Below, piece by piece: positions 1 to 43,907 of a stretch of 43,907 nucleotides of DNA; position 1 is the stretch's first letter, and every line of letters starts with the position of its first letter. A program made the translations under genes and the position numbers. The notes under the pieces are model-generated. The model saw only the letters and a list, made by a program, of their open reading frames with translations, did no database searches and was not told where the DNA came from. The stretch is from Flavobacteriales bacterium (GTDB lineage: Bacteria > Bacteroidota > Bacteroidia > Flavobacteriales_D > Crocinitomicaceae). The DNA lies in contig CANGIC010000002.1 of assembly GCA_947453795.1 (NCBI GenBank), positions 1-43,907 on the forward strand, written 5' to 3'.

Positions 1-153
1 AATCGTTTTTTTCATGCTACTTAAACCCACTAAAACTTAAAAAGTAACAAGCGTTACATGGTTTTAACTGAAATTAACAATTCAAAGGAGAATTACCAAT
101 GACGAATTACGAATGAGGATTTACAAGTTAAGCATGAGGATAAGCAATTTTTC

Positions 154-174
154 ATTCTTAATTCTTAATTCTTA
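154..174. repeat. Heptanucleotide tandem array (ATTCTTA)x3
   Basis: Three perfect copies of ATTCTTA stand next to the 3' end of the ppx gene. The upstream bases 100-120 carry looser ATTACGA/ATGAGGA heptads, and a small GTAAC-aagc-GTTAC hairpin lies near position 48. This is one of several period-7 arrays in the window. Function unknown; it is a repeat by direct reading. Confidence 0.8.
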
Positions 175-187
175 ATTTTTCAATCTC

Positions 188-1066
188 TCACCCTCCATAC
201 CCTTGATGCATCTTCAAGATCATGCCGTCAGAAAGTCCAACTTTGGGGACGAATAGCTCCGAACAACCAAGTTGATTGAGGATAAACAAATATATTTCCA
301 TGGCAGGAACAATCACATCCGCACGATCGGGCTTGAGCTGAAACAATTCAACACGCTTTTTAACGGACAATGGTTCCAATTGATCATGCAAGGCCTGAAT
401 ATCAAGGACACTAACGGATTCATTTTGTTTGGCGCCAAGGATTTTATGAATTTTATTGATGTTACCACCTGTCCCAAAAATTTGGTGTGGTCGAGTCATA
501 TCGACATTTTCATCGATCCAATCGTGCAAAAGATCCCATACAGCGGCATCTACCTTTCCTTTCAATGCGCGCAGTGTCCCGATTTCAAACGAACGCGAAG
601 AAATCAGATGGCCATTTTCGAAGATGCTTACTTCTGTACTTCCTCCCCCAACGTCGATCACAATAAACGGAATCTCCCGGTCAATGTCCAACACCTCAAA
701 ATTTCCAAAAATTAAATCGGCTTCCTCCTGTCCGCTAATTATTTCAATGGTTACGCCCGTTTCTTTTTGAATCTTTTGCAGAATTTTATCTGCATTCTTC
801 GCTTCACGCATAGCTGAGGTCGCAACTGCGCGCAAGGAATGAACCTCGAAAATTTCACTAATCAATCGAAAGGCCTGAATGGTCTTCACGAAGTCATTGC
901 CCTTCTTTTTTGAGATATTCCCTTTATCGAAAACATCTTCACCTAGACGCAACGGAATTCGTGTGTAAGAAACCTTTTTGACATACAAACGCTGCTTATT
1001 CTTGTCCACTTCTCCTACGAGAAGTCGCGCTGCATTCGTTCCTATATCAATTGCTCCAAATTTCAT
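188..1066 (-). CDS. ppx: Exopolyphosphatase / Ppx-GppA family phosphatase
   Basis: Predicted to remove terminal phosphates from inorganic polyphosphate or act on (p)ppGpp, in the cytoplasm. The 292-aa protein has the acetate/sugar-kinase/Hsp70/actin fold signatures of the family: an N-terminal phosphate loop (IDIGTNAARLL, residues about 6-17), a second phosphate motif (VIDVGGGSTEVS, about 136-147) and FGTGGNINKI near residue 197. It has the length of the short Ppx form and lacks the C-terminal HD domain of enterobacterial Ppx and GppA. The start is an ATG. The gene follows ppk1 on the same strand after 103 bp, so synthesis and breakdown of polyphosphate are encoded together. Ppx versus GppA activity cannot be told from sequence alone; the neighbour favours Ppx. 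Confidence 0.9.
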   Translation of the reverse strand: MKFGAIDIGTNAARLLVGEVDKNKQRLYVKKVSYTRIPLRLGEDVFDKGNISKKKGNDFVKTIQAFRLISEIFEVHSLRAVATSAMREAKNADKILQKIQKETGVTIEIISGQEEADLIFGNFEVLDIDREIPFIVIDVGGGSTEVSIFENGHLISSRSFEIGTLRALKGKVDAAVWDLLHDWIDENVDMTRPHQIFGTGGNINKIHKILGAKQNESVSVLDIQALHDQLEPLSVKKRVELFQLKPDRADVIVPAMEIYLFILNQLGCSELFVPKVGLSDGMILKMHQGYGG

Positions 1067-1169
1067 TTCCTTGTCAAATAAAGCGCAAAAATACAGAACT
1101 GAATGAAGGAAAATACCATTCGTTGAAAACTCTGCAAAGAATTAATGGATTGAGGAAGGGTGGTGAATT

Positions 1170-3218
1170 TTACTCTTGATCTACACTCCCCTCAGCAAGC
1201 CATTTAAAATGTTGGTAGATTTCCATTTGTGCATGAAAAGGCGGTAAATCTCTCTTGTGGTAGCTATTTAAAAAGTCTGCACTGATTAAACGTGCCTTTA
1301 CACTGCCTCGCCATTGGTAGTCGAAAAGTAAATCGAGTTCTTGCTGAATGAATACATCCGATACCTGTACCCCCACTTCGATGCGATTGTCTAAATTACG
1401 CTCCATGAAGTCAGCACTTGTGATGATGTAGGTCGGGTTGCCGTCATTTTGAAAAATCATAAAACGGCCGTGTTCCAAGTAGCGGTCAACAATACTTATT
1501 ACTGTAATGTTTTCGCTCAATCCTTTTTGTCCGGGAATTAAACAACAGATTCCTCGGATAATCATATCAATCTTTACTCCTGCTTTGCTCGCTTGATAGA
1601 GTTTTTCAATAATTTCTGGATCGGTAAGGTTATTCAATTTAATGCGCATCCCGGCGAACTTTCCTTTTTTCGCATGCTCAATCTCACGATTGATGAGCGC
1701 AAGTATTTTTCTACGCGTATTGAACGGCGAAACCAATAAGGTACGAAAAGCAGGACGCTCCAAATTATTTTCAAGGAGACGAAATACTTTTCTTACCTCC
1801 TGCGACACTTGCGTATTGCTGGTCAAAAGACACATATCCGAGTAAATACGGGAGGTTTTCTCATTAAAATTCCCCGTTCCCACATAGGTAATCAATTGTT
1901 CCTTTGTGCGGTTCATGCGGGTAATTTGAAGCAATTTCGAATGTACCTTCATGTTTGGAACACCATAAATGACTTTCACACCAAACTCTTTCAATCGATT
2001 GGCCCAGTACAAATTATTCTGCTCATCAAAGCGCGCTTGCAGCTCCATCACGACGACTACTTCTTTGCCATTGAATGCCGCAGAAAGAATAGCATTCATA
2101 ATGTCTGAATTGCGTGCTATGCGGTAGATATTGATTTTCACCGATTTTACCTTCGGATCGAGCGCCGCCTCACGCAATAAATCTGTGACATAGTCGAAAC
2201 GCTGGTAGGGAAAATGAAGGAGTACATCCTTCTTGAGTACCGTTGGGATTATTCCATGAGGGTGTTCCAAATCAGGATGAATAACAGGCGGCTGCGGTGC
2301 GTAAAGGAAATCTGGATTATTGAATTTCGGGAAGGAAATAAAATCTTTAAAATTGTGGTATCGACCACCTGGAATGGTATTCAATCCTTTCTTGAGGTGC
2401 AAGGACTGTAAGAGAAAATGCAGTAAATCATCCGGCATCTGGCTGTCGTACACAAAGCGCACTGGGGCACCTTTCTTCCGTTCCTTTAGACTATGTTCAA
2501 TTTTCTGAATAAAATTGGTCGACAAGTCATCGTCGATATCCAGCTCTGCATCACGGGTAAACTTAAAGGTATAGGCACTTATTTCATGCGGCTCGAAAAT
2601 GCTAAAAATTTCCTTTAGATGCGTACGAATGATGTCGTCGATAAGGATGATAAAAGACTTCTCTTCCCGATTAATGACTACAAAACGAGAAAGGTCACCA
2701 GGGATTTGAATGAGGGCATAGCGGATTTTCCCATGGCTGCAGAGCATTTTTACAGCCAGATAAATGGCGTAATCTCTCAGTTTTGGAAAATCTCTTTTTT
2801 TGTCCAGTACAATAGGAAATATCTCATGCTTCAATTCCGAATGAAAAAAATCGGACAAATGGCTCACCTGAGAATCCTCCACCTGTTTTTCATTGATGAG
2901 ATGAATGTTATTTTTCCGCAACTCTTCCACCAACACCACAAAAGTTTCCTCAAACTTGACTTGCTGCTGAAGCACAATTTCCCGAATGGTCTTGTATAGA
3001 TCTTCTGCTGTTCCTTCAAACCCATGAACCCTTTGTTTTTTCAACAGCATCATTCTCCGCACATTGGCCACACGAACCCGATAGAATTCATCCATATTGT
3101 TGGAGTATATGCCTAAAAATCGCACACGTTCAATCAATGGAACATTCGGATCCATGGCCTCTTGTAGCACGCGGTCGTTGAACGAAAGCCAGCTCAGTTC
3201 TCGGTTAATTGTATTCAC
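1170..3218 (-). CDS. ppk1: Polyphosphate kinase 1
   Basis: Reversibly transfers the gamma phosphate of ATP to polyphosphate. The 682-aa protein is full length for Ppk1 and shows the N-terminal, head, C1 and C2 regions. The N-terminal signature is INRELSWLSFNDRVL. The autophosphorylated histidine is in NMKVHSKLL (His about 426, equivalent to E. coli His435). The second catalytic histidine is in YLEHGRFMIF (His about 583). GTGNFNEKTSRIYSD and FMERNLDNRIEV are further family blocks. The start is a GTG; an in-frame TGA lies two codons upstream, so no earlier start is possible, and the conserved N-terminus begins at once. It is followed by ppx on the same strand. Confidence 0.96.
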   Translation of the reverse strand: MNTINRELSWLSFNDRVLQEAMDPNVPLIERVRFLGIYSNNMDEFYRVRVANVRRMMLLKKQRVHGFEGTAEDLYKTIREIVLQQQVKFEETFVVLVEELRKNNIHLINEKQVEDSQVSHLSDFFHSELKHEIFPIVLDKKRDFPKLRDYAIYLAVKMLCSHGKIRYALIQIPGDLSRFVVINREEKSFIILIDDIIRTHLKEIFSIFEPHEISAYTFKFTRDAELDIDDDLSTNFIQKIEHSLKERKKGAPVRFVYDSQMPDDLLHFLLQSLHLKKGLNTIPGGRYHNFKDFISFPKFNNPDFLYAPQPPVIHPDLEHPHGIIPTVLKKDVLLHFPYQRFDYVTDLLREAALDPKVKSVKINIYRIARNSDIMNAILSAAFNGKEVVVVMELQARFDEQNNLYWANRLKEFGVKVIYGVPNMKVHSKLLQITRMNRTKEQLITYVGTGNFNEKTSRIYSDMCLLTSNTQVSQEVRKVFRLLENNLERPAFRTLLVSPFNTRRKILALINREIEHAKKGKFAGMRIKLNNLTDPEIIEKLYQASKAGVKIDMIIRGICCLIPGQKGLSENITVISIVDRYLEHGRFMIFQNDGNPTYIITSADFMERNLDNRIEVGVQVSDVFIQQELDLLFDYQWRGSVKARLISADFLNSYHKRDLPPFHAQMEIYQHFKWLAEGSVDQE

Positions 3219-3359
3219 AATTCAAAATTGGTCATTTGAAATGAAGTGGAAGGTAAAATTGAGATTAAAAAAATGTGAAGACTCGTGTTGCGGGTTATGA
3301 GTGATGAGTGACGAATTACCAATTTGGCCCTTCGAAGAACAATCGAGTCTTTCAGCAAA

Positions 3360-3409
3360 GCGGTCTTTTGTCTATCAGTCTGCTTTGGCAGGCGGTCTTT
3401 TGTCTATCA
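3360..3409. repeat. 18-bp direct repeat, period 32 bp
   Basis: GCGGTCTTTTGTCTATCA occurs at 3360-3377 and again at 3392-3409, in the gap between ppk1 and the tRNA-Val terminator. The bases just upstream (about 3300-3320) carry a GACGAATTACC segment also found near 100 and 37233. No coding potential is seen. Confidence 0.75.
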
Positions 3410-3430
3410 AAGGGTAAAGAGCGAAGAAAA

Positions 3431-3462
3431 ACAGAGTGGAGTGAACCGCTCTCACTCTGTTT
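3431..3462 (-). terminator. Rho-independent terminator of tRNA-Val
   Basis: On the minus strand AACAGAGTG and CACTCTGTT form a 9-bp stem followed by TTTTTCTT, a few bases after the tRNA 3' end. This is a typical intrinsic terminator for the single tRNA transcript. Confidence 0.8.
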
Positions 3463-3464
3463 TG

Positions 3465-3539
3465 TGGGTAATACTGGATTCGAACCAGTGACCCCTGCCC
3501 TGTCAAGGCAGTACTCTAAACCAACTGAGCTAATTACCC
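3465..3539 (-). tRNA. tRNA-Val (anticodon GAC)
   Basis: On the minus strand the sequence folds as a standard cloverleaf. The acceptor stem is GGGTAAT/ATTACCC, the D-arm contains AGCTCAGTTGG, the anticodon arm is CTGCC-TTGACAG-GGCAG with anticodon GAC (plus-strand 3502-3504), and the T-arm contains GGTTCGAATCC. The discriminator base is A and the CCA end is not encoded. The anticodon reads GUC/GUU valine codons. It is a stand-alone gene with its own terminator. Confidence 0.96.
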
Positions 3540-3678
3540 GGGAACACAAAGGTAGAAAAGATCAGCAGGAAACCAACCTTTTCAAATTCGACAACGCCCT
3601 TGTTTGAATAGTTTCCCTGCCTTCACAAGACGCTTTAATCTGAAAAACGCGTATTTTCATCAAAAAATTCATTGTGTT

Positions 3679-4377
3679 ATGCGCTTCATCATCTTCATTC
3701 TGTGCCTCACTTCCTCTATTGTTTCTCTTGCACAGAAATCTTTTCAAGTAAAAGTAGTCGTACGTTCCATTGATGGAATTCCTTTAGAGAACATCTCAAT
3801 AACGTCAATGAACGGTACATCAGTCATTGGAAATAAAACAGATGTGAATGGAATCTGCAATTTAGTTTTATCCCAAAAATCCTTTTCGATAACAGCTCAA
3901 GATGAAACGGAAAATTATGCCTCCACCATGGTACCTGTTTCTCTCAACAAAGCGGAAAACTGCTTCGTAAATATTGAGATGGTTCCCGGTGCTAAAATGA
4001 ATTTGGAACGGCTAAAGCTGGATGATATTAAATATGGGAAAGCGGATTCAATAGGAAATAAACCTTGTAGCGATACCAATTTTGTTGAGGCCAGTTATCC
4101 CGGTGGCAACGAAGGTTTAATGAAGTACATCAGAGAAACCATTCGCTATCCAGAAGTCAGCTTGGATAGAAATGAATCAGGTAGAGTCTATCTTTCATTC
4201 ATTATTGAAACAGATGGGAACCTTTCTCATGTGAAGGTCGTTCGCGGCGTGTCACCTGAACTTGACCAAGAGGCAATGCGCGTGTTTGTCAAATCGCCAA
4301 AATGGGTGCCCGCTGTTTGCAATGGAACAGTAGTCCGAAGTAGTTACAAAATTCCAATAACTTTCAGTTTACAATAA
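3679..4377 (+). CDS. Secreted/periplasmic protein with TonB C-terminal domain
   Basis: A 232-aa protein. The ORF-track start (3604) is a TTG; the ATG at 3679 gives a clean signal peptide (MRFIIFILCLTSSIVSLAQ) and was chosen. Residues about 22-95 resemble the carboxypeptidase-regulatory-like beta-sandwich (GIPLENISITSMNG). The C-terminal 90 residues are a TonB_C domain: YPGGNEGLMKYIRETIRYP, GRVYLSFIIETDGNLSHVKVV, LDQEAMRVFVKSPKWVPA. In this phylum such proteins are often called energy transducer TonB, but there is no N-terminal TM anchor plus Pro-rich linker, so a role in outer-membrane transport is unproven. It may be cotranscribed with the next gene (10 bp gap). Confidence 0.75.
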   Translation: MRFIIFILCLTSSIVSLAQKSFQVKVVVRSIDGIPLENISITSMNGTSVIGNKTDVNGICNLVLSQKSFSITAQDETENYASTMVPVSLNKAENCFVNIEMVPGAKMNLERLKLDDIKYGKADSIGNKPCSDTNFVEASYPGGNEGLMKYIRETIRYPEVSLDRNESGRVYLSFIIETDGNLSHVKVVRGVSPELDQEAMRVFVKSPKWVPAVCNGTVVRSSYKIPITFSLQ

Positions 4378-4387
4378 ATCTATTCTG

Positions 4388-5218
4388 ATGAAATTCATTT
4401 CTTTCTTTTCTTTTTTATTGTCTATAATAACGAGTTCATTTGCTTATTCCCAAGACTATCTCAATCCCTACAATGGATTCGCGAAAGGTGATACGGTATA
4501 TGCCTTCCACGACAATATCCCTATGTTTTCCAGTCCAAACACGATGTCAAAATTAGTGGCGGAGATCAGATTAAATCAAGTGATTACCATTGCCTCAGCA
4601 CGCGAACAGGATTTCTCCATTGCATACAATTCGAACGAGTTTCTCCATGTCAACTTTAAAGGCAAAAAGGGATTCATTCAGCGAAAACATCTCGCCGCAA
4701 AACAGTTGATCCATGCACCAAGTAAGTCCATCATGCTTTTTCAATTTGCGTTGAATGCAGACCGTCAATACGATTTGAACTACAGCGAATACAGCGGGAA
4801 TGAACTTGTCCAAACAATGCCCTTGACCATGTACAGCAATGCCTGTAATGTTTCTTTGGAAGACACGCATGGACTGGATAGTGTTACCGCATTCCTCGTT
4901 GTGGACCATTTCGCCGAGGCCTGTGGAGTCAATGGAGGCCTTGATTATTACACATGGAATTCGGGTGAATTGTCTTTGATGGCTACACTTTTTGAGGTGG
5001 GAGATGGCGGAGTGTATTCCTTGCAAGAACGGCTTGTATTCCCCACAGATCCTGGAGGATTACCTGATAAAGTGATTTTTGAGGCGTCCGAAGAAAATGT
5101 GTATGACGAAGAAACGGAATGGATTTCCACCTTGAATACACGAAGAGTTTATCAATGGGTGTATGGGAATTTGTACCCAGAATTTAAAAAATCGTTTGAG
5201 GAGGAAGTTGAAGAGTAA
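4388..5218 (+). CDS. Secreted SH3-like domain protein, unknown function
   Basis: A 276-aa protein with a signal peptide (about residues 1-21, ending SFAYSQ). Residues about 30-105 look like a bacterial SH3 fold (GDTVYAFHDNIPMFSSPN, IRLNQVITI, FLHVNFKGKKGFIQRKHL), which usually binds peptidoglycan or protein ligands. The C-terminal half (VTAFLVVDHFAEACG, FEVGDGGVYSLQERLVFPTD) has no family I recognise. The tail is acidic. It lies 10 bp after the TonB_C gene and 19 bp before the next small secreted protein, suggesting a three-gene transcription unit. Confidence 0.65.
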   Translation: MKFISFFSFLLSIITSSFAYSQDYLNPYNGFAKGDTVYAFHDNIPMFSSPNTMSKLVAEIRLNQVITIASAREQDFSIAYNSNEFLHVNFKGKKGFIQRKHLAAKQLIHAPSKSIMLFQFALNADRQYDLNYSEYSGNELVQTMPLTMYSNACNVSLEDTHGLDSVTAFLVVDHFAEACGVNGGLDYYTWNSGELSLMATLFEVGDGGVYSLQERLVFPTDPGGLPDKVIFEASEENVYDEETEWISTLNTRRVYQWVYGNLYPEFKKSFEEEVEE

Positions 5219-5237
5219 CAGAATAGAACGAACGACG

Positions 5238-5624
5238 ATGAAAAGATTTATTTTGGCCTCTAGTATAATGGGCTTTATTATGTTTAGCAGCGCAACATCG
5301 CCCACTCACGAAGGCATGTGCAACATCAGCATTTCAAAAGCATACACACAAAATGTACTCGGCAAGAACATCGGGTATTATGTCGAATTCAAAAACAACG
5401 CTAGCCGCAGTGTTGATGCCTTAAAATGGAAAGCGACCTTTTACGATAATTTCAATGAGCAAAAGGGAGTGAGAGATGGATCTTGGAGCTCTGGAAATTT
5501 CATTTCACCCATTGCGCCAAAATCGACCGCCATAGATTTAGAAAGTAACTGGGTAAATGACGCCACAAAAGTGAGAATTACCATCACCAAGGTGCATTTC
5601 ACTGATGGCATGACCTGCGATTAA
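5238..5624 (+). CDS. Small secreted protein, unknown function
   Basis: A 128-aa product. The track ORF begins at 5163 inside the previous gene; the ATG at 5238 starts a signal peptide (MKRFILASSIMGFIMFSSATS) and was chosen. The mature part is a predicted all-beta domain of about 105 residues (NIGYYVEFKNNASRSVDALKWKATFYDNF), which resembles small Ig-like modules seen in secreted proteins, with two cysteines (CNIS and the C-terminal TCD) that could form a disulfide. The stop overlaps the stop of the convergent next gene by 4 bp. Function unknown. Confidence 0.65.
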   Translation: MKRFILASSIMGFIMFSSATSPTHEGMCNISISKAYTQNVLGKNIGYYVEFKNNASRSVDALKWKATFYDNFNEQKGVRDGSWSSGNFISPIAPKSTAIDLESNWVNDATKVRITITKVHFTDGMTCD

Positions 5625-5914
5625 TTCTTCTTTCGAGGAGCAGATTTCTTGCGCATACTTGGCATTGAAGTAGGTTGATTTCTCAGTTCTTCTAAAATAG
5701 GAGAACTATTGAATTTAAGGAATTGTTTCATAATATGATTGGTCAATTCCTCCTTATTGTCAAGTAAGTCATTAAGCTCAAATTCTTTATCATCGCGATT
5801 TAAAATCAACAGGTTGACAAAATCCTCAGCAACAGCCAAACGCATCGATATCAATAAGATATCATTGTATTTACGAATCAGCTCTGTGATTTTCTCTTCT
5901 TGTTGGGAGGTCAT
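5621..5914 (-). CDS. Hypothetical protein, helical with basic tail
   Basis: A 97-aa protein if started at the ATG at 5914; the track start at 5959 is a TTG. The body is predicted helical (QQEEKITELIRKYNDILLIS, DLLDNKEELTNHIMKQFLKF) and the tail is strongly basic (MRKKSAPRKKN). I do not recognise a family. It is convergent with the preceding gene, overlapping at the stops. Confidence 0.5.
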   Translation of the reverse strand: MTSQQEEKITELIRKYNDILLISMRLAVAEDFVNLLILNRDDKEFELNDLLDNKEELTNHIMKQFLKFNSSPILEELRNQPTSMPSMRKKSAPRKKN

Positions 5915-6106
5915 GTAGTGTGCTTTTGCAGATGACTTCAAAGATACACTGCATTGCAATTTCAGCGATAAAAAGTTGTCAACATCGACTAGGAAGCAGG
6001 TAATTTTTATTGAATTTTCAGGGATAAAAAACCGGTAAATAAAATACGTGTCGATTGTCGAAGTAGAGACTGAAAAAGAACAAAATCCACCGACTGATCA
6101 ACTACC

Positions 6107-6118
6107 GACTGATCAGTC
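6107..6118. promoter_or_regulatory. 12-bp perfect palindrome GACTGATCAGTC
   Basis: The palindrome is preceded 15 bp upstream by a partial copy (GACTGATCA, 6092-6100). It lies in the gap between two minus-strand small genes, just past the terminator of the upstream one. It could be an operator for a dimeric regulator or simply part of a repeat. Confidence 0.3.
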
Positions 6119-6127
6119 AAAAAAAAT

Positions 6128-6151
6128 GCCCTCGGGCCGGAATCCGAGGGC
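6128..6151 (-). terminator. Rho-independent terminator of the 6159-6569 gene
   Basis: GCCCTCGG/CCGAGGGC forms an 8-bp GC-rich stem with an 8-nt loop. On the minus strand it is followed by ATTTTTTTTG, and it starts 7 bp past the stop of the minus-strand gene. Confidence 0.88.
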
Positions 6152-6158
6152 AAAACCA

Positions 6159-6569
6159 TTAAACTTCAAATGCTAAAACAAACCGAATCGAGTGATGGTC
6201 ACATTTTTTCAATTTAAACATTAACCAATTAAACCGATCTAACTCCACTTCGTCAACTTTCTTTTTTGAGGTCCGAAAATCTTCTCTCAAAGCGTAATCA
6301 GAAGTCAAAATCTCAAGGATTTTAATGTTTGAGTCAGTGCCAGAAATCAACATCAATTTCCCTGGGGTAGTAGGAATCTTTTGTAGAATTTTTTTATAAA
6401 GCGCTAATTGACCTTCAAGATCCTCTTTATATGCGTACTTTTTTTTCTTTTTTGAAGTTAATTCCTCTGGGACAAGGATTTCTTCGTTCGACTCTTGAAG
6501 CTCATAACGCTTCTTTTTCAATTCAAAATTAGGAATACCACAATCAACCAATCTTACAGCCATAGACAT
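6159..6569 (-). CDS. Hypothetical protein with lysine-rich linker
   Basis: 136 aa from the ATG at 6569; the track start (6680) is a TTG in a low-complexity A-rich leader. The N-terminal part (MSMAVRLVDCGIPNFELKKK) leads into a charged linker with a KKKKK run near residue 38 and then a mixed alpha/beta part (GKLMLISGTDSNIKILEILT). No family is recognised. A strong terminator directly follows it, which supports it as a real transcription unit. Confidence 0.5.
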   Translation of the reverse strand: MSMAVRLVDCGIPNFELKKKRYELQESNEEILVPEELTSKKKKKYAYKEDLEGQLALYKKILQKIPTTPGKLMLISGTDSNIKILEILTSDYALREDFRTSKKKVDEVELDRFNWLMFKLKKCDHHSIRFVLAFEV

Positions 6570-6756
6570 ACATCGTTTAAGTGAAACAAAAAAAAGAAAA
6601 CAAGAAACAAAGAACTTAATACCAGATTCCGGTTTCTGGTCAAGCGTTATCCTTACGCATCCTTGTTTAATAAATAACAATATTTATCAAAAACATTAAA
6701 AATAGTTAGAATTATGTCCCACAGTCGTATGTCAAGTGTTCTTTAAACACTGAGCT

Positions 6757-7080
6757 ATGATTCCTATATATCTCCTTATTCTTGCTGCATTCGCGACACG
6801 CTATATCGCATGGAGGTTATTCATGAAAAAAGTTGCGCTGATTTGCCATCGATACGATCTCACTTATGTGTTTGAGGACAGTCATGTAACTGAGTTAAAC
6901 CTCAAAAGGAAAGATCCAGGCGGTTATATTTTCTACTGCGAATGGTCGGCATACCACTTTTTCTATCTCAAAGGACCAAACCCTTACGACATTTTAGTCT
7001 CGTTTAAAGCGTATCGTATTGAAAATTTTTATTCGGCAAATGCGATTGAGAAACTTCGCGCATTGAATGCTGTGGCGTAA
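6757..7080 (+). CDS. Small membrane-anchored hypothetical protein
   Basis: A 107-aa product from an ATG. Residues 1-20 (MIPIYLLILAAFATRYIAWR) form a hydrophobic N-terminal segment, followed by a small soluble domain with many aromatic residues (YIFYCEWSAYHFFYLKGPNPY). A short AGTGTT/AACACT inverted repeat lies 5 bp upstream of the start. It is convergent with the next gene. No family recognised. Confidence 0.5.
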   Translation: MIPIYLLILAAFATRYIAWRLFMKKVALICHRYDLTYVFEDSHVTELNLKRKDPGGYIFYCEWSAYHFFYLKGPNPYDILVSFKAYRIENFYSANAIEKLRALNAVA

Positions 7081-7093
7081 TTCATTCATTTTT

Positions 7094-7489
7094 TTAGATA
7101 GTTACCCGATACACATCTGTTTTGTTTCGGGAAATATCTGGAACGATAAATCCGCCGGGTTCAGGAATTTCCTCTTTTAAAGTGAATGATTTACATCCTT
7201 TAGGCAGACCTTTAAAGATGAGGGTGAAGTTATACACGCCATTGTGGAAGATCCTAGTCCATTGTGGTGCGAGTGAAATTCCATCCCAATGCACCAACTG
7301 AATTCTTTGTCCGTCATCACATATGAGGTAGGTCGTTTTCCAAATGCGAACTCCCATTCCGAATTCACAGGGAATAGAGCAATGAACAATCACTTGACGT
7401 TCCTCTTCGATTTTCGGTTTCACCGAAATCTTTATTTTGGTTTTGGGTTTTGCGACAAGGGTGTCTGTATCTGACATTTGGAAACTCAT
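7094..7489 (-). CDS. Small beta-rich protein, family member 1 of 3
   Basis: 131 aa from the ATG at 7489; the track start is a TTG. After a charged leader rich in Lys, the domain reads MGVRIWKTTYLICDDGQRIQ, then DGISLAP, then FTLIFKGLPKGCKSFTLKEE. The same order of blocks (xIxxxxTYxxxxxGxxxxL, GIxxxP, (Y/F)xLxFxxLPKG, IxE) recurs in the products of 10160-10612 and 11863-12342, so I read the three as divergent paralogs of one predicted beta-sandwich domain common in Bacteroidota. No signal peptide is seen, so it is probably cytoplasmic. Function unknown. Confidence 0.6.
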   Translation of the reverse strand: MSFQMSDTDTLVAKPKTKIKISVKPKIEEERQVIVHCSIPCEFGMGVRIWKTTYLICDDGQRIQLVHWDGISLAPQWTRIFHNGVYNFTLIFKGLPKGCKSFTLKEEIPEPGGFIVPDISRNKTDVYRVTI

Positions 7490-7764
7490 GACATGTATTT
7501 TAAGCAAAATACAACGAAATAGCGGTTTTACCTCATGTTGGATGGACTATTTGAGAAGAAAAAAAGAGATGCCGCTCACTTCCAGGCAAAATAATTCAGA
7601 TATATGTGTCTTGAATGTGTGCTTTATGAATCGTGAAACCTTGAATCTTGAATTTCGGATCTAATTAAAGTAATCGAAATACATCATCTGTGATCGTCGA
7701 TGAATAGATGGCACCTGACTTATTTTGGGCTTTCGGCAAACGACTTCTCTAAAAAAGGAGAGTG

Positions 7765-8193
7765 TTATATTTGAGTCGAATAGTTGAATTTATCCAATAC
7801 CTCTTGAAGTGACTCTATTTCTTGCTGTGTAGCTTCCGTGAGTGAGTCTATTTGTTCAACCGGAAGTATGGCAATGCGTCTTGTTACTGTGCCATCGTAT
7901 TTATCGTGTACTGGACCTTCAGAGGTATTCAGGAATTTCAATTTGAGTGCTTTATTTTTTAATTCAGACATGAGAAAAATTTCACGGCGTACTGGTGCGG
8001 AAGCGTTGTGTATGCGTGTCTTTAAGTCAGTCAAGGCGTCAATCTCGGCCTCTATTGTAGCCATGAGTTCAACGGGGTCATAAGACCGTCTGTTTCCTTC
8101 AAGCACCGAATTGTTTTTATTCAATCGGTCCCAAAGTGTGTGTAGCAATGCTACTTTCTTGTTCTTTAGTTTAAGCGCTTGCGCAATCGTCAT
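7765..8193 (-). CDS. Helical protein resembling the DIP1984 family
   Basis: 142 aa, ATG start. The order of features matches DIP1984-like proteins: an N-terminal helix (MTIAQALKLKNKKVALLHTL), a NNSVLEGNRRSYDPVEL block, a central helix pair ending TRIHNASAPVR, and a C-terminal helix (SLTEATQQEIESLQEVLDKF). The molecular role of that family is not established. It is followed by the beta-rich gene at 7094 after 275 bp on the same strand. The gap contains two CTTGAAT heptads near 7640 and no obvious gene. Confidence 0.5.
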   Translation of the reverse strand: MTIAQALKLKNKKVALLHTLWDRLNKNNSVLEGNRRSYDPVELMATIEAEIDALTDLKTRIHNASAPVRREIFLMSELKNKALKLKFLNTSEGPVHDKYDGTVTRRIAILPVEQIDSLTEATQQEIESLQEVLDKFNYSTQI

Positions 8194-8249
8194 AGATCTA
8201 TAAATTATTAGTGGTTACAAAGTTTAATTTGGGGTAAAAGTTGGCCCCG

Positions 8250-8270
8250 TGGGCGATATTTCATCGCCCA
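8250..8270 (-). terminator. Hairpin after the ECF sigma gene
   Basis: TGGGCGAT/ATCGCCCA forms a perfect 8-bp stem with a 5-nt loop, 24 bp past the sigma factor stop on the minus strand. A short AACTTTT follows after about 10 nt, so it may terminate or attenuate between the sigma gene and the helical-protein gene. Confidence 0.5.
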
Positions 8271-8294
8271 ACAGTGACCACAGCTTCAGGTTAG

Positions 8295-8819
8295 TTAGTA
8301 CTCAGTACCCCAGCCGACGAGAATTCGTTTCAATCGGTCTTTCGCCCGCATGACCGTCATTCCAATATTCGTTTCAGGAATATTCATTAACACCGCAATT
8401 TCCTTCCCGCTATAACCGAAATAGTATTTCAGCGTTAGGACAATCCGGTCGCGCTCCCCTACCCTTTCAAGCGCTTTTCGAAGCGTTTTACTATCCACTC
8501 CGTATTCATCCGAGAAAGACGTTGAGTCGGACAAATTTTTTAAATCATCCGTACCGACACGAATCGACAAGGAATTTCCTTTGCGCTCCATTAAATCAAA
8601 GCAATGGTTGCGCGTCATCGTATACATCCATGAACTCAAGGTGCCTATCCCTTCATTGTATTGACCAATGCGCGTCCAGGCCTTAAGTATTACATCCTGT
8701 ACAACATCATCCAACCAGTATTCATACCCTTTCGCAAGGAATTTTTTTGCCGTCATTCTTACCATCGCTTCGTTGTTCAACACCGCTTGCTCCATTGTTT
8801 CCATCATTCTTCTTTCCAT
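8295..8819 (-). CDS. RNA polymerase ECF sigma factor (sigma-70 family)
   Basis: A 174-aa two-domain sigma factor. Region 2 is at about residues 15-85 (DDVVQDVILKAWTRIGQY, LSSWMYTMTRNHCFDLMERK), with the usual -10 recognition helix. Region 4 is at about 115-165 (LERVGERDRIVLTLKYYFGYSGKEIAVLMN and a recognition helix with TVMRAKDRLKRIL). The ATG at 8819 was kept; internal Mets at residues 5 and 6 are alternatives. No anti-sigma gene is adjacent. The 340-bp upstream region holds a long hairpin. Target promoters unknown. Confidence 0.88.
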   Translation of the reverse strand: MERRMMETMEQAVLNNEAMVRMTAKKFLAKGYEYWLDDVVQDVILKAWTRIGQYNEGIGTLSSWMYTMTRNHCFDLMERKGNSLSIRVGTDDLKNLSDSTSFSDEYGVDSKTLRKALERVGERDRIVLTLKYYFGYSGKEIAVLMNIPETNIGMTVMRAKDRLKRILVGWGTEY

Positions 8820-8894
8820 ATACCAGTTGTTTTAGTTGTTTGCAGTACCTAAAGGTTACCCCCCATATATAGGTGTTCTAAAATCGAGTGCCGA

Positions 8895-8978
8895 CTTCCC
8901 TGATTTTTAGTCACAATCATATACCCATAGTATAAGGCATACACCATGTGATATGATCCATAACTGAAACCAGGGAAG
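8895..8978. other. Long nested hairpin (84 nt) in the 340-bp intergenic gap
   Basis: The gap 8820-9159 has no gene. Within it nested, co-centred inverted repeats are visible: CTTCCCTG (8895-8902) with CAGGGAAG (8971-8978), TTT-T-AGT (8904-8911, one T bulged) with ACTGAAA (8963-8969), ATCATAT (8916-8922) with ATATGAT (8951-8957), CAT with ATG, and GTAT (8930-8933) with ATAC (8939-8942) around loop AAGGC. By hand about 29 base pairs form in 84 nt. It lies 75 bp upstream of the ECF sigma start on its strand, so it may be a 5' leader structure, a separate RNA or a MITE-like element. The rest of the gap shows only AT-rich sequence and a G-run. Confidence 0.5.
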
Positions 8979-9159
8979 GACACATCTAATCCTTATCGCT
9001 CCGGAGAGAAATAAGTAGAAATTCTATAGTAAAGGGGGGTGGGATTTTACACGCCGTGCTGTTAACGCATGACTTTTAAATAAGTAACAATCTTTTTTGA
9101 TATTTTTTCGAAATAAAACACATCTTATTGTAATTCAATACATTAACTCTTGATATTTT

Positions 9160-10029
9160 TTATTCCTCCCGCCTAACTCGACGCATATCCTCGCGTTCGC
9201 GAACAAGTTTAGTGCAATATTCCCACGCACGGGCATTCAATTGTTGGGCCGTTCCATTGGTATTGCCAAAGCCCGCATTTCCTCTCATACGGTTTGACGT
9301 ATAAAAAGTAACGCCATTGAACAAACCCCACGCATTTGTGCCCAAGTCCTTCATTTCGCCTTGAATGGATTGCATCATTTCACGTCGTCTTTTTCTTGAA
9401 CTACGCAGTGAATCGATCTCCCTATTTATTGTTCGTTCGTTTACTTTAGGTTCGGGAAACATGTATTCCAGAAAATCATAGATTTCATCTTTGCCGATTT
9501 CGCGATTCGCCAACTCCTTGGACAACTGCATTTGTTCCCATTTGCCCTGCTCATAGTTGTTCAGCATCACACGGATATCTTCGTCTGTCATCTCCAAACG
9601 ATGGGTGTGCTTGATGCGCAAATTATAAAGCTCACGTGAAAATTGGTTCTCACAGCGAAACATATAATTGGACAAACCAAGGAAAATTTTGGAGGACTGA
9701 TCGTGCGAATTACCTATAATTAAATAATGTTCGGCACGGTCATTCACCAATGTCATCGGATTACTATCCTTCAAAAATGCCAAAATGCGCTTGCCTTTCT
9801 GAAATTGTTCGAAACCGATGCACTTAAAATTGGAAACACCCTCTATGCGTTCCACCAAATTCATCAAGTCCGCATTGTAAAATGGCTCATACATTCCTGA
9901 ACACACACTTAGGATTTGCCCATTGTCGGTGCGCGTTATGGCAAAGCGATTCGATTTTTCGCCATGGCTGGTTAGCAGCTCTTCACGATTGACATCCCAA
10001 TCGATTTCCATTTTTAAAGATTTTTTCAT
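9160..10029 (-). CDS. DUF932-family protein (plasmid/phage-like)
   Basis: 289 aa from the ATG at 10029; the track start at 10056 is a TTG. The N-terminal half matches the DUF932 pattern (FAITRTDNGQILSVCSGMYE, then a segment where an asparagine-aromatic pair is conserved, ECNQ-like CENQFSREL). The C-terminal part (NAWGLFNGVTFYTSNRMRG, GNTNGTAQQLNARAWEYC) fits the family's C-terminal block. DUF932 proteins are widespread on plasmids, phages and integrative elements; their biochemical role is not settled. A basic coil (SLRSSRKRRREM) lies at about residue 215. No other phage gene is adjacent. Confidence 0.65.
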   Translation of the reverse strand: MKKSLKMEIDWDVNREELLTSHGEKSNRFAITRTDNGQILSVCSGMYEPFYNADLMNLVERIEGVSNFKCIGFEQFQKGKRILAFLKDSNPMTLVNDRAEHYLIIGNSHDQSSKIFLGLSNYMFRCENQFSRELYNLRIKHTHRLEMTDEDIRVMLNNYEQGKWEQMQLSKELANREIGKDEIYDFLEYMFPEPKVNERTINREIDSLRSSRKRRREMMQSIQGEMKDLGTNAWGLFNGVTFYTSNRMRGNAGFGNTNGTAQQLNARAWEYCTKLVREREDMRRVRREE

Positions 10030-10159
10030 AACTAAACATGTTTTAATGTTCTGCAAATAAAATATGTAGTTCGGTATGCTTAGTACGCACTGAAAAAAAA
10101 TCTTTACTTTTTTTATCGCATCACTTCCGGATCAGCTTTTGGAAAATAGTCACCTATCA

Positions 10160-10612
10160 CTAAATTTGCACGGCCTTCACCATGTCAATTTGGATATTGA
10201 AAAAGTCGAAATTTTCACCAGACACATGATGAGCAGCACTTATTTCCTCTTTATCCTCCATAAATTCCGGCTCTATGATTTCGTATACTCCATCTTCCTG
10301 CGGAATGGCTTCAAAGTAAAGGGAATAGAACTGCCAATCACGTTGCGATTCGAAATAATGCTTATTCGGAGAAAAAGATATTCCATTTGTATTCAGCAGC
10401 TTATATACCTTCTTTCCATTCCTTTCGCGCATATACGTTTCTGGTGAAATTTGAATCCAACCCCCATTGTTGTAAATACTGTTAAAGGTGGAATATCCAA
10501 AATCCACTTTCGTAAAACTCGGAGTGATCGTTATCCTTAAAAGGGTTGGATTGTCAGAAATTCCCTCATTCGGAACATGGGGAAACAAGTATGATTTCGT
10601 TGATTTTTTCAT
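10160..10612 (-). CDS. Small beta-rich protein, family member 2 of 3, coupled to WYL regulator
   Basis: 150 aa, ATG start overlapping the WYL regulator stop as ATGA, which implies translational coupling. The domain contains IYNNGGWIQISPETYMRERN, then GISFSPNKHYF, then FYSLYFEAIPQEDGVYEIIE. These align by eye with IYINGGWIQMHPSCYIRP, GIPIAPTKYHF and YTLYFPALPKGTTMIDVIE of the 11863 product, including the NGGWIQ block, so the two are clear paralogs. The C-terminal FDFFNIQI also matches FNFFSVSV. No signal peptide. Function unknown; its coupling suggests it acts with, or is controlled by, the WYL protein. Confidence 0.65.
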   Translation of the reverse strand: MKKSTKSYLFPHVPNEGISDNPTLLRITITPSFTKVDFGYSTFNSIYNNGGWIQISPETYMRERNGKKVYKLLNTNGISFSPNKHYFESQRDWQFYSLYFEAIPQEDGVYEIIEPEFMEDKEEISAAHHVSGENFDFFNIQIDMVKAVQI

Positions 10613-11589
10613 CGGTTATAATTTTCTTTTACTTCATTTCTCAACCATACTGGCTCTACAATTCGGATGGAATTCCCAAAGGATCGCAGCAAGCGAATAA
10701 GTTCGAAAGACGGAATGAGATTCAATTCTATACGCGCTCGACCACTGTTTTGGACCGAGACAAATTTTTGACTTTCGTGAATGGGGTATGATCGGAAATA
10801 CGCCAATTCTTGAGGGACTATGTCGATTATAATCTGTTGTAATTCTTGATTTTCAATTGGGTAAACGCCATAGATATGTTGAAAATACGCTACCGCATCA
10901 GGTCCTTGTTCACCTCGAAATTCAGCTTGCACACACACAGGATCATGGATTCGATCAAATCCAAAAGTCCGAATTTCGTTGTGCTCATCCGAATACGCGA
11001 CAACATACCACCGATTGTCAAACTCCTTGAGCAGCATAGGGTGTATAATGCGGGAAGTGAATCTATGTTTGCTGTAAGAATAATGGACAATGGAAACCGG
11101 AATGCGGTCTTTAATCGCGCGGAAAAACAAATCGAAATGTTCAAAACCACGAAAATCGCGCGGCGCATCCGTTTGAATGAATTGTCTTTTAAAGTCGCCC
11201 TGTGGGAATTTCTCCCGATAAGCAGTCAATACTTTTTCCATCGCATGTTCAAATTGTCCACTCACGCGAGAACTGCCAATGCTTTGAATCAACTCAATGG
11301 CATTTTTAATGCTGCTAATATCTTGGTCGAGTAATCCTACGCCGTCAAAACGATAGGTGTCGTCAGTATATTCATACGCTTTTTTGGTATAGTTGAATTC
11401 GATCGGCGCATGGAAGGAGATCCGCATGTTTTTAATGTCCTTCACGACTGTGTCTAATGCGGGCTCAAAATCTGTTTCTTTCGCACAGGCCTGAATCAGG
11501 TCTAGTAGTGTAGGCAATGGCTTTTGCCGATTTCGAAGCCGAGCATCGATGGCTTTGTACCTGAGGTAGGGATTTTTTGTTACGGGCAT
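10609..11589 (-). CDS. WYL-domain transcriptional regulator
   Basis: 326 aa. The N-terminal region (NPYLRYKAIDARLRNRQKPL, LLDLIQACAKETDFEPALDT, VVKDIKNMR) is a winged-helix-like DNA-binding domain of the kind found in Bacteroidota WYL proteins. The WYL domain spans about 165-245: FRAIKDRIPVSIVHYSYSKH, then IHPMLLKEFDNRWYVVAYS, where the RWYVVAY stretch carries the WYL-type core, and TFGFDRI. The C-terminal WCX-like extension ends with LRSFGNSIRIVEPVWLRNE. WYL domains bind ligands such as nucleic acid and switch the regulator. It is divergent from the 11863 gene across a 273-bp intergenic region. Confidence 0.85.
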   Translation of the reverse strand: MPVTKNPYLRYKAIDARLRNRQKPLPTLLDLIQACAKETDFEPALDTVVKDIKNMRISFHAPIEFNYTKKAYEYTDDTYRFDGVGLLDQDISSIKNAIELIQSIGSSRVSGQFEHAMEKVLTAYREKFPQGDFKRQFIQTDAPRDFRGFEHFDLFFRAIKDRIPVSIVHYSYSKHRFTSRIIHPMLLKEFDNRWYVVAYSDEHNEIRTFGFDRIHDPVCVQAEFRGEQGPDAVAYFQHIYGVYPIENQELQQIIIDIVPQELAYFRSYPIHESQKFVSVQNSGRARIELNLIPSFELIRLLRSFGNSIRIVEPVWLRNEVKENYNR

Positions 11590-11862
11590 AGTGTATGTTT
11601 TAAATGTTCATCACTCAACAAATCTGCTGTTGATGCACAAAACTAATCTAAAAAAAATGATTCGGTATATAAGATGCGTAATTGTGAATAACTTATTACT
11701 AAGCAGTTAGTCATTTTCTATTTCACTACGGATGAAGAATACAGAACTGAGCACTTTCTTTGTCAAAAATTCTAAGAGTCGGATGTTATGTTCTCGAGAA
11801 AGGAGCATTTCCAATTCCGATACGGATAGAAAAATAAATTGTAACCATAAAACAACAGATAA

Positions 11863-12342
11863 ATGAACACAAAAACAGTTACCCCGGAAAAAGAAGAATT
11901 GGAAACACTTACTCCAAAGAAAAAACCTCAGGTCATCAAGCGACCAGTGATTGAAGAAGGACCAGATTCGGATGTTGCCATCAGTGAAATTGAACTCAAT
12001 GACGAGCTCACACGCATTGATTTCTTTTACATTTCCTCCAGAATTTACATCAATGGTGGATGGATTCAAATGCACCCATCGTGCTACATTCGTCCTCACG
12101 GCACCGACTTAAAACTGCAAATGATCAAGGCCGAAGGAATTCCTATTGCACCAACAAAGTACCATTTCCAATGTCAAGGTCAGGCGCACAGCTACACCCT
12201 CTACTTCCCCGCTCTTCCCAAAGGAACGACAATGATCGATGTCATAGAGCGCGACGGCAATTTCCCGGATGACTTCAATTTCTTTTCTGTGAGCGTACGC
12301 GAAAACCTTCCGATAGAAATCCGTTTCATTAGCGAAAACTAA
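11863..12342 (+). CDS. Small beta-rich protein, family member 3 of 3
   Basis: 159 aa, ATG start. A charged, Pro/Lys-rich leader of about 45 residues precedes a domain with IYINGGWIQMHPSCYIRP (about 61-78), GIPIAP (92-97) and YTLYFPALPKG (111-121). It is closest to the 10160 product and more distantly related to the 7094 product. There is no signal peptide or TM segment. It begins a two-gene unit with the coiled-coil gene 9 bp downstream. The 273-bp upstream gap, shared with the divergent WYL gene, is AT-rich with no clear operator. Confidence 0.6.
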   Translation: MNTKTVTPEKEELETLTPKKKPQVIKRPVIEEGPDSDVAISEIELNDELTRIDFFYISSRIYINGGWIQMHPSCYIRPHGTDLKLQMIKAEGIPIAPTKYHFQCQGQAHSYTLYFPALPKGTTMIDVIERDGNFPDDFNFFSVSVRENLPIEIRFISEN

Positions 12343-12351
12343 GCTGTACCC

Positions 12352-12801
12352 ATGAACTTAGAAAAACTACACTGCGACATTCTAGAATTGAAATTGCTTC
12401 GTGCAGAAATAATTGTGCGTAAAAAGCACCTTATTAAAATGCAGCGCTATGAAGAGGTTGCAAATGAAAGAGAAAGAGAACGGGAAATCCTCAAAAATCT
12501 CGGGGTTATCCAGGGACAATTGGAACATTTCGATGGCTCATTGGCGTTGACTAAAGAAAATTTAAGGAGGAAGCAAGAAATCCGAAACCTTTTGATTGAA
12601 ATAAATCCAGTTGATCATGCTTTTGCTACAGACAGTTTAGCGCAGATTGAAAAACAGATTGTTGACTTGAAAAAAGAGAGAAACAGCTTCCTTGCGAATA
12701 AGGACCAAGAGGGTGCCGAACCCCTTATTACTGAATTGCACGATCTCTTTCAACTGCGCATGGACATCGACTCGTTCATTCGACAAAGGGATATAATTTA
12801 A
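12352..12801 (+). CDS. Coiled-coil hypothetical protein with UVR-like segments
   Basis: 149 aa, almost entirely helical. The segment KMQRYEEVANEREREREIL resembles a UVR (UvrB/UvrC) motif, and KDQEGAEPLITELHDLFQL is a second, weaker match. UVR-like helical hairpins mediate protein-protein contacts. It sits 9 bp after the beta-rich gene and is followed by a terminator, so the two form an operon. A partner role for the beta-rich protein is plausible but unproven. Confidence 0.55.
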   Translation: MNLEKLHCDILELKLLRAEIIVRKKHLIKMQRYEEVANEREREREILKNLGVIQGQLEHFDGSLALTKENLRRKQEIRNLLIEINPVDHAFATDSLAQIEKQIVDLKKERNSFLANKDQEGAEPLITELHDLFQLRMDIDSFIRQRDII

Positions 12802-12807
12802 GAACGT

Positions 12808-12844
12808 CTTGCAGTGAATCGAAGGGTTTGCTGCAGGATTTTTT
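12808..12844 (+). terminator. Probable terminator of the 11863-12801 operon
   Basis: CTTGCAG/CTGCAGG forms a 7-bp stem (one G-T pair) with a 16-nt loop, followed by ATTTTTT, 6 bp after the stop codon. The loop is long, so strength is uncertain. Confidence 0.5.
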
Positions 12845-12876
12845 ACTTCATTCAGTAATTAGAACTGAAAATGTCT

Positions 12877-13722
12877 TTACGCCTTGATTTCATTCATTTC
12901 TTCACCCATTCCTCGAACAAAGCGATCAATCGCAACACGGCTATTGGCGCTCATTTTCAGTTCATAGCGCTCAGAATTGGCAATTTTCGTTAAATGAGGC
13001 ACACACAATGGGTACTCCTCTTTTAAAAGTAAATAGGCCTTCAATGACAGTTCAAAATGCAAGGGATATATAGTGTCCGTTGGTCCAAATCCAAAAGCAT
13101 CCGGTTTGGTTACCATGTGTTTGTCTTCATGTATCCACGATACACCAAGTAGCTCTACATTGGTGATTCGTTCAATATTATAGTACTTATTTTGACCTGA
13201 TGTTGCTTCGTAAGCCATCAGTGTTCGATAGTTGTCCGTAAACGCAAAAGGTTCAATGTAACGGTCTGAAATTTTCTGACTGTTCAAAGAGTGATAATTT
13301 TTTAGGACCACTTGACCGCGCTTCGCTATAGCTTCGCTCAACAATTCGATGATGCGACCTAGATGGGCTTTCAAGAGGTGACTAGACACAAGCGTCGATT
13401 CAGAAGAAAGGTAAATCTTCTTTAAAATAGAATCTTTTAAGGGATGATTTTTTGCAAAGCTCAACACCATTTTACGAATCAATTCAGACTCTTCGTTGGT
13501 GAATTTTACCCCACCCTCGTCATTGCTAGCCGGAATAGAATACCGATTAAATGAATCACGCTGCAAGTCAAACCCCAATTCCCTCAACAAATCAAAATAG
13601 CGGTAAACTGTTCGATCAGTCGTGTCGATTATAGCACCCAGTTGATGGATTGATTTTGCTGGCTCTTGTTTCAATAATGAAATCAGTTGCAAAACCCGCA
13701 AGATTTTATGTTGATTGAGCAT
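12877..13722 (-). CDS. HTH/WYL-domain transcriptional regulator
   Basis: 281 aa, ATG start. The N-terminus is a DeoR/HTH_11-type winged helix (LRVLQLISLLKQEPAKSIHQ, LGAIIDTTDRTVYRYFDLLR, with the recognition helix DRTVYRYFDLL) and a wing (GFDLQRDSFNRYSI). The WYL domain is in the middle (AIAKRGQVVLKNYHSLN, RYIEPFAFTDNYRTLMAYEA), with TVL/YRT in place of a strict WYL core. The C-terminal part is typical of the family. It is convergent with the 11863-12801 operon and divergent from malic enzyme. In the 252-bp upstream region ACTAAT (13813) and ATTAGT (13831) form a 6-bp inverted repeat that could be an operator. Confidence 0.8.
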   Translation of the reverse strand: MLNQHKILRVLQLISLLKQEPAKSIHQLGAIIDTTDRTVYRYFDLLRELGFDLQRDSFNRYSIPASNDEGGVKFTNEESELIRKMVLSFAKNHPLKDSILKKIYLSSESTLVSSHLLKAHLGRIIELLSEAIAKRGQVVLKNYHSLNSQKISDRYIEPFAFTDNYRTLMAYEATSGQNKYYNIERITNVELLGVSWIHEDKHMVTKPDAFGFGPTDTIYPLHFELSLKAYLLLKEEYPLCVPHLTKIANSERYELKMSANSRVAIDRFVRGMGEEMNEIKA

Positions 13723-13933
13723 TGACTATAATTTTCGCGCAAAGAAGGTCAAAATGCTGTAAATGCACAAATTAGTGACCTTAGTTGTCAAGATTCTTTT
13801 TCTGTCCCTTTGACTAATAATAGAATAACGATTAGTTCAAGTTGATTTAACTCATGCGTTAATATATTTTTGATTGCCCACGAATAGCGACCTATCTCAA
13901 TTCTTCATTTTTATTTCCTTATTTTAATTTTTA

Positions 13934-13954
13934 ACTCTTGATTCTTAATTCTTA
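13934..13954. repeat. Heptanucleotide array ACTCTTG-ATTCTTA-ATTCTTA
   Basis: Three period-7 units, two of them identical to the ATTCTTA unit at 154-174. They lie 20 bp upstream of the malic enzyme start and may overlap its leader. Confidence 0.65.
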
Positions 13955-13974
13955 GTTTTACTCAAAATCTCTCC

Positions 13975-15579
13975 ATGGACAACAATCTGCATTGGCTCAA
14001 GCACAATAAGTTTAACAAATCGACTGCATTTACCCACGAGGAGCGCGATGAAAAAGCCATTCGGGGATTACTTCCATATGCCGTTTCTACACAGATGGTG
14101 CAGGTAAAAAGAGTACTCCGAAATCTGAGAAAAAAAACCTCCAACCTTGATAAGTATTCTTATTTATCCGCATTACAAAGCAGGAATGAACGCTTGTTTT
14201 ACCGTGTATTGATTGAAAACATTGAAGAACTATTGCCCATTGTTTATACACCAACCGTTGGAGAGGCATGCCGCGAATATTCACACTTATTTTCTGAAAC
14301 CAAAGGGTTTTACATTACCCCAGATGACCGCGGAATGATCTCGAAAATTTTGAAAAATTGGCCAGAAGAGGACATACGCGTTATCGTTGTCACCGATGGT
14401 CAGCGGATTCTTGGATTAGGAGATCTCGGAGCGAATGGCATGGGAATTCCTATCGGGAAGTTAATGCTTTATTCGGCGTGTGCAGGCATCGATCCTGCGC
14501 AGTGCTTGCCCGTGATGCTCGATGTTGGAACAAACAACCAACTGCTGCTAGACGACCCATTTTACCTCGGATTTCCTCACAAAAGAATTGAGGGTGCTGC
14601 GTATTTTGAATTGGTCAATGAGTTTATTATGAGCGTACAACAACTTTATCCCAAGGCCATGATTCAGTTTGAGGATTTCCTTACACCGAATGCGTATGGA
14701 TTGCTAAAAACCTATAAAGACAAAGTACTGTGTTTCAATGATGATATACAAGGTACGGCTTCCGTTGCATTGGCGGGTGTCTATGCATCGACGCGTATTA
14801 CAAAAAAATCATTTTCGGAATTAACCATTATGTTCCTCGGCGCGGGATCGGCAGCCACTGGAATTGCAGACTTAATTGCTTACGCATTGGAAAAGGAGGG
14901 CTTAGATCCTGAAGTTGCTCGGCAACACTTATGGTTTGCGGATGTCAATGGGTTGGTGGTTGCGGATCGAACAGATTTGCTCGAACACAATCTGCCCTAC
15001 GCACATGCTCATGAACAGCTTTCATTTTTGGATGCCCTAAAATCAATAAAACCAGATATACTCATTGGTGCAACAGGTGCGGCGGGCACCTTCACTCAAG
15101 AAGTAATCGAAACGATGACGAACATCAATGATCGTCCCGTCATTTTTGCCCTATCCAATCCAACAGCCAATGCAGAATGTACTGCTGAACAGGCCTACAC
15201 TTGGAGTCAAGGTCAAGCCATTTTTGTCAGTGGCAGTCCCTTTGACACTATTCAATTGAACGGGAAATCGTTTGATCCAGGACAAGGAAACAACGCCTAC
15301 ATTTTCCCCGGCTTAGGCCTTGGTGTTACGGCATGTGAGGCAACGTTTATTCCCGATGAATTTTTCTTAGTTGCCGCGCAAACCTTGGCCGATTTAGTGA
15401 CTGAAGAGGATTTACATCATGGATCCCTCTACCCGCCTATTCGCGACATTCGCGATGTATCACTTCAAATTGCAGAATCTGTTGCCGAAAAAGCGTACGA
15501 AATGAACTTGGCGAAAGCGCCAAAAACTGGTTCTATGCGCGGCATGATCGAGGCGCTTTTGTATGATCCGTATTATTAG
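13975..15579 (+). CDS. maeA: Malic enzyme (malate dehydrogenase, decarboxylating)
   Basis: Oxidatively decarboxylates malate to pyruvate with NAD(P). The 534-aa protein has the long, eukaryote/E. coli MaeA (SfcA)-type architecture rather than the short MaeB type. Conserved blocks in order: YTPTVGEACREY (about 84), VVTDGQRILGLGDLGANGMG (about 138-157, substrate/nicotinamide site), IQFEDF (about 228), CFNDDIQGTASVALAG (about 250, metal-binding Asp pair), FLGAGSAATGIADLI (dinucleotide loop, about 286) and FALSNPTANAECT (about 397). It is full length. The ATG follows a heptad repeat. Cofactor preference is inferred from subfamily, not from a residue test; it might use NADP. It is monocistronic by context. 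Confidence 0.92.
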   Translation: MDNNLHWLKHNKFNKSTAFTHEERDEKAIRGLLPYAVSTQMVQVKRVLRNLRKKTSNLDKYSYLSALQSRNERLFYRVLIENIEELLPIVYTPTVGEACREYSHLFSETKGFYITPDDRGMISKILKNWPEEDIRVIVVTDGQRILGLGDLGANGMGIPIGKLMLYSACAGIDPAQCLPVMLDVGTNNQLLLDDPFYLGFPHKRIEGAAYFELVNEFIMSVQQLYPKAMIQFEDFLTPNAYGLLKTYKDKVLCFNDDIQGTASVALAGVYASTRITKKSFSELTIMFLGAGSAATGIADLIAYALEKEGLDPEVARQHLWFADVNGLVVADRTDLLEHNLPYAHAHEQLSFLDALKSIKPDILIGATGAAGTFTQEVIETMTNINDRPVIFALSNPTANAECTAEQAYTWSQGQAIFVSGSPFDTIQLNGKSFDPGQGNNAYIFPGLGLGVTACEATFIPDEFFLVAAQTLADLVTEEDLHHGSLYPPIRDIRDVSLQIAESVAEKAYEMNLAKAPKTGSMRGMIEALLYDPYY

Positions 15580-15584
15580 GATCT

Positions 15585-15626
15585 GGGACGAGAGACAAGG
15601 GACAAGGGACAAGGGACAAGAGACTT
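15585..15626. repeat. Heptanucleotide array, GGGACAA type
   Basis: Six period-7 units: GGGACGA, GAGACAA, three GGGACAA, GAGACTT. It starts 5 bp after the malic enzyme stop. The first two units match those of the second array at 15756. Confidence 0.85.
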
Positions 15627-15636
15627 GGTCTTTACA

Positions 15637-15835
15637 TTGGTGGCTGAGGACCTCGAAGCCACATGGAATAAGAGACTTCAAGATGTTAAGACATTAAGAT
15701 TTTAGGACTTTAAATCTTGATTTGTTTTGTTTTTTCCTCGGGCCTTGTTGAACGAGGGACGAGAGACAAAGGACAAAGGACAAAGGACAAAGGACAAAGG
15801 ACATGATTTTACTTTGGTGGCTGAAGTCCTCGAAG
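15637..15835. repeat. Duplicated 22-bp flank of the heptad arrays
   Basis: TTGGTGGCTGAGGACCTCGA... at 15637-15658 recurs with two mismatches at 15814-15835, a spacing of 177 bp. Each copy lies about 10 bp after a GGACAA heptad array, so array plus flank was duplicated as a unit. The second copy ends 6 bp before the reverse transcriptase stop. Between them is a run of looser 8-mers (AAGATGTT, AAGACATT, AAGATTTT). Confidence 0.75.
15756..15804. repeat. Heptanucleotide array, AGGACAA type
   Basis: Seven period-7 units: GGGACGA, GAGACAA, four AGGACAA, AGGACAT. It is organised like the array at 15585 with a one-base drift in the core unit. Confidence 0.85.
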
Positions 15836-15840
15836 TTGCC

Positions 15841-16920
15841 CTATGTCAATGTTTTCAATTTCTCCTGAAAACGCAGAAAAATTGGATCATCTTTACCGCG
15901 TACTTGACCAATAAAAGAAATGTATCCGCGCAAGCGATTTAAAAAAATAAACTGGTCGCTTTCGCGCACTACAGGTGAATTTTTAAAGTGCTTCGCTGCA
16001 GCAGCGGTGGGACCATTTTTTTCGAAATCAAAGAGCATTGCTCTAACTTGACGGATTTGACTTCGTTTTACGTTTGCCTTCGTATTCACAACAATTCCCG
16101 TCACTTCCTTTCTTCTACCTGTGCCTTTTTGACGGATTTTCTTTTCGTTGATAACAAACCGATTGGATTCCACAATTGAACGAATTTGAGCGATTTCCGC
16201 ATCATGAAAGGGCATAACTGCAGAGAACGTAAGATCGTCAGCATAACGTGTGTAAGTCCAACCACGCTCGGCTGATAATTTTCTCATGGCCTCGTCCATT
16301 TCAGCGCAAATAAAATTGGTAAGGATTGGTGATGTAGGCGCGCCTTGCGGCAAATGACCTTTATAAGTTGTCAGCAATGTCAAAACCGTAGCCGTTTGCT
16401 CGTTGAATCGGAAGCGGTCAGAAAGAAAAATTTGCTTGACACGTTGCGCATGAATGGAAGGAAAAAAGTCCTTTATATCCAAATTGAGCACATACGGTTT
16501 ACCAACATGAGGCAACGCGTTTTGTACGATTGGTGATGCGGGGGTTGCGTTCTCATCGTTGATGACAAATCCAAAAACAGCAGGGTCTGGATTACACCTG
16601 TACAAGGACTGAAGTCCATCATTCATTAACCGTTGAACATGCATTAACCTTGGCTCTGGCGCTTCAATGTTACGCGCTCCACCCCTTTTTTTTGCAATAG
16701 AAAAGCTGCGGTATTTGGGTGTATTGAGGATTTGTTCGAGAACTGCGCGTGGCACCTGAAAATAGGCACACACATCTTGTGCATTTTCCAAGGAGAGCAA
16801 GAGTCCCGCAGAAATCATCTGTTTTGGCACCCCTGGAAAAAGTTTGAGGATTAAGTGTTGAGAACGAAGTGTTTTCTTTAGTTCCGGACCTTGCTGTTCA
16901 ACAAATTCGTACAATGTCAT
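15841..16920 (-). CDS. Retron-type reverse transcriptase
   Basis: A 359-aa RNA-directed DNA polymerase predicted to make branched msDNA from the RNA encoded just upstream. Motifs in order: YRSFSIAKKRGGARNIEAP (about 70-88), NALPH (134-138, region before motif A typical of retron RTs), LDIKDFFPSI (motif A, catalytic Asp about 148), GHLPQGAPTSPILTN (190-202), YTRYADDLTFS (YADD 226-229), NEKKI (258-262), VTGIVVN (VTG 273-275, retron Y-region) and a thumb ending RGYISFIGQVRGKDDPIF. No maturase, endonuclease or fused effector domain is present. The length is ordinary for the family. The ATG is 18 bp past the RNA's 3' repeat. It is convergent with malic enzyme. Confidence 0.9.
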   Translation of the reverse strand: MTLYEFVEQQGPELKKTLRSQHLILKLFPGVPKQMISAGLLLSLENAQDVCAYFQVPRAVLEQILNTPKYRSFSIAKKRGGARNIEAPEPRLMHVQRLMNDGLQSLYRCNPDPAVFGFVINDENATPASPIVQNALPHVGKPYVLNLDIKDFFPSIHAQRVKQIFLSDRFRFNEQTATVLTLLTTYKGHLPQGAPTSPILTNFICAEMDEAMRKLSAERGWTYTRYADDLTFSAVMPFHDAEIAQIRSIVESNRFVINEKKIRQKGTGRRKEVTGIVVNTKANVKRSQIRQVRAMLFDFEKNGPTAAAAKHFKNSPVVRESDQFIFLNRLRGYISFIGQVRGKDDPIFLRFQEKLKTLT

Positions 16921-16937
16921 GTGATGTTTTTAAAAAA

Positions 16938-17099
16938 GAGAGCCGTTGCTTCTTATCTTCAATTTAGATGTTTCGGCGAAAGTGGAGCGCAGCGGAACTT
17001 CGACGAAACATCGAAGTTCATGGCCTCCATTCTCAATTGGGTTGCAGGTGCACAACCACTTATCGGTCAGTCCGACACATAAGTTGGGCAACGGCTCTC
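16938..17099 (-). ncRNA. Candidate retron msr-msd RNA
   Basis: Reading the minus strand, GAGAGCCGTTGC (a1, 17099-17088) and GCAACGGCTCTC (a2, 16949-16938) form a perfect 12-bp inverted repeat bounding 138 nt. Between them are ACTTAT/ATAAGT enclosing CGG-ACTGA-CCG, then GGTTG/CAACC with an 8-nt loop (msr-like hairpins), then an msd-like hairpin GAACTTCGA-TGTTTCG-TCGAAGTTC supported by outer TGGAG/CTCCA and CAATT/AATTG. TTTTTT follows a2 directly and may end the transcript. The RT start is 18 nt downstream. The whole order a1-msr-msd-a2-RT is that of known retrons. The branching guanosine cannot be assigned with certainty. Confidence 0.75.
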
Positions 17100-17106
17100 G
17101 TAACGA

Positions 17107-18141
17107 TTAAAATGGTGTATCTCCTAATTCTTCCAATCTTTCACGATTTATTGAAAATCGCTCGAGATGGTCGTTTACTGAAATGATTCGCGTATAATTG
17201 GCGTCTCGGGCATATTGAATTCGCTCTAAGGAACCGCTTCTATTTTTGGCCAAGATCAACTCGGTAATGCCATCTGTTGTATTTCCATCCTCATCCTGCA
17301 TAAAACCATAATATTCTGGTCTGTAGAGGAAAAAAACTTTGTCCGCGTCTTGTTCAATCGAACCACTTTCTCTCAAATCGGAGAGTATCGGTCGTTTATC
17401 TCCTCCACGTGTCTCTACCATTCGGCTCAACTGGCTAGAAGCAATAAGTAGGACATTAAATTCTCGTGCAACGTTCTTTAATTCTCGACTGACATAACTC
17501 ATCTCCATTTCACGGTTATGACGGTATCGATCTGAGCTTATGAGCTGGATGTAATCGATAAAAACCACTTTCACCCCATCTTCCTCAACATGCTTTTTGC
17601 AACGTTCACGAAGAACTTGAAGTGACTTCGTGGGTTGGTCACTAATCCACAATTTTCGCGATTGAAACTCATTTTTCACAGAATCAATCAACTCCAATTC
17701 CAAGCGATTCAAAGACCCCGACATGATTTGATTCAATGAAATCCCTGACAAAGCTGCCACCATGCGTTTTACCAACAATCCTTCAGATAAATCAAAACTG
17801 CAATACAATACGGGAGTTTTCGTAGAAATATTCAAGGCCAGATTCATCAGTAGATGCGTTTTTCCCATAGCCGGACGTCCGCCAAAAACTACATACTCCC
17901 CTTGAAACAAGGGAACACGTTGATCAAAATCTTCCATTCCCGTTTCAATGATTTCTCCCGCTACCCCAAAATCACTTATGTGCGAAGAAAAAATATCGAT
18001 GGCTTTTTTTGCCGGTAGTGAGGAATTCTCACGAAACTCAATTTCACGAACAATAGCGTTTAATTCCGCCAAGATGTGCTGGTCATCTTTGTTTTGATCC
18101 TCAATAATCTTTCGTAATCGGTGCTGAATAGATGTATGCAT
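17107..18141 (-). CDS. DnaB C-terminal-type RecA-fold ATPase (replicative helicase-like)
   Basis: A 344-aa protein with a RecA-like DnaB-C core but without the normal DnaB N-terminal primase-binding domain; only about 60 residues precede the core. Walker A is GGRPAMGKT (87-95), Walker B is VVFIDYIQL (192-200), with SQLSR (236-240) and DLRESGSIEQDAD (255-267), which are strong DnaB signatures. Helicase activity is inferred; the length suggests an accessory or phage/plasmid-type form rather than the chromosomal DnaB. It stops 8 bp before the a1 repeat of the retron RNA on the same strand, so it could be cotranscribed with the retron. Confidence 0.8.
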   Translation of the reverse strand: MHTSIQHRLRKIIEDQNKDDQHILAELNAIVREIEFRENSSLPAKKAIDIFSSHISDFGVAGEIIETGMEDFDQRVPLFQGEYVVFGGRPAMGKTHLLMNLALNISTKTPVLYCSFDLSEGLLVKRMVAALSGISLNQIMSGSLNRLELELIDSVKNEFQSRKLWISDQPTKSLQVLRERCKKHVEEDGVKVVFIDYIQLISSDRYRHNREMEMSYVSRELKNVAREFNVLLIASSQLSRMVETRGGDKRPILSDLRESGSIEQDADKVFFLYRPEYYGFMQDEDGNTTDGITELILAKNRSGSLERIQYARDANYTRIISVNDHLERFSINRERLEELGDTPF

Positions 18142-18258
18142 GTGCCAAATTTATGTTGGTTTTTCGCAGCGAAAAATGACGAACATTACCCTTTTTGTTC
18201 TTCATTTCATGCGCTCATCCCTTCAACGGACGAGACATAAACATTTAACCGAACAATT

Positions 18259-18855
18259 TTAATCTAACCACGAAAACCAAGTTTCTTGTTCAACATGCTC
18301 CACCTTCATTTGCTCACAAACTTTGATGGTATGCCCAGTTCCGCCTGGCTTGGTTGCCTTTCGGTCCACATAGAAAATCGCAAAACGAGCGGGTTTCACC
18401 TCTTCTGAACCCGTTACCATCAAGGTGCTTCGAAGAATATATTTCGCATTCGCTACAATTTTTCCTGTTGTTTCACCCTTCAAATATTTATCAATTCCGT
18501 GTTGAGTCCCTTTATGTGTCTTGGCCTGATCCACTAAGGTTGGTTCATTAACCACATCTACTCGATCTAAAGAAAAACTACCATACCCCACGCGATTTTC
18601 CGGTCGATGATTCGGATAAGGAAGAATGATTTCGACCCGAGACGGATCAATTGCCCCTACTCCAGAAATAAATAAACTATCCGCACCTTCCGCATTTCCA
18701 CTTCGAAAGACAATATGCTTGCTTCGCTTGGCCAATAATCTGCCTAAATCAATCAACTTTTGTTCATCCGCAGGTGACACATTACGGCTACCTGCAAGTA
18801 AAACAACACCTCCTGCGGTATCGTACTTTTCAAAAAATGTATCTAAATCTAACAT
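18259..18855 (-). CDS. SLOG-like Rossmann-fold protein
   Basis: 198 aa, ATG start. The N-terminal half looks like a DprA/LOG (SLOG) nucleotide-binding fold: GGVVLLAGSRNVSPADEQ, a helix LIDLGRLLAKRSKHI, FRSGNAEGADSLF (the GxAxGAD loop) and VEIILPYPNHR. The C-terminal half has KPGGTGHTIKVCEQ, a second glycine-rich loop often seen in this fold. SLOG proteins bind nucleotide-derived ligands and occur in several defence and stress systems. It lies upstream of the DnaB-like gene by 117 bp; a TTTTTCG/CGAAAAA hairpin sits in between (18160-18176). The exact subfamily and any enzymatic activity are unknown. Confidence 0.55.
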   Translation of the reverse strand: MLDLDTFFEKYDTAGGVVLLAGSRNVSPADEQKLIDLGRLLAKRSKHIVFRSGNAEGADSLFISGVGAIDPSRVEIILPYPNHRPENRVGYGSFSLDRVDVVNEPTLVDQAKTHKGTQHGIDKYLKGETTGKIVANAKYILRSTLMVTGSEEVKPARFAIFYVDRKATKPGGTGHTIKVCEQMKVEHVEQETWFSWLD

Positions 18856-18936
18856 GCCTCTCCTACGAACTTAAGAATCAAATGTATCAAAGATTTAATT
18901 GTTATTTTTATTCAAATCATTCTATTGCTGCGCCTT

Positions 18937-19839
18937 ATGGTCATTAAACCCTTAAAAATGTCTGCCCTATTCATGGCACTTGCTGGATTTCTCCTATCGT
19001 GTGACTCCACTTCTGATCACGCACAAAACAGTGATGAAAAGACTTTTGGCGATCAATTCGATCAGGCAATAGAAGAAGGAGGTAAGCTCATTGATGAATT
19101 ATCAGAACAAGTTGATGCGATCGAAATTAACGGATTCACCATCGCGGATGATAAAAAAATGGGGAAAGAGCTCTACGAGAAAATCATGAACAGTGGCGAA
19201 TACAAGGTGCTTGACCGATCAGCTAACGCAAAACTTTACGGATATGTAGAAGGCATTAAACAGCGGATTCTACATAGCGGAAAGCTTAAACACAAGAATG
19301 ATTTTGAGTGGACCTTGACCATCATCGATGACGACGAGACAATCAATGCGTTCTGTGCACCGGGCGGCTATATTTTTGTCTATACCGGGATTCTGAAATT
19401 TCTGGACAATGAGGCAGAATTCGCTGGTGTGATGGCGCACGAAATTGGTCATGCCGATCGTCGTCACGGAACACGTCAGCTCACGAAGAGTCTCGGTATT
19501 GATTTGATTTTGTCCTTTTTGTTAGGGGATGGAAATGGTCAAGTTGCACGACAAATCACCTCTGGTTTATTGAATTTGCGCTATTCCCGAAAATATGAAC
19601 GCGAGGCAGACAAATGCTCCGTAAAGTACCTTTGTCAAACGGATTACAACGCAGCTGGTGCGGCAGGATTTTTCGAAAAGATTCTTCAAACCAAAGGTGA
19701 CCAATCTTTGGAGTTATTGAGCACACACCCAGATCCAAAGGAGCGAATTAGGAATTTTAAGTCTGAAAAGGAAGCATGCAACTGCAGCGGTAATCATTCA
19801 TTTGGGCAGCGTTACCAAAAAATGAAAATGAATCTTTAG
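18937..19839 (+). CDS. M48-family zinc metalloprotease, lipoprotein
   Basis: About 300 aa from the ATG at 18937 (the track start 18925 is TTG; an ATG at 18958 is also possible). A lipoprotein signal peptide ends with LLSC, so the protein is anchored in the envelope. The catalytic motif is MAHEIGHADRRHG (HExxH), with a third zinc ligand likely in YEREADKCSVKYL, the EADxxS block of M48 peptidases. This is the BepA/LoiP-like soluble type without TM helices in the catalytic domain. Such proteins clear misfolded outer-membrane proteins; the role here is inferred. Confidence 0.88.
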   Translation: MVIKPLKMSALFMALAGFLLSCDSTSDHAQNSDEKTFGDQFDQAIEEGGKLIDELSEQVDAIEINGFTIADDKKMGKELYEKIMNSGEYKVLDRSANAKLYGYVEGIKQRILHSGKLKHKNDFEWTLTIIDDDETINAFCAPGGYIFVYTGILKFLDNEAEFAGVMAHEIGHADRRHGTRQLTKSLGIDLILSFLLGDGNGQVARQITSGLLNLRYSRKYEREADKCSVKYLCQTDYNAAGAAGFFEKILQTKGDQSLELLSTHPDPKERIRNFKSEKEACNCSGNHSFGQRYQKMKMNL

Positions 19840-20105
19840 GAAAATCAATATTTTTTTTCTTGTCATAAAATTACCTTTTATATTCTGATATTCAAACATT
19901 TAGCAACTATAATTCCGTTAAAATAGAAACATCGAATTGCTTTATTTTGTTGTTTTTTAAACTTTTTTGTAATATTTTGTGAAATAAAGCGTTACTATTT
20001 TCACCAACTGAATTATACCCTTCGAAAAACTAATCTGCCTATGATGATAAAAGGTTACTCTCCACATTAAAACTGCTTAATGTTTAACCCTAAAAACCAA
20101 ACGCC

Positions 20106-20600
20106 ATGAAAACAAATCTTGATCTTATTTCCGAGCAACTTCCTTACTTCCGTGCCATTGCGAAACGTTCTCTCCCGAATCATTATTTGCACCTTGCCGA
20201 AGACCTTGCTCAAGACGCCATCATCAAGGCCATTGAAAACATCAGCAAATTTGATCCCGCCAAAGGAAACTTCAAAAGCTGGTTGTATAGAGTCACTCAA
20301 AACCTATGTTTCGACGCCATCAGAAGCATGAAAAAAATGGATTTGGTGCCATTGAACGGTACAATCATGCACAACGACACTTCCGAACAAAGGGATCTTG
20401 AGCAAACCCAACTTCGCGTGATTCGCAAAGCCATGGCTTTTTTAAGTGACCGTGACCGTCAATTGATCACTTACCGATTTATGTATGGAATGAGTGGTCG
20501 CGAAATGGCTCAGTTAATGGACATTCCTGAAAGTCAAATTAATATCTACTTTCAACGCGCAAAGAATCGTTTGAAAGAACTTTGTAAAGAGGCCGCTTAG
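20106..20600 (+). CDS. RNA polymerase ECF sigma factor (sigma-70 family)
   Basis: 164 aa. Region 2 is at about residues 10-80 (HLAEDLAQDAIIKAIENISKF, NFKSWLYRVTQNLCFDAIRS) and region 4 at about 110-160 (AFLSDRDRQLITYRFMYGMS, GREMAQLMDIPESQINIYFQ). The ATG is well placed. A short hairpin ACATTAA-aactgc-TTAATGT lies 23 bp upstream (20064-20083), and the 266-bp gap before it is very AT-rich. A terminator overlaps its stop, separating it from the downstream lipoprotein gene. Close to, but not an obvious paralog of, the 8295 sigma factor. Confidence 0.88.
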   Translation: MKTNLDLISEQLPYFRAIAKRSLPNHYLHLAEDLAQDAIIKAIENISKFDPAKGNFKSWLYRVTQNLCFDAIRSMKKMDLVPLNGTIMHNDTSEQRDLEQTQLRVIRKAMAFLSDRDRQLITYRFMYGMSGREMAQLMDIPESQINIYFQRAKNRLKELCKEAA

Positions 20601-20614
20601 GCCTCTTTTTTTTT
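20586..20614 (+). terminator. Rho-independent terminator overlapping the sigma stop codon
   Basis: AAAGAGGCC/GGCCTCTTT forms a 9-bp stem around a 5-nt loop, followed by a T-run. The TAG stop codon lies in the loop and the first base of the 3' arm, so the 5' arm encodes the last residues of the sigma factor. Confidence 0.9.
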
Positions 20615-20650
20615 CAACAAATGAATTAACTTTAACAAAAGTTTTATTCC

Positions 20651-21511
20651 ATGCGCAGTACGTATTACATTCTTGTTTTTGGTTCCCTACTCTTCGCTTA
20701 TGCGTGCAGTGGTGAAGAAAAAAAATCAGCAAAACCCGAAGCATCAGCGCGCGAAGATGTTCCAGAAAAAGATAGTGTGACCGCTCCTCAATTTAAAAGT
20801 GGCTTGGTCCTTCGTTTTCGAGATTACCACAAAGAATATTGCTTTACAACCGATGATGCTGAGGTCAATGACTTTTGTTCAGAAATGGATCTCCACATGT
20901 TGACGGTTGAATTGAAGGATCAATCTGTGGCAGATCGCATTAATGATGCGATTATCAAAGGAGTAACAAACAATACCCTTAAGGGAAAATCCCTTAGTCA
21001 ATGGGTATCTGAGGGGGTTGAGCGCAACGACATTGAAATGGCTTATCAACGATCCATCCGCTGTGATGTGGTCGAAAAATCACACGACATAATCGTCGTG
21101 GTCCTTGGTAATTATGAATATTACTACGGAGCCGCACATGGTGGAGGAACCACAGAAACGTACAACATTGACCTTCACACAGGAAAAATTCTTGGATTGA
21201 GTGATATTCTTCAAGCCGGATACGGCAAAGATTTGAAGCGCATTGCCGAACAAATCTTCATTGCTGAAAATGGAGCTGAAGGATGGGATTTCACGCCTGG
21301 AAATGGGGACTTCGCATTGGCGCACAACATTTCATTTACCCGAAAAGGAATGGTTTTCGTTTACGACGCATACGAAATTGGTCCTTATGCGGCTGGCTCT
21401 CCATCTATTTGTATTCCTTGGAAGCAATTGAAAAAACTACTCATAGAGGGATCTTTAATCCAAGATTTCATTGACCATCCGTCAAAGAAAGAGGAAGAAC
21501 TGGGATGTTAG
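20651..21511 (+). CDS. Lipoprotein with DUF3298 (RsiV-like) domain
   Basis: 286 aa. The signal peptide ends in a lipobox (FAYACSG), so it is lipid-anchored. The C-terminal part reads like DUF3298: YEYYYGAAHGGGTTETYNID, TGKILGLSDILQAG, then FSFTRKGMVFVYDAYEIGPYAAGSPSICIPWKQL. In RsiV this domain is the extracytoplasmic, lysozyme-sensing part of an anti-sigma factor. Here there is no cytoplasmic anti-sigma segment or TM helix, and a terminator separates it from the sigma factor, so a direct anti-sigma role is doubtful; more likely an envelope protein. Confidence 0.72.
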   Translation: MRSTYYILVFGSLLFAYACSGEEKKSAKPEASAREDVPEKDSVTAPQFKSGLVLRFRDYHKEYCFTTDDAEVNDFCSEMDLHMLTVELKDQSVADRINDAIIKGVTNNTLKGKSLSQWVSEGVERNDIEMAYQRSIRCDVVEKSHDIIVVVLGNYEYYYGAAHGGGTTETYNIDLHTGKILGLSDILQAGYGKDLKRIAEQIFIAENGAEGWDFTPGNGDFALAHNISFTRKGMVFVYDAYEIGPYAAGSPSICIPWKQLKKLLIEGSLIQDFIDHPSKKEEELGC

Positions 21512-21576
21512 ACCTAATTATTTAACCTCTTTAAAATCATTACAATAGCTCGATGTCTCATGCCTTTCACCCACCT

Positions 21577-22179
21577 TTACTTTGATGGGGCAAGGGTAAA
21601 TGTGGCACCTCTCATCCTATGTATCCCATCCGAACCTTCCACCTTGGCAATAATTGAAAAATTCATGGGCAAAGATTTGCCGAGAAGGATATCCTGAATG
21701 TGCTGCGATAGTTTATTCCCGAAAACGGAGTACACTTGACCGTCATTGGGGATTTGAACATTAAAAGAAATAATTTTCCATTCGCCTTCGGGAATTGGGC
21801 AGGTTGATGGAGGGAATTGAATCGTCAGAGCCGCTGAAAGATCTTGAACTTCTCCACCATTCACCACATTCCCAAAATAGATGTCGGGACTAGGCAATGC
21901 CTTGCATTCGTAGTCGCGAACAAGGCGTTTTGAATTGGAAAAGGAAATCACAATGCGAACATTTTTTGACGTATCTGAAACCTTTGCAATCCATTGGTCG
22001 CCGTTTAATTTAATCAATGTCGCTCCTGTCGCTTGAAGCGTGTAATTTTGGCCATTTACTTCGGATTCCAAATCGAGAATGTTCTCGTAATTTCGATAAA
22101 GAACAAGACAATCTTCATTTTCTTGAGCGATTGAGAAAAAAGGGAAAGCCAGTAAAGCTATTATTTTCAACGTTTTCAT
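21577..22179 (-). CDS. Secreted protein with GldM C-terminal-like domain
   Basis: 200 aa from the ATG at 22179 (the track start is TTG). A signal peptide (MKTLKIIALLAFPFFSIAQ) is followed by LVLYRNYENILDLESEVNGQ and KALPSPDIYFGNVVNGGEVQ, which match the beta-strand pattern of the C-terminal repeats of gliding/T9SS protein GldM. It is not GldM itself, being far shorter and lacking the TM helix. It is the third gene of a minus-strand operon with an outer-membrane protein and the amidase fusion. Role unknown; presumably periplasmic. Confidence 0.6.
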   Translation of the reverse strand: MKTLKIIALLAFPFFSIAQENEDCLVLYRNYENILDLESEVNGQNYTLQATGATLIKLNGDQWIAKVSDTSKNVRIVISFSNSKRLVRDYECKALPSPDIYFGNVVNGGEVQDLSAALTIQFPPSTCPIPEGEWKIISFNVQIPNDGQVYSVFGNKLSQHIQDILLGKSLPMNFSIIAKVEGSDGIHRMRGATFTLAPSK

Positions 22180-22196
22180 AATCAAATATTTAAAGG

Positions 22197-22862
22197 TTAT
22201 TTTAAAAAATCATACACTTGATGGCGCATCAAGCGAACGCGCACACCAATTTCACAGCGGTAAAAGGATTGCTTTTGACCAGAATTATCGACTTGAATTG
22301 TTGGTGTAAATCCTTGTCGGTAAAACACATCAACATGGTTGGTTTGGCTTCTCGATCGCTTCCCAGCACCCGCATAAACATGGCAAAACGACAACCCCAC
22401 TTGCCCACCAATCTCTCCATACGATTGGTTGGGAATTGCGCGAGTACCAAACATATAGGTGTAATCGACGCCAACCAACAATCCCAATGACAAGTAATGA
22501 CACATGCCCCTCACCTTTTTCTCCTGTAGCTTCGCGATGCGTTTATCCGCCAAGATTGAACCCATTACCGAATGAGCACTCGAATAGGGAAATGAGCGCA
22601 AGTTCGGACTTGTCCTATTGAATTGAGCATATCCATAACCGGCAGAAAAAGTGATTCCCGGAACGGGCATTTTCATGAATCCCGCCGAAAAAGATAAGGT
22701 GTTTGCCGACAATTGCTTTAGACTTGATGCAGTCGTAGCTATGGGAACCCCAGTCAAAAACACACCGAAATTCTTTCCTGTTCTTTCGTAATACTGTGCT
22801 TTGCCAATCGTCCCGATCAACAAGATACCTCCTAAAAGTGTGTATTTAGTCATCGTCTTCAT
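22197..22862 (-). CDS. Predicted outer-membrane protein
   Basis: 221 aa with a signal peptide (about residues 1-22, ending IGKAQ). The mature part alternates hydrophobic and polar residues as in beta-barrel strands (TLSFSAGFMKMPVPGITFSA, VGLSFCHVYAGAGKRSR, YRCEIGVRVRL), consistent with a small outer-membrane beta-barrel. No named family. It starts 2 bp after the stop of the upstream amidase fusion gene and precedes the GldM-like gene by 17 bp, so the three are very likely one operon. Confidence 0.6.
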   Translation of the reverse strand: MKTMTKYTLLGGILLIGTIGKAQYYERTGKNFGVFLTGVPIATTASSLKQLSANTLSFSAGFMKMPVPGITFSAGYGYAQFNRTSPNLRSFPYSSAHSVMGSILADKRIAKLQEKKVRGMCHYLSLGLLVGVDYTYMFGTRAIPNQSYGEIGGQVGLSFCHVYAGAGKRSRSQTNHVDVFYRQGFTPTIQVDNSGQKQSFYRCEIGVRVRLMRHQVYDFLK

Positions 22863-22864
22863 TT

Positions 22865-24718
22865 TTAGTTTATTCGTCTATACCCGAGAAGATTTTCTTT
22901 GGATAACACCATGACATTCACTTCATCATTCTGATTTCCACCCAGGCCGATTATCATTCCATCCGTTTCACCTAAAAATATGACGACGTGCCCATGGTAA
23001 GATTCGCCCCAACCAAATACTGCGAGGTCACCTACCTTTGGTTGATCCACTTTCTTCCCTACTTTCATCCAGGACCGTGCAAGCGCATTTTTTGGATATA
23101 CAAACCCATTCATTTTTGCACAATACATGATGAATGCACTGCACCAATGGGTTTCGTCGTTGTTGATATTTCGGTGACCAGTGGCATGAAAAAATTCCAC
23201 GATTTTTGGATTGTTTTCTGGGCCATAAATTTCTTTCGTTCCATAGAAACCAACCGCAGTTCGAATCATTGGGTGATCAAAGCCCGTGAAATCCGTTAAG
23301 CGATAAGCCAACACTTCATTGCGGAATCGTGCATTTAGTGTAAAAACAGTAGGTAGTGAAGAAGTTGATTTTTGACTTGTTGAAACGGTCTCGTTTTCAT
23401 TTAACTTCAACTTTTTATTTGCCACAGCTATCGATCTCATTTCTTGGTAATAGCCCTCGATTTCATCGTCCTTTGTTCCGTCATTGTAGATGCGGTAGGT
23501 AAACTCTACCCCTAAGGATGTTCGTACTTTCAGTAGGGCATTTTTCTCTTTCACTGGAATAAGCACTCTCGTTTTTCCTGAGGTCGTAGTGCTGGTGTAC
23601 CGTGCCTCAATCGCAGCAGAATTGTCACTATCCATTGGTATTATTTCAACTTTTGCAATGGACAACGCAGATGAAAACAAAAGCTCCATTTGATCTTTAA
23701 TGTGCACCTCTCCTTTTGCCGGTAGCATACGAATGTATTCTGCATTTTCTCGGGTCGGAGCGCAATATGTCAAGCGATTAAATTCTACTCTCGTCAAGGG
23801 AATCTCCAAAAGTTGCTGTGCTTCATCTTCCGGGAAATGTGAATGAATCATTATGGCTGGATCAACATTATTCCAACGATCCCCCAAGCAGATATCATAC
23901 AATTGGTCAGTGGTTCCAATGCGTGTTTTGTTCCAAAAATGCTTGGCTAAGTTTTTAGTTTTTGAGGTGGGATCAGCTTTCAATTCTCCTTCCACAACTT
24001 GAGAGGGTAAACCAGCGTCATTCAACATTTCAGCAAATAGATTGGCAATTCCCTTGCTTCCCGCTCGTCGATTATTTCCAACCAACAGAGAAATCGCTTG
24101 ATCAGCATCTTCTGTTTCACCTGCCAAAAACTCAACATTGTCTCGGAGGTAAGCAACAATCGTTTTTAGTTTAATTCGTCCATCCGTTTCACCTTTAATG
24201 AGGTACCGAACCACCTCATTCATATCCACTTCCGATGCTAGATTTTCATTCGTGACAATCCTACCTTGCTCCGGGTCCATGAAATAAGGATGACTATATT
24301 TTTCTTTCGCGGCGCTGCGCAAGACATACTCTTTTTTCTTAAAAATGGCCCTAAATCGGTTGTCATAGACCTTGCTATTGTCAATAAAAAGAGTAACTCC
24401 ATATAACTTGCAGGGAAAATTTTTATCTACGCAATTCAATTTCATTTTCCCACTTTCCAAGGAGTACTTCCCTGTATTCTTCAGCACCTTATAATAGACG
24501 GCATCCTTTACCCCTCCTTTAAATTCGCGATCCGGAGCATACACCAAATGCTCAAAAGTCTTATCGTGATACAAACGAATGAGCTCGATGTGATCCGATT
24601 TCTTAGACAACGGCTTATATACACTGCGTAAAATTGGCGTTTTTACGGGTGTGCTTCTTGCGGCTTGACTGTATGAAAAGCTCAGAAGCGTCAAGAAAAT
24701 GACGGGTATATTTTTCAT
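22865..24718 (-). CDS. Transglutaminase-like domain fused to TIGR02594-type CHAP/amidase
   Basis: 617 aa with a signal peptide (to about residue 19). A transglutaminase-like fold is at about 150-290 (AGSKGIANLFAEMLNDAGLP, then KHFWNKTRIGTTDQLYDICL and NNVDPA). By eye the usual catalytic Cys position in the GxC block is Lys, so this domain may be inactive. A linker is followed by an amidase of the TIGR02594 kind at about 500-617: HWCSAFIMYCAKMNGF (Cys about 526), ALARSWMKVGKK, GHVVIFLGE (His about 577) and GGNQNDEVNV. Predicted to cut peptidoglycan cross-links or peptides. First gene of a three-gene operon. Confidence 0.75.
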   Translation of the reverse strand: MKNIPVIFLTLLSFSYSQAARSTPVKTPILRSVYKPLSKKSDHIELIRLYHDKTFEHLVYAPDREFKGGVKDAVYYKVLKNTGKYSLESGKMKLNCVDKNFPCKLYGVTLFIDNSKVYDNRFRAIFKKKEYVLRSAAKEKYSHPYFMDPEQGRIVTNENLASEVDMNEVVRYLIKGETDGRIKLKTIVAYLRDNVEFLAGETEDADQAISLLVGNNRRAGSKGIANLFAEMLNDAGLPSQVVEGELKADPTSKTKNLAKHFWNKTRIGTTDQLYDICLGDRWNNVDPAIMIHSHFPEDEAQQLLEIPLTRVEFNRLTYCAPTRENAEYIRMLPAKGEVHIKDQMELLFSSALSIAKVEIIPMDSDNSAAIEARYTSTTTSGKTRVLIPVKEKNALLKVRTSLGVEFTYRIYNDGTKDDEIEGYYQEMRSIAVANKKLKLNENETVSTSQKSTSSLPTVFTLNARFRNEVLAYRLTDFTGFDHPMIRTAVGFYGTKEIYGPENNPKIVEFFHATGHRNINNDETHWCSAFIMYCAKMNGFVYPKNALARSWMKVGKKVDQPKVGDLAVFGWGESYHGHVVIFLGETDGMIIGLGGNQNDEVNVMVLSKENLLGYRRIN

Positions 24719-24817
24719 ATGCTAAGGTGTTTGGGTAAGTGCCGTTTTACACAGCGACATGCCTAATACGTCAGCATTAAAAAAAGATAACAGTACAAAA
24801 AAAGAGAAATTACGAAA

Positions 24818-25753
24818 TTACTGGTGCACTAAATTTTCTGGCACTAGTGTTTGTTCACCTGAAAACCGGTAACCGACCAATAACCCTCCTTTAGCAACAC
24901 TAAAATCTATGCAACAGACATTGGCCCTTTGAATATTAATTTCGGTGTGGTCCAGCCAATAATGACCAAAAAAAACGGGCTTTTCATCATGACCATAATG
25001 CAAAACAAATTCATCCGCATTGGAGATATACGGTTGATGCAGACATTCTTTTGGAATTGAGGCAAAGCACTCCCCCAATGTAAAACCATGTTGACCTGCC
25101 CACCACTTGATACGCCCTTCTTTTCTTACTTTCCCCTCTTTATCCGCGAACCAAAATTCTTCATCCAATTCCAATTCGTCTCCTTTCAGTACAATTTCAT
25201 AAGCAAGGAGCAATGCTGGATCTGCATGAACGGCCAATAGACCTTCTCGGTCCAACTTGGTAATTCCCTTTTCTTGAATCAATGCCAACGACTTCTTGTC
25301 CCAATGGGCATGAACTGCCCTCAAGTAGTCATTTTCAAAGCTCAAAGGCAATTCTGCCATCCAATTGAGGTAATCGATTTTTTCATCACCGAGTTCTTGA
25401 TCGGTCAATTTCTCCCCTTTCGTCTTCTTGTCTTGAGGTCGGAAAGATACACCCTCCTCGTTGGTATAGTGGTAACACAGGAAATTGAATTCATGATTTC
25501 CCATGATGGCTATTGCATTTCCATTCTCCTGCATCGTACGCACAATGCGCAAGGTCCTTAATATTTCTGATCCACGATCGATATAATCCCCAATAAAAAG
25601 TACTTTTCGACCTTCAGGATGTGTATAATTATAAGGTTCGTTCTCGGAATAACCCATTTTCTCTAAAACGCTAACGAGTGCCGATCCATATCCGTGGATA
25701 TCGCCAATAATGTCAAAGTTTGAAAAGGAAGAAAAATTGCTTGTTGTCAACAT
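24818..25753 (-). CDS. PPP-family metallophosphatase (Ser/Thr phosphatase/Ap4A hydrolase-like)
   Basis: Binuclear metal phosphoesterase. The start was moved to the ATG at 25753 because the track's first 19 residues are an unlikely hydrophobic tail ahead of a cytoplasmic domain. Signatures: DIIGDIHGYGSAL, GDYIDRGSEILRTL, MGNHEFNFL, and histidines in AVHAHWDKK and VFFGHYWLD. The protein is about 311 aa, longer than PrpA/PrpB and within the range for bacterial PPP enzymes. Substrate (phosphoprotein or dinucleotide) cannot be told. Confidence 0.82.
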   Translation of the reverse strand: MLTTSNFSSFSNFDIIGDIHGYGSALVSVLEKMGYSENEPYNYTHPEGRKVLFIGDYIDRGSEILRTLRIVRTMQENGNAIAIMGNHEFNFLCYHYTNEEGVSFRPQDKKTKGEKLTDQELGDEKIDYLNWMAELPLSFENDYLRAVHAHWDKKSLALIQEKGITKLDREGLLAVHADPALLLAYEIVLKGDELELDEEFWFADKEGKVRKEGRIKWWAGQHGFTLGECFASIPKECLHQPYISNADEFVLHYGHDEKPVFFGHYWLDHTEINIQRANVCCIDFSVAKGGLLVGYRFSGEQTLVPENLVHQ

Positions 25754-25926
25754 GTACAGTTTAGTTCGGTTTAAAATCAAGATAAAGATAATCAATGCAT
25801 TAAATAACATCTACTAAAAGTGAAAAACTGCACTCCATACCTGCCATACATTTTATTAATTGAGGAATCGAATGCGTTTTTAGCTGTCCTAAATTCAATT
25901 CCCTTATCCCTATTTTTCGTAAGTTT

Positions 25927-26454
25927 ATGCGCACAACCCATGCACAAGCCCTCATGAGTACAACGCAAGAATCCGATCAAACAAAAAAGCGCCTATGGAT
26001 AACGGTAATTGTCATTGCTGTTTTCTCGTCGCTCATTATTTTTCTTCTCTACAAAAACTTGAGCGATGAGGACCAACTTCGCCGTTCTCAGGTGCAAGAG
26101 ATGCGGCAAGAGATCAACGAATTGACATCGAGTATCAAGGCCTTAAGCAAGACAAAACGCGCACTTACAAAGTCCCGCGACTCGTTGCAGCAAAATGTCG
26201 ATTACATCTGGCCTATGCGCTCCTTGGTCTACAATGCCAAATTGCGTGACAAAGTGTTGGCCGATTTGGAATTAAAACCGGGTGACGCCTGTCGATTGAA
26301 AGCTGACTCGAGCATTGTCGTAATTACTGATGTCATTGTTGGTGGCAATCAATATACCTATTTCGTGAATTACCGTGCCCGCAATAAAAAAGGAGAATCG
26401 AATGATTACTCACCTTTTGAACTTGAGCCATTGAAGAAAAAAAGTGAGGAATAA
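25927..26454 (+). CDS. Single-pass membrane protein with coiled coil
   Basis: 175 aa (an ATG at 25954 would give 166). A TM helix (LWITVIVIAVFSSLIIFLLY) at about 24-43 is followed by a coiled coil (DQLRRSQVQEMRQEINELTS to about 95) and a small beta domain (GDACRLKADSSIVVITDVIV). The stop is 2 bp before the thioesterase start, so the two are probably cotranscribed. Function unknown. Confidence 0.65.
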   Translation: MRTTHAQALMSTTQESDQTKKRLWITVIVIAVFSSLIIFLLYKNLSDEDQLRRSQVQEMRQEINELTSSIKALSKTKRALTKSRDSLQQNVDYIWPMRSLVYNAKLRDKVLADLELKPGDACRLKADSSIVVITDVIVGGNQYTYFVNYRARNKKGESNDYSPFELEPLKKKSEE

Positions 26455-26456
26455 GC

Positions 26457-27014
26457 ATGACAGCATTCTTTAAAACACCTGAACAATCGTCCACAACAAT
26501 TACCGAACTCATGATTCCTTCTTATGCCAATTTTGGTGGAAAGGTACATGGCGGCATTTTACTTTCTTTGATGGATAAAGTGGCTTATGCGTGTGCCTCA
26601 AAACACAGTGCGGCGTATTGTGTCACCGTGGCAGTTGATGGGGTAGAATTTTTAAGTCCTGTTGAAGTGGGTGAATTGGTTTCGTTGACCGCTCGGGTAC
26701 ATTTTGCGGGAAACACGACGATGATTGTCAACATTCAAGTGGAATCGCTCCAACCGAGAACAGGGATTGTCAAGCATACCAACTCCTGTTATTTCACGAT
26801 GGCGGCAAAGGACGAACACGGAAAATTGACTACAGTACCCGGACTAAAAATTGAAACGAAGGAAGACCTCGTCCAATTCTGTGAGGCAAAAAGTATTCGT
26901 GAAAACTCTAAAATAAATCGCGCCCTTTTAGCCAATGACATGCAGCATTTAAGTGTCGATGAACAGATTAAATTTTGTGAAAACGACCGCTGTTTGATCG
27001 ATATTCGCTCCTAA
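26457..27014 (+). CDS. Acyl-CoA thioesterase (hotdog fold, YciA-like)
   Basis: Hydrolyses acyl-CoA thioesters. The 185-aa protein has the hotdog 4HBT core: ELMIPSYANFGGKVHGGILL with the GGxxxHGG loop, LMDKVAYACASKHS, VTVAVDGVEFLSPVEVGELV and SLTARVHFAGNTTMIVN. A C-terminal extension of about 40 residues with ENDRCLIDIRS is beyond the core. It follows the coiled-coil membrane gene after 2 bp. Chain-length preference is unknown. Confidence 0.87.
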   Translation: MTAFFKTPEQSSTTITELMIPSYANFGGKVHGGILLSLMDKVAYACASKHSAAYCVTVAVDGVEFLSPVEVGELVSLTARVHFAGNTTMIVNIQVESLQPRTGIVKHTNSCYFTMAAKDEHGKLTTVPGLKIETKEDLVQFCEAKSIRENSKINRALLANDMQHLSVDEQIKFCENDRCLIDIRS

Positions 27015-27091
27015 TAATTTTCTTCACGTGGCATATGTTATAATCCAAACCATCTTTCGTTTGCTGAATTGTAACTTTAAAAACAGATGTC

Positions 27092-27373
27092 ATGGGAACA
27101 AAAAAATTCATTCAAACACTGCAGGTGTTGCGTCAAGGAAGCATTTCCGTATTGCTGATTGGCGGCGTATTTTACTTGAATCATTTCACCGGAGGCAAGG
27201 CATTATTGACAATCGGGGGACTGAGTCTTGCAGTTCATTCATTTTTTCGCGCGTTTACACCTATTCACGAAGAACCCAACTGGGAATTGGTGTATCCAGA
27301 ATTGGCACTCGGACACCATGCCTTTGATGCCGATGAAAACGAAGTAATCACCGAAAAAAAAGCAGAACAATGA
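27092..27373 (+). CDS. Small two-TM membrane protein, paralog A
   Basis: 93 aa with two predicted TM segments (ISVLLIGGVFYLNHFTGG and LLTIGGLSLAVHSFF). The segment FTPIHEEPNWELVYPEL matches FAPVHTKPNWSLIYPEL in the next gene, so the two are related. The stop overlaps the next start as ATGA. A charged tail follows. Function unknown. Confidence 0.65.
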   Translation: MGTKKFIQTLQVLRQGSISVLLIGGVFYLNHFTGGKALLTIGGLSLAVHSFFRAFTPIHEEPNWELVYPELALGHHAFDADENEVITEKKAEQ

Positions 27374-27654
27374 GACCCGGAAGTAAAGGCTGGATGTCGT
27401 TCATAAAGAAACTGTTTTGTTTCAGTGAGGCATTATTAATAGCAGCCCTTGTGACCAAGTTTTTGTTGTGGGAAATGCCCGAATTAAAAAGTCCATTCCG
27501 CATTGCGCTAGCTAATGTATCGCTGATGACTGGTGTTTTTAATCTGGTTATTATCTATGCACTATCGATGTTTGCGCCGGTACATACAAAACCCAATTGG
27601 TCACTGATCTACCCAGAATTGAAAGGCAATAAACCAAGGAAAACTAGTCAGTAA
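27370..27654 (+). CDS. Small two-TM membrane protein, paralog B
   Basis: 94 aa with two predicted TM segments (about 18-33 and 45-66, VSLMTGVFNLVIIYALSMFA) and the shared motif FAPVHTKPNWSLIYPEL at the same position as in the upstream gene. Coupled to it through an ATGA overlap. Followed by a terminator. Function unknown; possibly hetero-oligomers. Confidence 0.65.
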   Translation: MRPGSKGWMSFIKKLFCFSEALLIAALVTKFLLWEMPELKSPFRIALANVSLMTGVFNLVIIYALSMFAPVHTKPNWSLIYPELKGNKPRKTSQ

Positions 27655-27661
27655 AACAAAG

Positions 27662-27686
27662 AAGGCGGTGAAAATCGCCTTTTTTT
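27662..27686 (+). terminator. Rho-independent terminator
   Basis: AAGGCG/CGCCTT with an 8-nt loop, followed by TTTTTTT, 8 bp after the paralog B stop. It serves the plus-strand operon; the convergent gene begins to overlap its region at 27691. Confidence 0.85.
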
Positions 27687-27690
27687 CATA

Positions 27691-28974
27691 TTAAAGATGG
27701 CAAAGCAAGGAATACGCACCTTCCAAAACTATCCAGTCGTCTTGATAACCAACAAAAGGCGCGTGATCCTGAATGATATCCTCCTTTTGAAACAGATAGG
27801 TCAACGACAAATCAACCAGTTCTGCATTCGACTCGTTTCGCAAATCGATAATGCGTTGAGAAAGAAATTTGAGGTCCTCCAACAAATCGTCGAAAGTTTC
27901 TTGTTCAAAAAAGTTTACTTGCATAAGGAGTAAATCTTGGAAATCACATTTCACCTCAACACACGATTTCAGTAAAGAAAGGAAGGCGGAATAATTGCTA
28001 TTGTACCCGTGATTCAGCAAATTTAAGGACAGCGAATCGCCTTTTATTTCACGGTCAAATGCGGTGAGTAAATTCAACAATTCATCATGAAATATTTCAT
28101 TTTTTAGTTGACCATCCTTCAATAATGCCCGGATCCAATCGGACAAGTCGAACTCGAAAAGCGTGGAAACAAGTGCCAACTTTTCCTCCTCCGATTTATC
28201 CAAAGCTAAAAATTCCGCATAGGACAAGGAGCTATATGCAGGCAGTTTACTGAATGTCAACTGGTACAACAAAACATCCGCATAATCTTCGGTATGGTGT
28301 TCAAACATTTCCAATGTCGACAAGACCGTTTCTGGAGCTACCCGCTTGTAATAAAGGGAATTCTTACACAAGTTCAAGGCGTGCGCAACATCATTGGCAA
28401 AAAGGGATAGCCCCTTGTCGAACGCCATTTTTGACACGGAATCATTCACAATTTTAGCCCCTAAAATGGCGACACCTTCATTGCGTATTGTAGCAAATAA
28501 ATGCAAGAATGCCCATTGAACACTAAAATCGTGAAGGATATTTTCCTTTGGTTGAACATTTTTTCGGTGGGATAACATGAAATTTTTGGACGCCAAATAC
28601 TGCGCGCGATTCTCTAAAATCACTTGAATATCAAGCGCATGAATAATTTCATGCAAGACCGTCTCTTGCATTATGGCTTCCTCCTGAATGGCCTGAGCAT
28701 AGTAGCCATTCCATTCAAAAACAAAATTTCCTTTTGATGAATCCGCTGCATTAAATGAGGCGATTTTCTCATTGACATCATCAAAAAATAGATGGATAAA
28801 CACATGTGCTACATCTTGTTCCTCATCCATCAAAGGCATCAATCTTTCGAACTGCGCAAAAAAAATAGAAGTAATTTGCTGCTGTAAATCAGCCCATTCC
28901 AATGCTAAGTCCGAGCAACAATTTAAAGGATCCAACACCTTTACCACAAGCTTCTTGGAGAGATCAACCGTCAT
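27691..28974 (-). CDS. HExxH zinc-site protein with DUF1232-like C-terminal segment
   Basis: 427 aa from the ATG at 28974 (the track start is TTG). Residues about 100-110 carry ETVLHEIIHALD, an HExxH zinc-binding motif, and a later Glu in TIRNEGVAILG may be the third ligand, so a metallopeptidase fold is likely. The C-terminus DIIQDHAPFVGYQDDWIVLE resembles the DUF1232/YkvA signature (DxIPDFIPVxGYxDD), though degenerate. The middle is helical and Leu-rich. No signal peptide. Function unknown. Confidence 0.6.
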   Translation of the reverse strand: MTVDLSKKLVVKVLDPLNCCSDLALEWADLQQQITSIFFAQFERLMPLMDEEQDVAHVFIHLFFDDVNEKIASFNAADSSKGNFVFEWNGYYAQAIQEEAIMQETVLHEIIHALDIQVILENRAQYLASKNFMLSHRKNVQPKENILHDFSVQWAFLHLFATIRNEGVAILGAKIVNDSVSKMAFDKGLSLFANDVAHALNLCKNSLYYKRVAPETVLSTLEMFEHHTEDYADVLLYQLTFSKLPAYSSLSYAEFLALDKSEEEKLALVSTLFEFDLSDWIRALLKDGQLKNEIFHDELLNLLTAFDREIKGDSLSLNLLNHGYNSNYSAFLSLLKSCVEVKCDFQDLLLMQVNFFEQETFDDLLEDLKFLSQRIIDLRNESNAELVDLSLTYLFQKEDIIQDHAPFVGYQDDWIVLEGAYSLLCHL

Positions 28975-29031
28975 TTTTAAAAAATTGATTCGAAACAAAG
29001 ATACTTCTTGATTTAATTTTTACTTCATTTG

Positions 29032-29054
29032 TTATGCAATTGGAATTTTAGCGT
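29032..29054 (+). promoter_or_regulatory. Candidate promoter motif shared with the AAA+ gene
   Basis: TTATGCAATTGGAA-N6-GCGT lies 60 bp upstream of the 29092 gene. The same arrangement, TTATGCAATTTGAA-N6-CCGT, lies at 31045-31067, 46 bp upstream of the AAA+ ATPase. An ECF sigma factor is encoded in the first transcription unit, so this could be an ECF-type promoter. Two occurrences only. Confidence 0.35.
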
Positions 29055-29091
29055 GAATAGAGGTTAACATATACTTTATAAAATTTGAACC

Positions 29092-29718
29092 ATGTCTTCT
29101 TACAACCGTCAAAAAGAACATATTCTTTGGATTGGTGAACATGCTAAAGCATTGTTTAAAGCCACACATGCCAGCGTCCTTGACAAATTTGAAAATCATC
29201 TTTTACTTTATGAGAACGATTCTGCGGAAGAATTGCCAAACGCCAGTTATCTCATGGACGCGGGAAATGAGGACGATTTAGATTATGAATTGAGCGCATT
29301 GAATGAGCCCGTGGTCAAGTACCTGAAGAAAATTAAAGTACATGCAAAACCGGGATTAGTAATTGGCAGTCCTTTTGAAATGTTGATGCAATGTGTGATT
29401 GAATCTTCCCATGTACCCCAGGTGAACATATTGAATGAATCTGCCCCTATGCTTTTTGAGAAGGTATATCGTTCAGCGCCAAAAACTCGGCATTCACTGA
29501 TTGATTTGACGCATCAACATGTTCTTTTTCTTAAATCTGATGTTCCATTCCGAGATCTAAAAAAAGAGGCCGCACAAACATTGAAAAATGCGCATCAATG
29601 CCTTTCGGTCACCATGACGGCAGACGCAAATGTGACGAATCTGAGTGAGTTTTTATTCAGGTATCAAGAAAAACATGAAGATGCTGCAGGAGAAACAGAT
29701 GGCATCACACTTCTTTAA
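29092..29718 (+). CDS. Hypothetical protein upstream of an ECF sigma factor
   Basis: 208 aa, ATG start. Mixed alpha/beta composition with an acidic segment (AGNEDDLDYELSALNEPVVK) and a conserved-looking block TRHSLIDLTHQHVLFLKSDV. No signal peptide, TM helix or anti-sigma zinc motif is visible. It is separated by 16 bp from the sigma factor gene at 29735 and is likely cotranscribed. A shared promoter motif lies upstream. No family recognised. Confidence 0.55.
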   Translation: MSSYNRQKEHILWIGEHAKALFKATHASVLDKFENHLLLYENDSAEELPNASYLMDAGNEDDLDYELSALNEPVVKYLKKIKVHAKPGLVIGSPFEMLMQCVIESSHVPQVNILNESAPMLFEKVYRSAPKTRHSLIDLTHQHVLFLKSDVPFRDLKKEAAQTLKNAHQCLSVTMTADANVTNLSEFLFRYQEKHEDAAGETDGITLL

Positions 29719-29734
29719 AGATTGATCCGGGACA

Positions 29735-30307
29735 ATGAATAGGGAACTCCTTCTTAAAGAAATTTTATTTCGTCAAAAAAAGGCGATAAAATATATCATT
29801 CGGCGCCATTTTAAGGAAAGTGAAGTCGATGATCTTTACCAAGAAGTATGCATTGATCTTTTTAAAAAGATTGGTCGTGAGCACGATGACTTGCTCGCCC
29901 GGTGGAATACGGGAAATTTCGTCGCTGTAGTGGTAAAGAATTTTTGTCTTTCTCAAATTCGAAAATCAAACGCCAAAAAAAGGATTAAAACAAAAAACTT
30001 CGATGAAGACGACGCGTTTTTAAAAGCTGTTCATGGTTCTTCCTATGTGGACAGTGATGAATTGGATTTTTTTAAAAGCACGAAGAAAATAAATCTTATC
30101 GAAGCACTTTCGCGTTTAAGTGATCGTGATCAAGAATTCATTATGCTCAGGTATTTCCAGAAAAAATCAATCTTGGAAATCAATGACAAAATGGGTGTTA
30201 CCAACAGTTCTGTGTACATTGATCGGGCAGAAAAAAAATTAAAAAGAATTATTGGGACAATTGATGACGACGAGTCCTTTGAAATCATTGATGGCCTTGC
30301 AGAATGA
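29735..30307 (+). CDS. RNA polymerase ECF sigma factor (sigma-70 family)
   Basis: 190 aa. Region 2 is at about residues 15-75 (ESEVDDLYQEVCIDLFKKI, NFVAVVVKNFCLSQIRKSN) and region 4 at about 120-170 (ALSRLSDRDQEFIMLRYFQK, SILEINDKMGVTNSSVYIDR, AEKKLKRI). A short acidic tail follows. It is translated from the second gene of a unit with the 29092 hypothetical. It is the most divergent of the three sigma factors here. Confidence 0.85.
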   Translation: MNRELLLKEILFRQKKAIKYIIRRHFKESEVDDLYQEVCIDLFKKIGREHDDLLARWNTGNFVAVVVKNFCLSQIRKSNAKKRIKTKNFDEDDAFLKAVHGSSYVDSDELDFFKSTKKINLIEALSRLSDRDQEFIMLRYFQKKSILEINDKMGVTNSSVYIDRAEKKLKRIIGTIDDDESFEIIDGLAE

Positions 30308-30377
30308 TTGTGCGTGCTGTTGATGGTGCAGCAACAATTTTTCAAGCGTAAGATAGACGCACACCACGACAACTCGT

Positions 30378-30410
30378 GCATCAAACAGGTATCAAACAAG
30401 CATCAAAGGT
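30378..30410. repeat. 11-bp tandem array, three copies, core GYATCAAA
   Basis: GCATCAAACAG, GTATCAAACAA and GCATCAAAGGT follow each other in the 132-bp convergent gap after the sigma gene. The core GYATCAAA also occurs in the 17-bp array at 37263-37415. Confidence 0.7.
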
Positions 30411-30439
30411 ACATCTATTCCCAAGTTAAAAAAAGCATT

Positions 30440-30808
30440 TCAACCCACTTTCGCGGGTTGAAAAACTAGAATGGTACCTTGTAGAGCTTTCAATGTCGAA
30501 AGGCACCAAGCTGAATTTGAAACACGATGATTTAATACGGAAGAGCGCAAATCGCTGTCAGAAGTAATCACCGCAACAGGAAAGTTTATCCCCGAAAGGT
30601 TTTGAACATAAACGATCACACTTCCCGGGAGTTCTGGAAAAGCATGTACAAGACGGTAGAGTTCAATTGAAAACTCAGTTTCTTTTGGAACCAAAGCGTA
30701 CGAGAAGCCCGTTTTGTTTTTTGGATTTTCGCCCACTACAACTTTTTCAAAGTTTAAGCGAAGGGTTTTTGGCGTTGCGCCAGTGGAAATGATTGTTCTT
30801 TTTTTCAT
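30440..30808 (-). CDS. Hypothetical protein, small beta-rich
   Basis: 122 aa from the ATG at 30808 (the track start at 30877 is a TTG). It begins MKKRTIISTGATPKTLRLNF and continues with strands such as FSIELYRLVHAFPELPGSVI and GINFPVAVITSDSD. No signal peptide or known domain. The terminal codons are part of a hairpin with a nearby T-run. Function unknown. Confidence 0.5.
   Translation of the reverse strand: MKKRTIISTGATPKTLRLNFEKVVVGENPKNKTGFSYALVPKETEFSIELYRLVHAFPELPGSVIVYVQNLSGINFPVAVITSDSDLRSSVLNHRVSNSAWCLSTLKALQGTILVFQPAKVG
30441..30460 (-). terminator. Possible terminator at the end of the 30440 gene
   Basis: CAACCC/GGGTTG with an 8-nt loop spans the last codons; on the minus strand AAATGCTTTTTTT follows. 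The six-base gap before the T-run makes it weaker than the others. Confidence 0.5.
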
Positions 30809-31017
30809 GTGTTGGTTTTTAATTGATTTGAAATTTCCGCCGGACGGTTCGGATGTACCTCTCCCACCTGACTTCAATTCAATGTTTAAAACCCAATGAC
30901 ACTTTTTAGATAATCATAAATTGATCCAATTTGGATGTTCACTTTGCTATACGCGCAACAATGTATTAAATAACATTTCTTATTTGCTTTTTCTTTATTT
31001 CATGATTTTGATAGAAA

Positions 31018-31055
31018 AAATTGCATAAAACTACATCACGTATGTTATGCAATTT
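31018..31055. promoter_or_regulatory. 11-bp inverted repeat overlapping the shared promoter motif
   Basis: AAATTGCATAA (31018-31028) and TTATGCAATTT (31045-31055) form a perfect 11-bp inverted repeat with a 16-bp spacer, 35 bp before the AAA+ start. The right arm is the shared motif described at 29032. It may be an operator, or a pair of divergent promoter half-sites. Confidence 0.4.
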
Positions 31056-31090
31056 GAAGACATCCGTACTTGAGATGAAAATCAGACCCC

Positions 31091-32824
31091 ATGCAGAAAA
31101 AAATCTCCGCTCAAAAGGCAACAACAGGTATGGCACCATCATCGGAAGTCGTATCAAAAAACAAAAAAATCACCCCATTGGACGCAATCAACACGATCTA
31201 CTATGCCTCCAAAGACTCTTCTATTCCCGAGGACTTGATCCCTGGCTTAAAGAAAGAACTCACTGTACTTTCAACGTACTTGACTTGTAACCATACCGAG
31301 GCCTTTCTATTCGCAAACATCGCCACACTAAACTTGTTTGGCGATAAATCCGACATGGTAGATTTGTACCGTTTTTTTGAAATTACACCCTTCCAATTTA
31401 TGCCTTTCCTCCCGGCGCTGGATTCGTTGTATGAAAAACGATTGATTTTCAAGAAGACGCACCGCCACCGCTCGGATGATGTGATGCGCAAATATTACTA
31501 TTCTGCTGCTCCAGACATTATTGATGCACTGATCCGCAACGCACCATTCCCTCAATCGGAGAAAAGAGAAATGAATGGTACGATTGAAGTATTGGAGGTG
31601 ATTTATGAACTTGCAAACGCTTGCATTCAAGGCGAAATGAATATCACCGACCTCATTACCGAAGTGGATCAAATCTTGAATGCACAGAAAAAACATGCCT
31701 TTATTCGCACGATTCGCGACCTCGACTTGCTTGACAAAGAACGCGTATTGTACATTTATGTCATTTGGAAAACGCTAATGGGAACTGCAGCTGTAGATAT
31801 GGACGATCCCATTACTGCCTTTTTCCCAATATCCTCGCACCGCGTACGCTACATTCAAAGCATCTACAGTGGCGAATGCAAATTGATTAGCAATGACCTT
31901 TTGGAATACCGCCAGTCGCGATTTTTCAATGATGTCGAACTGCAAGTGACAGAGAAAACATCGGATTTACTGCAGGACGATCAAATTGTAATCTTCAAGC
32001 AAAAGAAAAAATCCAACACCATTAAACCTGAATCTATTGGTGCAAAAACCCTTTTTTACAGCGCTCAAGAGGAATCACAGATTTCTACCGTACGCGAAAT
32101 GATGATGGACAACACCTACACAGCACTCATCGATCGTTTGAAAGGAAAAAACCTTCCGCTTAACTTGAACATTCTACTTTTTGGTGCCCCCGGTACTGGT
32201 AAGACTGAAACAGTTTTGCAGTTGGCGAAGGCGAGCGGACGCGAAATAATGAAAGTGGAAATCAGCCAAACAAAATCAATGTGGTTTGGAGAGTCGGAGA
32301 AAAACATTAAAAAGATCTTCAAAGAGTATGAGGATTTGTGTAAAAATTGCGAGCTCACGCCTGTTCTATTCTTTAACGAAGCGGATGCCATTCTCTCCAA
32401 CAGAAAGAGCGGTTCGAACAGCAATACTGCCCAAACGGAGAATGCCATTCAAAATATTCTTTTGGAAGAATTGGAGAATTTCAAAGGCATCTTCCTGGCT
32501 ACAACCAATCTTGCCGATAACCTCGATAAGGCCTTCGATAGAAGATTTTTGTTCAAGATCAAGTTCGAAAGACCAGAATTAACGGCAAGAACAGCCATCT
32601 GGATGGATAAAATCAGCTATTTATCAAAAGATGACGCTATGTATTTGGCGGATAATTTTGACCTTACTGGGGGACAGATTGACAACATCGTGCGCAAATG
32701 TGAAATTAAATCTGTAATCGAAGGAATTGATGCAGACTTTGAGATGCTGAAAAGCTATTGCTTTGAGGAGCTTGTGCTCTCATCAAAATCAGGTAATTTC
32801 ATTGGTTTTCAAAAGCGTGCGTAG
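31091..32824 (+). CDS. AAA+ ATPase
   Basis: 577 aa. The N-terminal 350 residues are a helical region without a known domain. The AAA+ module is at about 355-540: Walker A GAPGTGKT (365-372), Walker B LFFNEAD (426-432, with Asn where Asp is usual), sensor-1 region FLATTNLADNLDKAFDRRF ending in the arginine-finger RR, and a sensor-2-like GGQIDNIVRKCEI. It resembles the classical-AAA-like proteins common in bacteria with unknown targets. Preceded by an inverted repeat and the shared promoter motif. The product of 32936 lies downstream on the same strand. Confidence 0.8.
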   Translation: MQKKISAQKATTGMAPSSEVVSKNKKITPLDAINTIYYASKDSSIPEDLIPGLKKELTVLSTYLTCNHTEAFLFANIATLNLFGDKSDMVDLYRFFEITPFQFMPFLPALDSLYEKRLIFKKTHRHRSDDVMRKYYYSAAPDIIDALIRNAPFPQSEKREMNGTIEVLEVIYELANACIQGEMNITDLITEVDQILNAQKKHAFIRTIRDLDLLDKERVLYIYVIWKTLMGTAAVDMDDPITAFFPISSHRVRYIQSIYSGECKLISNDLLEYRQSRFFNDVELQVTEKTSDLLQDDQIVIFKQKKKSNTIKPESIGAKTLFYSAQEESQISTVREMMMDNTYTALIDRLKGKNLPLNLNILLFGAPGTGKTETVLQLAKASGREIMKVEISQTKSMWFGESEKNIKKIFKEYEDLCKNCELTPVLFFNEADAILSNRKSGSNSNTAQTENAIQNILLEELENFKGIFLATTNLADNLDKAFDRRFLFKIKFERPELTARTAIWMDKISYLSKDDAMYLADNFDLTGGQIDNIVRKCEIKSVIEGIDADFEMLKSYCFEELVLSSKSGNFIGFQKRA

Positions 32825-32935
32825 CGTTTAAAGCAAGCGAGACATCCACTTTCCATGGATTGTGTTCTAATTTTGTATAAATGCCTTGTACCAAAAAACG
32901 AATCACTAACTTAGTGCTTTCACGGACTGAAAATC

Positions 32936-33502
32936 ATGTACTTCGTTAATCTTTTTGGCATCGGCATTCGCTATTGGAATTGTGATATTCCCGATGCCGT
33001 TTTTTCGGCAATGGACGAAGCGCGCATAAAATTGGAGGGAAAATGGGAAACTCTCCTGTTCGATACAGACTTTCTCATGTCTTTCGGAATTTTGCACTGG
33101 CAACACCTCAGTGAAACTGGAGAAAAACGCGCATTTTCACTAACCAGAGAGAACCGCATCGAAATCAAACACAAATCTAAGTTTATAGATAAATTTAAAT
33201 CCATCGATTTACTTGGAGAAGAAAGCCTTTTTCCTAAATATTCAACATTACCAAAAGCCGATCATATCCCCCTTAAATTTGGGCATCAACGCATGGTTTT
33301 GGTACACTATGAAATTGGTTTGTTTGCAAAATATGAATTCAGCGCGCCCTCCTTTGAGGTGGAAAACCTACGTTTTATCTTGGTTGATCCCATACCGGGA
33401 AAAACACAACAATGGCTTTGTGGGATTGAAATGAACGGAGCTGCATTGACCAGCGTTAAAAACGATGTGCTGTTCCGGGGTTCAACGGTTTACATGCCTT
33501 AA
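32936..33502 (+). CDS. Hypothetical protein
   Basis: 188 aa, ATG start. It begins MYFVNLFGIGIRYWNCDIPD and later has a beta-rich region (ENLRFILVDPIPGKTQQWLC). No signal peptide, TM helix or family recognised. It follows the AAA+ gene by 111 bp on the same strand and could be its partner, but nothing in the sequence proves it. Confidence 0.5.
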   Translation: MYFVNLFGIGIRYWNCDIPDAVFSAMDEARIKLEGKWETLLFDTDFLMSFGILHWQHLSETGEKRAFSLTRENRIEIKHKSKFIDKFKSIDLLGEESLFPKYSTLPKADHIPLKFGHQRMVLVHYEIGLFAKYEFSAPSFEVENLRFILVDPIPGKTQQWLCGIEMNGAALTSVKNDVLFRGSTVYMP

Positions 33503-33583
33503 TTGGACTTTAAAAAATCGCAGTTCAGTAAATTTCATTCCGTTTAAAATTTATTAAATTCGTACCTATCTAACTAAACTACT

Positions 33584-34738
33584 ATGAACAAACTGCGCGG
33601 TTTACTCAATTTTATTGAAGAAAAAATCCTTTTTCGATTTGGGAAAATAAGTTGGCAAATCATCTCGATTATTGCCATTGGAACGCTTCTATATGCGATC
33701 TCGCTTTACATCTGGAATGCAGTCCCTTCCTCTCGTGAGGAGGTGAAAATATCCAAGATGGAATTCGATAAAAACGAAATCGATACGGACTTTGATGAAA
33801 GCAACAATGTAGATGCCTGCGCCAAAGAGAATTACAAAAAAGTTCTGGACAGTTTAAAACGCGCAATGCCCAATGCGGAATGGAAAAATTTGGGTGATTC
33901 TGTAGAAGTTGATCGCTACCGCTGGGAAGAAGTGTACGATCCTTACTGGGATTTCACCTACCCACAGCAAATCGAATATACGGAATTGGAATACCGACGT
34001 AATCCACAGGCCATACCGAATATTTTGGACGATATCTTCGAGTACAAAGGAATTGACTCTACCCAATTTTGCCAACGCATCAAGGTGCTTCGTATGTTAA
34101 TCGAATTGAACAAATACACTAGCCAAGACCAAGGGACAAACTTCTTGCAATCGTACCATAGAAATACATTGATTTACAATGGATACCTAAGTCTTTCGAA
34201 CATTAAAGACGTGGTTTCAATCTTTGAAAAAGTAGAGGGACGTAAACCGCGATTTAAGGATTTATATGAAGAGAAAGACGATCTCAACCAATTTAGTAGG
34301 TATATTGATTATTTCAAAAATGACTCCATTACAAAATCACGAATAGAAACAGTCACTGAGACATTAAAGAAAATTAAAGGCAAAGGAGTAATCAAGACTG
34401 CTGCGTTCAAACATAATATTGCAGAAAAAATTCTGGAAAGTAGTCTAACAGATGCTGACATTACTGCCGCATGTGACGATTTCTTCACTTCAACAGCGTT
34501 TAAATACACCGACAAATCTGCCGTCGGAATCTTCTTTAAATACCACCGCTTGTATGTAAGAAAAGTAAGATTAGCTGAGGACCTATTGGCTGAAGAAACC
34601 TTTGAAAAAGAAATGAATAGAGAGCATTATTACGAACTAGGAATTTTGAGTTTCGCCGCTGTGCTTAGTATCGCTACTATACTGCTACTTTTCTCTATTC
34701 GCGGAATCTTAAAGGAGAAAAATCAACCGAAAGCATAA
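33584..34738 (+). CDS. Two-TM membrane protein of unknown function
   Basis: 384 aa with one TM helix near the N-terminus (IISIIAIGTLLYAISLYIWN, about 26-45) and one at the C-terminus (LGILSFAAVLSIATILLLFS, about 352-371). A soluble, mostly helical domain of about 300 residues lies between them, presumably periplasmic, with conserved-looking YDPYWDFTYPQQIEY. No family recognised. It has its own terminator. Confidence 0.6.
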   Translation: MNKLRGLLNFIEEKILFRFGKISWQIISIIAIGTLLYAISLYIWNAVPSSREEVKISKMEFDKNEIDTDFDESNNVDACAKENYKKVLDSLKRAMPNAEWKNLGDSVEVDRYRWEEVYDPYWDFTYPQQIEYTELEYRRNPQAIPNILDDIFEYKGIDSTQFCQRIKVLRMLIELNKYTSQDQGTNFLQSYHRNTLIYNGYLSLSNIKDVVSIFEKVEGRKPRFKDLYEEKDDLNQFSRYIDYFKNDSITKSRIETVTETLKKIKGKGVIKTAAFKHNIAEKILESSLTDADITAACDDFFTSTAFKYTDKSAVGIFFKYHRLYVRKVRLAEDLLAEETFEKEMNREHYYELGILSFAAVLSIATILLLFSIRGILKEKNQPKA

Positions 34739-34744
34739 TCCATT

Positions 34745-34771
34745 AAAAGCTCCGAAAGGGGCTTTTTTTTT
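34745..34771 (+). terminator. Rho-independent terminator
   Basis: AAAAGCTCC/GGGGCTTTT forms a stem with one T-G pair around a GAAA tetraloop and is followed by a run of T. It starts 6 bp after the stop of the two-TM gene. Confidence 0.85.
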
Positions 34772-34783
34772 CAATTAAAGCAT

Positions 34784-35209
34784 ATGTTCAACGCATCTCT
34801 TTCTTCCATTTTTATTCTATTCACTTCCATTTCGTTCGGACAAACTGTTCTTGACTACAAAACAAAAACAACAGAGAATGAAAAGGAAAGAACTGAAATC
34901 CTCAATTTGGCGCGAAAAGATATTTACGCTCAGTTTGATCAAGAGGTTGTGTTTGTCGTAAATCACTTAAAGGTTAGCGGAATTTTCGCCTGGTTTGAAG
35001 GAACAGTATTGCGGAAAGATGGTAATCCAATGGAATTTCCGGACGAAGCATACGATTGTTGTCATGCGGAGGGCCTTTTCATGAGAAAAAATGGACATTG
35101 GACCATTGTGGAATTTGGTGCATTTTCCACAGATTGCTGGTATTGCGGAATAAATATGCGCTACCCTAATGTCCCAAAAGGTGTTTTTTCTCAGCATGTT
35201 ATCTATTAA
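34784..35209 (+). CDS. Small secreted protein, unknown function
   Basis: 141 aa with a signal peptide (MFNASLSSIFILFTSISFGQ). The mature part has EVVFVVNHLKVSGIFAWFEG and CCHAEGLFMRKNGHWTIVEF with four cysteines (two CC, one CWYC), suggestive of a small disulfide-bonded beta domain. It overlaps the start of the M15 gene, which implies coupled translation. No family recognised. Confidence 0.55.
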   Translation: MFNASLSSIFILFTSISFGQTVLDYKTKTTENEKERTEILNLARKDIYAQFDQEVVFVVNHLKVSGIFAWFEGTVLRKDGNPMEFPDEAYDCCHAEGLFMRKNGHWTIVEFGAFSTDCWYCGINMRYPNVPKGVFSQHVIY

Positions 35210-36068
35210 CCTTTTGACAACAAGAAAGCGCATTGCCATTGCTTCGTTCTCACTACTATTTAGTGGATTACTTTCGGCATGGCTCATCGGCTATCTTTCT
35301 ACGAATGCTCATACTGCCATCCTTCCAAATGCCCCGAAGCAAATCTCCGCTCAGGAAAAGTTAAACAATGATTCAATCCCTTGGCAAGTGCTTAAGCTTA
35401 TGAAAGCATACCCAAACTTCGTTGTTGGCTACTCGAATGGAAGTATTATGTTTCAAGATTCGACACAAATGCGTTTCAATGACAACAGAATAAAGTCTTC
35501 TCAAGAGCTACTCGACAACGCTGATCTCGAAGACATGTTTCATGACCCATACTTAGCAGACAGTAGCGTAAAAATACCCGATAACGATGCAGGACGAATG
35601 CGCAACGAAGCTTTTTTTATGAAAATTTATGGCCAAACGAAGGAAGAAATCCGATCAAACTTAACGGAAATCGTTTGGTGTCCATCACTTGTCAACCAGC
35701 GCATCATGGTGAATAAAAATAATGGCGTCAGCAAACAGTTCATTGCGCTCTCAAAAGAATTGGATCAACATCCTGAATTCAAAAAATACATCTCTAATAT
35801 TGGTGGGACATTCAATTACCGAAAAATCAATGGCACCAATCGATTGAGCATGCATAGTTTCGGAATTACGATTGACATAAATATAGCTGAATCAAACTAT
35901 TGGCAATGGGACTGTGGATGTACCAACGAGAATGGCGTCAATGGATTTAAGAATAGAATTCCCATTGCACTTGTCTTGATCTTCGAAAAACACGGATTCA
36001 TTTGGGGAGGACGATGGAAACATTACGACACCATGCACTTTGAATACCGTCCAGAACTATTCCCATAA
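35196..36068 (+). CDS. M15-family D-Ala-D-Ala carboxypeptidase
   Basis: 290 aa from the ATG at 35196; the track ATG at 35169 would overlap the previous gene by 41 bp instead of 14. An N-terminal signal anchor (RIAIASFSLLFSGLLSAWLI) precedes a peptidase domain with zinc ligands in SMHSFGITIDIN (His and Asp) and TMHFEYRPEL (His), the M15C (VanY/Ply-type) pattern. Predicted to cut the terminal D-Ala of peptidoglycan peptides. It overlaps the preceding small secreted protein and may act with it. Confidence 0.78.
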   Translation: MLSINLLTTRKRIAIASFSLLFSGLLSAWLIGYLSTNAHTAILPNAPKQISAQEKLNNDSIPWQVLKLMKAYPNFVVGYSNGSIMFQDSTQMRFNDNRIKSSQELLDNADLEDMFHDPYLADSSVKIPDNDAGRMRNEAFFMKIYGQTKEEIRSNLTEIVWCPSLVNQRIMVNKNNGVSKQFIALSKELDQHPEFKKYISNIGGTFNYRKINGTNRLSMHSFGITIDINIAESNYWQWDCGCTNENGVNGFKNRIPIALVLIFEKHGFIWGGRWKHYDTMHFEYRPELFP

Positions 36069-36178
36069 ATCGGGACCTATTTAAGATTAACAATCCAATA
36101 ACAAAATAGCGAACAATCGATTGATTTTCACTTCTAGAATTTTGTAATTTCACACTTCACGTTTTCAGAATCAGTATT

Positions 36179-37234
36179 ATGGCGAACAATGAACAACTTC
36201 AAAAAACCCTAACATTAGGCCTTCGCATTTTACTTGCAGGCATGTTCTTTTTGTCGGCAATTGCCAAATTGTACCCAAGTGCACCTTTGGCTTTAGGAAC
36301 ATTTGAAGCCAAACAATTGATTCCTATGGGGTTCAATGAAGATTTTGCGCAGTATTTCTCCCGCATTTTAATTGGCTGTGAATTGGCCTTGGCTGTTGGA
36401 TTGCTTCAGCCCCATTATTTCAAGCGACTCGTGTTGCCACTTTCCTTTCTTATGTTGTTTGTGTTCTCATCGCAACTGACCTATGAAATCATCACCATCG
36501 GAAACAAAGGAAATTGCGGATGTTTTGGCGCCTTGCTTCCTATGACACCAGTTCAAGCACTAGTAAAGAACATCCTAGCCATGGGAATGCTCGTTTACCT
36601 ATTTATGGTGATGAAAAAAGAGGACGATAAAAGGAATCATTTCTTGATTTTGACCATTATCTTGGCGTCTATTCTCGCCATTTTCATGGTAGGACCAATG
36701 CAACAAAAGACAAAAATTACCCCAGTTATTCAAGGAACAATTAATGAGGTAGATACGGCGACAACTGTTGTAGATACGATTGCAGTAAGCGCAGATCCAA
36801 AAGCCGTGAAAGACTCCATTCCAGAAGTTAAGGAACCTAAAGCAAAGAAATCAGGCTTCAGCAACCTCTTCCCAGACATTGACAAAGGAAAGAAAATCTT
36901 ATGCTTTTTTGCGCCAGGATGCGATCACTGCAAGGAAACCGCGAAAGAACTAACAAAAATGAAAAAAACGATCAGTGGATTCCCGGAAATACGCATCGTT
37001 TTCATGGATGAAGAAGCTGAATTGATCCCCGATTTCTTTGCGTTTGCCGGCAGTGATTACACCTACTTGGTACTTGATGTTGTCACCTTCTGGAAGACAC
37101 TTGGCAGTTCGAAAGACACACCGGGAGTGATGTACTATTGGAACGGAAATCTCATCAAGGAATACAATGGTATCGCGGACAAGAAATTCAAGGAGGGGGA
37201 GTTTAAGAAGGTAGTGGTGAAGAAATATGAGTGA
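36179..37234 (+). CDS. MauE/DoxX-like membrane protein fused to a thioredoxin domain
   Basis: 351 aa. Four TM helices make up a MauE-like module (residues about 10-150) with the diagnostic GNKGNCGCFGALLPM loop, whose two cysteines suggest redox exchange. After a fifth TM (FLILTIILASILAIFMVG) a linker leads to a thioredoxin-like domain with FFAPGCDHCKETAKEL (CDHC active site). Predicted to shuttle disulfides in the periplasm. The stop codon is followed at once by tandem repeats. Confidence 0.82.
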   Translation: MANNEQLQKTLTLGLRILLAGMFFLSAIAKLYPSAPLALGTFEAKQLIPMGFNEDFAQYFSRILIGCELALAVGLLQPHYFKRLVLPLSFLMLFVFSSQLTYEIITIGNKGNCGCFGALLPMTPVQALVKNILAMGMLVYLFMVMKKEDDKRNHFLILTIILASILAIFMVGPMQQKTKITPVIQGTINEVDTATTVVDTIAVSADPKAVKDSIPEVKEPKAKKSGFSNLFPDIDKGKKILCFFAPGCDHCKETAKELTKMKKTISGFPEIRIVFMDEEAELIPDFFAFAGSDYTYLVLDVVTFWKTLGSSKDTPGVMYYWNGNLIKEYNGIADKKFKEGEFKKVVVKKYE

Positions 37235-37261
37235 CGAATTACGAGTTACGAGTTACGAATT
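37234..37261. repeat. Heptanucleotide array ACGAATT/ACGAGTT
   Basis: Four period-7 units (ACGAATT, ACGAGTT, ACGAGTT, ACGAATT) starting at the last base of the stop codon. Related GACGAATTAC strings occur at about 100 and 3310. Confidence 0.8.
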
Positions 37262-37262
37262 G

Positions 37263-37415
37263 CCGAAGGCATCAAATTACCGAAGGTATCAAATTGCCGA
37301 AGGCATCAAATTACCGAAGGTATCAAATTGCCGAAGGCATCAAATTACCGAAGGCATCAAATTGCTGAAAGCATCAAATTACCGAAGGCACCAAATTGCC
37401 GCAGGTATCAAATCT
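37263..37415. repeat. 17-bp tandem array, nine copies
   Basis: Nine contiguous copies of CCGAAGG(C/T)ATCAAATT(A/G), alternating A and G at the last base so that a 34-bp higher-order unit is visible. Units drift near the right end. It fills the space up to 3 bp before the FHA gene stop. An ORF runs through because 51 bp is three units, giving a 17-aa periodic peptide, but it has no other sign of being real. Confidence 0.9.
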
Positions 37416-37417
37416 TC

Positions 37418-37855
37418 CTAGCCGGTAATCACATTCAAAACAAATAGCAACAACACAATTGCCGCGAGGATCATCCAAAGGTCACGGTTGATGTTGTCTT
37501 TTTTACCACCTGTTACTTGATTTGATTTTGGTGATGATTGACCACTTGAAACTGGTTTAGATACCTTCTTGGGTTCCTCTTTTCGTTCAGTCCTTCTTCC
37601 AAGAATATAGTATTCCCAGTCATAGGTGGCAGTTGAACCGAATCGAACTTTATCTCCTGCCTGAAGGATCACAGGATCAGAAATAGATTTACCATTCACA
37701 AAGGTATGCGCACGCGAACCAAGGTCCGTGAGAAACACATTGTTCTCGTTGTCAATGAAAATCTCAGCATGTGCAGGACCGATATCCGAATCCAAGAAAC
37801 GCACATCATTTTCTTCCGCCTGACCAATACGCAGTATTTTCGGTCCTTTCATCAT
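37418..37855 (-). CDS. FHA-domain protein with C-terminal TM helix
   Basis: 145 aa. An FHA domain at about 6-85 (ILRIGQAEENDVRFLDSDIG, PAHAEIFIDNENNVFLTDLG, SRAHTFVNGKSI) binds phosphothreonine peptides. The conserved Arg of FHA loops is Gly-Gln here (RIGQAEEND), which may be atypical. A charged, Ser-rich linker and a C-terminal TM helix (WMILAAIVLLLFVLNVITG) anchor it to the membrane, with the FHA facing the cytoplasm. No kinase gene is nearby. Confidence 0.78.
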   Translation of the reverse strand: MMKGPKILRIGQAEENDVRFLDSDIGPAHAEIFIDNENNVFLTDLGSRAHTFVNGKSISDPVILQAGDKVRFGSTATYDWEYYILGRRTERKEEPKKVSKPVSSGQSSPKSNQVTGGKKDNINRDLWMILAAIVLLLFVLNVITG

Positions 37856-37936
37856 ATCCTTTGAATTAGATTCATCGATTCTCTTTGCAAAGTAAAGGCT
37901 TTATTGCACATTGAAAAACGCAATGGAGAAAAAAAA

Positions 37937-39103
37937 CTACTCACGGGGATTCATCCAATGGTTCAATGCTTCAAAAAGCAGCTCTCCTTGCAGGTTGTAT
38001 CCCTTGCGCAAGTAGTGGACGTGGTCATCATTCACCAAACCGGCCTTTTTCCATTCGAGCATACTTCCTTCTCCACCCATCGCTTTATAGAGGTCCCAAA
38101 GGGCAAATCCATGTTTTATACTCTGCTCGCGTAAGATTCCTGAAATGATTAGAATGCGTTGATTGACTGATGCTACTCCCCCTTTCAAGCGGTAATTTTC
38201 TGATGGAAGGGTAATCAGCACAGAAGCATTGGGCAATGTTGCATGCAACAAGGTAAACATGGAATCAACAATTTGACGAAAACCCGCTTCAGTGAAAGAG
38301 GGGTCATACGATTCATTGGTTCCAAGTGAAACAATCACAAGATCCGGCTGAAACAAAGGCATTTGCTGAAGAAAGAAATCATTCCGCAAATAATCGCGGT
38401 ACCTCGCACCCGCCACACCCGCCGAATTGTAAACCACACCCCTTTGGTCATTCTCTACATAAACCCCATGTAAGGTCATCGCTGCTCCAGAAAAGGATAT
38501 GTCTAATTTGCTCAATGGCTTTGCACTATGAAAAGAAAGTGTGTCAAAATGAGGTTGCGTAGTGGCTTTTGAGAATGTATTGTTGATCGTAACACTCCCC
38601 TTTTTTGGATCATTTAAGGAGTACAACAAAAATCCTTTTGTGTATGGATTTACAACAGAATCTTTCCTCAATTCAAGTGAAAAGGCGCCTGTTTCTGTAG
38701 TGCTTTTGATGCCAATGCCCGGAAGTCCGATATTGAATTTATGCGGATAATTGATGATCCAACTGTTTGACCACACAGTCGCAGAAGTGGCAATAAAATC
38801 CTTTGGACCATTTGTTTTTGCCAAGGTATACGGAAAAACCAATCCTCTTCCCCCATTGCCATAGCTTGCCTGCATTTTTTTTCGCGTGATACCGCTTAAA
38901 TTATCCGGTTGAATGTGCGAATCCCCTATGTGCAAGATGCGGACCTTTTGAATCCTTCCTCCATTCAATGAATCCATTTTCAATACAAAATGGTCGAACA
39001 AATCACCCGTATTTTCAATGGTATTCTCACCAAGCGTTAACTGCTCCCGTTGACCTACAGCGAGCAAAGGAAACAACACCACAACTACACTCCACCACTT
39101 CAT
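37937..39103 (-). CDS. Secreted SGNH/GDSL hydrolase, O-acyl operon
   Basis: 388 aa with a signal peptide (to about residue 17). SGNH blocks: GDSHIQPDNLSG (Ser in GDSH), VIVSLGTNESYDP (Asn), and DHVHYLRKGY (Asp and His). A beta-rich insertion of about 140 residues lies between blocks I and III. Third gene of an operon with an MBOAT acyltransferase and a membrane-anchored SGNH protein, 10 bp after the MBOAT stop. Predicted to transfer or remove acyl groups on a surface polymer. Confidence 0.8.
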   Translation of the reverse strand: MKWWSVVVVLFPLLAVGQREQLTLGENTIENTGDLFDHFVLKMDSLNGGRIQKVRILHIGDSHIQPDNLSGITRKKMQASYGNGGRGLVFPYTLAKTNGPKDFIATSATVWSNSWIINYPHKFNIGLPGIGIKSTTETGAFSLELRKDSVVNPYTKGFLLYSLNDPKKGSVTINNTFSKATTQPHFDTLSFHSAKPLSKLDISFSGAAMTLHGVYVENDQRGVVYNSAGVAGARYRDYLRNDFFLQQMPLFQPDLVIVSLGTNESYDPSFTEAGFRQIVDSMFTLLHATLPNASVLITLPSENYRLKGGVASVNQRILIISGILREQSIKHGFALWDLYKAMGGEGSMLEWKKAGLVNDDHVHYLRKGYNLQGELLFEALNHWMNPRE

Positions 39104-39113
39104 TCAGCGCAAC

Positions 39114-40574
39114 TTAAAATTGAAAATAGATAAAGGGCTGAACTACGGATGAGCGCATTTGGATAATGACTTGTATCACAACAATCATCATAGCGAACTT
39201 CACCAATAGGTCCTGACCTGAGATGTAAGTTACGACTTTTTCTTTCCAAATGGAAGGAATCAGCGTTAAACCATACCCCAAAATCAACAAAACAATCAAT
39301 GTCGGATTGGTTTCCATGACGGCCCACACCATTTGCAGATTCGCAGTGCTAAAAATTCGGGTGTATATGTTCCATGTCATCTCCATGGATGACGCACGGA
39401 AAGGAATCCACAGCAGCGAAACACAAACAAAGGTAAAGACCCAAGAAAGGGCATTGTACCAGCCGTTATCCCATCGTTTTCCTGAAAATTTCACCCATAA
39501 TTTGTGAAGAATCAAAAGCACCCCGTGACCAGCGCCCCAGAACACAAATTTCCAATCTGCACCGTGCCAAAATCCTCCGACCAACATGGTTACGAGCAGG
39601 AAAAGCAACTGAAGTAAAAATCCTTTTCTATTTCCTCCTAAAGGAATGTAGATGTAATCGCGCAACCATGACGACAGGGAAATGTGCCAACGACGCCAAA
39701 AGTTCGTAATGTCCAAGGCCTTGTAGGGCGAATCAAAGTTGAGACAAAGACGGTAACCGAGTAAAAGTGCTACTCCAATAGCCATGTCGGTATAGCCACT
39801 AAAATCACAGAAGATCTGCAAGGTATAGCACAATGAAGCCAAGATCAATTCAGACCCTGAAAAGCCTTCTGGTGCGGAAAAAACGATGTCTGAATACTGA
39901 GCAACATAATCAGCAATGATGGCCTTTTTGATCAATCCTTTGAAAATAAGGTAAAAGGCCTCATTGAATTGCGCACCATTTAAGCTGAACTTCTTTTTCA
40001 ATTGCGGCAAGAAGTCACGCGCGCGAACGATAGGACCAGCAACGAGATGCGGAAAGAAGAGCATATACATCAGGTAGTTTCGAAAGGCCGGACGCTTTAC
40101 CTTCTTATTTGTCACATCCACCATGTAACTAATCGACTGAAAGGTGTAAAAAGAAATTCCAATGGGCAGAATCAATTCACTCAAGGTATGTTTACTCCCC
40201 GTGAGTGCATCCATATTCAACAAAAAGAAATTCTTGTACTTAAAATAGAGTAAAAAGGAAAGACTGAAAAGGATGCCCGCTGCTAAAATCCACTTTTTCT
40301 TTCGCTCATTTTGCTGGCGTTCAATCCACATCGAAAAGAGATAATCGGCTGAAATTGTGAGTAAAAGGAGTAAGAGAAAGATTCCACTTGCCTTGTAGTA
40401 GAAATAGGCACTAAACGCAATAATGAAATATTCACGTGGCCCTTTGGTTTTCGCTACAAAGGAATAGCCGATTAAGAAGATAGCGAACAAGAACAAGAAA
40501 ATCCCTTGATGAAAGAGCATCGGATCTTCCGGAATGTGCTGAAACTGTTTCCCTATTTCTCCCCAATTGATCAT
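39114..40574 (-). CDS. MBOAT-family O-acyltransferase (AlgI-like)
   Basis: Membrane enzyme of about 486 aa with around ten TM helices that moves acyl groups across the inner membrane to polysaccharide or lipid. Signature blocks: FFPHLVAGPIVRARDFLPQL, CDFSGYTDMAIG, NFWRRWHISLSSWLRDYIYI, PLGGNRKG and GGFWHGADWKFVFWGAGHG (catalytic His). It starts 1 bp after the upstream SGNH stop. Together with the two SGNH proteins it recalls alginate AlgI/AlgJ or PatA/PatB O-acetylation systems; the acceptor is unknown. Confidence 0.9.
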   Translation of the reverse strand: MINWGEIGKQFQHIPEDPMLFHQGIFLFLFAIFLIGYSFVAKTKGPREYFIIAFSAYFYYKASGIFLLLLLLTISADYLFSMWIERQQNERKKKWILAAGILFSLSFLLYFKYKNFFLLNMDALTGSKHTLSELILPIGISFYTFQSISYMVDVTNKKVKRPAFRNYLMYMLFFPHLVAGPIVRARDFLPQLKKKFSLNGAQFNEAFYLIFKGLIKKAIIADYVAQYSDIVFSAPEGFSGSELILASLCYTLQIFCDFSGYTDMAIGVALLLGYRLCLNFDSPYKALDITNFWRRWHISLSSWLRDYIYIPLGGNRKGFLLQLLFLLVTMLVGGFWHGADWKFVFWGAGHGVLLILHKLWVKFSGKRWDNGWYNALSWVFTFVCVSLLWIPFRASSMEMTWNIYTRIFSTANLQMVWAVMETNPTLIVLLILGYGLTLIPSIWKEKVVTYISGQDLLVKFAMMIVVIQVIIQMRSSVVQPFIYFQF

Positions 40575-40575
40575 G

Positions 40576-41421
40576 CTACTTCACGTTCATTAATATGGTT
40601 CGTGTAAACTTTAGTTTCGGCAAAGCATCCACCTTCTTGGACATATCGATGACTCCTTTTTCCGTTAAAGAAACTGCAACTTGATCGAACCACAATTTCG
40701 CGGCACTTTTGGAGGGATGTCGTCCATCGGCTGAACGTTCCATTTGAATTTCATGGGAGGCAAAGAAATGACTTCCCACCTCCTTTTGCATCACGGCGAT
40801 GATTCCTTTGTCCTTTGTCCAGGCGGCAGGTCCAATCCAGGAGTAACGAACATTGTGTGCATTGAACGTCTTGATGATCTTTCGCATGTAAAGGGCACGT
40901 TGATCAAAATCGTTGACAAAGAGTTCATTTAAGCCAATGGCAAACAAAACCACTGACGGTTTATAGAGATCGAGATAATAGTCTAAAGTATCGGAAGAAC
41001 CCCATTGTTTGGTGGATGAGCCGTAATAAATAAGCGTCGCCACCAAAACATGACCATTGGCATCGCAATAGGCACTTACTGGACTTCTTAAGCCCTCCAA
41101 TTGGGAATCACCCAGCAACAAAACACGCTCAACGCCTTCGGGTGTATCCACCGGCGTAGCACCTTTCGCCACTTTTACTGGTGTTTGCTTCTGCGCCGTT
41201 TCCGTCGAATCCGCTACTTTCTTGGTTTTGTCATGCTTCTCTCCTGATGTCACTTTTTGATCGAGCTCCTTTTTATCCATCTTAAAAAAAGCTCCGATTT
41301 CTGCTCTACGCAATTCAAAAAGTATCGGGTTTTTGAATGATCCCAAAAAGAAAAAAAGGCAGAAAGTCAGTAAAAAACCAACGCCTACCTTTCTTAATTT
41401 TATCTGTGGATCTTGTGCCAT
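40576..41421 (-). CDS. Membrane-anchored SGNH hydrolase, O-acyl operon
   Basis: 281 aa from the ATG at 41421 (the track start is TTG). An N-terminal TM anchor (VGVGFLLTFCLFFFLGSF) is followed by a charged Thr/Lys-rich linker and an SGNH domain: VLLLGDSQLEGLRSP (Ser), FAIGLNELF (Asn) and ADGRHPSKSAAK (Asp, His). First gene of the O-acyl operon. Such anchored SGNH proteins commonly act as periplasmic acetyltransferases paired with MBOAT. Confidence 0.75.
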   Translation of the reverse strand: MAQDPQIKLRKVGVGFLLTFCLFFFLGSFKNPILFELRRAEIGAFFKMDKKELDQKVTSGEKHDKTKKVADSTETAQKQTPVKVAKGATPVDTPEGVERVLLLGDSQLEGLRSPVSAYCDANGHVLVATLIYYGSSTKQWGSSDTLDYYLDLYKPSVVLFAIGLNELFVNDFDQRALYMRKIIKTFNAHNVRYSWIGPAAWTKDKGIIAVMQKEVGSHFFASHEIQMERSADGRHPSKSAAKLWFDQVAVSLTEKGVIDMSKKVDALPKLKFTRTILMNVK

Positions 41422-41460
41422 TTTCGCGAACAAACATACGAATAAAGCACGAATGAGGCA

Positions 41461-42600
41461 TTAGTCCTTGTACGTCACCAATTCTCTATCCAGTTTAATG
41501 GATTTTTCGGCACCATGTTCACCAGTAATATCGTAGAAATGAAGTAGTTCCTCCCCCACGGCATCTTTGAACTTTCTGCGAATACGCGACAAATTCACAT
41601 TGATGTCACTCTCGATAGGATTGACCAATGACTGTATTGTTCGCTGCATGTCTTCATTTGATTCACGTCCAGATAAGCGTTGGTAAATCGTTAAAAGTTC
41701 ACCGCGATGATCATACAATTCCGGAAGCGAAATGCCTTCTGGGTGATTGAGGTACAACAAGTACAAAGAACGTTCCTTTGGATTCAAGCGCACTTCAAGA
41801 TTCCCAAAATCAGTCAAGTAGATTTTTTTCATGAATCCTTCCACTTGAATTCGACTAGGCCTGCGCATGATGCGCACACGTTCGCGGAAAATTAAATTGT
41901 TTCGGATTCCATCCATCGTATCCAGGATTTGATTGACAAAATTTGATGGCAAATCCTTTTGATTGATGTGATCTAGGCAACTTGGACAAATATCCGCAGT
42001 GCGCATTTTCAAGATAATTTCCTTTTTGTTTTCACAGTAATCCATAAAACAACCGATGGATGTAGTATGCAGATGCTGTTGTAATTCGTAGCGGGAAGAA
42101 TAAATACAACCTCTCAATAACCACACAATCACTTCATACGCAATGGGGAAACGAACATCAATATGATTTTGGAAGTAATGGCTCCAATTTTCTGTATGAA
42201 TGAAATAATTCTTTAAGCTTTCGTCAATCGAACCAAACCAGTTTTTGTCGTTACCAATGTTGGTCAATAAAATGACATGGTCATCTGACGGCACAGTGCG
42301 CAGTGTGCGGTAATTTTCACATTGACGAAACAGTTCCTGCCAAGTCAAACGCTGATCAGTCATTGGAAAAGAATGCCGCATTTCATTGTCGGAAATAAGA
42401 CTGTATTGAGGAAAAACAACATGGTCTTTTGTGTCAAACTTCTTTTCGTCCTCCCAGTAGTGATCTTTCGGTTCCGCATCCATGATCCCCAATTCACTTT
42501 CAATAAAGCGAATGGGACCAGGATATTGACGGAGCACATGAACGACATCGCGGTAAGTGTCTTCACTCAGTTCTGGACTTTTCAGGAGATGTACATTCAT
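41461..42600 (-). CDS. Hypothetical protein with Cys-rich motif and winged-helix-like C-terminus
   Basis: 379 aa, ATG start. The middle has GCFMDYC (183-189) and CPSC (205-208), an arrangement C-x4-C-x15-C-x2-C that could bind zinc and recalls the end of the archaemetzincin zinc region, but no HExxH is present. The C-terminal 110 residues (RLNPKERSLYLLYLNHPEGI, SLPELYDHRGELL, INVNLSRIRRKF) resemble a winged-helix/regulatory DNA-binding domain. It lies 26 bp after the VWA gene on the same strand. No family recognised. Confidence 0.5.
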   Translation of the reverse strand: MNVHLLKSPELSEDTYRDVVHVLRQYPGPIRFIESELGIMDAEPKDHYWEDEKKFDTKDHVVFPQYSLISDNEMRHSFPMTDQRLTWQELFRQCENYRTLRTVPSDDHVILLTNIGNDKNWFGSIDESLKNYFIHTENWSHYFQNHIDVRFPIAYEVIVWLLRGCIYSSRYELQQHLHTTSIGCFMDYCENKKEIILKMRTADICPSCLDHINQKDLPSNFVNQILDTMDGIRNNLIFRERVRIMRRPSRIQVEGFMKKIYLTDFGNLEVRLNPKERSLYLLYLNHPEGISLPELYDHRGELLTIYQRLSGRESNEDMQRTIQSLVNPIESDINVNLSRIRRKFKDAVGEELLHFYDITGEHGAEKSIKLDRELVTYKD

Positions 42601-42626
42601 GGCAGTGCTATTTAGTTGTCAAACAA

Positions 42627-43286
42627 TTACTTGCTTCTACGGTCTTTTTTATCAAAAATATCAAAAATTGAGGTTTTTACGTTTCCCGCATGTTTTGATG
42701 CCGAATATTGACGCATGGATTCACCCACATCCATCATCATTTGATTCATGTCTTTCTTGTCAAAGGACATGACATTTTCTTCTTTGATGCTCAACATTTG
42801 AGACGTATGGAAAGCATCAATGTCTGCACCAATGAAACTGAAACTCCATTTTCCAGTTCCCTCCAAATGACGCACCATGGCAGCAATTTGATGATAGGTA
42901 TAATAGCGGGAGGTATTTTCTTGGCCATCAGTTAGAATGACAACGACCACACTGGCCTCGTCCTCTTCAATCGCAGTGCGGTGTACCTCATTGATTTTAT
43001 TGATCGAAAAACCAATGGCATCCAACAAGGATGTTGATCCTTTTGGCTGATAATTCAGGCCATTAAGCTCCGGTACAAAATCGGTAGTTGCGTCGCGGTA
43101 TACATGATCGATTTCCCCATTAAAGGTGGTCAAAGAAACCATGTATTCTTGATTTGGAAACTCGCTCTTCAAGGAACGAATGGTATTTAATTGTGCATTA
43201 AACCCGTTAATCGTAGCTAGTGTGCAGTTGCACATCGATCCACTTTTATCCAAAATGAATTGATAGATTGTCTGTTTGTTTTTCAT
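42627..43286 (-). CDS. VWA-domain protein (MIDAS type)
   Basis: 219 aa from the ATG at 43286 (the track start is TTG). A von Willebrand A domain starts at once: YQFILDKSGSMCNC (MIDAS DxSGS), GSTSLLDAIG (MIDAS Thr/Ser) and VVVVILTDGQENTS (MIDAS Asp). No signal peptide or TM, so it is likely cytoplasmic, as in the YfbK/TerY-type proteins that bind metal and partner proteins. Its likely partner is the next gene, 26 bp downstream. Confidence 0.85.
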   Translation of the reverse strand: MKNKQTIYQFILDKSGSMCNCTLATINGFNAQLNTIRSLKSEFPNQEYMVSLTTFNGEIDHVYRDATTDFVPELNGLNYQPKGSTSLLDAIGFSINKINEVHRTAIEEDEASVVVVILTDGQENTSRYYTYHQIAAMVRHLEGTGKWSFSFIGADIDAFHTSQMLSIKEENVMSFDKKDMNQMMMDVGESMRQYSASKHAGNVKTSIFDIFDKKDRRSK

Positions 43287-43376
43287 GACTGTTTTTTTAT
43301 TGGTTATGGAACAAAGGTCCTTTAAACCAATCCGAACATGAAATTCTTGCAACCTTGCAAAACAATCGGCTACATT

Positions 43377-43907
43377 TTACGAAAGGGATACTTCCTTCAA
43401 AAAGCCGTCTAGCAATTGCATTTGATTTTGAGCGCGTTGCCGATTATGCATCGGGAAATCAATGCGGTAATAAACGTCACCATTGAGGAAGTCAGTCAGA
43501 AAACGAACGCATTGCACCAAGATGACGGCTGCACAAGCGAGCTCCATGGATTGAAGTTCTAACTGCGAGAGATGGTTTTGCATATTTGCGAGGTAGGACT
43601 TTTTCAATGTTTGAAATACCTCCACATTAAATCCTCCATTCCCTTTGTCTTCTTCTGATTGCACATTGCAAAAGGAGCGCACCATATCGCCAAAATCGTA
43701 GAGGACTGTCCCGGGCATGAGCGTATCTAAGTCAATCAATGCGGCCACCTTGGATAATCCCTGATGGAACAAGAAATTACTCAACTTGGGATCGCCATGA
43801 ATGATGCGTACTGGCAATTGCGGTTGAATGTCGACGAATCGCTGAATGAGTTCACGGTGGGTTTGGACAAAGGCAATTTCATCCATGGCCAACGCTTGTC
43901 TGTCAAG
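43377..43907 (-). CDS. APH/choline-kinase-type phosphotransferase, 5' truncated by window
   Basis: C-terminal part only (172 residues read from the track start; the frame stays open to the window edge). The catalytic loop is RIIHGDPKLSNFLF (HGDxxxxN) and the metal-binding motif is ALIDLDTLMPGTVLYDFGD. Similar to aminoglycoside/homoserine/N-acetylhexosamine kinase-type enzymes; the substrate cannot be told from this half. The real start lies beyond 43907. Confidence 0.8.
   Translation of the reverse strand, partial: LDRQALAMDEIAFVQTHRELIQRFVDIQPQLPVRIIHGDPKLSNFLFHQGLSKVAALIDLDTLMPGTVLYDFGDMVRSFCNVQSEEDKGNGGFNVEVFQTLKKSYLANMQNHLSQLELQSMELACAAVILVQCVRFLTDFLNGDVYYRIDFPMHNRQRAQNQMQLLDGFLKEVSLS

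Follow-up and report, generated by a model that had tools for sequence, protein, structure and literature searches.

A long hairpin upstream of an ECF sigma factor gene in a Flavobacteriales bacterium is probably the main stem of a structured 5' leader RNA

Introduction

The usual account of ECF sigma factors is that anti-sigma proteins control them. In the window analysed here, a stretch of 43,907 nucleotides from a Flavobacteriales bacterium, the gene for such a factor is preceded by a long inverted repeat. This raises the question of whether the repeat is a site in the DNA, the remnant of a mobile element, a small RNA of its own or a part of the sigma factor mRNA. Our analysis suggests that the ECF sigma mRNA probably begins with a structured leader RNA at its 5' end, in which the repeat forms the main stem, P3. 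The features discussed below are collected in Table 1.

Table 1. Features of the leader and its flanking genes (positions in the window)
Feature	Position	Strand	Basis or remark
ECF sigma factor gene, 174 aa	8295..8819	(-)	Sigma70_r2, Sigma70_r4_2, TIGR02937
Putative structured 5' leader of the ECF sigma mRNA, about 240 nt	8820..9062	(-)	consensus fold
A-rich 27-nt segment into the start codon, candidate translation initiation region	8820..8846	(-)	six-species alignment
P1, 3' strand, GGGGGG, about 40 nt before the ATG	8859..8864	(-)	pairs with 9034-9039
P3, long hairpin (core 8895-8978) with outer extension	8886..8986	(-)	folding, six-species alignment
P2, small stem-loop CUUAUUUCUCUCCGGAGCGAUAAG	8992..9015	(-)	6/6 MFE folds
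P1, 5' strand, CCCCCC	9034..9039	(-)	pairs with 8859-8864
TTGTTACTTATT-N8-ATGCGTTA (GTTAC, 16 nt, CGTTA), candidate ECF-type promoter	9063..9090	(-)	alignment
DUF932/TIGR03299-like gene, upstream neighbour, ends before the leader	9160..10056	(-)	domain matches

A strong hairpin on the coding strand

The sequence-only reading of this DNA had described co-centred inverted repeats between a DUF932 gene (upstream) and the ECF sigma gene on one strand. Both genes lie in that order, with the minus strand as their coding strand, and the repeats are present: CTTCCCTGATTT at 8895-8906 recurs inverted as AAACCAGGGAAG at 8967-8978, and the nested arms have AAGGC as their common centre. When folded as RNA, the 84 nt from 8895 to 8978 form one long hairpin, as that reading had supposed. 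On the minus strand, the minimum free energy was -37.4 kcal/mol (z -6.7, 0/200 shuffles), with z ranging from -5.9 to -6.7 across folding tests, while on the plus strand it was -23.7 kcal/mol (z -4.3). The minus-strand fold is far stronger because several opposed positions form G-U pairs on that strand; it was the weaker, plus strand that the earlier reading had given. The hairpin ranked second among 14,608 segments of 84 nt, taken from both strands of the 43.9 kb in steps of 6 and corrected for base composition. The first rank was held by an ordinary GC-stem/U-tract terminator at about 6079; the GC-rich stem at about 6090-6155, which has its T-run on the minus strand, is an ordinary intrinsic terminator, adjoined by a second hairpin, GACTGATCA.

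The hairpin within a larger conserved unit

The paired region exceeds the arms that had been reported, with an outer helix spanning about 8859-9039, and P3 is part of a larger conserved unit of about 270 nt. Conservation sets in at TTGTTACTTATT, about 70 nt beyond the stop codon of DUF932, and extends as far as the start codon of the ECF gene. In our alignment of sequences from six species, the order from 5' to 3' is a promoter-like motif, a C-run, a small stem-loop, the long hairpin, a G-run, an A-rich segment and the ATG. The C6/G6 helix P1 is predicted in the MFE folds of 6/6 species, and 100% of its cells are paired over the six; for P2, the proportion is 92.6%. The A-rich segment is near-invariant and mostly unpaired in the predicted folds, and the mean unpaired probability from -20 to +12 was 0.67-0.82 across all six species at 37 C and 0.47-0.77 at 15 C. 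Of these parts, the earlier description had only P3; P1 and P2, as well as the promoter-like motif and the near-invariant segment next to the start codon, had escaped it.

Within P3, conservation is uneven: 17/24 columns of the 5' arm are invariant vs 7/24 of the 3' arm, and in one genome (G015) P3 is poorly preserved in its lower part. One possibility raised by the 5' arm is that of a leader-peptide attenuator, in which ATGTGTCCTTCC... opens a short upstream reading frame controlling the downstream gene. The ATG and the initial codons of this frame occur in 6/6 species. However, variable columns fall at codon positions 1/2/3 in the numbers 6/5/3, which does not resemble the pattern of a translated frame; in addition, the frames end at different points, giving peptides of 13 to 50 residues, and no terminator was found. 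We therefore regard the attenuator as hardly credible.

Distribution of the leader

In its own genome (2.59 Mb, 265 contigs, 92% complete), the leader was found by nucleotide search in a single copy. Among 60 relatives, strong matches occurred in five congeneric genomes, all directly upstream of the ECF orthologue, whose proteins are 85-91% identical; the leader stands directly before the ECF gene in 6/6 genomes with that orthologue. A nucleotide search of 240 family genomes with a relative's leader returned the same six and none beyond, and all six belong to one genus. A second match in G007 (contig C12) overlaps contig C50 at a contig end and represents the same locus, not an extra copy.

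The sequence-only reading had offered a structured RNA or a MITE as accounts of the hairpin and had pointed to conservation in relatives and to copies elsewhere in the genome as the observations that would bear on them. Conservation in six species, together with a strand-specific consensus fold, upholds the structured RNA, and no further copy was found in the genome, so the MITE falls away. More generally, the remnant of a MITE or similar mobile element, or a functionless hairpin, would explain a long inverted repeat in an intergenic gap. However, a dispersed repeat does not agree with one copy in the genome and the same place in six species, where identity exceeds that of fourfold sites, and we give this account very little credence.

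Weak nucleotide matches were also seen in other genomes, and those inspected look AT-rich and unrelated. Covariance-model matches outside the genus were weak (E 0.03-0.7) and were taken as chance; two of the alignments cover only the P1/P2 part or P1 alone, in AT-rich sequence. Rfam release 15 reported only a tRNA in the window and no family over the element, where the best of the weak matches had an E above 1 and scores lay far below gathering. A 17-nt piece of the 5' arm matches five viral contigs; a viral origin was rejected, as neither a relative of the ECF protein nor a match to the promoter motif turned up in the viral contigs.

Flanking genes

The unit of DUF932 gene, leader and ECF sigma gene recurs in six congeneric genomes, and the DUF932 and ECF genes co-occur in these same six. 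In G004, other genes follow a DUF932 homologue (44%), and neither the leader nor the ECF gene comes after it. Where contigs suffice, the synteny includes a polyphosphate kinase gene on one side and a malic enzyme gene on the other. The downstream neighbour of the ECF gene encodes a DIP1984/DUF6847 protein, and another strong fold lies between the two at 8203-8290, just downstream of the ECF gene. A domain search recognised no anti-sigma factor among the neighbours of the ECF gene; one for this ECF factor may be encoded elsewhere in the genome. The window also holds a second ECF sigma gene at 20106-20600 (+), with a gap of 266 nt upstream, whose product is about 33-37% identical to the orthologues of the first in relatives.

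A promoter-like motif and the small RNA alternative

Both TTGTTACTTATT and ATGCGTTA are invariant across the six species, and the pattern GTTAC-N16-CGTTA occurs in one copy in the genome. Judged from this conservation, the motif may act as a promoter. The 23S rRNA gene of G038 (G038:C1 around 2807281, L014) also carries TTGTTACTTATT at its 5' end; this match, which recurs in family f3 of the order and was not found when the window's own family was searched, is probably a coincidence.

A conserved promoter-like motif of its own would also suit a stand-alone trans-acting sRNA transcribed from the intergenic region, with the ECF gene served by its own promoter further down, and the conserved 5' arm could then be the seed region. 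Three observations argue against this scenario. First, no intrinsic terminator (GC stem and U-tract) was found on the minus strand between 8200 and 9250, which covers the intergenic region. Second, the 27 nt that directly precede the ATG are near-invariant too. Third, the element always adjoins the same gene. Thus, a separate sRNA appears unlikely, and we retain the interpretation as a leader of the ECF sigma mRNA.

Conservation of sequence and of structure

In pairwise comparisons of the species, the leader shows 67-91% identity vs 33-77% at fourfold sites of the ECF gene. Its identity to G024 and G007 (0.85-0.86) is higher than that of 3/5 nearby intergenic regions and close to that of a fourth; the fifth, probably a structured RNA in its own right, is more conserved than the leader. 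For the six sequences, the consensus fold in the sense direction reached -35.0 kcal/mol vs a shuffled mean of -18.5 kcal/mol (z -4.4, 0/300 as low), whereas the antisense consensus fold showed no signal against column shuffles (z +0.1). The 300 column shuffles preserve column composition and gaps, not dinucleotides. With G-U pairs forbidden, the arm mismatches counted in related sequences were 9 G-U vs 1 A-C, and an RNA on the sense strand is therefore indicated.

These results also bear on the hypothesis that the element works as DNA, as a palindromic operator or protein-binding site for the ECF promoter or as a cruciform. In the window, both strands of the element do fold better than shuffles, as such a palindrome would. 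However, the consensus fold vanishes in the antisense direction, G-U mismatches outnumber A-C ones 9:1, and the element is a poor palindrome in the relatives once G-U pairs are disallowed. A function as a DNA palindrome is thus most improbable.

Covariation was tested in three ways, of which the leave-one-out test alone was clearly significant. No compensatory double changes were kept in the alignment of six sequences, which are few and very similar, and the 20 further pair types seen among them were all one-sided. A substitution test that counted unique events, based on single-sequence structures, did not reach significance. In the leave-one-out test, 41 pair-keeping substitutions were observed in the sense direction vs 33.3 expected from permutation (p 0.0016), with p 0.17 for the antisense direction; these events are not independent, as they come from related species. 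Because conservation is much higher in the 5' arm than in the 3' arm, that of the leader could lie largely at the level of sequence.

The ECF protein of the window is closest to that of G019 (90%). Unlike the protein, the leader is nearer to those of G024, G010 and G007 (0.83-0.85) than to that of G019 (0.79); recombination, or a faster-changing leader in G019, is a possible reason.

Other loci in the window

A retron-like locus at 15841-18141 (-) is syntenic in G024 and G007. Its reverse transcriptase has its best PADLOC matches among the retron RT models for types XI/XII but, with 359 aa, lacks the domain fused to those; upstream in the locus lies a DnaB_C helicase gene. Its intergenic stretch at 16921-17106 (186 nt), bounded by the terminal inverted repeats GAGAGCCGTTGC/GCAACGGCTCTC, is 92% identical in two relatives and folds with a z of -6.5, which makes it a candidate msr-msd; Rfam made no call at the locus. 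In addition, the genes at 10160-10612(-) and 11863-12342(+) are clearly paralogous (32% over 99 aa, E 8e-20), and 7094-7507(-) shows a weak similarity over 39 aa to 11863-12342(+) (E 2e-5). A Pfam scan of 10160-10612 and 7094-7507 gave no match.

Comparison with known systems

Leaders of the rpoH/rpoS type control translation by occluding the start site, and the occlusion is relieved by heat or by sRNAs. The present leader resembles them in being folded and in standing before a sigma gene, a likeness that implies no homology; it differs in that its start is predicted to be largely open. Bacteroidetes mRNAs naturally lack Shine-Dalgarno sequences, and the account in PMC6847099 describes initiation as tuned by mRNA structure and by particular bases, for example A at -3. 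The open, A-rich start region of the leader fits this pattern.

Within the Flavobacteriales, 64 structured 5' regions have been catalogued in F. psychrophilum, in which the median 5' UTR is 24 bp (PMC9723704). These regions and the present leader are alike in being long folded 5' regions without an Rfam family. However, the targets that the main text of that study names, e.g. pheA, hisG, ftsY and alaS, differ from an ECF sigma gene, and the present leader is a prediction from sequence. Orphan candidates for structured RNA found by comparative genomics, such as Flavo-1, are likewise described as conserved intergenic folds with function unassigned (PMC2864571, PMC8040213), and matches to Flavo-1 are reported as sense or antisense of transcripts, undistinguished, in PMC9723704. 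Unlike the orphan motifs covered in these accounts, the leader is confined to a single genus, always precedes one gene and shows no covariation yet. It is probably a new, genus-restricted member of the orphan structured mRNA leaders.

Possible mechanism and significance

The fold, strand, conservation and position of the leader are results of computation; for its transcription, regulation, trigger and mechanism, we infer the following. Transcription would probably start just downstream of GTTAC-N16-CGTTA, which is perhaps recognised by the ECF factor itself; such autoregulation has no regulon backing because the motif occurs only once in the genome. In the transcript, P1 would close the folded unit, with P2 and the long P3 inside and the A-rich start region left open. 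We lean towards the view that the leader regulates the ECF sigma gene in cis, most likely by setting the sigma level post-transcriptionally. Candidate routes are mRNA stability or processing, or a protein, sRNA or ligand that binds the conserved 5' arm. Control by termination is unlikely because no terminator was found, and since the predicted fold leaves the start largely open, stability, processing or 5'-arm binding would be likelier than plain occlusion. Any single one of these modes can be put forward only tentatively. Bolder still, and rather doubtful in our judgement, is the idea that an autoregulated ECF sigma factor is restrained by the folded leader, not by an anti-sigma factor, and that the leader itself directly senses the signal, as a genus-restricted class of riboregulator.

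Riboregulation is less studied in Flavobacteriales, and this leader provides a small, well-bounded candidate. Together with an ECF gene that has no recognised anti-sigma neighbour, it suggests that control at the level of RNA may operate on such sigma factors in this order.
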